Source: Candidatus Berkelbacteria bacterium | Lineage (GTDB): Bacteria; Patescibacteriota; UBA1384; JACPKC01 | Reading direction: 5' to 3' | Assembly (NCBI GenBank): GCA_016198415.1 | Contig: JACQIO010000014.1 | Span: 1 to 51,258 of the forward strand | DNA: 51,258 nucleotides | In this document: one piece after another, positions 1 through 51,258 of the stretch | How the letters are laid out: the number at the start of each line of letters is the position of its first letter | Numbering within the stretch: position 1 is the stretch's first letter | Program-made: the position numbers and the translations under genes | Notes under the pieces: generated by a model | Database searches by the model: none | Seen by the model: the letters and a program-made list of their open reading frames with translations, nothing else | What the model was told of the DNA's origin: nothing

Positions 1-131
1 AGCTTGGGCAGCGTGACGGAGTTGAGATGGGGCTTCAGCATCTGGCGACGGGCCTCGATGAGCTCGAGCCAAGTGCGCTCGCTCAGCGGCTTGGTCCGCA
101 CGAGCAGTTTCAGTCCAGTGGTCGCGGGCAT
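1..131 (-). CDS. Partial CDS of unknown function (N-terminal 43 residues)
   Basis: Only the 5' end of this minus-strand gene is in the window; the rest lies before base 1. The reading frame starts MPATTGLKLLVRTKPLSERT and stays open to the window edge. It is too short to appear in the ORF track. The start is supported by a strong GGAGGTC ribosome-binding site about 6 bases upstream of the ATG. No family is recognisable from 43 residues; the segment looks like a soluble protein with an amphipathic helix (TWLELIEARRQML). A 16-base inverted repeat, GGGAGG..CCTCCC, lies about 25 bases upstream in the leader. Confidence 0.6.
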   Translation of the reverse strand, partial: MPATTGLKLLVRTKPLSERTWLELIEARRQMLKPHLNSVTLPK

Positions 132-226
132 ACCCTTGACCTCCTCATGTAAACTAGGGAGGCGTACCTCCCTGCACCTCTTCTCTACGGACAAACCACG
201 CCACGGTCAAGCGGCCAGCACAGTTT

Positions 227-259
227 GAAGGCCCGAGACAGTCACCGTCTCGGGCCTTC
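227..259 (-). terminator. G+C-rich terminator hairpin
   Basis: A 13-base perfect stem (GAAGGCCCGAGAC paired with GTCTCGGGCCTTC) and a 7-base loop begin two bases after the stop codon of the 265-residue gene. There is no run of T after the stem on either strand, as with most hairpins in this window. Its outer bases GAAGGC/GCCTTC are the same as those of the three hairpins at 5.7-7.4 kb. Confidence 0.7.
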
Positions 260-261
260 GC

Positions 262-1059
262 CTACTCGCGGACGATGAGACCGCTCGGGCGCTCGACCCA
301 AGCGGGCACATGTCCTGCCAACTGCTCAATTTGGGCCGCATCGGCTGCCACGACGCGCTCGACTGCCTCGTACTCGCCACCCGTCTTGCGCATCTGGGCC
401 AGTTGTCGGAGTTGGCCGGCATCGAAGAGGAAACGCTGCCGGACTGGGGCCGGCACCTCCTCGCAGCCCTCAATCCCATGGAACCATGGGGCGCAGGCGC
501 CGAAGGCGGCGTTGCCCCAACCGTAGGCCCAGTTGCCCAGACGTTCCAACGCTGCGTGCGTCTCGGCCTCCGGCAGATCGGCACAGAGCCTGAGCCGCCT
601 GCCCCGGTAGAAGCTGCGCAAGCAGCGCCGGCAGAGGAAGCCGAGGAACTGGAGATCGTAGAACCAAGCGGCCTCACCAAGACCGTCACGGAGCGTTAGC
701 ACGGACTGCCGCAACTGCGCCGAGGCCAGCCACCAGTGTCGAGCCTCTTCCAGCGGTCCCTCAATCTCCAGGCGTTCCAAGGTCAGGACCGCTCGGCCCT
801 CACCCCGAATCTGGCCGATGGCGTAGCCGAGGTACTCCCAGTACGCCCGGCACATCTCCCGGTGCCAGATGGAGCTTCTGAGATCGTGGAGGCTCATGCC
901 AACCCGATCGCAGTCGCGGCGGCGCTCGAGCGGGAAGACCCCGTCGGCGTAGGCGTAGCGAAGGAACTGCCACCGAGCCTCGGCATCGGTATCGAACCGT
1001 TCCAGAAGATCGGCCAACCGGACCCAGATCTCCGGTGCATCGCGGGGGAGCCGATCCAT
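262..1059 (-). CDS. Hypothetical protein, 265 aa
   Basis: I do not recognise this protein. It is rich in Arg, Trp, Leu and Ala and looks soluble and helical. Features include aromatic clusters (RHWWLAS, NWAYGWGNAAFG) and four cysteines, two of them in a short FLCRRCLRSF segment that could bind metal or be structural. No signal peptide or membrane segment is evident. The ATG is preceded by GGGGGTGG, and a plausible promoter lies just upstream. The gene ends at a strong hairpin and so is probably monocistronic. It sits among other orphan short genes at the left end of the window. Confidence is high that it is coding, because the antisense ORFs have the composition of shadows, and nil for its function. 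Confidence 0.7.
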   Translation of the reverse strand: MDRLPRDAPEIWVRLADLLERFDTDAEARWQFLRYAYADGVFPLERRRDCDRVGMSLHDLRSSIWHREMCRAYWEYLGYAIGQIRGEGRAVLTLERLEIEGPLEEARHWWLASAQLRQSVLTLRDGLGEAAWFYDLQFLGFLCRRCLRSFYRGRRLRLCADLPEAETHAALERLGNWAYGWGNAAFGACAPWFHGIEGCEEVPAPVRQRFLFDAGQLRQLAQMRKTGGEYEAVERVVAADAAQIEQLAGHVPAWVERPSGLIVRE

Positions 1060-1077
1060 GGCACCACCCCCTTTCGG

Positions 1078-1106
1078 AGTATTAGAGAGCCCCTTGGGAG
1101 TACCAA
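1078..1106 (-). promoter_or_regulatory. Putative promoter of the 265-aa gene
   Basis: On the minus strand, TTGGTA and AATACT are separated by exactly 17 bases, and the -10 ends about 18 bases before the ATG at 1059. The match is four of six bases in each box, so this is plausible rather than certain. It lies between the Nudix gene stop and this start. Confidence 0.4.
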
Positions 1107-1137
1107 GTGGCTACGGGTTCGTCAAGGGAGCGAGGGG

Positions 1138-1863
1138 TTAGCGCGGCCCGGGCCGGAAACCGCCCATCCCCTCGCGCCGACCGTCATCATCGGGGCGGGC
1201 TCTGGTGTAGCCCTCACGTTGGAGCACCGACTCACGCTGAAAGACATTGGTGCCGTGCGCTTCCCAGAGCCGATGCTGCTCGTCCCAAGAGATGGCGTAC
1301 GGATTGCCGGTCTTGCCGGCTCGGTACTGCCGATCGATTTCCGGGGATGGGAACGGGAACCGCTCGCTCCGAAGATCGTACGACGGCTTCCAGCCGTACT
1401 CCCTGAGATTGCCCAGATGCGGGATGAGGCCTTCTCGAACCATTCGCTCAAGCAGCTCGCTGGGGATCTGGTTGTGGCTGCCGGCGTTGAAGAACCCCAG
1501 GCCCATCAGCTCGCCCTGGTCGAGCCGAAGACTCCCCTCGGCCTGAAGCAGGTAGACGTCGTGGATGAGCCGATGTCCCTCAAACGTGAAGAGCTTCGGC
1601 GCCCAGTCGTCGGGCGTCTTCGGATCATGTTTCCAAGGAGTGATCCTCAGGTGGCGGCCGTACTCCTCTTTGAGTTCACGCAGCGCGGCGTCCCGGGAGT
1701 CTCGGTCGCCCTTCCTGGGCTCGATGCCTCCGCCGGGGAGTGAGTATTTGCCACTGGCTCGCTCAAGGCTGAGAAGAATGCTTCCGTAAGTTTTGTGGGG
1801 CTTCTTCCGACTCGTGTAGGGATAGACGACGACGGCGCGCCCGGTCCGTGGTTTGGGTGGCAT
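1138..1863 (-). CDS. Nudix hydrolase family protein
   Basis: The protein belongs to the Nudix family, which hydrolyses nucleoside diphosphates linked to another moiety; the substrate cannot be told. The Nudix box is visible near residues 42-67 as LPGGGIEP followed, after a few extra residues (RKGDRDS), by AALRELKEEYG. The catalytic RELxEExG core is intact. The C-terminal part (about 130 residues) is unusually long and basic and has no match I know. The ORF track extends the frame upstream through tRNA-Ser, which cannot be right. I start at the ATG that gives MPPKPRTGRAVVVYPY, 7 bases after an AAGGAGC site. The gene lies directly downstream of tRNA-Ser(GGA) on the same strand. Confidence 0.85.
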   Translation of the reverse strand: MPPKPRTGRAVVVYPYTSRKKPHKTYGSILLSLERASGKYSLPGGGIEPRKGDRDSRDAALRELKEEYGRHLRITPWKHDPKTPDDWAPKLFTFEGHRLIHDVYLLQAEGSLRLDQGELMGLGFFNAGSHNQIPSELLERMVREGLIPHLGNLREYGWKPSYDLRSERFPFPSPEIDRQYRAGKTGNPYAISWDEQHRLWEAHGTNVFQRESVLQREGYTRARPDDDGRREGMGGFRPGPR

Positions 1864-1894
1864 GGAAGCTCCTTGCAAGTTTGGATCTGGACGC

Positions 1895-1984
1895 TGGCGG
1901 TGGGGGAGGGATTCGAACCCTCGAGGAGCTTGCGCCCCTACCGCCTTTCCAAGGCGGCGCACTCGGCCACTATGCGACCCCACC
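1895..1984 (-). tRNA. tRNA-Ser (GGA anticodon)
   Basis: A complete class II tRNA reads on the minus strand. The acceptor stem is GGTGGGG paired with CCCCACC, the D-arm is of the GTGGCCGAGTG type, and the anticodon loop CTTGGAAAG carries GGA. A long variable arm is followed by the T-loop GGTTCGAATCC, and the 3' end is G plus an encoded CCA. The long variable arm and the anticodon identify serine (UCC/UCU codons). Its 5' end is only three bases from the stop codon of the 501-residue gene. Confidence 0.95.
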
Positions 1985-1987
1985 ACG

Positions 1988-3493
1988 CTACGGGAGCAGA
2001 TCGGTGATCTTACCGAGTTCGCCAGCGTCGTACAAGGGATTGTGAGGAACCGGCCGGATGGTGTAGGAGAGACTCCGATACTGCACGAGTGCCTCGTCGA
2101 CTGCCTGCCGGCTGGCACGATCAAAGGCTGACGAGCGAAACAACTGGTCGAACTCCCGGAGTTGTTCAGGCAGCTTGGATGTCTGCCCGGGACCCAGGGC
2201 AGGTGGTCGATGGGCCTGTTCACCAGGATAGTACGGCACGTGGAGCAGCATCAACAGATCGGCCAAAGGGAGCTCGACGACCTCGCGCTCACCCGGCGCC
2301 CCGGCCCGCTCGAGCATCACGATCGTGAACCCGATCGGTGTGCTGGCTGATCGAGGTAGACCTGTCCCCGCACGGTGGGTGAGTGGGCTTCTCCCCGGCT
2401 CACTCCGCTGGTCTTCGAGCTGGGCCGCCAGACCAGCCAGCGATCCGCGCCAGAGCCGGTGCGACTTGGCAAGACCGAAGATCTCGTGCCAGAGTGGCTC
2501 GGTGTCTCGCGGTCCGGCTGAGAAGGCAACGCGCCTCAGCTCTTCGCGGGCTTTGGTCAACGGAGTGTGCTCCCGGGGCCTCTGACGCCGGGCATCGAGC
2601 GAGACCGGCTCCTCTGGCGTTCGCGGCGGGAGGCTCCGAGGTCCCTTTGACTCAATCGGATCCAGGTGGTACTGGAGCACCCGACGAAAGCTCTTGGGGA
2701 ATCCCAGATCCCGGGCCCTTGCCCGCGCATCGTTGGCGAGTTTCGTGAGCTCTCGCTCATCGGCGCCATAGGACCGGTAGCCCTGCCACTCAGCTGCAAA
2801 TTCCTGGATCCGGTTGAGGAACCGGCTGTCTCGGAGTGGGTGCTCGGGCGTGATCCGTTCCGCCGAGCCAGCGAGCGTGGCGAGCAGCGTGGCGAGCGGG
2901 AGCTCGGCGACGCGCGTCTCGGTCACCACGGAGACGACCACTTCCCCTAAGCGGCTGATGCTCTCCAGATCGACCGCCAACCGGGCGAACACCGTGTCCG
3001 GCGTCAATCGGTCCTGACGAGTCAGTTCACCACGGCTGAAGGCGGCGAGGTCGGCGAGTGGCACAACTCGAACTACCTTGATGGCCGTACCAATCTGCGG
3101 ATCAACGGAGAACGACTGTTGCCACGCCGCCGCAGTCTTCTCGGGTCGGGAAAACTTCTGTCCGTCAAAGCGCTCAAGGCGAAGTTCAGGCGGATCCTCC
3201 CACTCGTCCAACGCTGGAAGATCCGCAGCCTGCAGCGGCCGATGCTGGCGGCGAGCCTGTTCCTCCCAGACCGTGGTGGTTCGCCGCTCCTCCAATAGTG
3301 CTTGGGGCGGTTGCGGGACGGGCGTGGGCGTGCAGTCGACCCACGTCTCGGGCTGCAGTTCCTGGAGCGTGTCCATGACCACGTCCGACTCGTCCGTCTT
3401 GGCCTGTGCCTCAGGTTGAGATCGGGCACGCCAGGTGGCCAGGTCGATCACCTTCTGGGGCACCTCCGGCGTTGGCGAGAAGCCGTCAATCAT
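1988..3493 (-). CDS. Hypothetical protein, 501 aa, between two tRNA-Ser genes
   Basis: No known family is recognisable. The N-terminal 120 residues are rich in Pro, Gln and Glu (a TPTPVPQPPQALLEE stretch) and probably disordered. The rest looks soluble and mixed alpha/beta, with no membrane segment or signal peptide. A motif of the form hydrophobic-x-PLAxLL recurs three times: VVPLADLAAF near residue 147, ELPLATLLATL near 207 and ELPLADLLMLL near 410. This suggests a repeated domain. A weak GTGAGG site precedes the ATG. The gene is bracketed by tRNA-Ser(UGA) upstream and tRNA-Ser(GGA) downstream, all on the same strand, and may be co-transcribed with them. Its placement could reflect insertion at tRNA genes. 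Confidence 0.7.
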   Translation of the reverse strand: MIDGFSPTPEVPQKVIDLATWRARSQPEAQAKTDESDVVMDTLQELQPETWVDCTPTPVPQPPQALLEERRTTTVWEEQARRQHRPLQAADLPALDEWEDPPELRLERFDGQKFSRPEKTAAAWQQSFSVDPQIGTAIKVVRVVPLADLAAFSRGELTRQDRLTPDTVFARLAVDLESISRLGEVVVSVVTETRVAELPLATLLATLAGSAERITPEHPLRDSRFLNRIQEFAAEWQGYRSYGADERELTKLANDARARARDLGFPKSFRRVLQYHLDPIESKGPRSLPPRTPEEPVSLDARRQRPREHTPLTKAREELRRVAFSAGPRDTEPLWHEIFGLAKSHRLWRGSLAGLAAQLEDQRSEPGRSPLTHRAGTGLPRSASTPIGFTIVMLERAGAPGEREVVELPLADLLMLLHVPYYPGEQAHRPPALGPGQTSKLPEQLREFDQLFRSSAFDRASRQAVDEALVQYRSLSYTIRPVPHNPLYDAGELGKITDLLP

Positions 3494-3557
3494 CGATGAA
3501 CCTCACGGAGTATCGCCAGCATCGACTCTTCGTGTCGAGGCTGGCGAGTCGATACTT

Positions 3558-3649
<92 letters not shown>

Positions 3650-3692
3650 GAGAACCAGCGATGGTAGCAAGATTGCGTCCGGATGTCGATCC

Positions 3693-3724
3693 CTGCTTCC
3701 ATCTGTTACGATACATGGAAGCAG
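3693..3724 (+). promoter_or_regulatory. 10-bp inverted repeat around a putative -10
   Basis: CTGCTTCCAT and its exact complement ATGGAAGCAG are separated by 12 bases. A -10-like TACGAT (3707-3712) lies in the spacer. The right arm ends two bases before the AGGAGGGG ribosome-binding site of the downstream membrane protein. It could be an operator or a leader hairpin; the sequence does not decide which. Confidence 0.4.
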
Positions 3725-3737
3725 CCAGGAGGGGAAT

Positions 3738-4274
3738 GTGGCCAAACGACGAACAGAGCGACAACCAGCCTCGGCCGTTGACGAACTCTCGGGCGCCGAC
3801 GCCAGTGCCGAGTGGATTGCCTGGGAGGCTCCGGCCTACCGTCCCGCCCAGCGGGGCTGGTGGTGGTATGTGATCTTAGCGGTTGTGGCGGCCGTGGCCG
3901 TGGCGTACTTCTACGTCTATGACGATCGGAACTACTCGGCGATGGCCGTGGTCCTGGCAGCGCTCGTCTTACTCATCCAGCAGTCACGGGAGACGCCGCC
4001 AACGCTCCGCTACGAGCTGGGAGCACGAGGCTTCCAGGTGGGGGATCGACGCTACGGCTGGGATGAGCTGAAGAGTTTCTGGCTCTCTGAGGCTCAGTCC
4101 GGGGCGCACCACCTCTACCTTGAGACAACCAGCCGCTGGAACCCGGTCCAGACGATCCACTTGGCCAACGTCGAACCCGGCGACCTCCGCACCCGCTTGA
4201 GCCAACACCTTCCCGAACACCCCACCCGCGGCGAACTCTTCACCGATACGCTGATCCGCTGGTTCAAGCTCTAG
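3738..4274 (+). CDS. Membrane protein with two N-terminal helices and a soluble C-terminal domain
   Basis: A 178-residue protein starting at GTG (VAKRRTERQPAS), directly after AGGAGGGG. The longer ORF in the track runs through tRNA-Ser and is rejected. After about 35 hydrophilic residues, two hydrophobic stretches (about 41-60, WWWYVILAVVAAVAVAYFYV, and about 68-82) anchor it in the membrane. The C-terminal 90 residues contain a beta-rich domain (YELGARGFQVGDRRYGWDEL, then FWLSEAQSGAHHLYLETTS) resembling the PH-like or YcxB-like domain seen behind a helical hairpin in small bacterial membrane proteins. That assignment is a guess. The gene precedes glyA by 68 bases and may share transcription with it. 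Confidence 0.8.
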   Translation: MAKRRTERQPASAVDELSGADASAEWIAWEAPAYRPAQRGWWWYVILAVVAAVAVAYFYVYDDRNYSAMAVVLAALVLLIQQSRETPPTLRYELGARGFQVGDRRYGWDELKSFWLSEAQSGAHHLYLETTSRWNPVQTIHLANVEPGDLRTRLSQHLPEHPTRGELFTDTLIRWFKL

Positions 4275-4342
4275 GATCGAACCCGTGATCTAGCCACGCA
4301 CTCCGTTTCCAGTAGTATCCAAGCAAAGGAGAAGGAGTGCTT

Positions 4343-5602
4343 ATGGATCGTGAACTCAACAATCTGATCGAGCAGGAAGCCACCCGCCAGCGGGACGGTC
4401 TAGAGATGATCCCGTCAGAAAACTACGTCTCCCGGGACGTCCTGGCCGCCCTTGGCTCGATCCTGACCAACAAGTACTCGGAAGGCTACCCGGGCAAACG
4501 CTACTACGGCGGCTGCGAGTTTGTGGACGGGATCGAAAACCTGGCGCGAGAACGGGCTCAGGCGCTCTTTGGCGTCACCCACGCCAACGTCCAACCCTAC
4601 TCCGGCTCCCCGGCCAACCTGGCAGTCTGCTTTGCCCTCTTGCAACCGGGCGAGACGCTGATGGGCATGCAGCTGGCCTCCGGCGGCCACATGACCCACG
4701 GCCTGGCGGTCAACTTCTCCGGCATCTACTACCATTCTGTCCAGTACACCGCCCGCGCCGATGGCTACCTGGATCTGGACGAGATGCGGGCACTCGCCAA
4801 GGCGCACCGGCCCAAGTTGATCATCGTTGGCGGCACGGCCTACCCCCGCGTCTACGAATGGGCCAAGTACAAAGAGATTGCTGACGAGGTCGGGGCTTAC
4901 CTGATGGCCGATATCTCTCACATTGCTGGCTTAGTGGTGGGCGGCGTCCACCCCTCGCCAGTGGGCATCGCCGATGTCATCACCACGACCACGCATAAGA
5001 CGCTGCGCGGTCCACGCGGGGCGATGATTCTCTGCGACGGCGAGCCGAGCAACTTCCTCAAGGCACCACCGGAGCAATCACGCCAGTACCTGCCGACGAT
5101 GATTGATCGCGCGATTATTCCGGGCCTGCAAGGTGGGCCACATAACCACCAGACGGCGGCAATCGCGGTGGCGCTCCACGAGGCGGCTCAACCCGAGTTC
5201 AAGACCTACGCGGCTCAGATTGTGGCGAACGCTCAGGCCTTAGCGATCGCCCTCATGGAACGGGGTTACACGCTCGTGACGGGTGGCACGGATAACCACC
5301 TGATGGTCGTCGATCTCACCAATAAAGGTATCACCGGTAAGCAAGCTGAGAAGGCCCTCGATGCCGCTGGCATCACCGTCAACAAGAACACCGTCCCCCG
5401 CGATCCCCGCAAACCCTTCGATCCATCCGGCATTCGCCTCGGCACGCCAGCGCTCACGAGTCGGGGGATGAAAGAGGCGGAGATGACCCAGATTGCCGAG
5501 TGGATCGACGACACCCTTTCGCATCGCGACGACGCCGATCGGCTTGAGGCGATCAAGCGAGAAATCGCCGACTTCACCCGCGGCTTCCCACTGCCGGCCT
5601 GA
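4343..5602 (+). CDS. glyA: Serine hydroxymethyltransferase
   Basis: A PLP enzyme that interconverts serine plus tetrahydrofolate with glycine plus 5,10-methylene-THF in the cytosol. The 419-residue length is normal. Diagnostic motifs are present: the substrate segment [24 protein letters not shown], the [14 protein letters not shown] region, and the PLP-lysine motif [14 protein letters not shown] with Lys near 219. C-terminal [16 protein letters not shown] is also canonical. I choose the ATG at 4343, behind AAGGAG; the in-frame GTG two codons earlier (track start 4337) overlaps that site, though an earlier AAGGAG could serve it. With folD at 9.8 kb it supplies one-carbon units. A -10-like TAGTAT lies at 4313-4318. 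Confidence 0.97.
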
Positions 5603-5618
5603 GGTTCCACTCCCCACC

Positions 5619-5638
5619 ATTCCACTCGCGAGTGGAAT
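5619..5638. repeat. 20-bp perfect palindrome, CCACT family, copy 1
   Basis: ATTCCACTCG followed by its exact complement. It lies 16 bases after the glyA stop, between convergent genes, and could act as a two-way terminator. The same word set (TTCCAC..CCCCA..TTCCACT) recurs just downstream and again at 8.6 kb, so it belongs to a small repeat family. Confidence 0.7.
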
Positions 5639-5662
5639 GTGAAATGTGAGGGCTCCGACCAG

Positions 5663-5714
5663 ACTTCCACCTCCCCAACATCCACTTCTCAAGTGGAAAT
5701 GGGGATGTGGAAGT
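5663..5714. repeat. Long imperfect inverted repeat, CCACT family, copy 2
   Basis: A stem of about 24 bases with a few mismatches begins ACTTCCAC and ends GTGGAAGT, around a TCCACTT-CTC-AAGTGGA core. Its left arm is a diverged direct copy of the sequence at 5604-5626. It sits in the glyA / minus-strand gene convergent gap. Confidence 0.65.
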
Positions 5715-5735
5715 CGGTACGAACGGAGGCATGGT

Positions 5736-5759
5736 GAAGGCGGCCTTGCGGCCGCCTTC
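5736..5759 (-). terminator. GAAGGCGGCC hairpin, copy 1
   Basis: A perfect 10-bp stem, GAAGGCGGCC/GGCCGCCTTC, with loop TTGC, about 40 bases downstream of the minus-strand 170-residue gene. The surrounding bases (GGTG before, and on the minus strand GGGCACAATC before) are shared with copies 2 and 3. There is no T-run. Confidence 0.65.
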
Positions 5760-5800
5760 GATTGTGCCCTCCGGAACCCTCGGCTTCCCTCTCCAGACGC

Positions 5801-6313
5801 CTAGCGGGAATGGGGCGCGGTGCGCAGCATCCCGCGGATGTAGCGCTGCTCGTCCTCCGTCAACTGGTGGCTCAGGTCCTCGAGCAGTGCCACCGTCAAC
5901 TGGGACGGCGCATACCCCAGATCCCGAAGCTTGGTCTCCAAGTAGTGAGGGATGAAGTCGAGATGCCGGTAGATCCTTTGCCCAACGTGGCCAGGCGTCA
6001 GGACTACGTCCTCCCACCAGTCGACATCCCCCTTCAAGAAGTGGGTGTAGTGGATCGGGTGACGGAGTCTCCGAAACCCCTTCTCGACGACGGTCCGCAC
6101 CGCGGAACCGCTGATGCCGGCCGCTACACCGACCAAGCGCTGACTGAGGACGACGGCACCAGTCTCCACGTACAGCCCTCGGGCCAGGAAACGCTGCCTG
6201 GGCGTGAGCATCTTGAGCATCCGCTCCTCCACCTCGCCCATACCTTGATCACCGAGGAGTTCGAGAATCTCCTCCTCGGGGGACTCCCCGAAGACGGCTC
6301 TGAACAGCCGCAT
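5801..6313 (-). CDS. Hypothetical protein with a sigma-70 region 4-like helix-turn-helix
   Basis: A 170-residue protein starting MRLFRAVFGESPEEE, six bases after a GGGAGGA site; the eight-codon upstream extension in the ORF track has no support. In the middle, LTPRQRFLARGLYVETGAVV and SGSAVRTVVEKGFRRLRHP have the spacing and pattern of a sigma-70 region 4 / LuxR-type DNA-binding domain (L-T-x-R-Q-R-x-x at the start, basic recognition helix ending in LR). The C-terminal 70 residues (HYTHFLKGDVDWWEDV, HYLETKLRDLGYAP) are unrecognised. A good TTGACA-N16-TAGAAT promoter lies about 100 bases upstream. DNA-binding regulation is the likely role; the target is unknown. It is too small to be a full sigma factor and has no region 2. 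Confidence 0.7.
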   Translation of the reverse strand: MRLFRAVFGESPEEEILELLGDQGMGEVEERMLKMLTPRQRFLARGLYVETGAVVLSQRLVGVAAGISGSAVRTVVEKGFRRLRHPIHYTHFLKGDVDWWEDVVLTPGHVGQRIYRHLDFIPHYLETKLRDLGYAPSQLTVALLEDLSHQLTEDEQRYIRGMLRTAPHSR

Positions 6314-6408
6314 AATGCATCCTCCCTTCACGGGCAAGCAACCACAGGTGTTCTCACTGGATGCGCGTGATTGCTACCGAGATGTTATAGGACAAAGGGA
6401 AACCAGTG

Positions 6409-6436
6409 ATTCTACCTGTCCTTCTTGGGTTGTCAA
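6409..6436 (-). promoter_or_regulatory. Promoter of the HTH gene
   Basis: Minus strand: a consensus -35 TTGACA and a -10 TAGAAT (five of six) separated by 16 bases. It points into a roughly 95-base leader ahead of the 170-residue HTH protein. It is one of the best sigma-70-type promoters in the window. Confidence 0.65.
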
Positions 6437-6454
6437 GTTGGACGTGGACGTAGA

Positions 6455-6478
6455 GAAGGCGGCCGGTTGGCCGCCTTC
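6455..6478 (-). terminator. GAAGGCGGCC hairpin, copy 2
   Basis: The same 10-bp stem as copies 1 and 3 with loop GGTT, about 30 bases after the stop of the 232-residue gene and followed within 20 bases by the promoter of the next gene. On the minus strand it is preceded by GAGCACAATC, as in copy 1. Confidence 0.65.
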
Positions 6479-6506
6479 GATTGTGCTCTCCGCTCGCGCG
6501 CGGTCC

Positions 6507-7205
6507 TTAGCCCCTGGCGTCGGTCGGCCACCCGTTTCTCTCGTTGAGGCGTTCCCGCCACCGGACGACGTCCCGGACCTGGAAGACCGGGATTCCCGGG
6601 CAGGCCAGAGCGACCAGCTGGGCGTTCGACGGATTAGTCCAGATCTCGTTCACCATCTCCAGATCGTCCTGCTCCAAGCAGGTCTGGAAGCGGGTGTTGA
6701 CCAGGATGAGGCTGCCCTCGATCGCCCCCACGAGCTTGCCCACGCCCTGGACCTGCGCCGCCTCGAGATCGACGTACAGCTCTCCGGACTCTACGAGATT
6801 TCCACGTTGGATCTCGAGTAAGACGAGGTAGAGGTCGCCTTCGACGGACACGTTGCGGAGGTTGAGTCGTGCTCCCCGTCCGGCAAACGTCAGGTCGCGG
6901 ATGTCCAGGTCGCCTTCGACGGTCAAGCCCTCCAGATCGAGCGTGCCGAGGAAGACCTTCTGGCCGTTCGGCTCCATGTGCTCCGTACGGAACCTCGTGA
7001 GCCCCAGGTCGCCCTCGACGATCACCGAGCTTGGCAGACCCATGCTCTCGAGCGAGATGCGAATGACTATCTCTTTCCTTACGCTGCTCGCGCCCACTCG
7101 CGTGCCGAGCTCGTCCATCCTCGCCTTCTCCTCGTCGTAAGCGCGATCGAGCGCCGTGTCGAAGGCCTCCGTGAACGCTTCGGCCGAGATTCGCTGCTCC
7201 TCCAT
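6507..7205 (-). CDS. Hypothetical protein with a repetitive beta-helix-like middle
   Basis: A 232-residue protein starting MEEQRISAEAF, seven bases after GGAGGAGGA; the longer track start lacks a ribosome site. The first 60 residues form a charged helix. From about residue 60 to 175 the phrase V-x-G-D-L recurs at intervals of 30-40 residues (VIVEGDLGL, LTVEGDLDIRDL, VSVEGDLYLVL, and the looser AIEGSLILVN). It alternates with short hydrophobic strands, a pattern like bactofilins and other stacked beta-solenoid proteins. The tail ends PGIPVFQVRDVVRWRERLN. No signal peptide or membrane segment. A solenoid scaffold is my inference; no enzyme motif is visible. The gene lies between two copies of the GAAGGCGGCC hairpin. 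Confidence 0.7.
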   Translation of the reverse strand: MEEQRISAEAFTEAFDTALDRAYDEEKARMDELGTRVGASSVRKEIVIRISLESMGLPSSVIVEGDLGLTRFRTEHMEPNGQKVFLGTLDLEGLTVEGDLDIRDLTFAGRGARLNLRNVSVEGDLYLVLLEIQRGNLVESGELYVDLEAAQVQGVGKLVGAIEGSLILVNTRFQTCLEQDDLEMVNEIWTNPSNAQLVALACPGIPVFQVRDVVRWRERLNERNGWPTDARG

Positions 7206-7336
7206 GTGAGTATCCTCCTCCGTCAGATTCGAATAGGAAATGTACACCGTGCTCGGCTGTCGCCCGCACGGGACCAAAAAACGTACCTGAAGCGAACCTG
7301 GAAGTCAAGGGAACATGGATTGAGTGCGGACATGGT

Positions 7337-7360
7337 GAAGGCGGCCTTGCGGCCGCCTTC
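7337..7360 (-). terminator. GAAGGCGGCC hairpin, copy 3
   Basis: Identical in stem and loop to copy 1 (10-bp stem, loop TTGC); about 30 bases around it, starting ATGGTGAAGG, are the same. It lies 24 bases after the stop codon of the 57-residue gene. Confidence 0.65.
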
Positions 7361-7384
7361 GGTTGCGCCCTTCACCTCGCCCGG

Positions 7385-7558
7385 TTACTCCGGGCTGGAG
7401 AAGAGCTTGGGGAGGTTCTCGTCCGTCACATAGTGTTGGATGACCCGCAGGACGACCTCCTCCAGACTCAGGTCTGTGCGAGCAGCCACCCGTTCGAGCT
7501 GCTCCATGACCTCTGGACCTAGCTCATCCGGGCCAACGATGAGGATGATACCCGACAT
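7385..7558 (-). CDS. Small protein, 57 aa, ribbon-helix-helix-like
   Basis: Missed by the ORF track because of its length. The frame MSGIILIVGPDELGPEVMEQ runs 57 residues to TAA and is preceded by AGGAGGGG with ideal spacing. The stretch VMEQLERVAARTDLSLEEVVLRVIQHYV has the pattern of a ribbon-helix-helix dimer: helix, turn, T-D-L-S-x-E-E start of a second helix. Such proteins are usually small DNA-binding repressors, often antitoxin parts, but no toxin-like partner is adjacent. The gene is followed by hairpin copy 3. An inverted repeat CTCCGTACGGAG lies about 34 bases upstream of the start and could be an operator. DNA binding is an inference. Confidence 0.6.
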   Translation of the reverse strand: MSGIILIVGPDELGPEVMEQLERVAARTDLSLEEVVLRVIQHYVTDENLPKLFSSPE

Positions 7559-7741
7559 GGCCCCTCCTCTGTTTCACCGCTTCCCTCGGTGCTCCGTACG
7601 GAGTCCTCCTCTGTCTACCAGAAACTCCCGGTGCTGGACAGGCTTGGGGTCTTCAAGTACGCTCGCCTGTCGATCTGAAGTGATGAGCTGGATCGGCATT
7701 AACATTCAGCATCCTATAGGTTCGAGGAGGAGGAAACGCGC

Positions 7742-8047
7742 ATGGCACGGTATAGCGTTGCCTGCCGAGGGGCCAATGGGGGCACGGTCGTCATCGCGGA
7801 AGCTCACTCTGAAGCCGGTCTGGATTTTCAGATTCGAGGCGCCATCGAGAAGGATCTTCGCAAAGGGTATCGGTGGAGCCGCAAAGAAGTGATCCTTGAG
7901 TTACGGCTCCGGTACGCTGCTCCTCAAGCCGAGATTCAGGCGGTCCACGTCGACGTCCACGCGCTACGAAAAGTCGATGGCTGCCTGCTCAAGGTCATGC
8001 ATTTCAACCTATTTGTGTACGATCGCGGCTTCAGAACAGACTGCTGA
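7742..8047 (+). CDS. Hypothetical small protein, 101 aa
   Basis: An ATG after GAGGAGGAGG begins MARYSVACRGANGGTVVIAEA. No family recognised. The protein looks soluble and beta-rich (VILELRLRYAAPQAEIQAVHVDVHALRKV), with three cysteines and a C-terminal FNLFVYDRGFRTDC. It is the first gene of a plus-strand pair with the 141-residue gene, 69 bases apart, with two small hairpins between them. A -10-like TATAGG lies about 20 bases upstream of the start. It belongs to the accessory-looking cluster of short genes. Confidence 0.65.
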   Translation: MARYSVACRGANGGTVVIAEAHSEAGLDFQIRGAIEKDLRKGYRWSRKEVILELRLRYAAPQAEIQAVHVDVHALRKVDGCLLKVMHFNLFVYDRGFRTDC

Positions 8048-8092
8048 ACGCTCCTAACCGGAGCGTCACGAGCAACCCGCCTCAGTGGCGGG
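8048..8092 (+). other. Two tandem hairpins between small genes
   Basis: ACGCTCC/GGAGCGT (loop of 5, 8048-8066) and CCCGCC/GGCGGG (loop of 5, 8076-8092) lie back to back in the 69-base gap. The second ends beside the AAAGGAGGTGG ribosome site of the next gene, so it could act as an attenuator or processing site. Confidence 0.4.
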
Positions 8093-8116
8093 AGGAAAGG
8101 AGGTGGAGAGGTTATC

Positions 8117-8542
8117 ATGTTGATTCTCGAGAATCAAACCGTGCGTCACGCACGGCATTGGATGGATGTCATTGGGCAGCCAGACTGGGAGCCACTCGCG
8201 GCCGAACCCGACAACGTCGGCACCCTCACGCATGAGGTCAAGCCGATGCTCATAAAGCTGGTCTCTGCCAGGACCGACATCCCGGAGTGCGACCTGGAGT
8301 TGGGCGAGACCAAGGTCTCGCCCAAGAGTCGCCAGCTCATGATCACTGGGCCCGATCGGGTCCTGGCTCACTTCTGGGTCCTGAGCGAAACCCAACATAG
8401 ACTGGCGATGCACCTCGACATGGAGCAAGCAGAGCAGAAGCGCCGCGCCGCCGAATGGACCGAGACGGAGGCTACGGCCGGGCGAGAGCTCGCGCCGGGC
8501 ATCCAGCTTGGCGGGACCAACCCGCGCGCTCGGCACGGCTGA
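8117..8542 (+). CDS. Hypothetical protein, 141 aa
   Basis: Starts MLILENQTVRHARHWMDVIG after a strong AAAGGAGGTGG site. No family is recognised. The first 90 residues look like a folded soluble domain (LTHEVKPMLIKLVSARTDIPE, LMITGPDRVLAHFWVLSETQ). A charged helix rich in Glu, Arg and Ala follows, and then a disordered C-terminal tail. No membrane segment or signal. It is second in a two-gene plus-strand unit that ends at the strong palindromic hairpin at 8571. Confidence 0.65.
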   Translation: MLILENQTVRHARHWMDVIGQPDWEPLAAEPDNVGTLTHEVKPMLIKLVSARTDIPECDLELGETKVSPKSRQLMITGPDRVLAHFWVLSETQHRLAMHLDMEQAEQKRRAAEWTETEATAGRELAPGIQLGGTNPRARHG

Positions 8543-8570
8543 GAGGACAACAGGGGGAAGGAACAGCAAG

Positions 8571-8596
8571 AGGCCCGGGGTGATCACCCCGGGCCT
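8571..8596. terminator. 26-bp perfect palindrome, bidirectional terminator
   Basis: AGGCCCGGGGTGA is followed at once by its exact complement, giving an 11-bp stem closed by a four-base loop. It sits in the gap between convergent genes (the 141-aa gene and gmd) and is palindromic, so it can serve both. Confidence 0.7.
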
Positions 8597-8615
8597 CCAC
8601 TCATGTCTCTAGTAT

Positions 8616-8636
8616 TTTCCACTTGACAAGTGGAAA
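8616..8636. repeat. Palindrome TTTCCACTT-GAC-AAGTGGAAA, CCACT family, copy 3
   Basis: A 9-bp perfect stem with a three-base loop, followed by GTGGGGG. It has the same core as the element at 5681-5698 and again lies in a convergent intergenic gap, 28 bases from the gmd stop. Confidence 0.6.
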
Positions 8637-8663
8637 GTGGGGGTCGTCGCTTGGCTGAGCGGC

Positions 8664-9734
<1,071 letters not shown>

Positions 9735-9808
9735 TCACCTCTTCATCGGCTCTGTCGATCCACACTCTACCACGACTGACGGGGTTTTTGTTCAAGCGCT
9801 TCCCACCC

Positions 9809-9837
9809 ATGACAACTGACGCCGAACCAGGTATGAT
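9809..9837 (+). promoter_or_regulatory. folD promoter, probably leaderless
   Basis: ATGACA (five of six) and TATGAT (five of six) are separated by exactly 17 bases, and the -10 ends eight bases before the folD ATG. Transcription would start at or within a base or two of the start codon. No ribosome-binding site is present. Confidence 0.65.
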
Positions 9838-9845
9838 CCGGGCCG

Positions 9846-10712
9846 ATGGAACACATGGACGGCCGAGCCCTTGCCGAGGAGGTCGCAGGCACGCTCCGCA
9901 ACCGCGCGGCGGCGCTGCGTGAGCGCGGGATCGTGCCCACACTCGGCATTCTGGTGGTAGGGGACGATGAGCGGACGGCCAGCTACATCCGGGCCAAGGA
10001 GCGGATGGCGAGTGAGATTGGGATCGAGGTCCGGGTCCACCGCTTTGAGCAGTCCGAGCTGCCGGATCGCCTGCACGATCGCATCACGAAAGCCATGGCG
10101 CACTGGAACCGTGATCCGGCTGTCCATGGCCTGATCCTCCAGCTTCCGTTGCCGGCCGGCCTGGACGAGTCGGTCCTCTTGGATTGCATCGACCCGACCA
10201 AGGACGTTGACGGCCTAACGAGCACCAACCAGCACGCGCTCGAGGCGGGACAGCCCGGGATCGTCCCAGCCACCCCGCTGGGCATTCTGGCGCTCCTCCA
10301 AGCTTACGACGTGACCGTTGACGGCGCGACGGTCGCGATCGTGGGCACCGGTCGCTTAGTCGGTCAGCCCCTCGCCCACCTGCTCCAGGCCCGCGGCGCC
10401 TGCGTTCGGCTGGCTGATCGCGAGACGGCCGATCTGGCTGCGGTCACCCGCGGGGCCGAGATCGTGGTGGCCGCCGTTGGCCATCCCGGGCTCGTCACTG
10501 AGTCCATGATCGACCACGAGAGCGTCCTCATTGACGTGGGCTTGACCGAGCAGCATGGTATGCTCGTGGGAGATACCACCGAGGGCGCTCGGGCCAAAGC
10601 CCGCTTGAGCACGCCCGTTCCGGGTGGGGTGGGACCCATGACCGTGGTCTCGCTCTTGGGCAACGTGGTCCAAGCGGCCGAACAGTCCGCCCGGTCCCAG
10701 CCGTCAGCGTGA
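9846..10712 (+). CDS. folD: Methylene-THF dehydrogenase / methenyl-THF cyclohydrolase
   Basis: A bifunctional one-carbon enzyme oxidising 5,10-methylene-THF to methenyl-THF and hydrolysing it to 10-formyl-THF, fed by GlyA. The 288-residue length is typical. Present are TASYIRAKERMASEIGI (Tyr47 and Lys51, the catalytic pair), LPLPAGLDE, the DPTKDVDGL signature, the Rossmann stretch VAIVGTGRLVGQPLA and C-terminal TPVPGGVGPMTV. An alternative ATG lies four codons in. The promoter sits so close that the mRNA appears to be leaderless. folD heads the plus-strand glycosyltransferase operon and is followed after 16 bases by the GT2 gene; that grouping is unusual. Confidence 0.97.
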   Translation: MEHMDGRALAEEVAGTLRNRAAALRERGIVPTLGILVVGDDERTASYIRAKERMASEIGIEVRVHRFEQSELPDRLHDRITKAMAHWNRDPAVHGLILQLPLPAGLDESVLLDCIDPTKDVDGLTSTNQHALEAGQPGIVPATPLGILALLQAYDVTVDGATVAIVGTGRLVGQPLAHLLQARGACVRLADRETADLAAVTRGAEIVVAAVGHPGLVTESMIDHESVLIDVGLTEQHGMLVGDTTEGARAKARLSTPVPGGVGPMTVVSLLGNVVQAAEQSARSQPSA

Positions 10713-10728
10713 GAGGGGAGCGTCCACC

Positions 10729-11448
10729 GTGGCCAGTCCCACATCGTCCGCACCAACCACCGTCCTCGCCATCATTCTCCCGGCCTACAACGAGGCTGGT
10801 CAGATTGGGACGGTCCTCGACGACCTCCCTGACCGATTGCCGGGAGTCGACCGGATTGAGCGGATCGTCGTCGACGATGGCTCCCGGGATGCAACCGGGC
10901 CCATTGCTCGGACCCATGGGGCGATCGTCGTTCGCCACCGCCTCAACCGCGGCGTTGGCCTGGCCCGCCGCACCGGCCTGGCCGCCGCCCGGGCGATTGG
11001 CGCCACCGTCGCCGTGACCTTGGATGCCGATGGCCAGCACGACCCAGATGAGATTAGCACCGTGATCGCACCCGTCCTCGCCGGCCAGGCCGATTTGGTG
11101 GTGGGGTCCCGGCTCATGAACCCAGCCGGTATGCCGCCCATCAAGCGCCTCGTCAACCGAAGTGCCAACCTCTTCCTCCGGCTGGCGTGGGGGATTCACT
11201 CAACCGACTCCCAGTCCGGCTTCCGCGCCTACCGGGTGGTCAGCGTCAACCGCCTCCGTCTCCGGACCAGCGGCTACGAGGCCGACACCGAGATCCTGAT
11301 TGCCGCCCAGGAAGCCAAGTTCCGGGTGATTGAGGTGCCGATCCGAGCCATCTATACTGAGTACTCAACGGGGGCTGGCCGTGGCCAGTCGTTGCTCAAC
11401 AGCATCACGATTGTGCTCCGGCTGATCATCCGGACCATCACCGGCTAG
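10729..11448 (+). CDS. GT2 glycosyltransferase, dolichyl/polyprenyl-phosphate mannose synthase-like
   Basis: Transfers a sugar from a nucleotide donor, likely to polyprenyl phosphate at the inner face of the membrane. A GT-A fold: the IILPAYNEAGQIGTVL start, RIVVDDGSRDAT, the DADGQHDPDEI metal/donor motif (DxD type) and DLVVGSR. The C-terminal region (SGYEADTEILIAAQ, FRVIEVPI) matches the soluble DPM1-like subfamily; there are no strong membrane helices. The start is GTG (VASPTSS), about 10 bases after GAGGGGAG. The following gene is a DUF2304 protein, a pairing often seen with this GT2 type, probably giving it a membrane anchor. Confidence 0.9.
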   Translation: MASPTSSAPTTVLAIILPAYNEAGQIGTVLDDLPDRLPGVDRIERIVVDDGSRDATGPIARTHGAIVVRHRLNRGVGLARRTGLAAARAIGATVAVTLDADGQHDPDEISTVIAPVLAGQADLVVGSRLMNPAGMPPIKRLVNRSANLFLRLAWGIHSTDSQSGFRAYRVVSVNRLRLRTSGYEADTEILIAAQEAKFRVIEVPIRAIYTEYSTGAGRGQSLLNSITIVLRLIIRTITG

Positions 11449-11455
11449 GAGGCGT

Positions 11456-11845
11456 ATGCTTGCCACCGCGATTGTTGGATTCTTTGCCGCCCTTGTCATC
11501 GCCAAGTCCTTTGACGAGTTTCGGCGGGGACGTGAGGCCTTCCCCGTCTTCCTCTTCTGGGTCATCACCTGGTTGGCCGTCCTGCTCGTCGCGGTCTTCC
11601 CAAGCGTCACCGTCTGGCTCCGCCAAGAGGTCTTTGGGCCAGCGGTTGGTTTGGGCACGTTCTTTGGGATTGCGCTGGTCTTCCTCCTCTTCCTCTCCTA
11701 CCGGCTCTACCTCAAGACGGATCGGGTCGAGCGGGACCTGAATGCCCTCATCACCCAGCTCGCCCTCCGAGACCTGCCGGGAGGGCAGGAGGAGAAGGCC
11801 CGATCGAACCAGGGCTCCCGCGACCAAGCCTCGCCCCATCCATGA
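11456..11845 (+). CDS. DUF2304 family membrane protein
   Basis: A 129-residue protein with three hydrophobic segments (about residues 2-17, 30-50 and 62-84) and the family's typical middle motif FDEFRRGREAFPVFLFWVI. A charged, probably coiled tail carries LYLKTDRVERDLNALITQLA. DUF2304 proteins commonly sit beside DPM-like glycosyltransferases and are thought to be partner membrane subunits; here it follows one by seven bases. It overlaps the next GT4 by ATGA. The start ATG has a GGAGG site. Confidence 0.88.
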   Translation: MLATAIVGFFAALVIAKSFDEFRRGREAFPVFLFWVITWLAVLLVAVFPSVTVWLRQEVFGPAVGLGTFFGIALVFLLFLSYRLYLKTDRVERDLNALITQLALRDLPGGQEEKARSNQGSRDQASPHP

Positions 11846-12942
11846 CCATCCTCTTTGTCCTCGAGCACTTTCACCCCTACATTGGCGGGGCAGCCGTCCT
11901 CTTCTCCGAGTTGACGCGCGCGCTCGTTCAGCGCGGCCATGCCGTCACCGTCATCACCAGCCGTCTCCCCGGGACACACCCAGAGGAGGACTGGCACGGC
12001 GTGCAGGTGGTCCGGGTGGCAACGCCACTCAGAGGCGATCGCTACTGGTTCACCCTGGGTGCCGTTCCGGCCGTGGTCCGGGCCGCCAAGCGGGCTGACC
12101 TGGTCCACACCACCACCTACAACGCGACCGCCCCAGCCTGGCTGGCAGCCAAGTTGTGGCGCAAGCCGATCCTCCTCTCGGTCCTGGAGATCTTTGGCCC
12201 GCGTTGGCACACCTACCCGCTCGCCCGGCCCGTCGCTGCGCTCTACCGCGGCCTGGAGTGGCTGATTGGGTCGATGCCCTACCACGCCCTGGTGGCCATC
12301 TCAGAGGCAACTGCCCGCGATCTCGAGCGACTCCGTGGCTCGGACCGCAATATCCACGTCATCCACTGCGGGATCGACGAGGCCCTGTTTGCCCGGAGGG
12401 AGCGACCAACCCCGAGCGCGGACGCCTTCCGCTTCCTCTACTTTGGCCGGCCCGGGATCTCCAAGGGCGTTGAGTACCTTGTGGAGGCGATGGCGACCCT
12501 CGCCCAACGTGAGGCCCGCGCCCGACTCGATCTCATCCTCTCGGCCGATCCACCCGGGCGGCGGGCGGCGCTCATCGAGCAGATTGCGGCCGCCGGAATT
12601 GGACACCGAGTGACGGTCCGGGAGCCCGTCTCCCGCACTGAGCTACCCGGCGAGATTGCCGCCGCCGATGCGGTCGTTGTCCCGTCCCTGGCCGAGGGCT
12701 TTGGCTTCTCAGCGGCTGAGGCCTGCGCCGTTGGGACACCGGTGGTCGCCACGACCGCTGGTTCACTCCCTGAGGTCGTCTCTGGGAACGTCGTCCTCGT
12801 CCCGCCCGGCGATGCCACCGCCCTGGCCAGTGGGATGCAGCAGATGATGACCGGTCAGTCTCAACTCATGCCCGAGCGCTCCTTCCGCTGGGAGACCGCG
12901 GCCGCGCGGTACGAAACGCTCTACCAGGAGCTCGTGGCGTGA
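11842..12942 (+). CDS. GT4 glycosyltransferase
   Basis: A retaining GT-B enzyme that transfers a sugar from a nucleotide donor in glycan assembly; the donor is unknown. The N-terminal half starts MTILFVLEHFHPYIGGAAVL (GG loop of the acceptor domain). The C-terminal donor domain shows FLYFGRPGISKGVEYLVEAM and VVPSLAEGFGFSAAEACAVGTPVVATTAGSLPEV, with the E-x-x-G-F-x-x-x-E signature. 366 residues. It overlaps the DUF2304 gene and the next GT4 by four bases each, so translation is coupled through this operon. Confidence 0.93.
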   Translation: MTILFVLEHFHPYIGGAAVLFSELTRALVQRGHAVTVITSRLPGTHPEEDWHGVQVVRVATPLRGDRYWFTLGAVPAVVRAAKRADLVHTTTYNATAPAWLAAKLWRKPILLSVLEIFGPRWHTYPLARPVAALYRGLEWLIGSMPYHALVAISEATARDLERLRGSDRNIHVIHCGIDEALFARRERPTPSADAFRFLYFGRPGISKGVEYLVEAMATLAQREARARLDLILSADPPGRRAALIEQIAAAGIGHRVTVREPVSRTELPGEIAAADAVVVPSLAEGFGFSAAEACAVGTPVVATTAGSLPEVVSGNVVLVPPGDATALASGMQQMMTGQSQLMPERSFRWETAAARYETLYQELVA

Positions 12943-14120
12943 GAATCCTCCACGTCGTGCACCGGATCCCACCGTCTGTTGGTGGCTCCCAGCAGTACGC
13001 CTACCGCTTAGCCGTCGAGCAGGCCAAGCTCGGGCACGCCGTGACGATCGCCACCACCAGCTCAATCCACCCCACCGATGACGTCCCGGGCCTTTCGGTG
13101 ACCGGTCTGCACTGGCGTGCCACCAACGCCGACGCACCGGCCCATGAGCGGCGAGACGGGATCGAGATCTACCGGTTTCGGCCGCGCGCCCTCGTCTTTA
13201 CCTGGCTCTCTACCCCGCCCTTGGCGACCTGGCTTCGGCAGCATGTGACCGACTACGACGCGGTCCACACCCACGGCTACACCTTTGCCGAACCCTACTA
13301 TGCCGTCCGGGCCCGAGGCCGGCGGCGAGGGCCGCGGCTCGTCCTCTCTGGCCTTGATCTCACCCAACCCCACGCCTCGCCGCTCTTCCGGGCCATGATG
13401 TGGCTCTACGATCACACCCACGGCCGGCGCATCCTCGCCGGCCACGACCGCTTCATCGCGCTCACCCGCGACAACGCGCGCGACTACCAACGGCTCGGGG
13501 TGCCCGCGAGTCGGATCGAGGTGATCCCTGTTGGCATCAATCCCAACGAGTTTGCCTGGCCGCCTGCCAAGAAGCCAAAGGCACTCCGCCTCCTTTGCGT
13601 CGGCCGTCTCGTCGCCTACAAGGGATTCCAGTCCGCGATCGCGGCCATGCCCAAGCTCTTGCAGTCAGAGCCACGAGCAACGCTCGCGATTGTGGGCCAG
13701 GATCAAGGCTATGCAGCCAGCCTCAAGGCCCAAGCCACGGCCTTGGGAGTCGAGCGGTCCGTCGAGTTCCTCGGCTCACTGCCCCTCGATCGACTGGTGG
13801 CCGAGTTTCGCCGGGCCCACTACTTCGTCTTCCCGTCTATCAATGAGGGCTTTGGGATCGTCGTCTTGGAAGCAATCGCGGCCGGCTGCTACCCACTCTT
13901 GGCAACGGTCAAGTCACTCCGCCACCTCTTGCGTGAGATTGGGGGCAGTCCCGTGCGGATAAGCTCACTCGCCGCGGGCGCTCGTGACATTGCCCGGGTA
14001 GTGACGACGCGTTCGAACGCGGAGCGCGTCCGGGCCGTTCAAGGCATGCAGACGACGGTCGCCGAGCGCTACGCCTGGCCAGCCGTTGCCCGGCAGGTCT
14101 TGGCAACGTACCATAGGTAG
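12939..14120 (+). CDS. GT4 glycosyltransferase
   Basis: A second GT-B enzyme of the operon, 393 residues, starting with GTG inside a GTGA overlap with the preceding stop. N-terminal RILHVVHRIPPSVGGSQQYAYRLA is the acceptor-side GG motif. LLCVGRLVAYKGFQSAIAAM and FPSINEGFGIVVLEAIAAGCYPLLAT form the donor-binding domain with E-G-F-G-I-V-x-x-E. It probably acts after its neighbour on the same lipid-linked glycan; the order is unknown. Confidence 0.93.
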   Translation: MRILHVVHRIPPSVGGSQQYAYRLAVEQAKLGHAVTIATTSSIHPTDDVPGLSVTGLHWRATNADAPAHERRDGIEIYRFRPRALVFTWLSTPPLATWLRQHVTDYDAVHTHGYTFAEPYYAVRARGRRRGPRLVLSGLDLTQPHASPLFRAMMWLYDHTHGRRILAGHDRFIALTRDNARDYQRLGVPASRIEVIPVGINPNEFAWPPAKKPKALRLLCVGRLVAYKGFQSAIAAMPKLLQSEPRATLAIVGQDQGYAASLKAQATALGVERSVEFLGSLPLDRLVAEFRRAHYFVFPSINEGFGIVVLEAIAAGCYPLLATVKSLRHLLREIGGSPVRISSLAAGARDIARVVTTRSNAERVRAVQGMQTTVAERYAWPAVARQVLATYHR

Positions 14121-14121
14121 C

Positions 14122-15654
14122 ATGTCAGCCCGGGAGGTCCAGCCAGGGATGTGGGCACACCTCGGTCCCGTCCTCATCGGACTGGCCCTCTTTGTCATCT
14201 GCCTCCCGCTCAATCTCTCCTACTTTGAGTCGTCCTCGCCCCTCTTTTCCGGCGATGACCCAGCCGTCCACCTGACGGTCGTCAAAAGCCTGGTCAACGG
14301 GACCCCGATCGACGCCTCCATCTTCCCGGGCGAACACTACCGACTGCCGATCTCGCTCACCCACCGAGCGGCGGCCAGTCTCGCCACCACGCTGGGGACC
14401 GACCCGATCCAGACGTTCAAGGTCATGCTGGTGGTCATCTACACGACGGTCTCGCTCCTGGCCTTCTTCCTCCTCGTCCGACCACTCGGTCTCCACTGGG
14501 CGTTCGTGGCCAGCGCCTTTCTCAACTTCCTCTTCCTCTTCCAGGAACTCTTCTGGGGCGGCAACTTCAACCAGATCGTCGGTCTCGCCCTCGTCTTTGG
14601 AACGCTCCTCACGCTTGATGGCCTCGTCCGGGCGCCCACGTGGCGGAGTCGACTCGGATACCTCATCGGAACCCTCCTCCTCCTCGCCCTGACCGCCCGC
14701 GTCCATGACCTGACGTTTTTCCTCTTGGGCGTGATCGTGGCGGTGGTGACCATTGGGCGGCTGATCATCACCGCCCAACGGCCCTGGGTCGCTGGGGGTG
14801 CCCTGGCTGCCCTCTTGGTGGGACTGCCCCTCGCCTTCACCAGGGCACCGGGGAACTTTGGCCTCATGCAAGAGCAGATCTCACTCCTCCAGTTCCCAAT
14901 CCCGCCGGTCTTTGGGACCGCCGAGGCAGGCGCGGCGCTCCTGACCACGCTCATGCTGACTGGGCTGGTGTACCTGGCCAACCGGCGCGCCTGGCCACTG
15001 GTCGTCGCGCTCGTGGTCACGATGCTCTTAGCCACCGCTGGGAACAGCACCGAGGCCTTCTTCCCGTACCGGATCCTGGGCTACGCAGCGCCGCTCCTCA
15101 TCCTGGCACTGGTCGCTGGCGGGGCGGCCCTGGCTTCCTTCCTCCGCCCCCCTGGCCAGGTGGCGATCGCGTTCTTTGTCCTGATCTTTGGCCTCCTCTA
15201 CTTCCGCCAGACCTCGCTCATCTACCGAGCGACCTACCAAGGTGAGTCGTCGTTGCCAGCGCGAATCCCCGAGGCCGACGTCTCGGCCATGAGCTGGATT
15301 CGTGACCATACCCCTCCGGACGCGATTGTGGGGGGCGCCTTCAAGTGGGGAGCCTACATTCCCGTCTACGCAGATCGCCCCGTCTACTACTACCCCGATG
15401 CCGTGATTGGGTTTACCAGCCGCCCGGCCCTCCAGGAAGATATTCGTACCATGATGGCGGGCGAGTCGGCCAAGGAGCAAGCGGAGGCCAGCCAGCGGCT
15501 CGGCGTTGACTACATCCTGTGGGGGAAGCAACTGGCCGAGGATCGCCACCCCTACTTCAAGCGTATCGAGTACCAGAACCACTTCACGGATCCCGAGTAC
15601 TTTGAAGAGGTCTATCACCATGTCGATGGCACGACGGTCTACCGTGTTCGCTAG
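14122..15654 (+). CDS. Polytopic GT-C-like membrane protein
   Basis: About ten or more transmembrane helices in 510 residues. The ATG at 14122 follows the previous stop by one base; the track's longer start is a non-ATG codon inside the GT4 gene. An early luminal motif FSGDDPAVHLTVVKSL places acidic residues in the first outside loop, as in GT-C glycosyltransferases that use polyprenyl-phosphate sugars. After the last helix comes an outside domain of about 120 residues (ADVSAMSWIRDHTPPDAIVGG, YADRPVYYYPDAVI). The gene at 37840 has the same plan (GGDPAVHLELVERL) and is a paralogue. Polymannosyl-type transfer or glycan polymerisation are possibilities. Confidence 0.8.
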   Translation: MSAREVQPGMWAHLGPVLIGLALFVICLPLNLSYFESSSPLFSGDDPAVHLTVVKSLVNGTPIDASIFPGEHYRLPISLTHRAAASLATTLGTDPIQTFKVMLVVIYTTVSLLAFFLLVRPLGLHWAFVASAFLNFLFLFQELFWGGNFNQIVGLALVFGTLLTLDGLVRAPTWRSRLGYLIGTLLLLALTARVHDLTFFLLGVIVAVVTIGRLIITAQRPWVAGGALAALLVGLPLAFTRAPGNFGLMQEQISLLQFPIPPVFGTAEAGAALLTTLMLTGLVYLANRRAWPLVVALVVTMLLATAGNSTEAFFPYRILGYAAPLLILALVAGGAALASFLRPPGQVAIAFFVLIFGLLYFRQTSLIYRATYQGESSLPARIPEADVSAMSWIRDHTPPDAIVGGAFKWGAYIPVYADRPVYYYPDAVIGFTSRPALQEDIRTMMAGESAKEQAEASQRLGVDYILWGKQLAEDRHPYFKRIEYQNHFTDPEYFEEVYHHVDGTTVYRVR

Positions 15655-16030
15655 CCAACTGGCCAGGATCCTCGTGGGTGCGTGGCTCGTCTGGCTCGGG
15701 TACCAGCTCCTGGCTGGCCGGACTGGCTTCTCGGCCATCGTCCCCTTCTCGTGGATCGATCAGGTCGTCACTGCCTACGCCCACTGGGTCGCTGGTCTCA
15801 TCGACTACCCGTACGCCCCGATGGCCGCCTTGATGGGCTTCACGCTCCGGACCGTGATGGCAAGTCTCGCCCTGGGGCTGATCGTGTGGTGGGTGGGAGC
15901 GAGTCCAGGATCGTCGCCAGCTGACCGGTCAGTGTCTGGCGGGAAAACGGCAGGCCCCGAGCCTCGAGCCGCCGCTTCCCAAGGACGATCCGCACGCCCC
16001 GGGCGACCGATCGTGGTGCGGGGCGAGTGA
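15620..16030 (+). CDS. Small membrane protein overlapping the convergent GT4
   Basis: Begins inside the end of the GT-C gene, either at ATG 15620 (GAAGAGG nine bases upstream) or at GTG 15644. It has two clear hydrophobic segments (RILVGAWLVWLGYQLLAG and RTVMASLALGLIVWWVGA), supporting a real protein of about 135 residues. Its last 45 residues are low-complexity Ser/Pro/Arg/Gly and lie wholly antisense to the convergent GT4 gene. Function unknown; being last in a glycan operon it may be an accessory membrane subunit. I am confident in the membrane part and less so in the tail. Confidence 0.5.
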   Translation: MSMARRSTVFASQLARILVGAWLVWLGYQLLAGRTGFSAIVPFSWIDQVVTAYAHWVAGLIDYPYAPMAALMGFTLRTVMASLALGLIVWWVGASPGSSPADRSVSGGKTAGPEPRAAASQGRSARPGRPIVVRGE

Positions 16031-17132
16031 CGACCACTACGTTCTTCCCGTACCGGCGCAACAGCGTGGCATTGTCGCCCGCTGGCATGAGGCCGAGGAT
16101 CGGCAGCCCAAGCCTCAGGTACTCATACGTCTTGCCGGCAATGGGGCTGACCGTGGTGGCACCCCAAAACTCTTGGGTCAGGACCAGCGCCCGCAGACGT
16201 TGGAGCTCACTGAGGAGCTCCCGCCTGGGCAAGAAGCCGTGGTAGACAATGCGCGGTCGTAGATTGTATCGATCAGCCAGGGCCCAGAGCGCCTCGGGTG
16301 CAAAGATTCGTCCGTAGAGATGGAGGGTGAGATCTGGGACGAGCGCGAGGCCGCGCAGGAGTGGTTCGAACCGCTCGGGGTAGATCGTGCCGGCATAACC
16401 GAGGGTCCGGCCCGGATACGGATCAGTCGGCTTGGGCAGATTGGCAAAGAAGGCTTCGTCGTAGCCGTTGGGCAGGCAGTGGCAGCGGCCGTGCAGGAAC
16501 GGATAGCGCTTGAGGTAGGCAGTCCGAGCCGATGGACTGGTCAGCAGGAGACGGTCAGTGAATCGCAGGATGACTGACTCCCAGAGCCAGCTCCACGTCC
16601 GGCCGACCGGCCCAAACCGGCCGTAGGGGTCGAGTGACCAGGCGTCGCGGAAGTCGAGGACCAGGGGCCGGTGAAGGAGCAGTTTGGCGACCAGACCGGT
16701 CAGGGTGGGACCAAAGGGACCGCAGTTGACGTAGATGGCACAGATGTGGCGCGATCGGCCCAGCCGGAGCGCGGTCGGAATCGCGTGGACGGCCCACCAG
16801 CCGCGGAGCCAGACCATCGCCATCCGACCGAGCGCGAGGCCGAGCCGGCTCGAAGACTGAACGGTGCCGGTGGCTTCTGAGAATCGGTACGGGCCAAGCG
16901 ACCGACCGGATCGCCGGAACCAACCGATCAGATGCTCAAAGATGGTCGGAGGGGTGCGAGTGGCATAGGACGGATCGGACCAGGCCACGTCTAGCCCATC
17001 CCGACTGGTCACAACCACCGGTTGCCAGCCAAACTCGGGGAGATACCTCGCGAACTCTGAGACTCGCATCGCGCCGACCTCGGGACTCGGAGGATACAGA
17101 TAGGAGAGCATGAGCACGACGGGCCGTTTCAT
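15840..17132 (-). CDS. GT4-like glycosyltransferase
   Basis: 430 residues beginning MKRPVVLMLSYLYPPSPEVG, the typical first strand of bacterial capsule GT-B enzymes. The middle shows VLDFRDAWSLDPYGRFGP (common in this subgroup) and LLTSPSARTAYLKRYP. The C-terminal domain has RTLGYAGTIYPERFEPLLRGLA and PIAGKTYEYLRLGLPILGLMPAGDNATLL, with K-x-x-E-Y in place of the usual E-x-F-G-x-x-x-E, as in the WcaI-like branch. It is the last gene of the long minus-strand polysaccharide operon, 27 bases after the oxidoreductase. Its 3' end overlaps the opposing small membrane protein by 191 bases. Confidence 0.88.
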   Translation of the reverse strand: MKRPVVLMLSYLYPPSPEVGAMRVSEFARYLPEFGWQPVVVTSRDGLDVAWSDPSYATRTPPTIFEHLIGWFRRSGRSLGPYRFSEATGTVQSSSRLGLALGRMAMVWLRGWWAVHAIPTALRLGRSRHICAIYVNCGPFGPTLTGLVAKLLLHRPLVLDFRDAWSLDPYGRFGPVGRTWSWLWESVILRFTDRLLLTSPSARTAYLKRYPFLHGRCHCLPNGYDEAFFANLPKPTDPYPGRTLGYAGTIYPERFEPLLRGLALVPDLTLHLYGRIFAPEALWALADRYNLRPRIVYHGFLPRRELLSELQRLRALVLTQEFWGATTVSPIAGKTYEYLRLGLPILGLMPAGDNATLLRRYGKNVVVVTRPAPRSVARGVRIVLGKRRLEARGLPFSRQTLTGQLATILDSLPPTTRSAPGRDLPSRSGA

Positions 17133-17159
17133 ACAAGAGACATCCGCTGAATTGCTGCG

Positions 17160-19373
17160 TCACTGAGCGAACAATGTTGTGGGTGTGTCACGGTATGACG
17201 TCGGCAGCCAGTCGCCCTCGATCACCGTCCCGGTCTTGGCCGAGTCGAGGACGTGGAAGGAACCGATAGTCGCCCGAACGGACTCCTCAAGCGAGATCGG
17301 GAAGAGGCCACCGGACGTCAGGGCAGCGCGGACGAGCTCAAGCTCAGCGCGGTGACCCTTGTCCTGGGTGGGCAATATCTCGGTCTGCTTGACACTTCCC
17401 ACGATCGTGAGCGATTTGAAGTCCTCGAGGATTGCCACGGTGTGGTCCCGGTAGACCTCAATCCGCTCCTTGGGCGCCTCGGCACTGCCAAGGGCGGTGT
17501 AGATGAGCTGAGCAAGACTGCCGTCGTCAAGCTCGATCGTGGCCGAGACGTTATCCCGTGGCATCGTGTCGTGCGTGATCCCCTCGGTGCCAATCTGACG
17601 GGCCCAGAGCCGGACTGGCTTGGCACCGGTCAGCCAGAGGACGTAGTCAAGGAAGTGGCAGGCCTCACCGATGACCCGGCCACCGCCCTCATAGGGGTCA
17701 ACGGTCCAGTGGGAGCGGGGCAGCGGTCCGGCGTTGGCCCGGATCAGGATCTGAGCTGGACCCGCCAGCCCACCGAGCGCTCTCTTCATGGCCACGGAGA
17801 GCGGTGAGAAACGGCGATTGAAGCCAACCATCACCTGGCGCTTACTCCGTCGAGCGGCAGCGATGACAGCCGCGGTTTCTTCCAGATTCATCGCCAGGGG
17901 CTTCTCAACAAAGACGTCTTTCTTCGCCTTGAGCGCCTCGATCGCCATCGACGCATGGAGGTTGTGCCGCGTGGTAATCACGACCAAGTCAACGTCCGGC
18001 CGCTTGAGGAGTTCGCGGTAGTCGGTTGTGACGACGGCTGCACCGTAGGTTCGACCCAGTCGCTGAATCTCCGACCCAAGTCGATCGGCGATCCCAACCA
18101 ATCGGAAGTCAGCAATCTCTTTGAGGTTGGGGAGGTGCATCGCCCGGGCAAAGTTGCCAGCGCCCACGAGCGCCACGCCAATGGAGCCACCAACCGGGCG
18201 TGGAGCCGTATCCAAGATGAAGACCGGGGAGGTCGTCTGGCGCGTTCGTTCGGACGGCGGGTACGCCAGCACCACCCCGGGCAGATTCGCTAGATCTTTC
18301 AGCGTGCCATACGCAGCCGGCGCCTCATCGATGGAGAAGATGCGACTCGTCAGACTCGCCACATCAATCCGGCCCATGGCAAGCAGGTCAAGGAAGGCCT
18401 GCATGTTCCGGTTCTCGGTCCAGCGGACGTAGGCAATTGGGTAGTCGTGCCCACCAACTTCGTAGTCGAGGTCGTAGCGGCCTGGGCCATAGGAGGTGGA
18501 GATCAAGAAGTCGGCCTCACGCTGGTAGAAGTCCGGCCGCTCAAGGTCCATACCAACCGCGCCGACCACGACCACCCTCCCTTTGCGCCGGATCATCTGC
18601 ATCGCTTCGTTGGCGGGTGCGCTCGATGACGTGCCGGCGGTGATGATCACCGCATCCGCCCCAACGCCGCTGGACCAGTCGAGGACCCGGGCCACGGACC
18701 TGTCCTTCCCCGCGATCGCCGATCCCGACAGTCCAAAGGACCGCGCCAACTTGACCCGAGCCGGGTTGGTGTCAATCCCGAACACCTGGCAACCGGCCGC
18801 ACGGAGCAGTTGGACGGTCAACTGACCAATGAGGCCGAGGCCGGTCACGACGACGCGCTCGCCAAGGCGAACGTCGGCCCGGCGAACTCCCTGAAGCGCA
18901 ATCGCGCCGACGGTCGTGTAGCAGGCCTGCTCGGTGGGGACACCGTCCGGGATCTTCGTGACGAGGTTGACTGGCACGTTATTGACCTCGGCGTGCGCGG
19001 CGATCGCTGCCCCAGCGGCCGCCACCCGGTCACCGGGTCGGAAGGTCGTGACCCGATCCCCAACCGCCACCACCTCACCCGCCGCCGAGTAGCCGAGGGC
19101 GAGGAGTTCGGCGTTCTCCTGGGCTTCTTTCACGATCTGCCGGGTTCGACTCACCCCGTGCTTGGCAACCATCGCCAACCCTTGCTTGACAAGGGCAGGG
19201 TTGCGGAGCGCCCGCACCAAGAGCGAGTCGGCCGTGGACTGAATCGCACCACTCTCCGTCCCGGCTGAGATGAGCGAGTGGGCGGTCCGGATCAGGACGC
19301 TGCCAGGGTCAACGGTGGGAGCCGGCACCTCCTCCACCACAATCGCGCCTACCTTCGAGAAGACCTGCTTCAT
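17160..19373 (-). CDS. Two-domain oxidoreductase: zinc-type dehydrogenase fused to Gfo/Idh/MocA
   Basis: The 737-residue protein joins a medium-chain (zinc-binding-type) dehydrogenase and a Gfo/Idh/MocA dehydrogenase. In the first half, ISAGTESGAI, YSAAGEVVAVGDRVTTFRPGD and the Rossmann motif VVVTGLGLIGQLTVQLLRAA (about 170-190) are seen. In the second, IGVALVGAGNFARAMHLPN (about 400), DVFVEKPLAMNLEET with the family's EKP motif, and GGRVIGEACHFLDYVLWLTG. Such fusions are typical of polysaccharide loci beside heparinase II/III-like genes, as here, and probably oxidise or epimerise a sugar. The start is the ATG in the four-base ATGA overlap with the heparinase gene; the longer track start is unsupported. 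Confidence 0.9.
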   Translation of the reverse strand: MKQVFSKVGAIVVEEVPAPTVDPGSVLIRTAHSLISAGTESGAIQSTADSLLVRALRNPALVKQGLAMVAKHGVSRTRQIVKEAQENAELLALGYSAAGEVVAVGDRVTTFRPGDRVAAAGAAIAAHAEVNNVPVNLVTKIPDGVPTEQACYTTVGAIALQGVRRADVRLGERVVVTGLGLIGQLTVQLLRAAGCQVFGIDTNPARVKLARSFGLSGSAIAGKDRSVARVLDWSSGVGADAVIITAGTSSSAPANEAMQMIRRKGRVVVVGAVGMDLERPDFYQREADFLISTSYGPGRYDLDYEVGGHDYPIAYVRWTENRNMQAFLDLLAMGRIDVASLTSRIFSIDEAPAAYGTLKDLANLPGVVLAYPPSERTRQTTSPVFILDTAPRPVGGSIGVALVGAGNFARAMHLPNLKEIADFRLVGIADRLGSEIQRLGRTYGAAVVTTDYRELLKRPDVDLVVITTRHNLHASMAIEALKAKKDVFVEKPLAMNLEETAAVIAAARRSKRQVMVGFNRRFSPLSVAMKRALGGLAGPAQILIRANAGPLPRSHWTVDPYEGGGRVIGEACHFLDYVLWLTGAKPVRLWARQIGTEGITHDTMPRDNVSATIELDDGSLAQLIYTALGSAEAPKERIEVYRDHTVAILEDFKSLTIVGSVKQTEILPTQDKGHRAELELVRAALTSGGLFPISLEESVRATIGSFHVLDSAKTGTVIEGDWLPTSYRDTPTTLFAQ

Positions 19374-21370
19374 GGGAGTTCCTCCACGGTCGTGAGAATG
19401 CTGGCGGTACCAAGAAACTTCAGGGAGACGATGAGCGTGATGGTCATCTGCCACCGGCCATACCCCTCTGAGTACCAGCCCCTGGCCTTCGTCATCGGCC
19501 CCATGCTAGCAGCCGTCCCCGTCGAGGACAAGCGGAGGGATCGTTGGCAATCCGAGCGACGGAGCACCACGTCAGTCGCCGTCTGCTCAACCCGAACGGC
19601 CGGATCCAAGACAAAGCGGACCGTCGCAGTGTGCTCACGGTCGTCAGAAGCATCGACTCGGTCGACAATCTTAAGGCCGTGCGGACCGATGGCAATCGTC
19701 CGACGACACGTGACCGGACCAGTCTCGTTGAACCTGGCGTCGATCTGCCACTGCTGACGCTTGGGCTGCCACGCGCCGAGGACAGGCATCCCGTCACTCC
19801 GCAGCGTGAATAGGCCATGATCCTTCAGGGATCGTGGTTCGCGCCCGTCAATCTCAATCGTACTGTGGGATCTGACCGAGCGAAATCGATTGCGGACCTC
19901 GGGTTCAGCCGTATAGGTCCCGGTGCCTGGATCAACGATCCAAGCCTGCTCGGAAAAGTAGGCCAGGCTTCCCAGATCGTTGTGGCTGTGGCCGCCCCAG
20001 CCAGCGCGCCCCACCCCACCGCACCGGAGCAGAAGGGAGCGGTTGCCCTGCCGCCAGCTGGCGAATCCTCCGTTGGGAAAGTGCTGCGTGGCTGGGAGGG
20101 GTAAGGCCGTGATCTCGTCCCAGACTGTGGCGGGGAGACCACCGAGCAGCCAAAACGCCTCCGGCTGAGACTGGCTGGCTCCCGTCTTGAGCGATCCGTC
20201 ACCGAACTTGAGTGCCCCGAGGGCGAGGAGATACCGATGATCATTCAGGGACTGCCAGGTCCGATCATCAAAGATGAGGAAGCGCCCGTTGTCGTTATCG
20301 CCCACCTGAACGATTGACCCGTCTGGCTGGGTGTAGCTCATGACGAACCCCAGCATCCGGCGGATGACCTGCCGCTGGTTGGCAGTGACCGCGTGTCCGT
20401 GCCGCTCGAGCAAGAGCAGTGGGTAGGCAAAGAGCTCGAGCATCAAGCGGTGGTAACTGGTGCTCATCTCGTAGTCCACGCCATCGGGGAGAATCTGGCG
20501 GTCAAGCTGCGTGGTCAGGATCTCGAGGCCGGTCTTGAGCCACTGACGCGATTCGACAAACTCGGGCAGGAGGAGGCCGAGGAAGACCAGGCCGGCGCCG
20601 TTGCTGACGTAGTGGTTGCCCGGCGCCTCGGACACCTCCAAGTTGGCCATGATGTGACGAGCGTGGGCCAGGAGCGAGGTGCCGAACCGATCCAGGAAGT
20701 CCTGCGTGACCGCCGACGAGTCTTTGATGAAAGCGTAGCCGACGAGCCAGTTGGTCGCCCGAATGGCCACCTCCATGGAGACGCACCAGTTGGGCCCCAA
20801 CTCAGGCGGATTGTCAGCGATCCAGTCCTCGATGAGCTCAATCATCTCACGGGCGTAGCGCTCATCGCCGGTCAGCCAGTAGGCCTGGCCAAGGGTGGGA
20901 AACCACTGGCAACGAGACAGCTCCCATGGGACCTTGACGTCGTAGGGAACGGCCTTCGTCTCTTCCCAGTAGATGATCTCCGGCCAGTACGTTCGGTCCC
21001 AGATGTAGCCGGTCTTGACGTCCTCCCGCCAGCGGAGTTGCCGGCCATGGTCAACCGGCCCCGAGCCAAGCAGATCGAAGGTATGTGTCAGGTACCGATC
21101 GGCCGCCGCAATCACCTCACGATCGTGAGTTGGGAACTGGCGGCGGAGTGCCTGCACGAGCCGGGTACGATCGGTCACATCGAACAGAAACGGAGGATGG
21201 ACCCGGTCAACGAGCAGGGGGCGGGCCAAGGAGCGCCGGTAGGCATGAGCGGAGATGGCGGTCCCAAACCAGCGGATCCGGAGCCGTGTCAGGGCACGGC
21301 TGAGCCGTCCTCGACCGCCATGCCAGAGGTACGAGGCAAACCGCAGGCCGCGGCGAACAAGCGTTGCCAT
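19370..21370 (-). CDS. Heparinase II/III family protein
   Basis: A 666-residue protein of the heparinase II/III / alginate-lyase type, which cleaves uronic-acid polysaccharides by beta-elimination. The N-terminal alpha-toroid is suggested by WCVSMEVAIRATNWLVGY, APGNHYVSNGAGLVFLGLLLPE and YEMSTSYHRLMLELF, with family-typical Asn, His and Tyr. The C-terminal beta domain carries GGHSHNDLGSLAYF and VDPGTGTYTAEPEVRNRFRS, the most diagnostic blocks. No signal peptide is apparent, as is common for members encoded in biosynthetic loci. It lies between a GT4 and the two-domain oxidoreductase. A role in trimming or releasing the locus's own uronate glycan is an inference. Confidence 0.9.
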   Translation of the reverse strand: MATLVRRGLRFASYLWHGGRGRLSRALTRLRIRWFGTAISAHAYRRSLARPLLVDRVHPPFLFDVTDRTRLVQALRRQFPTHDREVIAAADRYLTHTFDLLGSGPVDHGRQLRWREDVKTGYIWDRTYWPEIIYWEETKAVPYDVKVPWELSRCQWFPTLGQAYWLTGDERYAREMIELIEDWIADNPPELGPNWCVSMEVAIRATNWLVGYAFIKDSSAVTQDFLDRFGTSLLAHARHIMANLEVSEAPGNHYVSNGAGLVFLGLLLPEFVESRQWLKTGLEILTTQLDRQILPDGVDYEMSTSYHRLMLELFAYPLLLLERHGHAVTANQRQVIRRMLGFVMSYTQPDGSIVQVGDNDNGRFLIFDDRTWQSLNDHRYLLALGALKFGDGSLKTGASQSQPEAFWLLGGLPATVWDEITALPLPATQHFPNGGFASWRQGNRSLLLRCGGVGRAGWGGHSHNDLGSLAYFSEQAWIVDPGTGTYTAEPEVRNRFRSVRSHSTIEIDGREPRSLKDHGLFTLRSDGMPVLGAWQPKRQQWQIDARFNETGPVTCRRTIAIGPHGLKIVDRVDASDDREHTATVRFVLDPAVRVEQTATDVVLRRSDCQRSLRLSSTGTAASMGPMTKARGWYSEGYGRWQMTITLIVSLKFLGTASILTTVEELP

Positions 21371-21373
21371 ACG

Positions 21374-23011
21374 CTAGCCTTGACGACCGAGCGATCGGTA
21401 CGCAGCAATCACCCGATCGGCGTTCACCTTCCAGGTGTGACGATCAACCGCCGCCTGCCTCGCCTGCCGGCCAAGGCGACGCCGGAGCGGCTCGTTGCCA
21501 GCCACCTCCACGAGGGCCGCGGCGAGGGCCGGCGCATCGCCGGGAGCAACCAAGCGAGCGGTCTGGCCGTCAGTGAGAACCTGCCCGATCTGCTCCAGGT
21601 CCGAGGCGACGATCGCCCGACCCATCGCCATGTACTCAAACAGCTTGGTGGGGGAACCAAAGAACTTGGTGCCATCGGCATTTTGAATGTGTGGGGAGAC
21701 CAAAACATCGCACGCCGCCAGGTAGCTGGGGACGCGCTCGTGGGGCACGAGCCCGGCAAAAGTGACTCGATCAGCCACGCCGGCCCGCTCAACGGCTTGC
21801 TGGACATCCGGCTTGAGCAGGCCTTCGCCGATCATGAGGAAACGGAGACGCTTGAAGGCCTTGAGCGCCTGGGGAATCGCCTCGGCGAGGACGAGGACAC
21901 CGTGCCAAACCCCAAAGGTGCCCAGGAAGCCCACGAGAATCTCATCCTTGCGGACCTTGAGTTCTCGTCGAATCGGATGGCCGTCGACCTCAGGCGAGAA
22001 AACGGCCGGACTGACGCCGTTGGGATTGACGATGATCTTGGCCGGATCCGCGCCCAGACGAACGAGATCATCCTTGAGGACCTCGGAGACCACGAAGAGC
22101 CGGTGCGCCGCTCGGAACTGGACCTGCTCAAAGAGCCAGAGGAGCCAGCGGAAACCGGCCGAGTCCCACTGGGTGCGGAGCCAGTACTCAGAGTTATTGA
22201 CCTCCAAGAAGAGCGGGATGTGGAGGAGACGAGCCAGGATGGCCGTCGCCACGTGGTAGCCGCTGTGCCGGTGGTAGAGGAAGTCCGGTCGCTCGCGCCG
22301 CAAGATCGGCAGCGCCTTCGCGATCAGCGTCAGATTGTAGGCCATCTCGGTGCTTTCTGGGAAGAAGTCGAAGGCCCTCGGGTACCCGAACCGGTAGAGG
22401 GGCGTCGTCGTCTCGTCGAGCGTGGCCGGCACGACCGAGGCGACGAAGAACTGGCGATGACCACCCTCAAGCACGCCATCGGTGAAGCCGCGGATGTGGG
22501 TAAAGGAACCACCGAGCTGCTTGCCCAAGTAGTAGTCGGTCCGGAAGAAGGCGATCGTGAGTGGACGGCGCCGGGTGGGCGTCACTGGGATCGGCCGGAG
22601 CGTGAGCCAGAGTGCCGGCAGGGCCATCAGCCAAGCGACGGCGAGGAGGTAGCTCGCGAGAATGTCGAGCGCGATTCTCGGCAGGTCGGCGAGAACGAAC
22701 GCGGTGCGCGAGAAGACAATCCGATTGCCCTGGTCGTCACGCAGCTCACGATGTCTCACGTTCGTGAGGATCCCAATCGCCTTGAAGATGAAGAGGCGGC
22801 GACGCTGCCGGAGATCTTCGGAGGCAATGATCAGCCGATTGCCGCGGATTCCCCAGAGCGCACGGACTGCACCGAGCACGCCGCGGGCGCGGAGGGCGGT
22901 AGCTTGGTGATCGACAAGCTCGTCGGCGGCGTACGCCCGCTCGAGTCCCTCCCGGATACGGCGGTAGGTCTCGTCCGTCGTGTCCGACAGACGAAGGAGG
23001 TGGATTGTCAT
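21374..23011 (-). CDS. GT4 glycosyltransferase with N-terminal membrane extension
   Basis: 545 residues from ATG (MTIHLLRLSDTTDETYRRIR), four bases after the methyltransferase stop; the track's 31-residue extension lies inside that gene and is rejected. The N-terminal 170 residues are unlike a normal GT4 and include a hydrophobic stretch near residues 107-130 (IALDILASYLLAVAWLMALPALW), probably a membrane anchor. From residue 150 the GT-B fold follows: LTIAFFRTDYYLGKQLGGSFTH, LEVNNSEYWLR, LVGFLGTFGVWHGVLVLAEAI and FFGSPTKLFEYMAMGRAIVASDLEQIGQVL, with the S-P-x-K-x-x-E-Y-M signature. The donor is unknown. Confidence 0.88.
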   Translation of the reverse strand: MTIHLLRLSDTTDETYRRIREGLERAYAADELVDHQATALRARGVLGAVRALWGIRGNRLIIASEDLRQRRRLFIFKAIGILTNVRHRELRDDQGNRIVFSRTAFVLADLPRIALDILASYLLAVAWLMALPALWLTLRPIPVTPTRRRPLTIAFFRTDYYLGKQLGGSFTHIRGFTDGVLEGGHRQFFVASVVPATLDETTTPLYRFGYPRAFDFFPESTEMAYNLTLIAKALPILRRERPDFLYHRHSGYHVATAILARLLHIPLFLEVNNSEYWLRTQWDSAGFRWLLWLFEQVQFRAAHRLFVVSEVLKDDLVRLGADPAKIIVNPNGVSPAVFSPEVDGHPIRRELKVRKDEILVGFLGTFGVWHGVLVLAEAIPQALKAFKRLRFLMIGEGLLKPDVQQAVERAGVADRVTFAGLVPHERVPSYLAACDVLVSPHIQNADGTKFFGSPTKLFEYMAMGRAIVASDLEQIGQVLTDGQTARLVAPGDAPALAAALVEVAGNEPLRRRLGRQARQAAVDRHTWKVNADRVIAAYRSLGRQG

Positions 23012-23015
23012 ACCA

Positions 23016-23762
23016 CTACGGCTTCTTGGCGAGGTACCCGATCCGTTCGCCGAGGTAGACGAACGGCACTGCCAATCGCTCCACCCAGAGTGGGACGGTC
23101 CCAACCGGCCGATTCTCTGAGGTGAACTCGAGGATCTCCAGGCCGGCCCGTTGCAGGAACCGCTTCAGCTCCCAAGGGGTGAAGAAGTACGAGTACCCGT
23201 AGTCCGTTCGGTCACCCCGCCGCTGGTTGGCTCGGTGGCGCAGGTAAAAGAGGCTGTAGCGATTCGGCTCCGTGAGGATCACGTGACCACCTCGCTTGGT
23301 CACCCGAACCATCTCGGCCAGCGCTGCCTGACGGCCGTCGTGGGTTGGGATGTGCTCAATCGTTGAGAACGAGACGCTGATGTCGAACGACTCGTCGGCA
23401 AACGGGAGTCGCTTCGTGGCGTCGGCAACTTGGAAGGTCACCCGCTTCTGGCCTGTGTCACTCATCTCACGTTCGAGAATCTTCTGCGCTACGTCGAGGC
23501 TCTGCTTGTGGAGATCAATCGCCACCCACTCTTTCGCCAGACGTGAGAAGATGAGCTCGTCGATTGGTTCCGAGCAGCCAACGTTGAGGACCCGTTTCCC
23601 TCGCGGATTAGCCTGCATGAGGAGCGTCCAGTCGGAGAGCGCTTTCCGGGCCAAGTAGCCTGGATTGACCCGATGGCCTTCCCTGAGAAAGAAGCGCTCG
23701 GCCAGGTAGTCGTACGCATCCATGACCTTCGTCACATCAACGGTTGTTCCGGCATCAACCAT
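23016..23762 (-). CDS. Class I SAM-dependent methyltransferase
   Basis: 248 residues. The SAM-binding motif I is RVLNVGCSEPIDELIF (near 56), followed by WVAIDLHKQSLD, the ADATKRLPFADESFDISVSFSTIEHI stretch (motifs II/III of Methyltransf_11) and RGGHVILTEPNRYSLF. The C-terminal part contains FFTPWELKRFLQRAGLEILEF and a short hydrophobic end. It belongs to the sugar/small-molecule branch and, given its place between the flippase and a GT4, probably methylates a sugar or lipid intermediate. Confidence 0.9.
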   Translation of the reverse strand: MVDAGTTVDVTKVMDAYDYLAERFFLREGHRVNPGYLARKALSDWTLLMQANPRGKRVLNVGCSEPIDELIFSRLAKEWVAIDLHKQSLDVAQKILEREMSDTGQKRVTFQVADATKRLPFADESFDISVSFSTIEHIPTHDGRQAALAEMVRVTKRGGHVILTEPNRYSLFYLRHRANQRRGDRTDYGYSYFFTPWELKRFLQRAGLEILEFTSENRPVGTVPLWVERLAVPFVYLGERIGYLAKKP

Positions 23763-23765
23763 GGG

Positions 23766-25049
23766 TTACTCCTGAGATCTGCTGACTTGGCGCCACAATT
23801 GTACCAAATCAGACCGTCTTGGCACGAGGACTGCCGCGAGTGGCGTGGCGCTGAGACTCCGGAAGTAGAGGAGGGACAGAGCCAACATCACACCGTAGGC
23901 CGCCACGGAGGCAAGGGCTGCGCCACCGATCCCGAGCGTGGGAATGAAGGCGAGGTTGAGGAGGAGGTTGACTCCCAGGCCGAGGCCAACGATGCCCACG
24001 GCGGTGATGGGAAGACCGCGAGCCGCGAAGTTGTTCATAAGGATCGTCTCGAGTGAGAGAAAGTAGATACCCGGCAGCAGGATCAGCGTTGGAGCGACGG
24101 CGCCGGCGAAGGCGGTCCCGTAGAGGAGTGGGATGAGCCAGTAGGCAGCCAAGCCGCCCACCAAGAGAATCGCGGCCATGATGACAACGAGCGTGCGGAC
24201 AACCTGCGCAGTGAGCAGATCACGCCGCTCGGGCTCGGCGGTGGCGATTGGGAAAAAGAGCGTGCCAGTCGTAATCGCGACAAGGTACAGGGCATCAACA
24301 GCGAAGGCGGCGATTGAGTAGACCCCGGTTGCCTCGTTCCCCAAGAAGTGGGTGACGAGTAAGAGATCGGAGCGGATGACGAGGTAGGCGAGCAGGGTCG
24401 CGGCGTAGGCTCGGAGACCATAGCGAAACATCAACCGAAACAGGCTTGGATCTGGGCGGCGGGCGGGAAGCGCCCGAACTGCTCGAAAGTGGGCCAGAGT
24501 CACGCCAACCGCGATCACTGTGCCGGCCACGATGAGCGCGTCCGCTCCAACCTGCCACAGAACCACCAGGAGGATGCTCACCCCGGTTGCCACGACGTTA
24601 CTCCCAACATCCAGGAGGTTATAGGTGCGAATCCGCCTGAGCGCGAGAAGGATATTCTGAGCCAGGGAGGTGAAGAACATGAACGGGACGCTCGCCAGGC
24701 CGATGAGAAGGATGGGTCTCGGCACGTCACCCACGATCGATGGCCAAGCCCAAGCCGCCACGGACGCGGCGCCGGCCATGATGCCACCCAGGACCATCGA
24801 TGCCCAAACCGAGTGGCCCAGGATCTTGGGCAGGAGCGACCGATCTTTGGCCAGGAAGTACGTGTTGGCGTTCGGTAGGCCAAGGTTGCCAACTTGGAGC
24901 GCAATCCCCGCCAGGGCCGTCACCGCCGCCAGGACGCCCTTGTCATGGGGCCCAAGAAAACGGGCCACGATGATGCTCGAGAGCACCCCGAGGAAAAAGA
25001 CCGTGCCCTTCGCCAAAAACGTCCAGCCAACCGAGCGGACAAAGCTCAC
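23766..25049 (-). CDS. Wzx-type polysaccharide flippase (MATE/MOP superfamily)
   Basis: 427 residues with about 12-14 hydrophobic helices, starting with GTG in a GTGA overlap with the asnB stop (VSFVRSVGWTFLAKGTVFFLG). The upstream start in the track lies inside asnB. The opening pattern and SSIIVARFLGPHDKGVLAAV are typical of O-antigen/teichoic acid flippases (RfbX/Wzx, MVF family). It should move the undecaprenyl-linked repeat to the outer face. It is the only flippase of this class here; no clear Wzy polymerase is visible unless one of the GT-C-like proteins has that role. Confidence 0.92.
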   Translation of the reverse strand: MSFVRSVGWTFLAKGTVFFLGVLSSIIVARFLGPHDKGVLAAVTALAGIALQVGNLGLPNANTYFLAKDRSLLPKILGHSVWASMVLGGIMAGAASVAAWAWPSIVGDVPRPILLIGLASVPFMFFTSLAQNILLALRRIRTYNLLDVGSNVVATGVSILLVVLWQVGADALIVAGTVIAVGVTLAHFRAVRALPARRPDPSLFRLMFRYGLRAYAATLLAYLVIRSDLLLVTHFLGNEATGVYSIAAFAVDALYLVAITTGTLFFPIATAEPERRDLLTAQVVRTLVVIMAAILLVGGLAAYWLIPLLYGTAFAGAVAPTLILLPGIYFLSLETILMNNFAARGLPITAVGIVGLGLGVNLLLNLAFIPTLGIGGAALASVAAYGVMLALSLLYFRSLSATPLAAVLVPRRSDLVQLWRQVSRSQE

Positions 25050-26989
25050 CGCGCCCCCGCGATCCAGTGATCGTACCAGAGGGAGAGATTGAAGAGCGTC
25101 CAAAGCTGGAAGCTCGTATCCCCTCGCCCCGACCGGTGCCGATCAATCAGTTCACGAACGTGATCGTAGTCAAAGTAGCCGCGCTCCCGAATCCCTGAGG
25201 TGAGGAGCGTCTCCTCGAGCGTCTCGCCGAGTTCCTTGAGGAACCACTCGCGAATCGGTGCCCCAAAGCCCATCTTCTTCCGGTAGATGATCTCGTGCGG
25301 GATGAGGCCCTCAACCGCCTTCTTTAAGATGTACTTGGGCGTCCGTCCCTTGATCTTCATCTGCCAGGGGATGTTCATTGCCAACTCGACCAACTGGTGA
25401 TCCAGGAAGGGGGTCCGGGACTCAATCGAGACCGATGCGGTGATCTTGTCAACCCGCATGAGCAGAAGCTCGGCCAGACGGAGCTTGAGCTCCACGTAGA
25501 TCATCCGCTCCAGGAAGTCCGACTCGGGTTTCTGCTGGGCGATCGCGTCGTAGTACGGCTGGATCACCTCGAGCGAGGACCGGGTGGTCAGACGGGCGCG
25601 AAAGGCTGGGTCAATCAGACGGGCCTTGTCCCACTCCGTGAAGGTGACCGCCCCGCCCCAGAAGATCGGCTCGTCGTGGGCCAAGCGACGCAGGTACTCG
25701 ATGCCCAAGTCCGTGCCGCGCCTCCCAAACCACCAGCGCCCGCCGCGGTAGAGGAGCTGGCGGAGCAACGCGGGGATCTGCTGGAGATAGCGCCACCGAT
25801 CCAAGTAGAGGTTGGCAATCTGGAGGTAGCCTGAATAGCCCGAGAAGAGCTCATCCGAGCCCTCGCCCACTTGAGCGACGATTACCCCGGAGTCGCGGAT
25901 CAGCTTGGAGACGAAGTAGAGCGGGATGTTGACCGGATCAGAGATCGGCTCGTCTTGACTCTGGACCATCTTTGGCAGGTAAGCCGCGCAGTCGTGCTGA
26001 TTGATCAGGATCTCATGGTGCTCGGTGCCGTAGCGCTTGGCGACCAACCGGGCGTACTCAAACTCGTTGTACTGTTGGTGATCCTCAAACCCCACGCAGA
26101 AGGTCTTGACTGGACCGGTCGCAAACTCCTTGAAGTAGTGGACGTTCGTCGACGAGTCGATCCCACCGGATAGAAACACGCCGATCGGGACATCGCTCAT
26201 CATCCGGCGCTGCACCGAGTCACTCAGGTGGCGCCGAATCTGCTCGATGAGCCAGCCTTCGTCAAAGTAGTCCCGCCGCCAGTGCTCGGGCCGTTGGACA
26301 ATCGCGTCCCAGTACTGCCAGGTGGTCAGCTTCCCAGTTTTCTGATCGAGCGTCCCGGCCCAACCAGCCGGGAGCTTACTAATGCCGGCAAAGAGGGTCT
26401 GCGGCGCCGGGGTGACCAGGAACGACAGGTAGTGGTAGAGGGCCTCCTCGTTGACGTCCCGCCTGACCCGCGGATCGGCCAGAATCGCCTTGATCTCCGA
26501 GGCAAAGCGGAAGGTGTCACCGGTGGTCGTGTAGTAGAACGGTTTCTTGCCCAGGCGATCTCGAGCAAAGAAGAGCTGCTGCTTCCGCTCATCCCAGATG
26601 GCAAAGGCGAACATGCCATGGAGGCGATCGAGGCAGTCCAGTCCGTACTCCTCGTAGGCGTGGAGAATTGTTTCGGTGTCGCTCTGTGATCGGTACCGGT
26701 GGCCGCGCCGCTCGAGCTCGGGTCGAAGGTCTCGATGGTTGTAGATCTCACCATTGAAGACGATCCAGACCGTCCCATCCTCGTTGCTCATCGGCTGATG
26801 GCCGGCTGGCGAGAGGTCGACGATCGAGAGGCGCCGGAAACCAAGGCCGACGGTCTTGCGCTCATTGAGGTAGAGTCCGTCATCGTCCGGACCACGGTGG
26901 GTCATCGTGTCCCGCATGCACGACAAGAGCGCCGGGTCAACCCGCTCGCGCGATCGACGGAGCTGAACGACGCCAGTGATCCCGCACAT
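25046..26989 (-). CDS. asnB: Asparagine synthase (glutamine-hydrolysing)-type amidotransferase
   Basis: 647 residues. Begins MCGITGVVQL with the catalytic Cys2 of the class II glutaminase domain, then the LGFRRLSIVDLSPAGHQPM and WIVFNGEIYNHRDLR blocks. The synthetase domain has the ATP PP-loop FLSGGIDSSTNVHYF (near 258) and QVGEGSDELFSGYSGY. All key residues appear intact. In exopolysaccharide loci, members of this family often amidate a uronic acid instead of making asparagine. Being between a flippase and GT-C-like proteins in a locus with WecC favours that role, which is an inference. The upstream gene ends three bases before it. Confidence 0.93.
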   Translation of the reverse strand: MCGITGVVQLRRSRERVDPALLSCMRDTMTHRGPDDDGLYLNERKTVGLGFRRLSIVDLSPAGHQPMSNEDGTVWIVFNGEIYNHRDLRPELERRGHRYRSQSDTETILHAYEEYGLDCLDRLHGMFAFAIWDERKQQLFFARDRLGKKPFYYTTTGDTFRFASEIKAILADPRVRRDVNEEALYHYLSFLVTPAPQTLFAGISKLPAGWAGTLDQKTGKLTTWQYWDAIVQRPEHWRRDYFDEGWLIEQIRRHLSDSVQRRMMSDVPIGVFLSGGIDSSTNVHYFKEFATGPVKTFCVGFEDHQQYNEFEYARLVAKRYGTEHHEILINQHDCAAYLPKMVQSQDEPISDPVNIPLYFVSKLIRDSGVIVAQVGEGSDELFSGYSGYLQIANLYLDRWRYLQQIPALLRQLLYRGGRWWFGRRGTDLGIEYLRRLAHDEPIFWGGAVTFTEWDKARLIDPAFRARLTTRSSLEVIQPYYDAIAQQKPESDFLERMIYVELKLRLAELLLMRVDKITASVSIESRTPFLDHQLVELAMNIPWQMKIKGRTPKYILKKAVEGLIPHEIIYRKKMGFGAPIREWFLKELGETLEETLLTSGIRERGYFDYDHVRELIDRHRSGRGDTSFQLWTLFNLSLWYDHWIAGAR

Positions 26990-26992
26990 CCG

Positions 26993-28168
26993 TTACGCCC
27001 TCGCCCGAACCAGCCCCAACCATCCCTTGGCAAGCGCGGCATTGATACTGGAGAGTCCATAGAGCGTTGCCAGCGCGAGGAAACTCAGGAGGTAGTGAGG
27101 CGTGGGTATGACCAGGAGCCCGGGCAGGGCCCCAAAGGCCATGGCTGCCCAGAACGCCCACTCCTGCCACGCCGGCAGCCGGGTGATGAGTTTGGCCACG
27201 AGGCCGAGATTAGCAAACTTGAGGAGGAAGAAGAACACGATCCCGAGCTTGGCGAAGATGGTGTCAAAGAAGAAGCGGGGCTCGGTTCGCAGGATCTCAA
27301 ACACTTGCTGCTTGAGGATGGCTTCGTACTCGGCCGAGACGTAGTCAACGTCCGGATTGACACTGCGGGCCGCCTGGTCGGCGACCGTGTCGGAGTAGGT
27401 GATCCCAAACGGGTTGAAGGGAGGGGCGAGGTAGCCGAAGCCGATGTACAGGTTGTGCCAGATGGGATGAACATCTTCGACTGGCAGGTAGCCTGGTTGA
27501 TGAGCGACCAAGTAGGCATCCCGATTGGCAATGAGGCCCGTGAAGACGAGCTGGATAACGGCCAGTCCGGCAACGAGAAAGAGCGCGAACGCCACCCGGG
27601 TTTTCAGGGCCAAGGTGGGCACGCTGCCGAGCGCGACCACCATGAAGATGAGGACGACCGTCCCCGAGTGACTTCGGATCAAGTTGCTGCTCGCCATCAG
27701 TAGGCCAGCCAGGAAGAAGAAGCCAGCATGCCAGCGCGAGACCTTCCCACCGTCTAGGAACGCCAGGAAGGCCGGGATGAGGAGCAGTGGCGCGATGGCC
27801 GAGATGACGTAGACATCCCAGATGAAGAGGCCGTAGGTTGCCAGGAGGCCCAGAGCAATCGTGGCAACCAATCGCTCAGGCCACGAACGAAAGAGTCGCC
27901 AGGTGGCGATGAGACCGACCACCAACGCACTCACCATGAGACCCCAGAAGAAGACAACCTGGGCTTGGTCCACAGGAATATCGAGCCAGCGGGCCAAGGC
28001 GGGGATGAACCAGTAGATCCCGACGTCGTCCGTGAATCCAGCTGGCGCCAACTGACCATCTGGCAGCTCCGACACGAGTGGGGTGCCGGTTCGCTCAAGA
28101 CCATGCAACGCCTGCTCGAGGCTGTCCTGGCGGGACTGCATGAACGGCCGGACGAGTGACTCCAACAT
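26993..28168 (-). CDS. Polytopic membrane protein, GT-C-like (paralogue of the next gene)
   Basis: 391 residues with about eight to ten helices. Early outside segment FTDDVGIYWFIPALARWLDIPVDQA, then LFRSWPERLVATIALG, a long outside loop with HPIWHNLYIGFGYLAPPFNP, and C-terminal helices. It aligns along its whole length with the neighbouring 398-residue gene, so the two arose by tandem duplication. No classic family signature is visible; the plan (acidic first loop, large loop with conserved aromatic and His residues) fits GT-C-type transferases or the serotype-specific Gtr enzymes that work with GtrA/GtrB. The spacing of only three bases to asnB indicates one operon. Confidence 0.78.
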   Translation of the reverse strand: MLESLVRPFMQSRQDSLEQALHGLERTGTPLVSELPDGQLAPAGFTDDVGIYWFIPALARWLDIPVDQAQVVFFWGLMVSALVVGLIATWRLFRSWPERLVATIALGLLATYGLFIWDVYVISAIAPLLLIPAFLAFLDGGKVSRWHAGFFFLAGLLMASSNLIRSHSGTVVLIFMVVALGSVPTLALKTRVAFALFLVAGLAVIQLVFTGLIANRDAYLVAHQPGYLPVEDVHPIWHNLYIGFGYLAPPFNPFGITYSDTVADQAARSVNPDVDYVSAEYEAILKQQVFEILRTEPRFFFDTIFAKLGIVFFFLLKFANLGLVAKLITRLPAWQEWAFWAAMAFGALPGLLVIPTPHYLLSFLALATLYGLSSINAALAKGWLGLVRARA

Positions 28169-28193
28169 ACTCGCGCTCCTCTCAGGCTATCGG

Positions 28194-28237
28194 AGATCGC
28201 AGATTGCATCGTCGATCGACGACTTGATCTGCGATCT
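28194..28237. repeat. Nested inverted repeat between tandem paralogues
   Basis: An outer 11-bp stem, AGATCGCAGAT/ATCTGCGATCT, encloses a second palindrome, CGTCGATCGACG. It lies in the 102-base gap between the two GT-C-like paralogues, the widest gap within the long minus-strand operon. It could partly terminate or process the transcript, or block its decay. There is no T-run. Confidence 0.5.
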
Positions 28238-28270
28238 TGGCTCGACCCTACCAGGGGTGATCGGCAAATG

Positions 28271-29467
28271 CTAGAGGGTCACCGAACGTGACTGGTACCT
28301 CGGCCACTGGGGCCGTCCACCCGTGCGCCAGACGCTCACCGCGTGGGCGAGACTGAGCGCACCATAGAGGACAGCCAGGGCCGCGAGACCCATGAAGTAG
28401 GGCGCGACTGGTAAGGCAACGAGGGCGGGCAGGGCTGCAAAGCCGATCGCCGGCCAGAACGCCCACTCGACCGCAATCGGCTTGGGAAAGAGGAGGCTTG
28501 CGAGAAGACCAAGGTTGGCCAGGAGGAGGAAGTAGAGGCCGAGGACCCCGAGTTTGGCCGCCAGCGTGGTCAGGATGAAGAGCGGGTCGGTACGGACAAG
28601 GGTCAGGACCGCCTGCTTGAGGGCAGCGTCGTAGCGAGCCGAAAGGTAGGGAGCCTCAGGGTCAATTCGCTTGGCCGCCTCAGCCGCGACCGAGTCATCC
28701 CAACGGATGTCATACCGGTTGTCGAGGAATCCAAGCCCCACGTAGGCCGGGTGCCAGAGCGGGTGGCTCGCCCCCCGCTCTTCGTAGCGTGGCTCGTGCG
28801 CGTGCAGATACCGATCCCGTTGTGCAACCAGAAGCTGCATGGCGAGGAGCGGAATGAGGACGCCAACCGCGAGGCTCGCCATGAGGCCCAGGCGCTGCGT
28901 CCACCGAAACTCTCTGGCCAGGAGGACGAGCACGAGGATAAAGAGGATGACTGGCGTCGCGGCGTGCGCTCGGATAAGCTGACTCGCCCCAAGCCCAACC
29001 CCGGCAACTAGCAGGAAGAGCGGGAGGGCGGGGCTCCGAGCCCAGCGTGTCACGAGGACGAGGAAGAGCGGGAGGACCGCAACGACCGCCATCGCCGGTA
29101 CGACGTACACGTCACCAATTCGGAGAGACCGGTAGACTAGGAAGGCGATGCCGAAGGCCAGCATGAGCCGTTCCGGCCAGCGTCGGAAGAGGAGCCAGCT
29201 GCCCACCAAGCCAAGGAGCGTACTCAACCCGATGATGCCGACGAAGAAGATCGTGATCGCTTGATCAAGTGAGACATCGAGAAGTCGCGCGATCAGTGGG
29301 ATGAAGGCATAGCTGCCGAGATCATCGGAGTAGCCGGCGGCAAAAAGCGTCCCGGCAAAGCCCGGGCTGGGTTCGCCCGGCGCCAGACCCACCAGCGGCT
29401 GGCCGGTCGCTGCGTACCCGTCGACCGCCCGGACGAGGTCTTGGTAGCGGCTGTCCATGATGACCAT
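28271..29467 (-). CDS. Polytopic membrane protein, GT-C-like (paralogue of the previous gene)
   Basis: 398 residues from ATG (MVIMDSRYQDLVRAVDGYAA), six bases after TAGGGAG; the longer track frame has no ribosome site. It shares with its neighbour DLGSYAFIPLIARLLDVSLDQAI, LFRRWPERL, HPLWHPAYVGLGFLDN, the YLSARYDAALKQAVLTLVRTDPLF segment and the closing helices. Identity looks about 35-40% by eye, so the duplication is not recent. It stands next to GtrA and just after two GtrB-like enzymes, suggesting that the pair uses flipped polyprenyl-phosphate sugars as donors. That role is inferred. Confidence 0.78.
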   Translation of the reverse strand: MVIMDSRYQDLVRAVDGYAATGQPLVGLAPGEPSPGFAGTLFAAGYSDDLGSYAFIPLIARLLDVSLDQAITIFFVGIIGLSTLLGLVGSWLLFRRWPERLMLAFGIAFLVYRSLRIGDVYVVPAMAVVAVLPLFLVLVTRWARSPALPLFLLVAGVGLGASQLIRAHAATPVILFILVLVLLAREFRWTQRLGLMASLAVGVLIPLLAMQLLVAQRDRYLHAHEPRYEERGASHPLWHPAYVGLGFLDNRYDIRWDDSVAAEAAKRIDPEAPYLSARYDAALKQAVLTLVRTDPLFILTTLAAKLGVLGLYFLLLANLGLLASLLFPKPIAVEWAFWPAIGFAALPALVALPVAPYFMGLAALAVLYGALSLAHAVSVWRTGGRPQWPRYQSRSVTL

Positions 29468-29477
29468 GCGAGACTCC

Positions 29478-29861
29478 CTACGATCGTGAGATGTGTCGGG
29501 GACGGAATACCCACAGCTTGTAGAGTACAAACGAGACCGTCAAGTAGACAACGCCGGCGGCCAGCTGCGCGAGGTACGGGTTGACACCGGCATTCAAGAC
29601 CGCTTGGAGGGTGGCGAGGTTGGCAGCGTACGCCAAGATGAAGGTGGTCAGGAATGGCCCGATCTCGTGACCAACCGCGTTCTGACTCCGGAAGTTCCAG
29701 GTCCGGTTGAGGCCAAAGGAGACGATCAGCCCAACCGCGTAGCCCAGGGCGTTGGCCGGCGCGGGCGCGACATCGGCGAGCGCCATCGCCCCAAAAATCA
29801 CCAGGTACCCAACGGCGCTATTGAGGATGCCGATCAGGCCGAACTTGATCAGATGGATCAT
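29478..29861 (-). CDS. GtrA family membrane protein
   Basis: 127 residues with four helices and the family's hallmark start IKFGLIGILNSAVGYLVIFG and NALGYAVGLIVSFGLNRTWNF, with F-x-L-N-R-x-W-x-F, plus C-terminal VYLTVSFVLYKLWVFR. GtrA proteins are thought to flip undecaprenyl-phosphate-linked sugars made by GtrB. Two GtrB-like GT2 genes lie 0.7-2.7 kb upstream in the same operon. The start overlaps the methyltransferase stop by ATGA. Confidence 0.92.
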   Translation of the reverse strand: MIHLIKFGLIGILNSAVGYLVIFGAMALADVAPAPANALGYAVGLIVSFGLNRTWNFRSQNAVGHEIGPFLTTFILAYAANLATLQAVLNAGVNPYLAQLAAGVVYLTVSFVLYKLWVFRPRHISRS

Positions 29862-30547
29862 TGTGCTTTGACCGCTCGGACCACGTACTGCCCACCGAGT
29901 GGCAACCAGCCGAGGAACCGCTCGAGCGGCGCGAGGACCTTGAGCGCGGCTGGGAAGAAGAGCGTCGACTGGCGGTGCGTCACGGTCAGGCCCCGGGTCT
30001 CGAGCCGTTCGATCAGTTCACGCGGCGGCAGCAAGATGGCGTCACTGTCAAAGGCACAGGTCCTGACCAAGCGGCGAGTGACTGGGTTGAGTGGATTGTG
30101 TTCAAAGATCACGACCTGCCCGCCTGGCGCCAGGAGCGCTTTGAGTTGCTCGATCGCGCCTGCGCGCAGCCCAGGAGCGATGTGGTGGAAGACTCCGGCC
30201 ACAAAGATCGCGTCGTACGGCTTGCGCCGCTTCGCCTCCGGCTTACCCAGCACAAAGAACTCGCCATCTGGCACGACCTGCTGGGCAATCGCCACGCTCT
30301 TGGCAGAGATGTCGCAGCCACCAATCGTTGAGCCCGGAAACTGGGCGCGGAGGTAGGGTAAGTTCCGGCCGGTCCCCACCCCGTACTCAAGGACCCGCGC
30401 TGGTGGCGTTGACCGGTCCCAGAGACGGGCAAAGAGTCTGATCTTGTACTCGGCGTAGTAGGCGGTGTCCTTGCCAAAAGCCGCCATGTTATGGCCCAGG
30501 TGTTCCTCGTAGTCGGCGGCGTACGCATCAAAGTCAACCTTTTTCAT
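29858..30547 (-). CDS. Class I SAM-dependent methyltransferase
   Basis: 229 residues from ATG (MKKVDFDAYAADYEEHLGHN), behind GGAGGTGGGAC and starting 14 bases inside the end of the GT2 gene; the track start is an unsupported TTG. Motif I is RVLEYGVGTGRNLPYL (near 62), then IGGCDISAKSVAIAQ, YDAIFVAGVFHHIAPG and GGQVVIFEHNPLNPVTRRLV. The last is very like methyltransferases of sugar and lipid metabolism in bacterial glycan loci. It is flanked by GtrA and GtrB genes, so a polyprenyl-linked sugar or glycan end is a likely substrate. Confidence 0.9.
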   Translation of the reverse strand: MKKVDFDAYAADYEEHLGHNMAAFGKDTAYYAEYKIRLFARLWDRSTPPARVLEYGVGTGRNLPYLRAQFPGSTIGGCDISAKSVAIAQQVVPDGEFFVLGKPEAKRRKPYDAIFVAGVFHHIAPGLRAGAIEQLKALLAPGGQVVIFEHNPLNPVTRRLVRTCAFDSDAILLPPRELIERLETRGLTVTHRQSTLFFPAALKVLAPLERFLGWLPLGGQYVVRAVKAQ

Positions 30548-31580
30548 GTCCCACCTCCTGCTCAATAATGAAGCGTGGTCGGCGCTTCACCTCCCGGTAG
30601 ATCTTCCCAATATACTCGCCCAAGAGCCCGACGCACAGGATCTGGACCCCGCCCAGGAAGTAGATTGGCAGCGTCGTCGAGGCCCACCCGGGAACCGTGT
30701 TGTTGCCGACGAGACTCGAGGCCAGGATGAAGAGGCTCATCCCGAGCGAGAGGAAGAAGACGAGGAAGCCCGTCACCGTCACCAGGCGGAGCGGAACGAC
30801 GCTGAAGGAGGTGATCCCTTCCCAGGCGAACGAGACCATCTTGAGCGGCGAGTACTTGCTCGAGCCGGCCCGACGCTCGGTCACGGTGAAGTGGACCACG
30901 GCCGTGGGGAAACCCATCTGCGAGAAGATCCCGCGTAGGAAGAGGTTGACTTCCTCGTACTCAGCCAGGGCTTGGAGGACCGCCTGGCTGGTCAGACGAT
31001 AGTCGGCGTGATTCGGGATGACCCTGACCCCCAGAAAGGACATCAACCGGTAGAAGGCGAGCGCGGTCCATTTCTTGAAGAGGCGATCGGCACCCCGATC
31101 CTGGCGGACTCCAAAAACGATGTCGGCGCCGGCTCGATACTGGGCAACAAACTCTGGGATCGCCGCCGGATCCTGTTGGAGATCAACGTCGAGTGAGATG
31201 GCACAGTCAACCCTGTCCCGGACACTTAAGAGCCCGGCCAAGACCGCGTGTTGGTGACCAACGTTGCGCGCCAGCTTGATGCCTCGGACACGTGAATCAC
31301 GATCGTGAGATGACTGGATGAGTGACCAGGTCCGATCGCGGCTGCCGTCATCAACGAAGCACAGGAAACTCCCCCGCGTCATCACCTGATCACGAACAAA
31401 CCGATCGAGGAGGGCGAGGAGTCGCGTCACCGAACTCTCGATCACCGCCTCTTCGTTGTAGGCCGGTAGGACAATGGCGACGGTTGGCACGGGCCGCGAG
31501 GCCGAGCCGCCCTGTTGAGGGTTGAGGGTTGAGCCTGCCTGCCGGCGAGGCAGGGGTTGAGGGTGACGCCTCGGCATCAT
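30534..31580 (-). CDS. GT2 glycosyltransferase, GtrB/polyprenyl-phosphate type
   Basis: Transfers a sugar to polyprenyl phosphate at the membrane. GT-A domain: VAIVLPAYNEEAVIESSV, FVDDGSRDRTW, RNVGHQHAVLAGL and SLDVDLQQDP, whose acidic metal motif is D-V-D-L-Q-x-D-P. Two C-terminal helices end in FLGGVQILCVGLLGEYIGKIYREVKRRP, the GtrB hallmark. The start is uncertain: ATGATG overlaps the previous stop, which suggests coupling, but residues 4-30 (PRRHPQPLPRRQAGSTLNPQQG) are encoded by an intergenic-type repeat and have no counterpart in the family. A GTG at VPTVAIV is an alternative. It is a paralogue of the next gene. Confidence 0.9.
   Translation of the reverse strand: MMPRRHPQPLPRRQAGSTLNPQQGGSASRPVPTVAIVLPAYNEEAVIESSVTRLLALLDRFVRDQVMTRGSFLCFVDDGSRDRTWSLIQSSHDRDSRVRGIKLARNVGHQHAVLAGLLSVRDRVDCAISLDVDLQQDPAAIPEFVAQYRAGADIVFGVRQDRGADRLFKKWTALAFYRLMSFLGVRVIPNHADYRLTSQAVLQALAEYEEVNLFLRGIFSQMGFPTAVVHFTVTERRAGSSKYSPLKMVSFAWEGITSFSVVPLRLVTVTGFLVFFLSLGMSLFILASSLVGNNTVPGWASTTLPIYFLGGVQILCVGLLGEYIGKIYREVKRRPRFIIEQEVGHEKG
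31514..31565. repeat. GTTGAGG direct repeats around a GCCTGCC hairpin, inside the GT2 5' end
   Basis: The word GTTGAGGG occurs twice before and once after a CCTGCCTGCC-GGCGA-GGCAGG hairpin. It reads as a low-complexity mobile or intergenic repeat that has been captured in frame near the start codon of the GT2 gene. A related hairpin (TGCCTGC/GCAGGCA) is at 50306. Confidence 0.5.
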
Positions 31581-32590
31581 CGCGCTCGATCGTGGATTGG
31601 TGCCGGTGCGCCTGCCGGCGGCGTCACCACCGCTCTCGGAACCGAGAGCAGGGTGTCGAACGAGCCGTGGAGATCCGAAACGATGTAGAGGGGGCGGGCC
31701 TTGACCTGTTCGTAGATCCGTCCGAGGTACTCACCCATGACACCCAAGATGAAGAGCTGGACACCTCCCACGAACGTGACCCCAACCACAATCGACACCC
31801 AGCCTGGAATTGTGAAGGCGCCGGCCAGCTTGAGGCCGATCGCGAGCAAGCCGCCGAGGAACGAGAGCGCGGCAAAAACAAAACCAATGTTGAGCGCAAA
31901 CCGGAGCGGGACGTTGGAGAAGCTGATCAGGGCATCCGTGGCAAAGCGGAGCATCTTGCGCAGGGGATACTTGGTGGTGCCGGCGAAGCGCTCCTCGCGG
32001 ACATACTCCACGGTCGTTTGCCGGAATCCCAGCCAGCTCACCATGCCCCGCACGTACCGGTTGGACTCCCGGAGCGACCGGAGGGCTTCGAGCGCCTGTC
32101 GATCGATGAGCCGGAAGTCGCCCGCGTCGGCAATGAGGTCAACGTTCGCCATCGACTGGAGAAAACGATAAAAGAGATGGGCCGTCCAGCGCTTGAACCA
32201 CGTCTCGCCCCGTCGTTCGCGGCGAACCGCATGAACAATTTGGTAGCCTTCGCGCCAGCGTCTGACGAGTTGGGTGACCACCTCGGGGGGGTCTTGAAGG
32301 TCGGCATCCATGACGATGACGGCCTCACCACTGGCCAGATCCATGCCGGCGGTGATCGCCAGCTGATGACCAAAGTTCCGCGAGAGGTTGACGACCTTGA
32401 ATCGAGGGTCGCGACGGTTGAGGTCCACCAGGAGCGGCAGGGAGTCATCGTGACTGCCGTCGTTGACCAAGATCACCTCCGTTGGCTCCTTGAGACGCTT
32501 GAGGAGCGCTTTGAGCCGTCGGCCGAGCTCAGGGATCGTCTCAGCCTCGTTGTAGATGGGAATGACGAGCGAGAGCGTTGGGGCGGTCAT
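31577..32590 (-). CDS. GT2 glycosyltransferase, GtrB/polyprenyl-phosphate type
   Basis: 337 residues from ATG (MTAPTLSLVIPIYNEAETIP) within an ATGA overlap with galE; the track's 31-residue extension lies inside galE. It has EVILVNDGSHDDSLPLL, RNFGHQLAITAGMDLA, IVMDADLQDPPEVV (D-x-D motif), then two C-terminal helices and FVGGVQLFILGVMGEYLGRIYEQVKARPLYIV. This is a clear GtrB / ArnC-like enzyme that loads a sugar on undecaprenyl phosphate. It is a tandem paralogue of the previous gene; two such enzymes suggest two lipid-linked sugars. GalE directly upstream fits UDP-Gal or UDP-Glc as a donor, which is an inference. Confidence 0.92.
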   Translation of the reverse strand: MTAPTLSLVIPIYNEAETIPELGRRLKALLKRLKEPTEVILVNDGSHDDSLPLLVDLNRRDPRFKVVNLSRNFGHQLAITAGMDLASGEAVIVMDADLQDPPEVVTQLVRRWREGYQIVHAVRRERRGETWFKRWTAHLFYRFLQSMANVDLIADAGDFRLIDRQALEALRSLRESNRYVRGMVSWLGFRQTTVEYVREERFAGTTKYPLRKMLRFATDALISFSNVPLRFALNIGFVFAALSFLGGLLAIGLKLAGAFTIPGWVSIVVGVTFVGGVQLFILGVMGEYLGRIYEQVKARPLYIVSDLHGSFDTLLSVPRAVVTPPAGAPAPIHDRAR

Positions 32591-33588
32591 ACGCGGGCTC
32601 CCTGCCCGATTCGAGTCTGGGCCGGGTGAGCAGCCCAGGCTGAGGCGACGATGGATCGGAGATCGGGGTAGGCCGGTGTCCACCCCAGCGTCCGCCGGGC
32701 AGCCGACGGGTCGGCCACCAGGCTGGCGGGATCGCCGGCTCGACGGGCCACCCGCTTGACCTCAACCGGCCTGCCGGTCACCGCCTCGACGGTCTCGATG
32801 ACCGTCCGAACTGAGGCACCGTGGCCACTGCCCAGGTTGAAGGCGTGGGCTCCAGGGTGCTCGGTCACGTAGTCGAGGGCAGCCAGGTGAGCCTGCGCAA
32901 TATCGACGACGTGCACGTAGTCACGGACGGCCGTCCCGTCGTCCGTTGGGTAGTCAGTGCCAAAGAGCTGGAATGGTCCGGGACGCTGGCCCGAACCGTG
33001 GTCGAGGAGGAGCGGGATGAGGTGAGTCTCGGGTTGGTGGGCCTCCACCAGCGTCCCATCGGCAATCGCCCCAGCGGCGTTGAAGTAGCGGAGGGAGACC
33101 GAGTCCAAACCGTAGGCGTGGTGGAAGTCGCCGAGCATTTCCTCGATGGCCCGCTTGGTCCGCCCGTACGGATTGATCGGCCGGCAGGGGTGTGACTCAG
33201 GGATCGGCGTCGTCTCGGGAGTACCGTAGACGGCGGCGGTCGAGGAGAAGATCAGGCGCGTGACTCCTGCGCCACGCATCGCCGAGAGGAGGTTGGCGGT
33301 TGCAACCAGGTTGTCTTGATAGTAGAGGCTGGGGTCGGCGACTGACTCGCCAACAGCAATCCGGCCGGCCAAGTGGCAGACGGCCGTGATGGTGTGCGCG
33401 GCCAAGACGCGCTCGAGGGCCGGTCGATCGAGGAGATCGGCCGGGACGAACTGACACCGGCCGTCGAGGCCGGCGGGCAGCGGCACTCGATCGAGACCAA
33501 TGACCACCTCGCCCCGGTCAGCCAGGGCCCGAACCACGTGACTCCCGATGTAACCAGCCGCCCCAGTGACCAAGTGTACGTCAGCCAT
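32587..33588 (-). CDS. galE: UDP-glucose 4-epimerase
   Basis: Interconverts UDP-glucose and UDP-galactose (perhaps also the N-acetyl forms), using bound NAD. The 333-residue protein shows VTGAAGYIGSHVVRALADRG at the N-terminus, SSTAAVYGTPETTPIPE (catalytic Ser), NPYGRTKRAIEEML (Tyr-x-x-x-Lys), RYFNAAGA, the GTDYPTDDGTAVRDYVHVVDIA stretch, and FNLGSGHGASV. All are canonical GalE blocks. I prefer the ATG at 33588 (MADVHLV) to the GTG one codon before. The gap to the upstream transporter gene is seven bases. Confidence 0.93.
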   Translation of the reverse strand: MADVHLVTGAAGYIGSHVVRALADRGEVVIGLDRVPLPAGLDGRCQFVPADLLDRPALERVLAAHTITAVCHLAGRIAVGESVADPSLYYQDNLVATANLLSAMRGAGVTRLIFSSTAAVYGTPETTPIPESHPCRPINPYGRTKRAIEEMLGDFHHAYGLDSVSLRYFNAAGAIADGTLVEAHQPETHLIPLLLDHGSGQRPGPFQLFGTDYPTDDGTAVRDYVHVVDIAQAHLAALDYVTEHPGAHAFNLGSGHGASVRTVIETVEAVTGRPVEVKRVARRAGDPASLVADPSAARRTLGWTPAYPDLRSIVASAWAAHPAQTRIGQGARV

Positions 33589-33595
33589 CACTGCC

Positions 33596-33943
33596 TCAGA
33601 GACTACTCGGCCGATAGGTGACGAGCGTTATCCCGCCCATGATGAAGAGGAGGCCAAGGAGCTGCGACCAGCCGAACGGCTCTTTCCAGATGAGATGGGC
33701 CAGGTAGGCAACGAGCACGTAGCTGAGCGACGCGCTCGGGAACGCCACGGACAGCGGGAGTGTCCGAATGGCGACCATGTAGAGGAGGGCCGCGCCAAAG
33801 TAGGCCACCAGGCCGCCGAGTGAGGCGGGGTGGAGGAACTGGGCCCAACCAGGGGCAGCGCCCGAGCCAACTTTGAGGGCGATCTGGCCGGTCACCGCCA
33901 GGAGAATCGACAGTCCCAGGAGCCACGGTGCGCCGAGCGTCAT
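33596..33943 (-). CDS. Small SMR/EamA-type transporter, four helices
   Basis: 115 residues, four hydrophobic helices, beginning MTLGAPWLLGLSILLAVTGQ. The third helix has the family-typical SVAFPSASLSYVLVAYLAHLIWKEP ending in Lys-Glu-Pro, and the fourth LLFIMGGITLVTY. It resembles the SMR / ArnE-ArnF-like group of the drug/metabolite transporter superfamily. In polysaccharide loci such proteins have been linked to flipping of undecaprenyl-phosphate sugars. Overlaps wecC by ATGA. Direct substrate evidence is absent. Confidence 0.88.
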   Translation of the reverse strand: MTLGAPWLLGLSILLAVTGQIALKVGSGAAPGWAQFLHPASLGGLVAYFGAALLYMVAIRTLPLSVAFPSASLSYVLVAYLAHLIWKEPFGWSQLLGLLFIMGGITLVTYRPSSL

Positions 33944-35289
33944 TGCCCAACCTGCGTTGGCTCACGTTCGCTGACGGTTGGCCGGTGGGCAGTGAGCACC
34001 TCCGGCGTGGGCTCGGTCTGACCAACGCCATGGATGTGGACCTGGAAGCCGGCCTGCCGCCAGGCCGCGTGATCGAACCAGTTCCGGGTATCGAGGAGCT
34101 GCGGGGTCCGCATGAGCGAGGCGGCGTGCGTGGGACTGAGCACACGGTAGTCCTCGTGATTCGTCACGAGGACTACCAGATCGCTGCCGGCCAGGGCCGC
34201 GTCCAGTGGCACGAGCGGGAGTTCAAAGGCGGTGACGTGCGGATCGTGCAGCCGGACGGTCCAGCCACGACTGAGGGCCTGCTCAGCAATCGCCCGAGCC
34301 GGCGTTTCGCGGGCATCGTCGACGTTCGCCTTGTACGCCACCCCCAGGATCGAAATGGTCGGATTGGGCAGGTGGACGAGGAGAGACGCCGCGCGTCGAA
34401 TCACGTGCTCCGGCATCGAGTCGTTGATCTCGCGGGCAGTTTTGATGAGGTGGGTGTGATCGGTTTCCTCAGTGAGAAACCAGGGATCGATGGCGATGCA
34501 GTGCCCCCCCACGCCCGGCCCAGGACTCAAGATGTTGACGCGGGGATGACGGTTGGCCAGCTCGATCGCCTCCCAGGCGTTGATCCCAATCTGCTCGGCC
34601 ACGCGCGCGAACTCATTGGCTAGGGCAATGTTGATGTCCCGGAACGTGTTCTCCATGAGCTTGACCGACTCGGCGGTGGTCAGCGTGGTCAGGAAGAGCT
34701 TCCCCTTGGAGAAGGACCGGTAGAGCGCGCTCGTCGCTGTTGCCGACGGCTCATCCAGGGCCCCCACAATTCGATCATTGTGAACGAGCTCGTGGAGGGT
34801 GTTGCCGGGAATCGCCCGCTCTGGGCAGTGGGCAACCTGGAAGTCCCGGCCCGCCTTGAGGCCGGATGACTCGAGCGAGGGGATGAAGAGGCGCTCGCAG
34901 GTCTTGGGGGGGACGGTCGACTCCAGGATGACGAGGTTGTCGGGCTTGAGGACACCCGCCACCGAGCCCGCGGCCAGGATGACGTAGCGGAGCTCAGAGC
35001 GCTTGGCGCGCTCGTTGAGTGGGGTCGGCACCGCCACAATGAAGGTATCCGCCGGCTCAATCTTGGTGGTAGCGCGAAGATTCCCGCTCCGGTGAGCCCG
35101 CGCAACCAGGTCAGACAGACCGGGTTCCTCAAAGGTCACCTGACCAGCATTGACCGCGTCGACCTTGCGCGCATCGATGTCGTACCCCACCACCATATAG
35201 CCGGCGTTGGCCAGGAGGGCAGCCGTCGGCAGTCCCATGTAGCCGAGGCCAACGACACAGACCGTCTCCCGGTGGACCCGTCTCTTCAT
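33940..35289 (-). CDS. wecC: UDP-N-acetyl-D-mannosaminuronate dehydrogenase-type nucleotide-sugar dehydrogenase
   Basis: Oxidises UDP-ManNAc to UDP-ManNAcA with two NAD+. 449 residues. It has VCVVGLGYMGLPTAALLANAGY (Rossmann), TFIVAVPTPLN, the ESTVPPKTCERLF block, KLMENTFRDINIALANEFARVAE and PGPGVGGHCIAIDPWFL, in which GGHCIAIDP carries the catalytic cysteine and is the form typical of WecC-like rather than UDP-glucose dehydrogenases. The C-terminal third closes with LLDTRNWFD. It follows wecB by a four-base overlap, giving a two-step UDP-GlcNAc to UDP-ManNAcA pathway. Confidence 0.92.
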   Translation of the reverse strand: MKRRVHRETVCVVGLGYMGLPTAALLANAGYMVVGYDIDARKVDAVNAGQVTFEEPGLSDLVARAHRSGNLRATTKIEPADTFIVAVPTPLNERAKRSELRYVILAAGSVAGVLKPDNLVILESTVPPKTCERLFIPSLESSGLKAGRDFQVAHCPERAIPGNTLHELVHNDRIVGALDEPSATATSALYRSFSKGKLFLTTLTTAESVKLMENTFRDINIALANEFARVAEQIGINAWEAIELANRHPRVNILSPGPGVGGHCIAIDPWFLTEETDHTHLIKTAREINDSMPEHVIRRAASLLVHLPNPTISILGVAYKANVDDARETPARAIAEQALSRGWTVRLHDPHVTAFELPLVPLDAALAGSDLVVLVTNHEDYRVLSPTHAASLMRTPQLLDTRNWFDHAAWRQAGFQVHIHGVGQTEPTPEVLTAHRPTVSEREPTQVGQ

Positions 35290-36404
35290 GCGACGACTCC
35301 TTGTTCGATGGGAGTGGTGAGAGGCTGGACCGGCGTTCCGCTGACGATCGCGACGATCCGCTCAGCCGCGTGTCCATCGCCAAATGGATTCGACCAGCCG
35401 CGGGGGCGGGCCAGCATCGTGGCGACCGCCGGTCCGATCTCCTCGGGTGTCCCGGCCAAGAGGCTCGCCCCAACCTCAACCGTCTCCGGCCGCTCGGTGG
35501 TGTCCCGGAGCGTTACCGCTGGCACACCCAAGATGCACGCCTCCTCTTGGATCCCACCGGAGTCGGTCAGGATCAGGCGTGCGTACTCCTGGAGGCTCAG
35601 GAAGTCGAGGTAGCCGCCCGGCTCAATCACCCGGATCCCCTCGGGAACCGTCAGGCTGAACTCGGTTAATCGGGCCAGTGTGCGCGGGTGCGCCGGGAAG
35701 ACAATCGGGCAGGCCTGCGCTTGGGCGACGTCAGCCAAGGCCACGAGCAACGCCGCCAGCCGATCCGCGGTATCAACGTTGCTCGGGCGATGGAGGGTGA
35801 GGAGGAGGTACTGCTCCTGGGTGAGACCCAAGTCACCAAGAACCGTCGAGCGCTCGGCGGCCAGAGCACGGTGCTGGAGAACGGTGTCCACAACGGTGTT
35901 GCCAGTGATGAAGCGCCGCTCACTCGGCAGACCCTCCTGGGCGAGGATCGCATCGGCGTGGGCGGTTGGGGCAAAGAGGTAGTCAGCGAGGTGATCGACG
36001 ACGATCCGGTTGAGCTCCTCAGGCATCGATCGATCGTAGCTCCGCAAGCCAGCCTCAACGTGCCCGAGCTTGATGCCGAGCTTGGCAGCCGCGAGCCCTC
36101 CGGCCACCACGGTATTGGTGTCCCCCTGGACGAGGACGGCGTCGGGTCGGCGTGCCAGCAACTCGGCCTCGATCGCCTCGAGCATCCGGCCGGTCTGGGC
36201 GCCATGGGAGCCGGAGCCGATCCCAAGGTTAACCGTCGGGGCCGGCAACTCGAGATCCTCAAAAAAGACTCGGTCCATCCGCTCCGAGTAGTGCTGGTTG
36301 GTGTGGATGAGCTGGACCGTGAGGTTCGCGGCCTCGGCAGCCCGAATGACTGGAGCCAGCTTGATGACCTCCGGGCGGGTACCCAGAATGATCGCGAGCG
36401 TCAT
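35286..36404 (-). CDS. wecB: UDP-N-acetylglucosamine 2-epimerase (non-hydrolysing)
   Basis: Epimerises UDP-GlcNAc to UDP-ManNAc. 372 residues of normal length with the GT-B-like fold: IILGTRPEVIKLAPVIRA, LIHTNQHYSERMDRVFFEDL, VQGDTNTVVAGGLAA, GHVEAGLRSYDRSMPEELNRI and the RLILTDSGGIQEEACILGVPAVTLRDTTERPET region. The start ATG has AAGGAG four bases away. It is the first gene of the long minus-strand polysaccharide operon that ends at 15840, and its upstream gap is shared with a divergent small gene. No clear consensus promoter was found on this strand. Confidence 0.95.
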   Translation of the reverse strand: MTLAIILGTRPEVIKLAPVIRAAEAANLTVQLIHTNQHYSERMDRVFFEDLELPAPTVNLGIGSGSHGAQTGRMLEAIEAELLARRPDAVLVQGDTNTVVAGGLAAAKLGIKLGHVEAGLRSYDRSMPEELNRIVVDHLADYLFAPTAHADAILAQEGLPSERRFITGNTVVDTVLQHRALAAERSTVLGDLGLTQEQYLLLTLHRPSNVDTADRLAALLVALADVAQAQACPIVFPAHPRTLARLTEFSLTVPEGIRVIEPGGYLDFLSLQEYARLILTDSGGIQEEACILGVPAVTLRDTTERPETVEVGASLLAGTPEEIGPAVATMLARPRGWSNPFGDGHAAERIVAIVSGTPVQPLTTPIEQGVVA

Positions 36405-36463
36405 GGAGCTCCTTCGCTCGCTCTAGTTAGCCATAACTGGTTCGGCGACGCAAGCGACGCACC

Positions 36464-36492
36464 TTGACAGCGAGGGATGGCCCTGCCACAAT
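36464..36492 (+). promoter_or_regulatory. Promoter of the small membrane protein gene
   Basis: A perfect -35 TTGACA, a 17-base spacer and a -10 CACAAT (four of six). The start would be about 55 bases before the ATG, leaving a leader that contains a 7-bp hairpin (CCGATGC/GCATCGG). Confidence 0.55.
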
Positions 36493-36499
36493 GCGCTGT

Positions 36500-36517
36500 C
36501 CGATGCTCACGCATCGG
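36500..36517 (+). other. Leader hairpin
   Basis: CCGATGC-TCAC-GCATCGG, a 7-bp perfect stem, begins about where transcription from the TTGACA promoter would start. It may stabilise the 5' end of the mRNA; no riboswitch family is recognisable. Confidence 0.35.
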
Positions 36518-36552
36518 CCTCTCAATCATCCTTTAATATGAGGTGGATAGGT

Positions 36553-36837
36553 ATGCACCGACTCAAGCAGCACGCGGCCCTCATCGCCTACCCCGTCTGG
36601 GCCGGGGGCTGGTGGTGGTACGGCCTGAACGGACACCAGGAGGCGAGGGTCGCGGCCTTCATGGCCGCGCTTGCCGCCTTCTTCACCCTCCCGCTCCTGG
36701 TCTTCGCGCCAGCGATGGCGCCGGGTGAGGTCAGCCTGGCCCCCAAGACCAGGGCGGAGTGGTGCAGCCTCGGCGGCTGCCTGGCCTACGTGGCGACGGT
36801 CATCGTCACGCTCTGGCTGACCGGCACCCGACTCTAG
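36553..36837 (+). CDS. Small membrane protein, 94 aa
   Basis: I start at the second ATG (MHRLKQHAALIAYPVWAGG), because AGGTGG lies six bases before it; the track's ATG at 36538 overlaps that site. Three hydrophobic segments are seen: HAALIAYPVWAGGWWWYGL, AAFMAALAAFFTLPLLVFA and LAYVATVIVTLWL. The WAGGWWWYGLNG stretch is distinctive but unassigned to a family. It is divergent from wecB, has its own promoter and a good hairpin terminator, and so is an independent unit. Confidence 0.65.
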   Translation: MHRLKQHAALIAYPVWAGGWWWYGLNGHQEARVAAFMAALAAFFTLPLLVFAPAMAPGEVSLAPKTRAEWCSLGGCLAYVATVIVTLWLTGTRL

Positions 36838-36866
36838 TGAGGGGGAGGGGAGCACGGAGGCACACT

Positions 36867-36890
36867 GAACCGGCCCGCCTGGGCCGGTTC
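36867..36890 (+). terminator. Hairpin terminator of the small membrane protein gene
   Basis: GAACCGGCCC-GCCT-GGGCCGGTTC, a perfect 10-bp stem with a four-base loop, 30 bases after the stop. It is followed by TCACGTCT with only scattered Ts. Confidence 0.75.
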
Positions 36891-36945
36891 TCACGTCTCT
36901 GGCAATGGAACCGATTTGGAAGCCGATCTCCCGCGCATCTTACAC

Positions 36946-36979
36946 AACGCATTTGCCTACGATCGTAGGCAAATGCGTT
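36946..36979. repeat. 34-bp perfect palindrome, copy A
   Basis: AACGCATTTGCCTACGA followed directly by its exact reverse complement. It lies 22 bases beyond the stop of the PaaX/Cas2-like gene. The same 34 bases occur at the other side of that gene (37635-37668). Confidence 0.95.
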
Positions 36980-37001
36980 GTTTGATGGAGGGAGGGAGAA
37001 C

Positions 37002-37591
37002 TCAGAGCTGAAATCGTACCCGAAGGTTCTCATCACCATCGATCCGAGCCGTCTCAAAGAACAGGACACGCTGCTCGAGCTTGTACCGCTCTCGGAGCCA
37101 ATCGATCTCGTCGCGACATGGCCACGGACAGATCCAGGCCGAGTGCTGGATATGGACGAAGCCAAGTCGGGTCAGCGTAGCGCGCAACCGATCGCGATCC
37201 TCCCGCCGCTTCTCTGGGACGTCCCAGATCACCACCCGCCAGCGCCCGTCCCACCGCTTGGGCCGTTCGAGCTCGAGCGACTCCTCTTCAAAGGCTGGAA
37301 GAAAGAGGCGCGTCTTTGAGGTCACCGTCACGTGGTGCCTAAGCACCTGCAGGTACTCTTGGCGGCGAAGACGAGCGAGCGAGTCGCGGAGCGGAACTGT
37401 CGTTCGGACAGCCAAGGCATCTTCCCGTGCGCGTAGTCCCAAAGACGACGTTGGTCGAAGGCGACCGAACCCACCTCCTCCATGAACCGTGCGCATTCGA
37501 CGAGGATGAGTTTAGCGGTTCGTCCGAGCCCGCGCACTCGCTGCTTCAATCTCTGCCCTTTCCAATGCTGCTGATCTCGATCCCGCTCCAT
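37002..37591 (-). pseudogene. PaaX/Cas2-like protein gene with a frameshift
   Basis: Two overlapping frames make up one gene. The 5' frame (from ATG 37591 after GGAGGG) encodes an N-terminal helical, HTH-like domain: GRTAKLILVECARFMEE, LSERQFRSATRSL. The 3' frame supplies the rest: EYLQVLRHHVTVTSKTRLFL, then a ferredoxin-like part, RWRVVIWDVPEKRREDRDRL and LGFVHIQHSAWICPWPCRDE. This second part is typical of the PaaX / Cas2-like proteins frequent in CPR genomes. The frames meet at a (CGAG)3 tetranucleotide tract; one more CGAG unit would restore a single frame of about 197 residues. It could be a pseudogene, a phase-variable gene, a programmed shift or a sequencing error. It is flanked by two identical palindromes. 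Confidence 0.75.
37372..37383 (-). repeat. (CGAG)3 tetranucleotide tract at the frame break
   Basis: CGAG repeated three times (CTCG on the coding strand) at the point where the N- and C-terminal frames of the PaaX/Cas2-like gene must be joined. Gain of one unit gives the reading ...ATRSLARLRRQEYL, which continues both halves. Confidence 0.6.
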
Positions 37592-37632
37592 CGAGCCCTC
37601 CCACCAAAGCGTCCAGAGTTGCTACAGGGATC

Positions 37633-37670
37633 ATAACGCATTTGCCTACGATCGTAGGCAAATGCGTTAT
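37633..37670. repeat. 38-bp perfect palindrome, copy B
   Basis: ATAACGCATTTGCCTACGA followed by its exact complement; the central 34 bases are identical to copy A. It is 41 bases upstream of the PaaX/Cas2-like start codon. The remaining 170 bases up to the next gene show no gene, only a weak ACTTTC/GAAAGT hairpin beside that gene's stop. Confidence 0.95.
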
Positions 37671-37839
37671 CAGACCTGATCGCGTGCTGGTGCACGTACC
37701 GTGCCAAAGAGTTTCGGGAAGCCTGCCCCTTCATGCCAATCCAGCCGATCGCCTGAGCGGTGCACTGAGTTTAGAACGTACGCACCATGCGGTGGGTCTT
37801 GCCATATCCGAATTGAATCCTCTCACTTTCTCAAGAAAG

Positions 37840-39366
37840 TCAGAGTCCCAGTTGGGCGCGGTCGATGACGAAGAGTTGGCTGCCATCGGCAAAGCCGGCG
37901 ATTCGGTTGACACCGCCAATGGCACTGAGTGACTGACGGATTGCCTCGTGGTCGGCAAAGAACGGGTAGGTGTCGAGCGTTGACTGCCCGGCTGGGAGTT
38001 GGCCGTAGAAAATGTGCGTCGCGCCGGTGTCGGCCAGATACTGACCGAGCCGAGCCTGGGTGTTGACGTCGGTCAGGGTGGGGACGCCAGCCACCCGATC
38101 ACCTAGGAGTGCCTGGTAGTAGGGCGAGCTGGGCGTGAGGACAATCCGACTCTCCGGCGGGAGGGCCTGCATCGCCCGGGCCGCCGCAAAGCCGCTCGAG
38201 TTGAACCAGACGAGGTTGCGGAAACCGTAGGGGAGCTCGAACGGACTGGTGGTGAGCATGACGGTTGCTAGGACAACCACGGCGGCGGCCAGACCCCCGA
38301 TCACGAGCTGGCGGAGCCGCGTCCGGCCCAGGGCGACGAGCCAGGCGAGGAACGCCCCACCGGCCACCGAGAGCGGGATGGCGAGCTCGCGAGCGAGCCG
38401 GCCGGGCAGGAAGCCCTCGATTCGCGAGAGGAGGAAGAGGGTGATGATCCAGCTGACCAGGAAGAGCTGTTCTGCCGCCCGGCCCGGGACGCGGCCGGTC
38501 AGGATGAGCGCCAGGCCAGCGATGCCGAGCGTCCAGACGGTCGGCCCGATCGTCTCGGCGTAGTCTCCCAGCGGGAGCGGCTGGGACCAGGCTGGGCCGA
38601 GGAACGAACCGGCACCGGCGGTGAGTGACGCAAGTGCCGGCAGGAGGACCGCCGGGCCGTAGTAGAGCCAAGCGAGGCCAGCGGCGACCAGGAATGCAAC
38701 CGCGAGGAACTGGCCGACGGAGGCCAGGTGGCGAAGTTCGGCGGCCTGGGTGAGCGCGAGGATGCCAATGCCAACGGCCAGGACGATGAGCGTCACCACG
38801 AGCGAGAGGTGATGGGTGAGCGCAAGGATAGCCAGCGAGCCGACGATACCGGTCGCTCCGAGCCACGGCCGGTGGCGGAGCGCAGCGAGCGTGGCAGCAA
38901 AGACGAGCGGTGCCAGGAGGCCCGAGCCGATGAGGTTAGGGTAGTTACCATCCGCGTAGCCGGTCACCAAGCTGACGCTCGCGAGTCCCACCAGCCCGGC
39001 CGCGAACCAGCTCGCAAGCACCCCAAACCAGGCGCGCGTCAGGAGATAGACACCGATGATCGGCGCGAGGGCGGCGAGGAGACCGAGAGCGGTGACCGCC
39101 TCAAGCGAGGTGAGGCCCAAGAGCGCGCTCACCCCCCAGCTGGCGAGGTGGAAGAGTGGCGGGTAGTTGGTGACGGCCAGGACCCCGTTGGCTCGGAGCC
39201 GCTCGACCAGCTCCAGGTGCACAGCCGGGTCGCCACCAGGTGGCACGAGGAATCCGTCGACCAGGAACCCCCAGCCGAGGAGGACGAGCCGCAGGCCGAG
39301 GATGCCAGCCAAGATGGCGGCGGTCCAGAGGAGCGTGGCGGTCGTTGGACGCTCGGGCGCGGTCAT
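37840..39366 (-). CDS. Polytopic GT-C-like membrane protein
   Basis: 508 residues with about twelve hydrophobic helices. The first outside loop has PPGGDPAVHLELVERLRANGVLAVTNYPPLFHLA, whose acidic and aromatic pattern resembles GT-C enzymes such as the PMT/ArnT/YfhO group. An outside C-terminal domain of about 120 residues (FAAARAMQALPPESRIVLTPSSPYYQALLGDRV) resembles that of the protein at 14122. It is last in the second minus-strand cluster, joined to the methyltransferase before it by ATGA. It probably adds a sugar from a lipid carrier to an extracytoplasmic acceptor. Confidence 0.8.
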   Translation of the reverse strand: MTAPERPTTATLLWTAAILAGILGLRLVLLGWGFLVDGFLVPPGGDPAVHLELVERLRANGVLAVTNYPPLFHLASWGVSALLGLTSLEAVTALGLLAALAPIIGVYLLTRAWFGVLASWFAAGLVGLASVSLVTGYADGNYPNLIGSGLLAPLVFAATLAALRHRPWLGATGIVGSLAILALTHHLSLVVTLIVLAVGIGILALTQAAELRHLASVGQFLAVAFLVAAGLAWLYYGPAVLLPALASLTAGAGSFLGPAWSQPLPLGDYAETIGPTVWTLGIAGLALILTGRVPGRAAEQLFLVSWIITLFLLSRIEGFLPGRLARELAIPLSVAGGAFLAWLVALGRTRLRQLVIGGLAAAVVVLATVMLTTSPFELPYGFRNLVWFNSSGFAAARAMQALPPESRIVLTPSSPYYQALLGDRVAGVPTLTDVNTQARLGQYLADTGATHIFYGQLPAGQSTLDTYPFFADHEAIRQSLSAIGGVNRIAGFADGSQLFVIDRAQLGL

Positions 39367-40295
39367 GACTGCCCCTGCCCGCTTGCGGTCGACTTGGCAA
39401 AGAGCCAGAAGACGCCGTCGGACAGGCCGAGGAGGCGCCAGGGCAGATCCACCAGCGTGGTCAGTCCAGCGACGACGGCGAGCCAGCGCCGGTAGAGTCG
39501 GAAGCGCCAGCTCGGCCGGACGGGTCGATCACCGGCCGCGGCCAAGGCCATGGTCCTCGAGTCTTCGACCCGGCGCGGCTGGACCGCGAGGAGGAGCTGT
39601 GAGAGCGCGTGCATGACCACCTCATCGTAGAGGATCGTGAAGAAGCTGTGGAAGGGAGCGCGGCCGAGTTGGACCAAGCCAAGCTCCCTCGCGGCGCCAT
39701 TGATCACCTCCGGCCTGACGAGGAGCTCCGGCTGGTGGTCGCCAAGTGCGCCGCAACCGAGCCGACCGCCGGAGAGCTTCATGAGCCACCAGTGCCAGGT
39801 CAGGGCGTTCCGCCGGCTAATCGCGTAGACGAGGAGCCGACCCCCCGGCCGGACGATCCGCGCCATCTCAGCGAGGACCCGGGCCGGATCCGGGACGTGC
39901 TCGAAGGTCTCAAAGCTGATCGCGGCATCGAAGGTCGCGTCCGGGAAGGGGAGCGCCTCGGCATCGCCCGTCTGGAGAGAGAGGGCGGGGAAGCGCCGCT
40001 GCCCCGCGGCAATGCTGGCCGGTGAGAGGTCAATCCCCGTTCCGACCGTCTGGAACTCACGCCGGAGCTGCTCGAGCCGAGCACCGGCATTGCAGCCCAC
40101 GTCCAGGACCGTCTGCCCGGGCTGGAGCTCGAGCCGGCGGAGCCAACGCTCAAACGCGAGATCGCGGATCAGCTTGGGCTTGGCAAAGCCAAAGGTCCCG
40201 GCACCAGCAGCGAGATCGTCGAGCAGGTGATCATCGTAGAGCCGGGCCTGGGCGGCCTTGTGCGCGGTCGCATCAAGGGTAGGTGGGTGGGTCAT
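39363..40295 (-). CDS. Class I SAM-dependent methyltransferase
   Basis: 310 residues from ATG (MTHPPTLDATAHKAAQARLY) after AGGGAG; the GTG two codons earlier overlaps the ribosome site. Motif I VLDVGCNAGARLEQLRREF (near 65), IDLSPASIAAGQRRFP, the DAEALPFPDATFDAAISFETFEHV stretch and RPGGRLLVYAISRRN follow the Methyltransf_11/UbiE order. The C-terminal 60 residues include a hydrophobic, possibly membrane-associated helix (WLAVVAGLTTLVDLPWRLLG). It lies between the subtilase and a GT-C gene, suggesting glycan or lipid methylation. Confidence 0.9.
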   Translation of the reverse strand: MTHPPTLDATAHKAAQARLYDDHLLDDLAAGAGTFGFAKPKLIRDLAFERWLRRLELQPGQTVLDVGCNAGARLEQLRREFQTVGTGIDLSPASIAAGQRRFPALSLQTGDAEALPFPDATFDAAISFETFEHVPDPARVLAEMARIVRPGGRLLVYAISRRNALTWHWWLMKLSGGRLGCGALGDHQPELLVRPEVINGAARELGLVQLGRAPFHSFFTILYDEVVMHALSQLLLAVQPRRVEDSRTMALAAAGDRPVRPSWRFRLYRRWLAVVAGLTTLVDLPWRLLGLSDGVFWLFAKSTASGQGQS

Positions 40296-40304
40296 CGTCA
40301 CTCC

Positions 40305-42383
40305 CTAGCTCCCGGCAATGTCCCAGTAGGCATGAGTGGTCCGGGGAAACCAAGCGATACCATCGGCCACCAGGCCGACATCGAGTCGTTGGGTGCCACT
40401 ACTGGTGCCGCTGTTCCGAATCTGAAAGGTGAAGGTGCCGGTCTCGCCGGGCGCAACGCTCGCTTCGGTCAACGTCGCTGGCCGATTGGCCGAGACCCAA
40501 TTGGAGGCGAGCGGGAAGGTACTGAAGCTAAAGTTGTAGTCCCGGTCGACGGTCCCCAGGTTCACGGCTCCGCGACGCCAGGTGGCGGTCCCAGTGTTCC
40601 GGTAGCGGATCGTCATCGTTGAGGACTGCCCCACCGCGAGCGTGGGGTAGCGGAAGTCACCGGCCGAACTCGACCACGCGACAACCTGAGCGTCGTAGGC
40701 CGGGGAAACGGTGATGTCCCAGTACGCGTGCGTCTTGGCTGGGAACCACGCGATGCCGTCGGCAACGAGGCCGACGTCAAGGCGATAGCTCCCGCCAGCG
40801 ACGGTCCCCGGGTTCGCCAGCTGGAAGGTGAAGGTCCCGATCTCACTGGGAGCGACACTCGCCTCAGTCAACGTCGCCGGTCGATTCGTTGAGAGCCAAC
40901 CCGAGGCAAGGGGTTCGCTGTCGAGGCGGAAGTTGAAGTCCCGGTCAACGGTCCCGAGATTGACAACGTTCCGGAACCAGCGCGTTCGGCCGGTGTTCCG
41001 GTAGCGGATGGTGATGGTGACCGGATCGGTCCCGGAGAGACGCGGGTAGGCCCCCTCCTGACCCGAGCTCGACCAAGACACCACCTCGCCGGCGTAGTTG
41101 CCGGCATTCCGAATGGCGGCCTGAAGGTTGAGGATACCCCAGCCGGTCTCGTCAGTCCGCCCGCTCCCGCCCGACACCTGCCGAGCGGTGGAGAGGAGGA
41201 TATCGACAATCTCCTGGTTGCCCGCGCTCGAGTGAAAGTCTTTGACGACCATGACACCACCGGCCACGAACGGCGTCGCCAACGACGTGCCCGAGAGCGT
41301 CGTGTAGCCACCGCCATCCTTGGTAGTGTAGATCGACTCACCCGGGGCCATGAGGTCAAGGTTGGCACCGTAGTTTGAGAAGCTCGACCGCGCGTCGCTA
41401 CTCCCCACGGATCCAACGGCGAGGACGTGCTCGCTCGCGGCTGGGTAGCTGACCGTATTAGTGCTGTCGTTGCCACTCGCCGCAACCAGCACAATCCCCC
41501 TGGACCAGGCTTGGTCAAGGGCCGAGGTGAGGGCGGCCGACTCGGTCCCGCGGCCAAAACTCATGGAGATGACGTGGACTCCGGCATCAATCGCGTAGGT
41601 GAGTGCCTCAACGACATCGCTCGTCGTTGCCATGCCGGAACTATCAAAGGCCTTGACTGGGACGAGTTTGGCCCGCCAGTCAACCCCCGCCACGCCGAGA
41701 CTATTGTTACCGGAGGCGGCCGCCACCCCAGCCACGCTCGTGCCGTGACCGTTGTCGTCGGAGTCGGTGTTGGCGGCCAGATCGGCATCGGTCATCACGT
41801 TCCGGCCGGCCAGGATCTTTCCGGATAAGTCTTCATGGGTGCCGTCGATGCCGGTGTCGATGATCGCAATCTTGGCGGTCGTCTTGCCCTGGACGTAGTC
41901 CCAGGCCTCAGGGGCCCGAATCTGCTCGAGCGCCGTCCGCTGGCTGGCGTAGTTGGCATCGTTCGGCGTGGCGGTGATCGCAAGGAGCGCGTCGTCCTCA
42001 ATGCTCTCCACCTCGGCGAGCGCCAGACTCCGTTCACGCACCTGGTTGCGCAGCTCGGGATCCCAGACGGTCACTGTCACCACCCCGGTCCCCGGATGGA
42101 GGGCCAGATCGTCAGGGCTGATCCCGAGCTCAGCCGCCAGGCCGTCCAGCGACGGGGGGTCAGCCTGGAAGGTGATGAGGAGTTGCCGAGCGGCCCGTTG
42201 ATCAGCCGGCGTGATCGGCCCGGCTCTCCCCAGCTCAGCGGGCGACGCCTGAGAGGCCTCGGCCGCCGGTTCCGCCCCTACCGGGCGGCTCCCGATTCGG
42301 AGCCCCAGCCCAATTAGCCCGCCCACGACAAGGAACCCAAGGAGCACTCGGACCTGGACGGGGAGCTCGGCCAGTCCAGTCAT
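40305..42383 (-). CDS. Secreted/anchored S8 subtilisin-like protease with two C-terminal NBR1-Ig-like repeats
   Basis: A 692-residue serine protease. An N-terminal hydrophobic segment (VRVLLGFLVVGGLIGLGLRIG) directs export or anchoring; a propeptide follows (about 60-150, with ARQLLITFQADPPSLDGLA, fervidolysin-like). The catalytic triad is intact: IAIIDTGIDGTHEDL (Asp176), DNGHGTSVAGVAAA (His213) and TTLSGTSLATPFVAGG (Ser367). The C-terminal 265 residues hold two repeats of about 130 residues (VVAWSSSAGDFRYPTLAVGQ ... RLDVGLVADGIAWF) of NBR1 Ig-like type, also found in the neighbour at 43169. Such domains probably bind the cell surface or a glycan. It overlaps the upstream methyltransferase by ATGA. 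Confidence 0.93.
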   Translation of the reverse strand: MTGLAELPVQVRVLLGFLVVGGLIGLGLRIGSRPVGAEPAAEASQASPAELGRAGPITPADQRAARQLLITFQADPPSLDGLAAELGISPDDLALHPGTGVVTVTVWDPELRNQVRERSLALAEVESIEDDALLAITATPNDANYASQRTALEQIRAPEAWDYVQGKTTAKIAIIDTGIDGTHEDLSGKILAGRNVMTDADLAANTDSDDNGHGTSVAGVAAASGNNSLGVAGVDWRAKLVPVKAFDSSGMATTSDVVEALTYAIDAGVHVISMSFGRGTESAALTSALDQAWSRGIVLVAASGNDSTNTVSYPAASEHVLAVGSVGSSDARSSFSNYGANLDLMAPGESIYTTKDGGGYTTLSGTSLATPFVAGGVMVVKDFHSSAGNQEIVDILLSTARQVSGGSGRTDETGWGILNLQAAIRNAGNYAGEVVSWSSSGQEGAYPRLSGTDPVTITIRYRNTGRTRWFRNVVNLGTVDRDFNFRLDSEPLASGWLSTNRPATLTEASVAPSEIGTFTFQLANPGTVAGGSYRLDVGLVADGIAWFPAKTHAYWDITVSPAYDAQVVAWSSSAGDFRYPTLAVGQSSTMTIRYRNTGTATWRRGAVNLGTVDRDYNFSFSTFPLASNWVSANRPATLTEASVAPGETGTFTFQIRNSGTSSGTQRLDVGLVADGIAWFPRTTHAYWDIAGS
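40308..41099 (-). repeat. Two NBR1-Ig-like protein repeats in the subtilase
   Basis: Units at 40308-40697 and 40698-41099. They share YRNTG, NLGTVDRDxNF, the RPATLTEASVAP block and RLDVGLVADGIAWFP. The DNA of the two units has diverged, unlike the pair at 43.2-44.0 kb. Confidence 0.85.
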
Positions 42384-43135
42384 GCGCCCCCTCCTGGCTG
42401 TTGGGCCACCAGCCAGATCCGCGTCTGGAAGGCTCCAAAGATGAACCGTGCGAGCACGGGGTAGGTGAGCATCCGAACCGTCTCAAGGAGGCCCTCGTGT
42501 CGCGGCTGAAAGGCCTGGCCGCTCGCGTGATAGCGCCAGACCTGGGCAAACCCAACCTGGCGACAGCTGCGCGCGAGCGCCGCGGCATCCAGGCCGCGTT
42601 CGGTCACGCCAAACCGCTTGGTCGCAGCTACGGCGGCCGGATCAGAGGCGTGAGCCCGGTTCGGTTCGGCCAGGATGAGAACCCCGCCGGGTCGAAGACG
42701 TTGGGCGGCACTCCTGAGAGCCGGCTCGTCGGCTTGACAGTGGTGGAGGGCGTCATAGATGAGGACAACGTCCACGCGATCCGCTGGCTCGAGCGCGATC
42801 GGTGCCTCCATATCGGCGACCACAAAGGTCACCGCGACCCCGGCCTGCTTGGCCTTCTCCTTGGCAACCGCAATCATCTGGGGCGAAAGGTCAAAGCCGG
42901 TCACGGTGTAGCCCAGCTGAGCCAGGAAGAGCGAGAGCCAGCCTGGACCACAGCCCAGTTCGACGATCCGCTCGGCGTCCGGGGCGTGTCGAGCCAGGAG
43001 TGCCAGGAACGTGGCCACGTCAGCCAAGTTGCGCTGCGACTCGGCCCGATCGAACGTGCCAAATGGCTTAGACCGTAACCAAGCCTGCTCAGCTGGTGAC
43101 AGCTTGGTGGGAAAAGCGATCTCGTGCTCTTTCAT
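42380..43135 (-). CDS. Class I SAM-dependent methyltransferase
   Basis: 251 residues. Motif I RIVELGCGPGWLSLFLAQLGY (near 60), TGFDLSPQMIAVAKEKAKQAG, VVLIYDALHHCQADEPALRSA and PGGVLILAEPNRAHA, all in the order of Methyltransf_25/11 enzymes. The substrate is unknown. It is followed by the subtilase (ATGA overlap) and preceded, 33 bases away, by the lytic-like secreted protein. An AAGGA site lies ten bases before the ATG; the intervening TATACG could also be a -10, which would make the transcript nearly leaderless. Confidence 0.9.
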   Translation of the reverse strand: MKEHEIAFPTKLSPAEQAWLRSKPFGTFDRAESQRNLADVATFLALLARHAPDAERIVELGCGPGWLSLFLAQLGYTVTGFDLSPQMIAVAKEKAKQAGVAVTFVVADMEAPIALEPADRVDVVLIYDALHHCQADEPALRSAAQRLRPGGVLILAEPNRAHASDPAAVAATKRFGVTERGLDAAALARSCRQVGFAQVWRYHASGQAFQPRHEGLLETVRMLTYPVLARFIFGAFQTRIWLVAQQPGGGA

Positions 43136-43168
43136 AGGGCGTATATCCTTGGCACAGGCGATCCGTTC

Positions 43169-44668
43169 CTAGGCTCCCACGTCCCAGTAGGCATGGGTGG
43201 TTCGGGGGAACCAAGTAATGCCGTCGGCCACCAGGCCAACATCAAGACGATAGGTCCCGCCAGTGACACCCCCAGGATTCGTCACCTGGAACGTGAACGT
43301 CCCCGTTTCGCCCGGGGCCACGCTCGCCTCGGTCAAGGTGGCCGGGCGGTTGGTGGAGAGCCAGTTGGAGGCGAGGGCGTAGCTCCCAAACCGGAAGCCA
43401 AAGTTCTCATCGACGGTGCCGAGGTTGACGGTGCCACGCGCCCAAGAAGCCGTCCCCGTATTCAGGTACCGAATCGATAGGGTCGACGTCTGACCACTAC
43501 TCAAGGTGGGGTAGCGGAAGTCCCCGGCCGAGGTGGACCAGGAAACCACTTGGCCATCGTACGCCGGTAAGGTCCGGACTTCCCAGAAGGCATGGGTGGT
43601 TCGGGGGAACCAAGTGACGCCGTCGGCCACTAACCCGACGTCGAGGCGGTACGTATCGGCGTGGATCCCACCGTGTCTGACCTGGAATGTAAAGGTGCCG
43701 GTTTCGCCGGGGGCCACGCTCGCCTCGGTCAAGGTGGCCGGGCGGTTGGTGGAGAGCCAGTTGGAGGCGAGGGCGTAGCTCCCAAACCGGAAGCCAAAGT
43801 TCTCATCGACGGTGCCCAGGTTGACCGTGCCACGGCGCCAAGTGGCGGTTCCGATGTTCCGGTAGGTAATCGTGAGCGTTGCGGTCTGCCCGGACGCGAG
43901 GGTGGGGTAGCGGAAGTCCCCGGCCGAAGTGGACCAGGAAACCACCTGGCCGTCAAAGGCTGGGCTTGTGAACCGATAGGTGTTGTAGAAGAGGTTCCAG
44001 AAGTTGTAGTTCCCGTTGTAGACGTGCGGGGTGTAGCGGTAGAGCGAGGCGGCGGCTCGGTTATCGTACGAGCCACAGTTGGTGCCGTTGTGATCGGAGA
44101 AACAGAAGCTCTGACCAACTTGGTAGTCGGCAAAGTCGTGGCCTGAGGCACGCTCGTAGTTGTAGCGGAGCTGCCAGGCCCCATTCTCCACCTGCTTGGT
44201 GAATCCCGCGTAGGTGGCGTTACAGCCACCACCGTCCGGACAGGCGTAGCCCATGGCCGCCCGGAGCGCCCCCTCGCTGTACTCGGACCGGGTGATGAGG
44301 CTCTGCTCTTTCTGGAGGGTGGCCAGAATCACGCCGGGGTGGACGGTCCCCGTTGCCTCGGTGATGGCGATCCCGTTGATGCTGCCGGAGGCCTCGCCTA
44401 CCCCATGCGCCGCATCGACGATGATCTGGGCAGCCGATCGTCCGCCCTCAGAGAAGCCGGCCAGGTAACTACCTCGATCCACGAGGAAACGTTGGACGTC
44501 GTCCACGCTCAGTGCATTCACGCTCGTGAACTCACCATCGGAGATGAGGTTGGAGGGGTTGAACTCAGCGGCCTGGACGACCGGCGCGAACAGGCTGAAG
44601 CCAAGCCCCAGGAATCCGAGTCCAACGAGCCTTTGGATAGATCGACGGGCATCGTCAACAGTCGACAC
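43169..44668 (-). CDS. Secreted lytic-enzyme-like protein with two NBR1-Ig-like repeats
   Basis: 499 residues from GTG (VSTVDDARRSIQRLVGLGFL), five bases after GGAGGGAG; the track start is 12 codons earlier without a ribosome site. A signal peptide ends LFAPVVQA-AEF. Residues about 40-240 form a domain with VDDVQRFLVDRGSYL, VHPGVILATLQKEQSLIT, MGYACPDGGGC and AAASLYRYTPHVYNGNYNFWNLFYNTY. The LQKEQSL glutamate and the aromatic ending resemble lysozyme/transglycosylase-like secreted proteins of CPR bacteria; the activity is inferred. Two repeats of about 130 residues end the protein, nearly identical to each other. The gene is probably first in the 37.8-44.7 kb cluster. Confidence 0.82.
   Translation of the reverse strand: MSTVDDARRSIQRLVGLGFLGLGFSLFAPVVQAAEFNPSNLISDGEFTSVNALSVDDVQRFLVDRGSYLAGFSEGGRSAAQIIVDAAHGVGEASGSINGIAITEATGTVHPGVILATLQKEQSLITRSEYSEGALRAAMGYACPDGGGCNATYAGFTKQVENGAWQLRYNYERASGHDFADYQVGQSFCFSDHNGTNCGSYDNRAAASLYRYTPHVYNGNYNFWNLFYNTYRFTSPAFDGQVVSWSTSAGDFRYPTLASGQTATLTITYRNIGTATWRRGTVNLGTVDENFGFRFGSYALASNWLSTNRPATLTEASVAPGETGTFTFQVRHGGIHADTYRLDVGLVADGVTWFPRTTHAFWEVRTLPAYDGQVVSWSTSAGDFRYPTLSSGQTSTLSIRYLNTGTASWARGTVNLGTVDENFGFRFGSYALASNWLSTNRPATLTEASVAPGETGTFTFQVTNPGGVTGGTYRLDVGLVADGITWFPRTTHAYWDVGA
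43172..43957 (-). repeat. Two near-identical NBR1-Ig-like repeat units
   Basis: Units at 43172-43561 and 43562-43957. About 107 bases (43314-43420 and the matching part of the other unit, near 43710-43816) are identical, and the flanks differ by single bases. This points to recent duplication or gene conversion. Confidence 0.9.
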
Positions 44669-44694
44669 GAGGTCTCCCTCCGTTCTTACGACGG

Positions 44695-44703
44695 AGTATA
44701 ACA
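44695..44703 (-). promoter_or_regulatory. Extended -10 promoter of the lytic-like gene
   Basis: On the minus strand TGTTATACT combines a TG extension with a five-of-six -10 (TATACT), 26 bases before the GTG start. No good -35 is present at the right distance, as is normal for extended -10 promoters. The rest of the 158-base gap to the PAP2 gene holds diffuse TCTGG/CCAGA inverted words but no gene. Confidence 0.5.
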
Positions 44704-44826
44704 TAGCCGAGTCTCCCAGACCTCTGGAGGATCAGATCACCAGTGAAATCCCAGTTCCTCAGACTGCCAGATGCTGCTGGGCTATCTGACCGACTCACTG
44801 GTCTCTGGTTCGCCTGGTGGTCTGAA

Positions 44827-45438
44827 TCACCGAAAGGTGATCAGGTAGAGGGCGTAGGTCAGGCCAATTCCAAAGAGGCCACCGAGGACCCCCTGCGCGA
44901 TGGTGTGACGGTGTCGGTACGTCCGGGCCCAAATCACGAGTGGCAGGCCCAAGAGTAACCACCAGCCCCACGGCGCCTCGGCCAAGAGGGCAAAGGCCGC
45001 CGCGGCCCCGGCGTAGACCCAGCTGTGGATACTGACCTTCCACAGGAGGGTGATCAAGGCCGCCACCAGGCCGTTGGCAAAGGCGACCAAGGCGAGGAGG
45101 AAGATGGTGGTTGGGGCATCGAGGAGCCAGAGCGTGATGATCCCCAGGCCGGCCGAGACAAGGAAGATGAGGAAGACGGTCGCGCGTTGCTCGCGGACCA
45201 TGATGTGGATATCCGTGATGCGGCCAACCCGAACCCCCCAGATGACGTAGCAGGCCGGGATCAGACCGGTGAAGAGCAGCATCGTCCCCGCCCAGGTGAG
45301 GAACTCCGCTGTGGTATCGGCCACTCCCCAGGTAGCCCCCAGGACCAGGAGCGGGAAGATCACAAACGGACTCGCCACCGCTGAGATGAGGTAGGCAAGG
45401 CGACCCCGCTTGGATGAGGAGGCAACCGACGGACGCAT
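44827..45438 (-). CDS. PAP2 family phosphatase (membrane)
   Basis: 203 residues, about six helices. The conserved phosphatase blocks are KVSIHSWVYAGAAAAF (His of the second motif) and ARTYRHRHTIAQGVLGGLFG (R-x-x-x-x-x-H-T-x-x-Q of the third), with a weaker first motif (VREQRATVFLIFL). PAP2 enzymes remove phosphate from polyprenyl diphosphate, phosphatidic acid or similar lipids; here recycling of the glycan carrier lipid is a reasonable guess. It is divergent from comF. There is no ribosome site; a promoter ending six bases before the ATG suggests a leaderless transcript. Confidence 0.85.
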   Translation of the reverse strand: MRPSVASSSKRGRLAYLISAVASPFVIFPLLVLGATWGVADTTAEFLTWAGTMLLFTGLIPACYVIWGVRVGRITDIHIMVREQRATVFLIFLVSAGLGIITLWLLDAPTTIFLLALVAFANGLVAALITLLWKVSIHSWVYAGAAAAFALLAEAPWGWWLLLGLPLVIWARTYRHRHTIAQGVLGGLFGIGLTYALYLITFR

Positions 45439-45444
45439 GGAGCC

Positions 45445-45473
45445 ATCATCCCGGAGCGCTCCAGGAGCGTCAA
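45445..45473 (-). promoter_or_regulatory. PAP2 gene promoter, probably leaderless
   Basis: Minus strand TTGACG (five of six), exactly 17 bases, GATGAT (four of six), then only six bases (GGCTCC) to the ATG. Initiation would fall on the start codon. Confidence 0.6.
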
Positions 45474-45479
45474 TTCTGC

Positions 45480-45485
45480 TAGGCT
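45480..45485 (+). promoter_or_regulatory. comF -10 element, probably leaderless
   Basis: TAGGCT (T-A-n-n-n-T) ends six bases before the comF ATG, and no ribosome-binding site lies between. The -35 region is poor. It overlaps the divergent PAP2 promoter region. Confidence 0.4.
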
Positions 45486-45491
45486 GATCCT

Positions 45492-46196
45492 ATGGTCTCT
45501 CTGCTAGAGGCTGCTCGAGACGCGGTGCTCGACCTCGTCTTCCCCACCCGCTGCCTCGGCTGCGATGCACCGGGTCAGTGGTTCTGTGAGACCTGCCTGA
45601 CCGCCAGTCGACTGACGCGCTCCCTCACCCACTGCCAACGTTGCAACCGGTTTACCAGACGGCCCGGTCGGCTCTGTGGAGCGCACCGCCAGGCACTCGG
45701 GCTCCACGGTCTGGCCAGCCTGGGTGACTTCCACGCCCCACCGCTCCGCCGGGCCATCCACCTGGGTAAGTACGAGGCCGTCGGTACCGGCCTCACGGCC
45801 CTGACGACGCATCTCCTGGAACGAGTCGAACCGGTCTTGGCGGCCGTGCCGGTGGGCGTCCTGGTCCCCCTACCCCTCTCGGCGCCGCGGCTCCGGACCC
45901 GCGGCTACAACCAGAGCCTGATCATCGCCCGAGAGCTCGAGCGGCGGACTGGCCACGCGCTCTCGCTGGGCCTGACGCGACGCCAAGACGCCGGCCAGCA
46001 GGTGGGTCGCTCGCGGGCCGAGCGTCTCGATGCCATGGACGGCGTCTTTGCCTGGCGAGGTGAGCACGCCCCGCGCTCGGTCATCCTCGTCGACGACGTC
46101 ATCACCACCGGTGCGACCCTCCGGGCGGCCGCCCAGGCACTGCGCACCGCTGGCGCCCGCGAGATCTACGCCCTGACGCTGGCGGATGAGGTCTGA
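45492..46196 (+). CDS. comF: ComF family phosphoribosyltransferase-like protein
   Basis: 234 residues. The N-terminal zinc-finger-like part has CLGCDAPGQWFCETCL and a further THCQRCNRF pair. The C-terminal PRTase domain carries VPLPLSAPRLRTRGYNQSLIIARELERRTG and the PRPP loop SVILVDDVITTGATLRAAAQAL. ComF/GntX proteins are linked to DNA uptake in competent bacteria, and ComF is widely kept in CPR genomes along with type IV pili. The start has no ribosome site and follows a -10-like TAGGCT by six bases. Confidence 0.93.
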   Translation: MVSLLEAARDAVLDLVFPTRCLGCDAPGQWFCETCLTASRLTRSLTHCQRCNRFTRRPGRLCGAHRQALGLHGLASLGDFHAPPLRRAIHLGKYEAVGTGLTALTTHLLERVEPVLAAVPVGVLVPLPLSAPRLRTRGYNQSLIIARELERRTGHALSLGLTRRQDAGQQVGRSRAERLDAMDGVFAWRGEHAPRSVILVDDVITTGATLRAAAQALRTAGAREIYALTLADEV

Positions 46197-46206
46197 CCCT
46201 GCTCGA

Positions 46207-46235
46207 TTGAAAATTCTGGCATCCGCGGGTAGGAT
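46207..46235 (+). promoter_or_regulatory. hsp20 promoter
   Basis: TTGAAA, 17 bases, TAGGAT, with a strong GAGGAGGA ribosome site and ATG 23 bases beyond. Both boxes are near consensus (five and four of six). No CIRCE element is seen, so heat control is not shown. Confidence 0.65.
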
Positions 46236-46258
46236 GAATGTGACAGAGGAGGAGGACT

Positions 46259-46648
46259 ATGGCGACGCAAGCTGCGACGAGCGATCTCACCAACGACGAC
46301 TGGATGGATGAGGATGCGGGTGGCCAGCTGGCCATTGACGCCTACCAGACCGATGACACGGTGGTCATCAAGGCGCCGATTGCCGGCGTCAATCCGGAAG
46401 ACCTCGAGGTCAACATCACCGAGGACACGGTCATGATCAAGGGCGAACGGCACGCCGGCGAGAGCGTCCAGCGCGAGCACTACTTTATGCAAGAGTGCTA
46501 CTGGGGCGCCTTCTCCCGCTCCTACGTCCTGCCGACGGCCGTTGACGCCGACAACGCCGACGCCCAGCTCAAGAACGGCATCCTGACGATTACGATCCCC
46601 AAGCTCTCCAAGACCCGCGCCCGCCGCTTGGCTGTCAAGACGCGGTGA
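46259..46648 (+). CDS. Hsp20 / small heat-shock protein
   Basis: A 129-residue alpha-crystallin-domain chaperone that holds unfolding proteins in an ATP-independent way. The domain begins GQLAIDAYQTDDTVVIKAPIAGVNPEDLEVNI and includes DTVMIKGERHAGESVQREHYFMQE, AFSRSYVLPTAVDADNADAQLKNGILTITIPK, with the canonical A-x-L-x-N-G-I-L motif. Its own promoter and ribosome site are clear. The 3' end overlaps the convergent UGP gene by 14 bases. Confidence 0.95.
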   Translation: MATQAATSDLTNDDWMDEDAGGQLAIDAYQTDDTVVIKAPIAGVNPEDLEVNITEDTVMIKGERHAGESVQREHYFMQECYWGAFSRSYVLPTAVDADNADAQLKNGILTITIPKLSKTRARRLAVKTR

Positions 46649-48068
46649 ATCGCGACGGCTCTGAGAACTCGATCGTCTCGTCCTTGAGCACGGCGTGGGT
46701 GATCGTGTGCTGAACGTCTGATCGATTGACGATGGTCACCTCGCCCCCCAGGTGGACGTTCGGTCCAAACTGGACATCGCCCTCCACCGTCAGGCGCTCA
46801 CAGGCCACCAGCGAAGGCAGCATCGGGAAGCGGGCCTCAAAGTCCGCCAGGAGACCGTAGTACTTGGGATCGAGGCGAATGATCGGTCCAGTCGAGCGCG
46901 ACGGGTGGAGCCGGAGCTGACCGGCGTGGAGTTCGTAGGCATCGGACCGAACCGCCAAGAGATCGGTGGTTTTTTTGACCGGCACAAAGCGGGCCCGGGG
47001 GACTTGGACGGCCACGGCACCCGGGAACTCATGAATGGCCGAGCCCATCGCCGTCTCCAGCTGAACGACCGCCAGCGAGGTTGGGTCCGTAGGATCGACG
47101 GTCTTTCGATTGACGATCACGGGCAGGTTGAGCGGACCGGCCGCGAGCCGCTCCTTGACTGCGCTCAGATCAAGCCAGAGGCTGTTGGTGTTGAAGGCGC
47201 GGTGCCGAGTGATGTCTTGGAAAGCCGGCTCGTCCGCCGGCAGACACTGGGCGACCTCGCGCAGGAGGAGCCGGCCGTCCAGCCCGCGGGCCAGGTGACC
47301 GCCCTTGCGGTCCGCTTCGGTCCGCTCTGCCACCTCCATGAGGAATGGGTGCTGACCTTGGATGAGGGCGCCAAGGAGCGTTGGGTCGACGGTGGCGCCG
47401 AGGTTGTCAGCGTTCGAGACAAACAGGTAGCGAATCTCATCAGTCAAGAAGGTCTCGAGGAGCCCGCTCGAGAGGAGCGTCAGGTAGAGATCCCCGTGGC
47501 CCGGTGGCGCCCAAGCCAGCTCAGGCTCGGCCGGCCAGTCGACGGGCCCCAAGCGCTCAGCCGAAAGCTTGGGGAGCCGGTGCTGGAGGACGGTCAGGGG
47601 GACGGCCTGGTCAGGGTCCGCCTCGGCCCGACGCGCCAGGAACGCTCCCGTGGCCTCGTCCGTGGCGGTGCTATTCATGAGAACCAGCGGCAGCGAGGCA
47701 CCGGTGCTCCGCCGCAGCGAGACGAGCTGATCGAGTATGAGATCCAGGAAGCTGGCGCTGCCCCGGATAGGCAGGAGCGACTTTGGCCCCCGCAGGCCCA
47801 TGTTCGTCCCCAGGCCACCGTTCAGCTTGAGGACCGCCAGTTGGCCGAGGGCCGCCTGTCCAAGCGGCGTCACCTCGTCGATGGCGTCGTAGGCCGGAAG
47901 GTCGGTGACCGGCGTGATGTCCGCCTCCCGAATGAAACCCGCCTGACCGGCCACCAAGGATTGGTACTGACGCGCGACCTCGGTGATGAAAACCTCTGGC
48001 GCACCGTCAGCCACCAGCCGCGATGCCACAGCTGGCCACTGGTCCTGGGGGGTTCGCACACCGGTCAT
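46635..48068 (-). CDS. UTP-glucose-1-phosphate uridylyltransferase, eukaryote-type UDPGP family
   Basis: Makes UDP-glucose from UTP and glucose-1-phosphate. 477 residues, much longer than bacterial GalU (about 300), and of the UGP1/UDPGP family: LAVLKLNGGLGTNMGLRGPKSLLPI (nucleotide-binding loop with the K-S lysine), PPGHGDLYLTLLSSGLLETFL, LFVSNADNLGATVDPTLLG and NTNSLWLDLSAV. C-terminal ACERLTVEGDVQFGPNVHLGGEVTI forms a left-handed beta-helix end. It supplies UDP-glucose to GalE and the glycosyltransferases. A promoter with TAGACT ends nine bases before the ATG; AAGG in between could act as a weak ribosome site. Confidence 0.93.
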   Translation of the reverse strand: MTGVRTPQDQWPAVASRLVADGAPEVFITEVARQYQSLVAGQAGFIREADITPVTDLPAYDAIDEVTPLGQAALGQLAVLKLNGGLGTNMGLRGPKSLLPIRGSASFLDLILDQLVSLRRSTGASLPLVLMNSTATDEATGAFLARRAEADPDQAVPLTVLQHRLPKLSAERLGPVDWPAEPELAWAPPGHGDLYLTLLSSGLLETFLTDEIRYLFVSNADNLGATVDPTLLGALIQGQHPFLMEVAERTEADRKGGHLARGLDGRLLLREVAQCLPADEPAFQDITRHRAFNTNSLWLDLSAVKERLAAGPLNLPVIVNRKTVDPTDPTSLAVVQLETAMGSAIHEFPGAVAVQVPRARFVPVKKTTDLLAVRSDAYELHAGQLRLHPSRSTGPIIRLDPKYYGLLADFEARFPMLPSLVACERLTVEGDVQFGPNVHLGGEVTIVNRSDVQHTITHAVLKDETIEFSEPSRFTAS

Positions 48069-48077
48069 GATGCCTTG

Positions 48078-48107
48078 AGTCTAGCGGGGGAGGGGAGTCT
48101 CCGGCAA
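48078..48107 (-). promoter_or_regulatory. Putative promoter of the uridylyltransferase gene
   Basis: Minus strand TTGCCG (four of six), 18 bases, TAGACT, nine bases before the ATG. The short leader (CAAGGCATC) contains AAGG, so the mRNA is either leaderless or nearly so. Confidence 0.45.
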
Positions 48108-48125
48108 CTCGCGACGCGGGCGTGC

Positions 48126-48131
48126 TACAAT
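48126..48131 (+). promoter_or_regulatory. -10 element of the lipoprotein/pilin operon
   Basis: TACAAT (five of six) lies 26 bases before the ATG of the binding-protein gene, and is followed by GGGGAGGG. No good -35 at 16-18 bases. Confidence 0.45.
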
Positions 48132-48157
48132 ATGAGCAGCAGGGGAGGGTCCTCGAC

Positions 48158-49564
48158 ATGAGACCGATTCGTCGGTGGCTGGGATTACTCATCATCACCC
48201 CACTCGTCTTGACGGGCTGTTTTGGTGGTGGCACCACACCAACCCCCACTGACTCAACCGAGCCAGCGGCGAATACCATCGAGATCTGGCGACCCTTTGA
48301 GAGCGAGGAGGTCTTCAATCCCATCCTCGCTTCTATGGAAGCGAGCAACGAGGGCCTGGACCTCGTCTACCGCCAGATCCCGATTGAGGAGTACGATCTC
48401 CGAATCAACGAGGCCCTCGCCTCAGAAGCCGGGCCGGACATCATCTCGATCCCCTCAGACGCCCTTGATCGATACAAGGACCGCCTCGTCCCAGCCCCGG
48501 AGGGCGTGATCCCCTCGAATACCCGGACGGCAGTCACCACCAATACCGATGCCCTGGCGGCGTTCTTTGCGCCGGTCGTCAGACAAGACGTGATGCGCGA
48601 CGATCAGATCTACGGCCTGCCGCTCTACGTCGACACCCTCGCGATTTACGTCAACCCCGCTCTCGTCCGGGCCCGGGCCCAACAATTTGACCGAGCCGAG
48701 CGACGGGAGGAGGCGGAGTTCCTCAAGTCCTTCGGCTTCAACACGTACGATCGACTGATCACGGCCATCGAACTCCTCACGGAACGAAGAACCGACGGGA
48801 GTTTTGAGGTCGCGGGGCTTGCTGCCGGCACGTCAAGTAACGTTCGGGCTGCCGCTGATATCGTCAGCGCGATGATGCTCCAGAACGGAACCCAGATGCT
48901 CGCTCCGGATGACCAGAACGCCACCTTCCACCTGGCGATTGACGGGCCGGCCGGCGCTAAGATTTTCCGGGGCACTGAGGCGCTCACCCGTTACACTAGC
49001 TTTGCAGATCCTGCCAACAGCTTCTATACCTGGAACGCCAGCATGCCGGATGACGTCCAAGCCTTCCTGGATGGGAAGGTAGCAATGATCTTTGGCTACC
49101 AGTACTACGAGCTTCTCTTCCGCCAACTCGCCCCAACGTTTAGCTATGCCGTCGTTCCTTTTCCTCAGATTGCTGATACCGAACGGCCGGTCGACTACGG
49201 CTCCTACTGGGTGGAGGTGGTCACCAAGAGCGCCGAGAATCCTGGGTTGACTTGGGGCGTCCTGGCCAAGCTCGGCGGGGACTTCAACCAAAGCTTCCTG
49301 GACAGCACCGGCCGGCCGTCACCCAGACCCACAACCGATGCGATCCCGAGTACGATCGGGCGAGCGAGCGAGACCAAGTCGCCCTTCAGCTACCAGCCCC
49401 AGACCGCCACCAGTTGGCGGAAAGGGAAGCGGCCAGACCGCGTCGACAACCTGTTCCGAGACATGATTCGGCGCGTCTCTCAAGATGGTGAGCCAGCCCA
49501 GACGGCCATTGAGGCGACTGCTAAGCTCGTCACGGAGCAGAGCCTCCAGACAGAGTGGCCGTGA
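48158..49564 (+). CDS. Extracellular solute-binding lipoprotein (family 1, sugar-type)
   Basis: 468 residues from ATG (MRPIRRWLGLLIITPLVLTG), eight bases after GGGGAGGG; the track start 12 codons earlier overlaps the promoter. A lipoprotein signal peptide ends in the lipobox LTGC (Cys near 25), then a Thr/Pro-rich linker. The mature part starts IEIWRPFESEEVFNPILASM and has EAGPDIISIPSDALDRYKD, YGLPLYVDTLAIYVNPALV and FLDGKVAMIFGYQYYE, the SBP_bac_1 (maltose-binding-like) pattern. No permease or ATPase gene is adjacent. Instead it is coupled (TGATG) to a VirB2-like gene, so a role other than ordinary import should be considered. Confidence 0.9.
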   Translation: MRPIRRWLGLLIITPLVLTGCFGGGTTPTPTDSTEPAANTIEIWRPFESEEVFNPILASMEASNEGLDLVYRQIPIEEYDLRINEALASEAGPDIISIPSDALDRYKDRLVPAPEGVIPSNTRTAVTTNTDALAAFFAPVVRQDVMRDDQIYGLPLYVDTLAIYVNPALVRARAQQFDRAERREEAEFLKSFGFNTYDRLITAIELLTERRTDGSFEVAGLAAGTSSNVRAAADIVSAMMLQNGTQMLAPDDQNATFHLAIDGPAGAKIFRGTEALTRYTSFADPANSFYTWNASMPDDVQAFLDGKVAMIFGYQYYELLFRQLAPTFSYAVVPFPQIADTERPVDYGSYWVEVVTKSAENPGLTWGVLAKLGGDFNQSFLDSTGRPSPRPTTDAIPSTIGRASETKSPFSYQPQTATSWRKGKRPDRVDNLFRDMIRRVSQDGEPAQTAIEATAKLVTEQSLQTEWP

Positions 49565-49890
49565 TGAACACGGCTATGTTGCGGGTGGCGGCCAACACCA
49601 CCGGCGAGCTCGGTGGAATCCAGCTGGAGCCAGTCATTGATCCCAAGTACGGCGGGACCCTCGTGGAGTTCTTCACCAAGGGGGTGCCGGACTTCCTCTT
49701 AGGTTTTGCCGGTCTGATTGCCCTGGTCATGCTCTTGATCGGCGGCCTCTGGTACCTCTTCAACGCCGGGAACTCGGATGCCACCGGTCAGGCCAGGAAC
49801 ACGATGCTCTGGTCCCTGATTGGACTCTTGGTGGTCCTGCTCTCCTACGCGGCCCTCAACTTCATTCGCCAGGCGCTGGGGTCCGGATGA
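49564..49890 (+). CDS. TrbC/VirB2-like pilin-type membrane protein 1
   Basis: 108 residues from the ATG in the TGATG overlap (MNTAMLRVAANTTGELGGIQ); the track's GTG is three codons earlier. Two hydrophobic helices (DFLLGFAGLIALVMLLIGGLWYLF and MLWSLIGLLVVLLSYAALNFI) with a short polar turn, NAGNSDATGQARN, give the VirB2/TrbC pilin layout. There is no obvious cleavable signal. Family members assemble type IV secretion-type pili or similar membrane polymers. Followed by a close relative with a four-base overlap. Confidence 0.78.
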   Translation: MNTAMLRVAANTTGELGGIQLEPVIDPKYGGTLVEFFTKGVPDFLLGFAGLIALVMLLIGGLWYLFNAGNSDATGQARNTMLWSLIGLLVVLLSYAALNFIRQALGSG

Positions 49891-50219
49891 ATCGTCTCGC
49901 GTTCCTCCTTCTGACTCTCCTCCCTGGGCTCGCGAGCGCCGAGGGCTTGCTCCCAGAGAACTTTGGCGACCCAGAAAACCAAACCTACGCCTACGTGCTG
50001 TACTCATTGAAACACCTCGGCAACGTTGCCATCCAGATTGTCTTTGCTGTCGCCCTCGTCTTCCTCATCCTGACCGGCTACCGAATGATCACCTCGCTCG
50101 GCAACGACAAGGCGGTCCAGCAGTCCAAGATGAGCATCCTCTACATCATCATTGGGATTCTGGTGGTCATCGGCGCCTACGTGATTGTGAACACCCTCGG
50201 CCAACAGATCCTCCGGTGA
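49887..50219 (+). CDS. TrbC/VirB2-like pilin-type membrane protein 2
   Basis: 110 residues. A cleavable signal peptide is likely (MNRLAFLLLTLLPGLASA-EG). Then come a short outside region and two helices (VAIQIVFAVALVFLILTGYRMI and MSILYIIIGILVVIGAYVIVNTLG), around the polar turn TSLGNDKAVQQSK, as in VirB2. It overlaps protein 1 by ATGA, so equal translation is likely. It is followed by a 173-base gap with repeats. Confidence 0.82.
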   Translation: MNRLAFLLLTLLPGLASAEGLLPENFGDPENQTYAYVLYSLKHLGNVAIQIVFAVALVFLILTGYRMITSLGNDKAVQQSKMSILYIIIGILVVIGAYVIVNTLGQQILR

Positions 50220-50224
50220 GAGAC

Positions 50225-50324
50225 TTCCAGATGACCAGGGGGCCAGACTGCCAGTACATTTCCCAGGAGGATCCGGTCGGCTGACGGTCTGGATGTCTGA
50301 TGGTCTGCCTGCTACGGGCAGGCA
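50225..50324 (+). repeat. Stuttered CCAG/GTCTG words ending in a TGCCTGC hairpin
   Basis: The words CCAGATGACCAG, CCAGACTGCCAG, then GGTCTGGATGTCTGATGGTCTG run into a hairpin TGCCTGC/GCAGGCA (50306-50324). The words before and after are near-complements, giving a large loose fold. It may terminate the upstream pair or be an intergenic repeat; the GCCTGCC core resembles that at 31.5 kb. Confidence 0.45.
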
Positions 50325-50392
50325 TGTGGATAAGCTCAGCAAGCAAGTCGGCAGAAGATAGGGTAGTATCGGTACGTACACAGGAGGGATCA

Positions 50393-50884
50393 ATGATGCA
50401 CTCCGTCCGAGGGTGGTATATCAGGAATCGAGAACGAATCTATCGTATCGCAGGAACCGGCGCGGGCGTGGGGAGTCTCTTAGTCCCCACCACGGCGATC
50501 GGTGCAAGCGCTGCGGGCACAACGACAACTGGTGGAACAATCACGCAGCCGACTCTGCCACCTGGCTTTCAGAACCTTGGGGCGCTGATCTCCCGGATCT
50601 TCACGATTGCGGCTGGGATCGCAGGCATCGTCTTCTTGATCCTCTTCCTGATTGGGGCCATCCAGTATCTGACCGCCGCCGGCAATGAAGACAACACTAA
50701 GAAGGCCCGGACGCTCATGCTCGATGCCTTCGTTGGCCTCATCTTGGTCCTCGCCGCCTGGGCCATCGGGACCTTCGTGCTCAGTATTCTGGGCATCTCA
50801 ACAACCAGCGAATTCTTCTCGATTCAGAACAGTAGTACTGGAACAGTTACCCCCGGGGCGTCGACAGCGCCGCTGACCCCGTAG
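50393..50884 (+). CDS. TrbC/VirB2-like pilin-type membrane protein 3
   Basis: 163 residues from the first ATG of ATGATG after AGGAGG (track start rejected because it runs through the repeat region). Residues 1-40 look like a long signal or anchor segment (GTGAGVGSLLVPTTAIGASAAG); then a Thr/Gly-rich linker. Two helices follow (RIFTIAAGIAGIVFLILFLIGAIQYL and MLDAFVGLILVLAAWAIGTFVLSIL) around the turn TAAGNEDNTKKARTL. A Ser/Thr-rich tail ends the protein. The turn matches protein 4 almost exactly. Followed by a strong terminator. Confidence 0.85.
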   Translation: MMHSVRGWYIRNRERIYRIAGTGAGVGSLLVPTTAIGASAAGTTTTGGTITQPTLPPGFQNLGALISRIFTIAAGIAGIVFLILFLIGAIQYLTAAGNEDNTKKARTLMLDAFVGLILVLAAWAIGTFVLSILGISTTSEFFSIQNSSTGTVTPGASTAPLTP

Positions 50885-50900
50885 AGTTGGTGCTTCGATC

Positions 50901-50934
50901 ACCAAAGAGACGCGCTCAAGCGCGTCTCTTTGGT
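50901..50934 (+). terminator. Intrinsic terminator
   Basis: ACCAAAGAGACGCGC-TCAA-GCGCGTCTCTTTGGT, a perfect 15-bp stem with a four-base loop, 17 bases after the stop. The lower part of the stem gives CTCTTT on the transcript, so this is the most canonical terminator in the window. Confidence 0.85.
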
Positions 50935-50945
50935 GCCGGGCGTGG

Positions 50946-50951
50946 TAGAAT
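50946..50951 (+). promoter_or_regulatory. -10 element before pilin-type gene 4
   Basis: TAGAAT (five of six) lies between the terminator and the GGGAGGGAG ribosome site, 22 bases before the ATG. The -35 is not clear. Confidence 0.45.
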
Positions 50952-50973
50952 ATACGCAAGCATAGGGAGGGAG

Positions 50974-51258
50974 ATGCGTCACCGTTTCCTGATGACTGGA
51001 GCCATGCTGGCAACGCTCATCGCCGTCGCGCCGAGTTTGGCTGGGGCCGCCGATGAGTTCCTCTTCAACGCCCCCTCGGCCGTGCCGGAGGGCTTGCGGA
51101 CGCTGGGACCGGCGCTGGGCAAGATCTGGTCTATCATCGCCGCCATTGCCGGGATCGTCTTCCTGGTCATGATCCTCATTGGCGGGATCTCGTACCTCTC
51201 CTCCGCCGGCAACGAGGATGGGACCAAGAAGGCCCGGACGCTCATGCTCGATGCCTTC
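50974..51258 (+). CDS. TrbC/VirB2-like pilin-type membrane protein 4 (partial, 3' end outside window)
   Basis: The first 95 residues are present. A signal peptide, MRHRFLMTGAMLATLIAVAP..LAGA-AD, is followed by a short outside stretch. Next come the first helix (IWSIIAAIAGIVFLVMILIGGISYLS) and the turn SAGNEDGTKKARTLMLDAF, where the window ends. The last 33 bases are identical to the matching part of protein 3, showing a close paralogue. It was missed by the plus-strand ORF track because it runs off the end. It has its own -10 and a GGGAGGGAG ribosome site. Confidence 0.88.
   Translation, partial: MRHRFLMTGAMLATLIAVAPSLAGAADEFLFNAPSAVPEGLRTLGPALGKIWSIIAAIAGIVFLVMILIGGISYLSSAGNEDGTKKARTLMLDAF

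Follow-up and report, generated by a model that had tools for sequence, protein, structure and literature searches.

A sugar-binding-type lipoprotein gene at the head of a VirB2-like pilin array in a Berkelbacteria genome and its relatives

Introduction

A type IV secretion system (T4SS), its pilins included, is essential to the epibiotic growth of Southlakia epibionticum, the sole Patescibacterium in which this has been tested (PMC10633639). Patescibacterial T4SS have been assigned to the MPF-FATA type and described as having VirB2 arrays, and VirB8 homologues are rarely detected in these organisms (PMC12102498). The published systems (PMC12102498; PMC10633639) resemble the loci described here in their arrays of PF18895 pilins, their site near replication genes and, for some relatives, their VirB4, PrgI and TrsD neighbours, and the comF association that was reported for ABY1 is matched by the loci of the present class. 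Another described system of interest is the bindosome of Sulfolobus, in which the sugar-binding proteins of the bas operon use type IV pilus machinery (PMC4371748). These binding proteins carry processing sites like those of pilins, and components of the type IV pilus assemble them; the likeness to the present loci lies in the pairing of sugar-binding proteins with a pilus-type assembly ATPase.

The subject of this work is a pilin array headed by the gene of a solute-binding protein (SBP) in a Candidatus Berkelbacteria assembly. T4SS and their pilin arrays are known, but the lipoprotein partner appears to be unreported: no mention of an SBP or of a PilB-like paralogue as array partners was found in the two patescibacterial T4SS papers, and a literature search, with most subscription papers outside its reach, found no report of SBP–pilin pairing in CPR/Patescibacteria. 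Both proteins are named here as candidate T4SS components.

The locus and its pilins

The window, the whole stretch of 51,258 nucleotides that was analysed, is the entire contig C34, so that position 51258 is the contig end and the last pilin gene runs off it. The array consists of four T4SS_pilin (PF18895) genes behind the SBP gene, and the features are as follows.

45492–46196, plus strand: ComF-type phosphoribosyltransferase (PF00156 above cut-off, PF18912 DZR_2 just below), a class-conserved neighbour
46259–46648, plus strand: HSP20 small heat-shock protein (PF00011), a module neighbour kept across the class
46635–48068, minus strand: UDPGP-family UTP-glucose-1-phosphate uridylyltransferase (PF01704, E 1.5e-124), a neighbour of the system
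48158–49564, plus strand: SBP_bac_1/SBP_bac_8 lipoprotein of 468 aa (PF01547, PF13416), ATG start at 48158, lipobox LTG-C, array gene 1
49564–49890, plus strand: pilin 1, 108 aa, PF18895 at 29.6 bits, two TM helices, signal peptide not evident
49887–50219, plus strand: pilin 2, 110 aa, PF18895 at 34.3 bits, signal-peptide-like N-terminus (ASA/EG) and two TM helices
50393–50884, plus strand: pilin 3, 163 aa, PF18895 at 39.7 bits, a helical hairpin between a signal-peptide-like N-terminus and a C-terminal tail of low complexity
50900–50935, no strand: perfect inverted repeat of 16 bp around a loop of 4 nt, in the gap from pilin 3 to pilin 4
50974–51258, plus strand: pilin 4, 95 aa up to the contig end, where it is truncated; the fragment matches PF18895 at E 6.6e-4
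51226–51258, plus strand: 33-nt exact copy of 50699–50731 in pilin 3, from sequence comparison

An earlier note on this DNA, made from the letters alone, had recognized the sugar-binding-type lipoprotein, the lack of a nearby permease and the four two-helix pilin-type proteins with the last one truncated, and all of these observations were confirmed. Its further proposal of translational coupling along the whole chain was borne out for the first two junctions, where the SBP and pilin 1 genes share a stop/start overlap (TGATG, 49562–49566) and pilins 1 and 2 overlap by ATGA (49887–49890), but not for pilins 3 and 4, which are preceded by gaps of 173 and 89 nt. Pilin 3 has a Shine-Dalgarno-like sequence of its own. 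The second gap (50885–50973, fold of −41.2 kcal/mol, z = −4.86) contains the hairpin, which is unique in the window and is followed by no U-run, and a promoter scan found no promoter. An alternative GTG start for pilin 1 is present at 49555.

Pilin 4 is 51% identical to pilin 3, and the contig ends within the 33-nt repeat that the two genes have in common, which makes it probable that the tandem array broke the assembly here. A continuation of the array on another contig was sought, and the sole other pilin match in the assembly (C36:24623) turned out to be a lone gene with no array context.

The earlier note labelled these proteins VirB2/TrbC-like, but PF18895 is the right family. Pilins 1–3 exceed its curated cut-off of 26.6 bits, with the truncated pilin 4 reaching 20.1 bits, while PF04956 (TrbC/VirB2; cut-off 27.9 bits) is matched by pilin 2 only, weakly and below the cut-off (19.7 bits, E 0.001). 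Pilin 3 scored 39.6 bits against NCBIfam NF045849, a pilin-like conjugal transfer protein with a cut-off of 40. The two hydrophobic helices and short loop expected of PF18895 members are predicted from hydropathy (residues 44–62 and 80–98 in pilin 1) and, for pilin 3, by an AlphaFold2 model with two long helices at 62–94 and 99–132 and a hairpin pLDDT of about 85. A pair of long helices joined by a short loop is also a feature of the conjugative pilins of the VirB2/TrbC type and of the conjugation pili of archaea, and the signal-peptide-like N-terminus of VirB2/TrbC pilins is seen in three of the four pilins; the difference, apart from the family matched, is that the present pilins are tandem divergent paralogues. 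The closest structural neighbour was the conjugation pilus of Aeropyrum pernix, at a non-significant E of 1.2, and the pilin profile, run against the sequences of solved structures, gave no significant match.

A solute-binding protein with no importer

The SBP matches PF01547 (E 7.9e-10; 39.6 bits against a cut-off of 26) and PF13416 (E 1.4e-9), both above the curated cut-offs. Its AlphaFold2 model (pLDDT 91) has the two-lobed fold of oligosaccharide-binding proteins, and the best PDB match found with Foldseek was 5ci5 (E 1e-20). The fold, a GPD motif and an acidic residue equivalent to MalE E111 are shared with CUT1/MalE-type ABC substrate-binding proteins, and its PDB neighbours are oligosaccharide binders. 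The SBP differs from them in having no permease in the genome and in being linked to pilins, and in a tree it stands apart from E. coli MalE, YcjN and UgpB. Among 75 SBPs, the E111-equivalent position is acidic in 73, and the G, P and D of the motif are kept in 67, 74 and 75, respectively, while the position equivalent to MalE D65 varies, with D in only 29. The best-kept residues are largely aromatic (W44, Y290, W292 and F303). As read from the sequences, the N-termini of the SBPs carry a lipobox or a TM helix, and none has a class III prepilin signal peptide.

No PF00528 (BPD_transp_1) permease was found by profile search in the assembly, window included. The same was true of 45 of the 55 class genomes, this one among them and also the single-contig genomes G006 and G034, with any such permease being present in the other 10; all 14 control genomes were positive. 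A permease pair that belongs with the lipoprotein was thus not to be found.

Conservation of the pair

The SBP orthologue is present as a single copy in 53 of the 55 class genomes, and in 51 of the 52 class loci with room downstream, the next or overlapping gene on its 3′ side is a pilin. The pairing extends to the wider phylum, where it was seen in 36 of 40 high-scoring loci, and a pilin lies directly next to the SBP in 43 of 58 titled loci. Upstream and downstream neighbours differ between families while the SBP–pilin junction stays constant, often with overlapping genes, and the pilins counted at this locus add up, in 22 genomes, to the genome's full set of PF18895 matches. Far from being always separate, the two genes are together almost everywhere, and the pairing is deeply conserved and not due to chance.

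Related orphan SBPs in other lineages adjoin glycosyltransferase and O-antigen ligase genes with no pilins, which indicates that such a protein can act outside the pilin context. In L239, for example, the orphan lies between a family 2 glycosyltransferase gene and a Wzy_C gene, and Wzy_C adjoins the SBP in L178 and L187 as well. The low-scoring relatives L170–L198, many of which are followed by genes of about 280 aa, were considered as SBPs of ABC importers, a candidacy that was rejected when sequences and Pfam identified glycosyltransferase, O-antigen ligase and other genes.

Links to type IV secretion and assembly ATPases

In three families, the SBP–pilin pair lies directly behind genes of the VirB4 operon. 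The VirB4 link predicted in the earlier note is found in L075–L079, where the SBP directly follows the operon, with PrgI and VirB4 having been identified by Pfam in L076. VirB4 is encoded in 53 of the 55 class genomes, in most of which it is 16–40 kb from the array or on another contig. This is a departure from the published patescibacterial T4SS, as the array and the virB4 cluster are apart in most of the class. In eight genomes the VirB4 clusters situated elsewhere have no pilin. No VirB4, PrgI or TrsD gene lies near the pilins in the window, the contig of which ends within the array, and several relatives have these genes elsewhere in the genome; neither VirB4 nor a T2SSE ATPase was found in the 83% complete assembly, nor was a PilB seen. 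An oversight of VirB4 through divergence was considered and rejected, a specific profile likewise having found nothing.

A PilB/GspE-like paralogue is encoded beside the pilin array in 30 of 35 testable class loci, and it is distinct from the PilB of the pilus locus in the same genome. That it is the ordinary type IV pilus PilB was ruled out for G001, whose array-side ATPase is closer to the array-side ATPases of other genera than to the PilB at its own pilus locus.

What the lipoprotein may do

We favour, at a probability of about 0.55, the reading that the SBP belongs to the patescibacterial T4SS/pilus system as an accessory subunit dedicated to it and is not part of an importer, likely acting as a carbohydrate-binding receptor or gate. 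The surface assembly with a ligand-binding lipoprotein that was suggested in the earlier note is supported in the same way, by the missing permease and the conserved pairing. The data on which the reading rests are the SBP fold, the conserved gene order, the absence of permeases and the VirB4 operons to which the pair is linked in some of the families. Against it stand the lack of a VirB4 or T2SSE ATPase match in this assembly, the variable D65-equivalent position, the orphan SBPs that have no pilins and the distance between array and VirB4 in most class genomes. The protein would be a former sugar-ABC-type SBP that lacks a permease partner, is anchored in the membrane through a lipid or a TM helix and is encoded by the first gene of a VirB2-like pilin array. 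The pilins are two-helix subunits by sequence and structure prediction. VirB4-type machinery, encoded in relatives next to the array or at a distance of tens of kb, would assemble them into a pilus or channel, probably aided by the adjacent PilB-like ATPase. The SBP is most likely a membrane-anchored ligand-binding subunit and a glycan receptor, whose ligand may be a carbohydrate on the surface of an attached partner cell or of the epibiont's own envelope; it may contact the pilins physically and serve as receptor or gate for the pilus or secretion channel. Being at the head of the array with no importer to feed, it probably forms a receptor part within a machine that Patescibacteria use on other cells.

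More tentatively, and with the odds rather against it, the loci could represent an undescribed, phylum-wide type of T4SS pilus in which the SBP receptor is a dedicated and conserved part, a PilB-like ATPase of its own replaces VirB11, and recognition of partner-cell glycans gates transfer or uptake at the contact between epibiont and host. As a conserved ligand binder of soluble fold, the SBP ectodomain offers a testable handle on T4SS recognition, and it suggests that the binding protein of an importer was recruited to a secretion or pilus system, in parallel to the archaeal bindosome.

An unlikely alternative, though the best placed, is uptake in the manner of that bindosome, with the SBP capturing sugars or other small molecules at the surface and passing them to, or being displayed by, the pilin assembly, so that they enter a cell that has few transporters. 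The classic oligosaccharide-binding fold would suit it, as would the ATPase beside the array, which has its counterpart in the bas operon (PMC4371748), and since most of the genomes have no SBP-dependent permeases, uptake would need another route. The present SBPs, however, are anchored through a lipobox or N-terminal TM helix with no class III prepilin signal, the pilins beside them are VirB2-like T4SS pilins, and the array offers no candidate for a membrane importer. Nor are VirB2-like pilins known to import sugars.

Slightly less likely still is that the SBP fold was exapted as a T4SS scaffold or chaperone, for instance in place of missing VirB5-, VirB7- or VirB8-type parts, with ligand binding lost. 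Variation at pocket-equivalent positions such as D101, the mostly aromatic character of the top conserved residues, which may be structural, and the scarcity of VirB8 homologues (PMC12102498) are consistent with such a role, but the preserved E111-equivalent acid, GPD motif and full two-lobed fold speak against it.

It seems improbable that the SBP works on the surface glycan of its own cell or on the glycosylation of the pilins, with the pilins, GalU and O-antigen ligase encoded near it all being part of a glycosylated surface layer. GalU/UDPGP is directly upstream of the SBP in most class loci, a slot occupied here by the UDPGP gene, and the orphan SBPs beside glycosyltransferase and Wzy_C genes point the same way; against this, GalU may be a housekeeping neighbour, and in families f2 and f18–f20 it is the pilins and not GalU that adjoin the SBP.

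An ordinary ABC sugar importer whose permease is encoded elsewhere or was overlooked, which the SBP_bac_1 family membership would suggest, is contradicted by the PF00528 search and can be given hardly any weight. Equally little can be given to a mere neighbourhood of unrelated genes that stay side by side because the region near the replication origin rearranges slowly, since, although several genomes (L047, L055, L057 and L263) have dnaA/dnaN/rnpA/yidC-like genes, as read from the sequence, close to the module, the junction outlasts its flanks, the overlaps are frequent, and the pilin label changes 5 times on the SBP tree against 32 in shuffles.

The array in its contig

At the right end of contig C34, which makes up all of the window (51,258 bases) and belongs to an assembly, G000, of 738 kb in 37 contigs that is 83% complete, a gene for a solute-binding lipoprotein (SBP) is followed by pilin genes:

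48158–49564, +, SBP, opening at ATG 48158; 468 amino acids, lipobox VLTGC, SBP_bac_1 and SBP_bac_8 matches above the curated cut-offs
49564–49890, +, pilin 1
49887–50219, +, pilin 2
50393–50884, +, pilin 3; preceded by a 173-nt gap, AGGAGGG ahead of the start
50974–51258, +, pilin 4 (truncated); preceded by an 89-nt gap, perfect 16-bp hairpin ahead of the start

An earlier note described the lipoprotein and the whole pilin chain as translationally coupled, which is correct for the SBP and pilin 1 (TGATG, 49562–49566) and for pilins 1 and 2 (ATGA, 49887–49890), where stops and starts overlap, and does not extend to pilins 3 and 4 with the gaps before them. Its count of four pilin-type genes was borne out: pilins 1–3 pass the cut-off of PF18895 (T4SS_pilin) and pilin 4 matches it at E 6.6e-4. 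The TrbC/VirB2 family PF04956 was matched by pilin 2 only, below cut-off, and the nearest NCBIfam model, NF045849 (pilin-like conjugal transfer protein), fell just short of its cut-off of 40 bits with a score of 39.6. The predicted structure of pilin 3, a weak model overall, contains a helical hairpin (residues 62–94 and 99–132, pLDDT about 85), and the structure ranked closest to it, that of an archaeal conjugation pilus, was not a significant match. Pilins 3 and 4 share an exact 33-nt repeat (50699–50731 and 51226–51258), the last base of which is also the last base of the contig; since the contig ends inside this repeat, it was probably the tandem array that interrupted the assembly. The hairpin between the two genes (50900–50935) has no U-run and could be an attenuator or a processing site.

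Upstream, between HSP20 and the SBP, lies a UDPGP-family (PF01704) uridylyltransferase gene (46635–48068, −), where nearly all relatives have GalU; this is an apparent non-orthologous displacement in the family of G000 and G002 (locus L013), the two copies differing in orientation. A subtilase (40305–42383, −) and a 511-residue exported protein (43169–44704, −) have weak Ig-like matches (N_BRCA1_IG, CARDB), below cut-off and over their C-terminal parts, possibly a shared surface module.

Conservation of the pairing

One SBP orthologue was found in each of 53 of the 55 class genomes, and PF18895 in 54. Among the 53 class neighbourhoods retrieved, less one with only 146 nt past the SBP, a pilin is the first downstream gene at 51 of 52 loci, starting within 150 nt in 50; at the sole exception, L086, one other ORF intervenes. 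A profile search detected relatives of the SBP in 288 of 380 phylum genomes, class members included. In two samples selected by score, and thus no census of the phylum, a pilin lies directly downstream at 36 of 40 better-scoring loci outside the class and at 43 of 58 loci taken from public genomes that carry titles, among them Falkowbacteria, Uhrbacteria, Moranbacteria, Nealsonbacteria and Portnoybacteria. The lipoprotein–pilin order is therefore kept in relatives, as the earlier note had proposed to check. In 28 genomes picked for weaker SBP matches, pilins were present at six loci and other neighbours at the rest, with no permeases among the neighbours inspected at these pilin-free loci. An SBP tree of 114 sequences, with SH-aLRT support only and some long branches, placed 75 of 76 pilin-linked rows inside one group of 89, and the pilin label required 5 changes on it versus 32 in shuffles, as expected of an ancient pairing that was lost a few times.

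Orphan SBPs at L239, L236, L161, L167, L178 and L187 have genes of the Wzy_C (O-antigen ligase) or glycosyltransferase type beside them in place of pilins. The L239 neighbours are a family 2 glycosyltransferase and Wzy_C, the latter identified by Pfam there and at L178 and L187, with other genes elsewhere; L236 and L239 are titled Peregrinibacteria. In an Uhrbacteria genome, a presenilin-type signal-peptide peptidase gene (PF06550, L250:6023–6856) directly precedes the array, and L217 and L219 have ORFs of comparable length at that position. Some SBP matches (L038, at G006:C1:748959–750236, L115, L126, L129 and a few others) contain one internal stop codon, possibly through alignment overrun, frameshift or recoding.

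A binding protein without an importer

The AlphaFold2 model of the SBP (45-sequence alignment, mean pLDDT 91) matched oligosaccharide-binding proteins best, 5ci5 first (E 1e-20), followed by proteins that bind beta-1,2-glucan, maltooligosaccharide or cyclic glucans, and a sequence profile agrees. The GPD motif persists in the 75 pilin-linked SBPs compared from class and phylum (G in 67, P in 74, D in all 75), and 73 of them have an acidic residue where E111 of MalE aligns; the position corresponding to MalE D65 is not conserved (D in 29). Many relatives have an N-terminal transmembrane helix in place of the lipobox, and therefore anchoring, not lipidation, is the conserved feature.

G000 gave no match to PF00528, the family to which the permeases of SBP-dependent importers belong, and neither did 45 of the 55 class genomes, the single-contig G006 and G034 among them; all 14 control genomes matched. 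The suggestion that no ABC permease belongs with the lipoprotein is thus upheld, and, together with the kept pairing, this favours the proposed secretion-derived assembly with a binding-type lipoprotein over an importer.

Relation to type IV secretion

VirB4-like genes, which the earlier note proposed to look for, directly adjoin the array in some relatives: the SBP lies immediately behind a type IV secretion (T4SS) operon in families f18–f20 (L075–L079). At L076 the operon contains PrgI and VirB4 by Pfam, a TrsD-like gene that is a weak TraC match, and a large upstream membrane protein that is VirB6-like by position only. In other families VirB4 is 16–40 kb away or on a separate contig. The VirB4 clusters inspected in G001–G004, G006, G019, G020 and G034 carry PrgI and, mostly, TrsD; no pilin was present in them. 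In 22 genomes, including G003–G006, G008, G010 and G034, genome-wide PF18895 matches equal the pilins at the SBP locus (counts from two different models, some assemblies fragmentary), and the SBP-linked array is therefore the only pilin supply found there.

Of the 35 loci where the sequence continues for 6 kb or more downstream, 30 have a PilB/GspE-like ATPase beside the array, the other five all belonging to family f3. That of G001 is closer to counterparts in other genera (about 380–606 bits) than to the pilus-locus PilB of the same genome (299 bits). One might guess at a VirB11-equivalent role. The evidence supports a variant of the known patescibacterial T4SS/pilus that includes a conserved solute-binding lipoprotein and, for most of the class, a PilB-like ATPase of its own.

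In the 83%-complete G000 itself, VirB4 was not found by Pfam or specific profile, nor was any T2SSE-family ATPase, of which each of eight relatives has 3–6. Several separate losses to assembly gaps are possible without being a comfortable explanation; the lineage may really have lost the machine.

Comparison with known systems

The patescibacterial T4SS is already described in the text of PMC12102498 as of MPF-FATA ancestry, with arrays of 2–11 VirB2-like pilins, located near replication genes and associated with comF in ABY1; T4SS and pilins are reported as essential in Southlakia epibionticum (PMC10633639; reviewed in PMC12857230). In the text of these papers no solute-binding partner was found, nor did literature searches turn one up; relative to the published system, the lipoprotein and dedicated ATPase are apparently new. 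The closest functional precedent, as presented in PMC4371748, is the bindosome, in which substrate-binding proteins co-opted pilus machinery, although its signal peptide and pilin type differ from those here.
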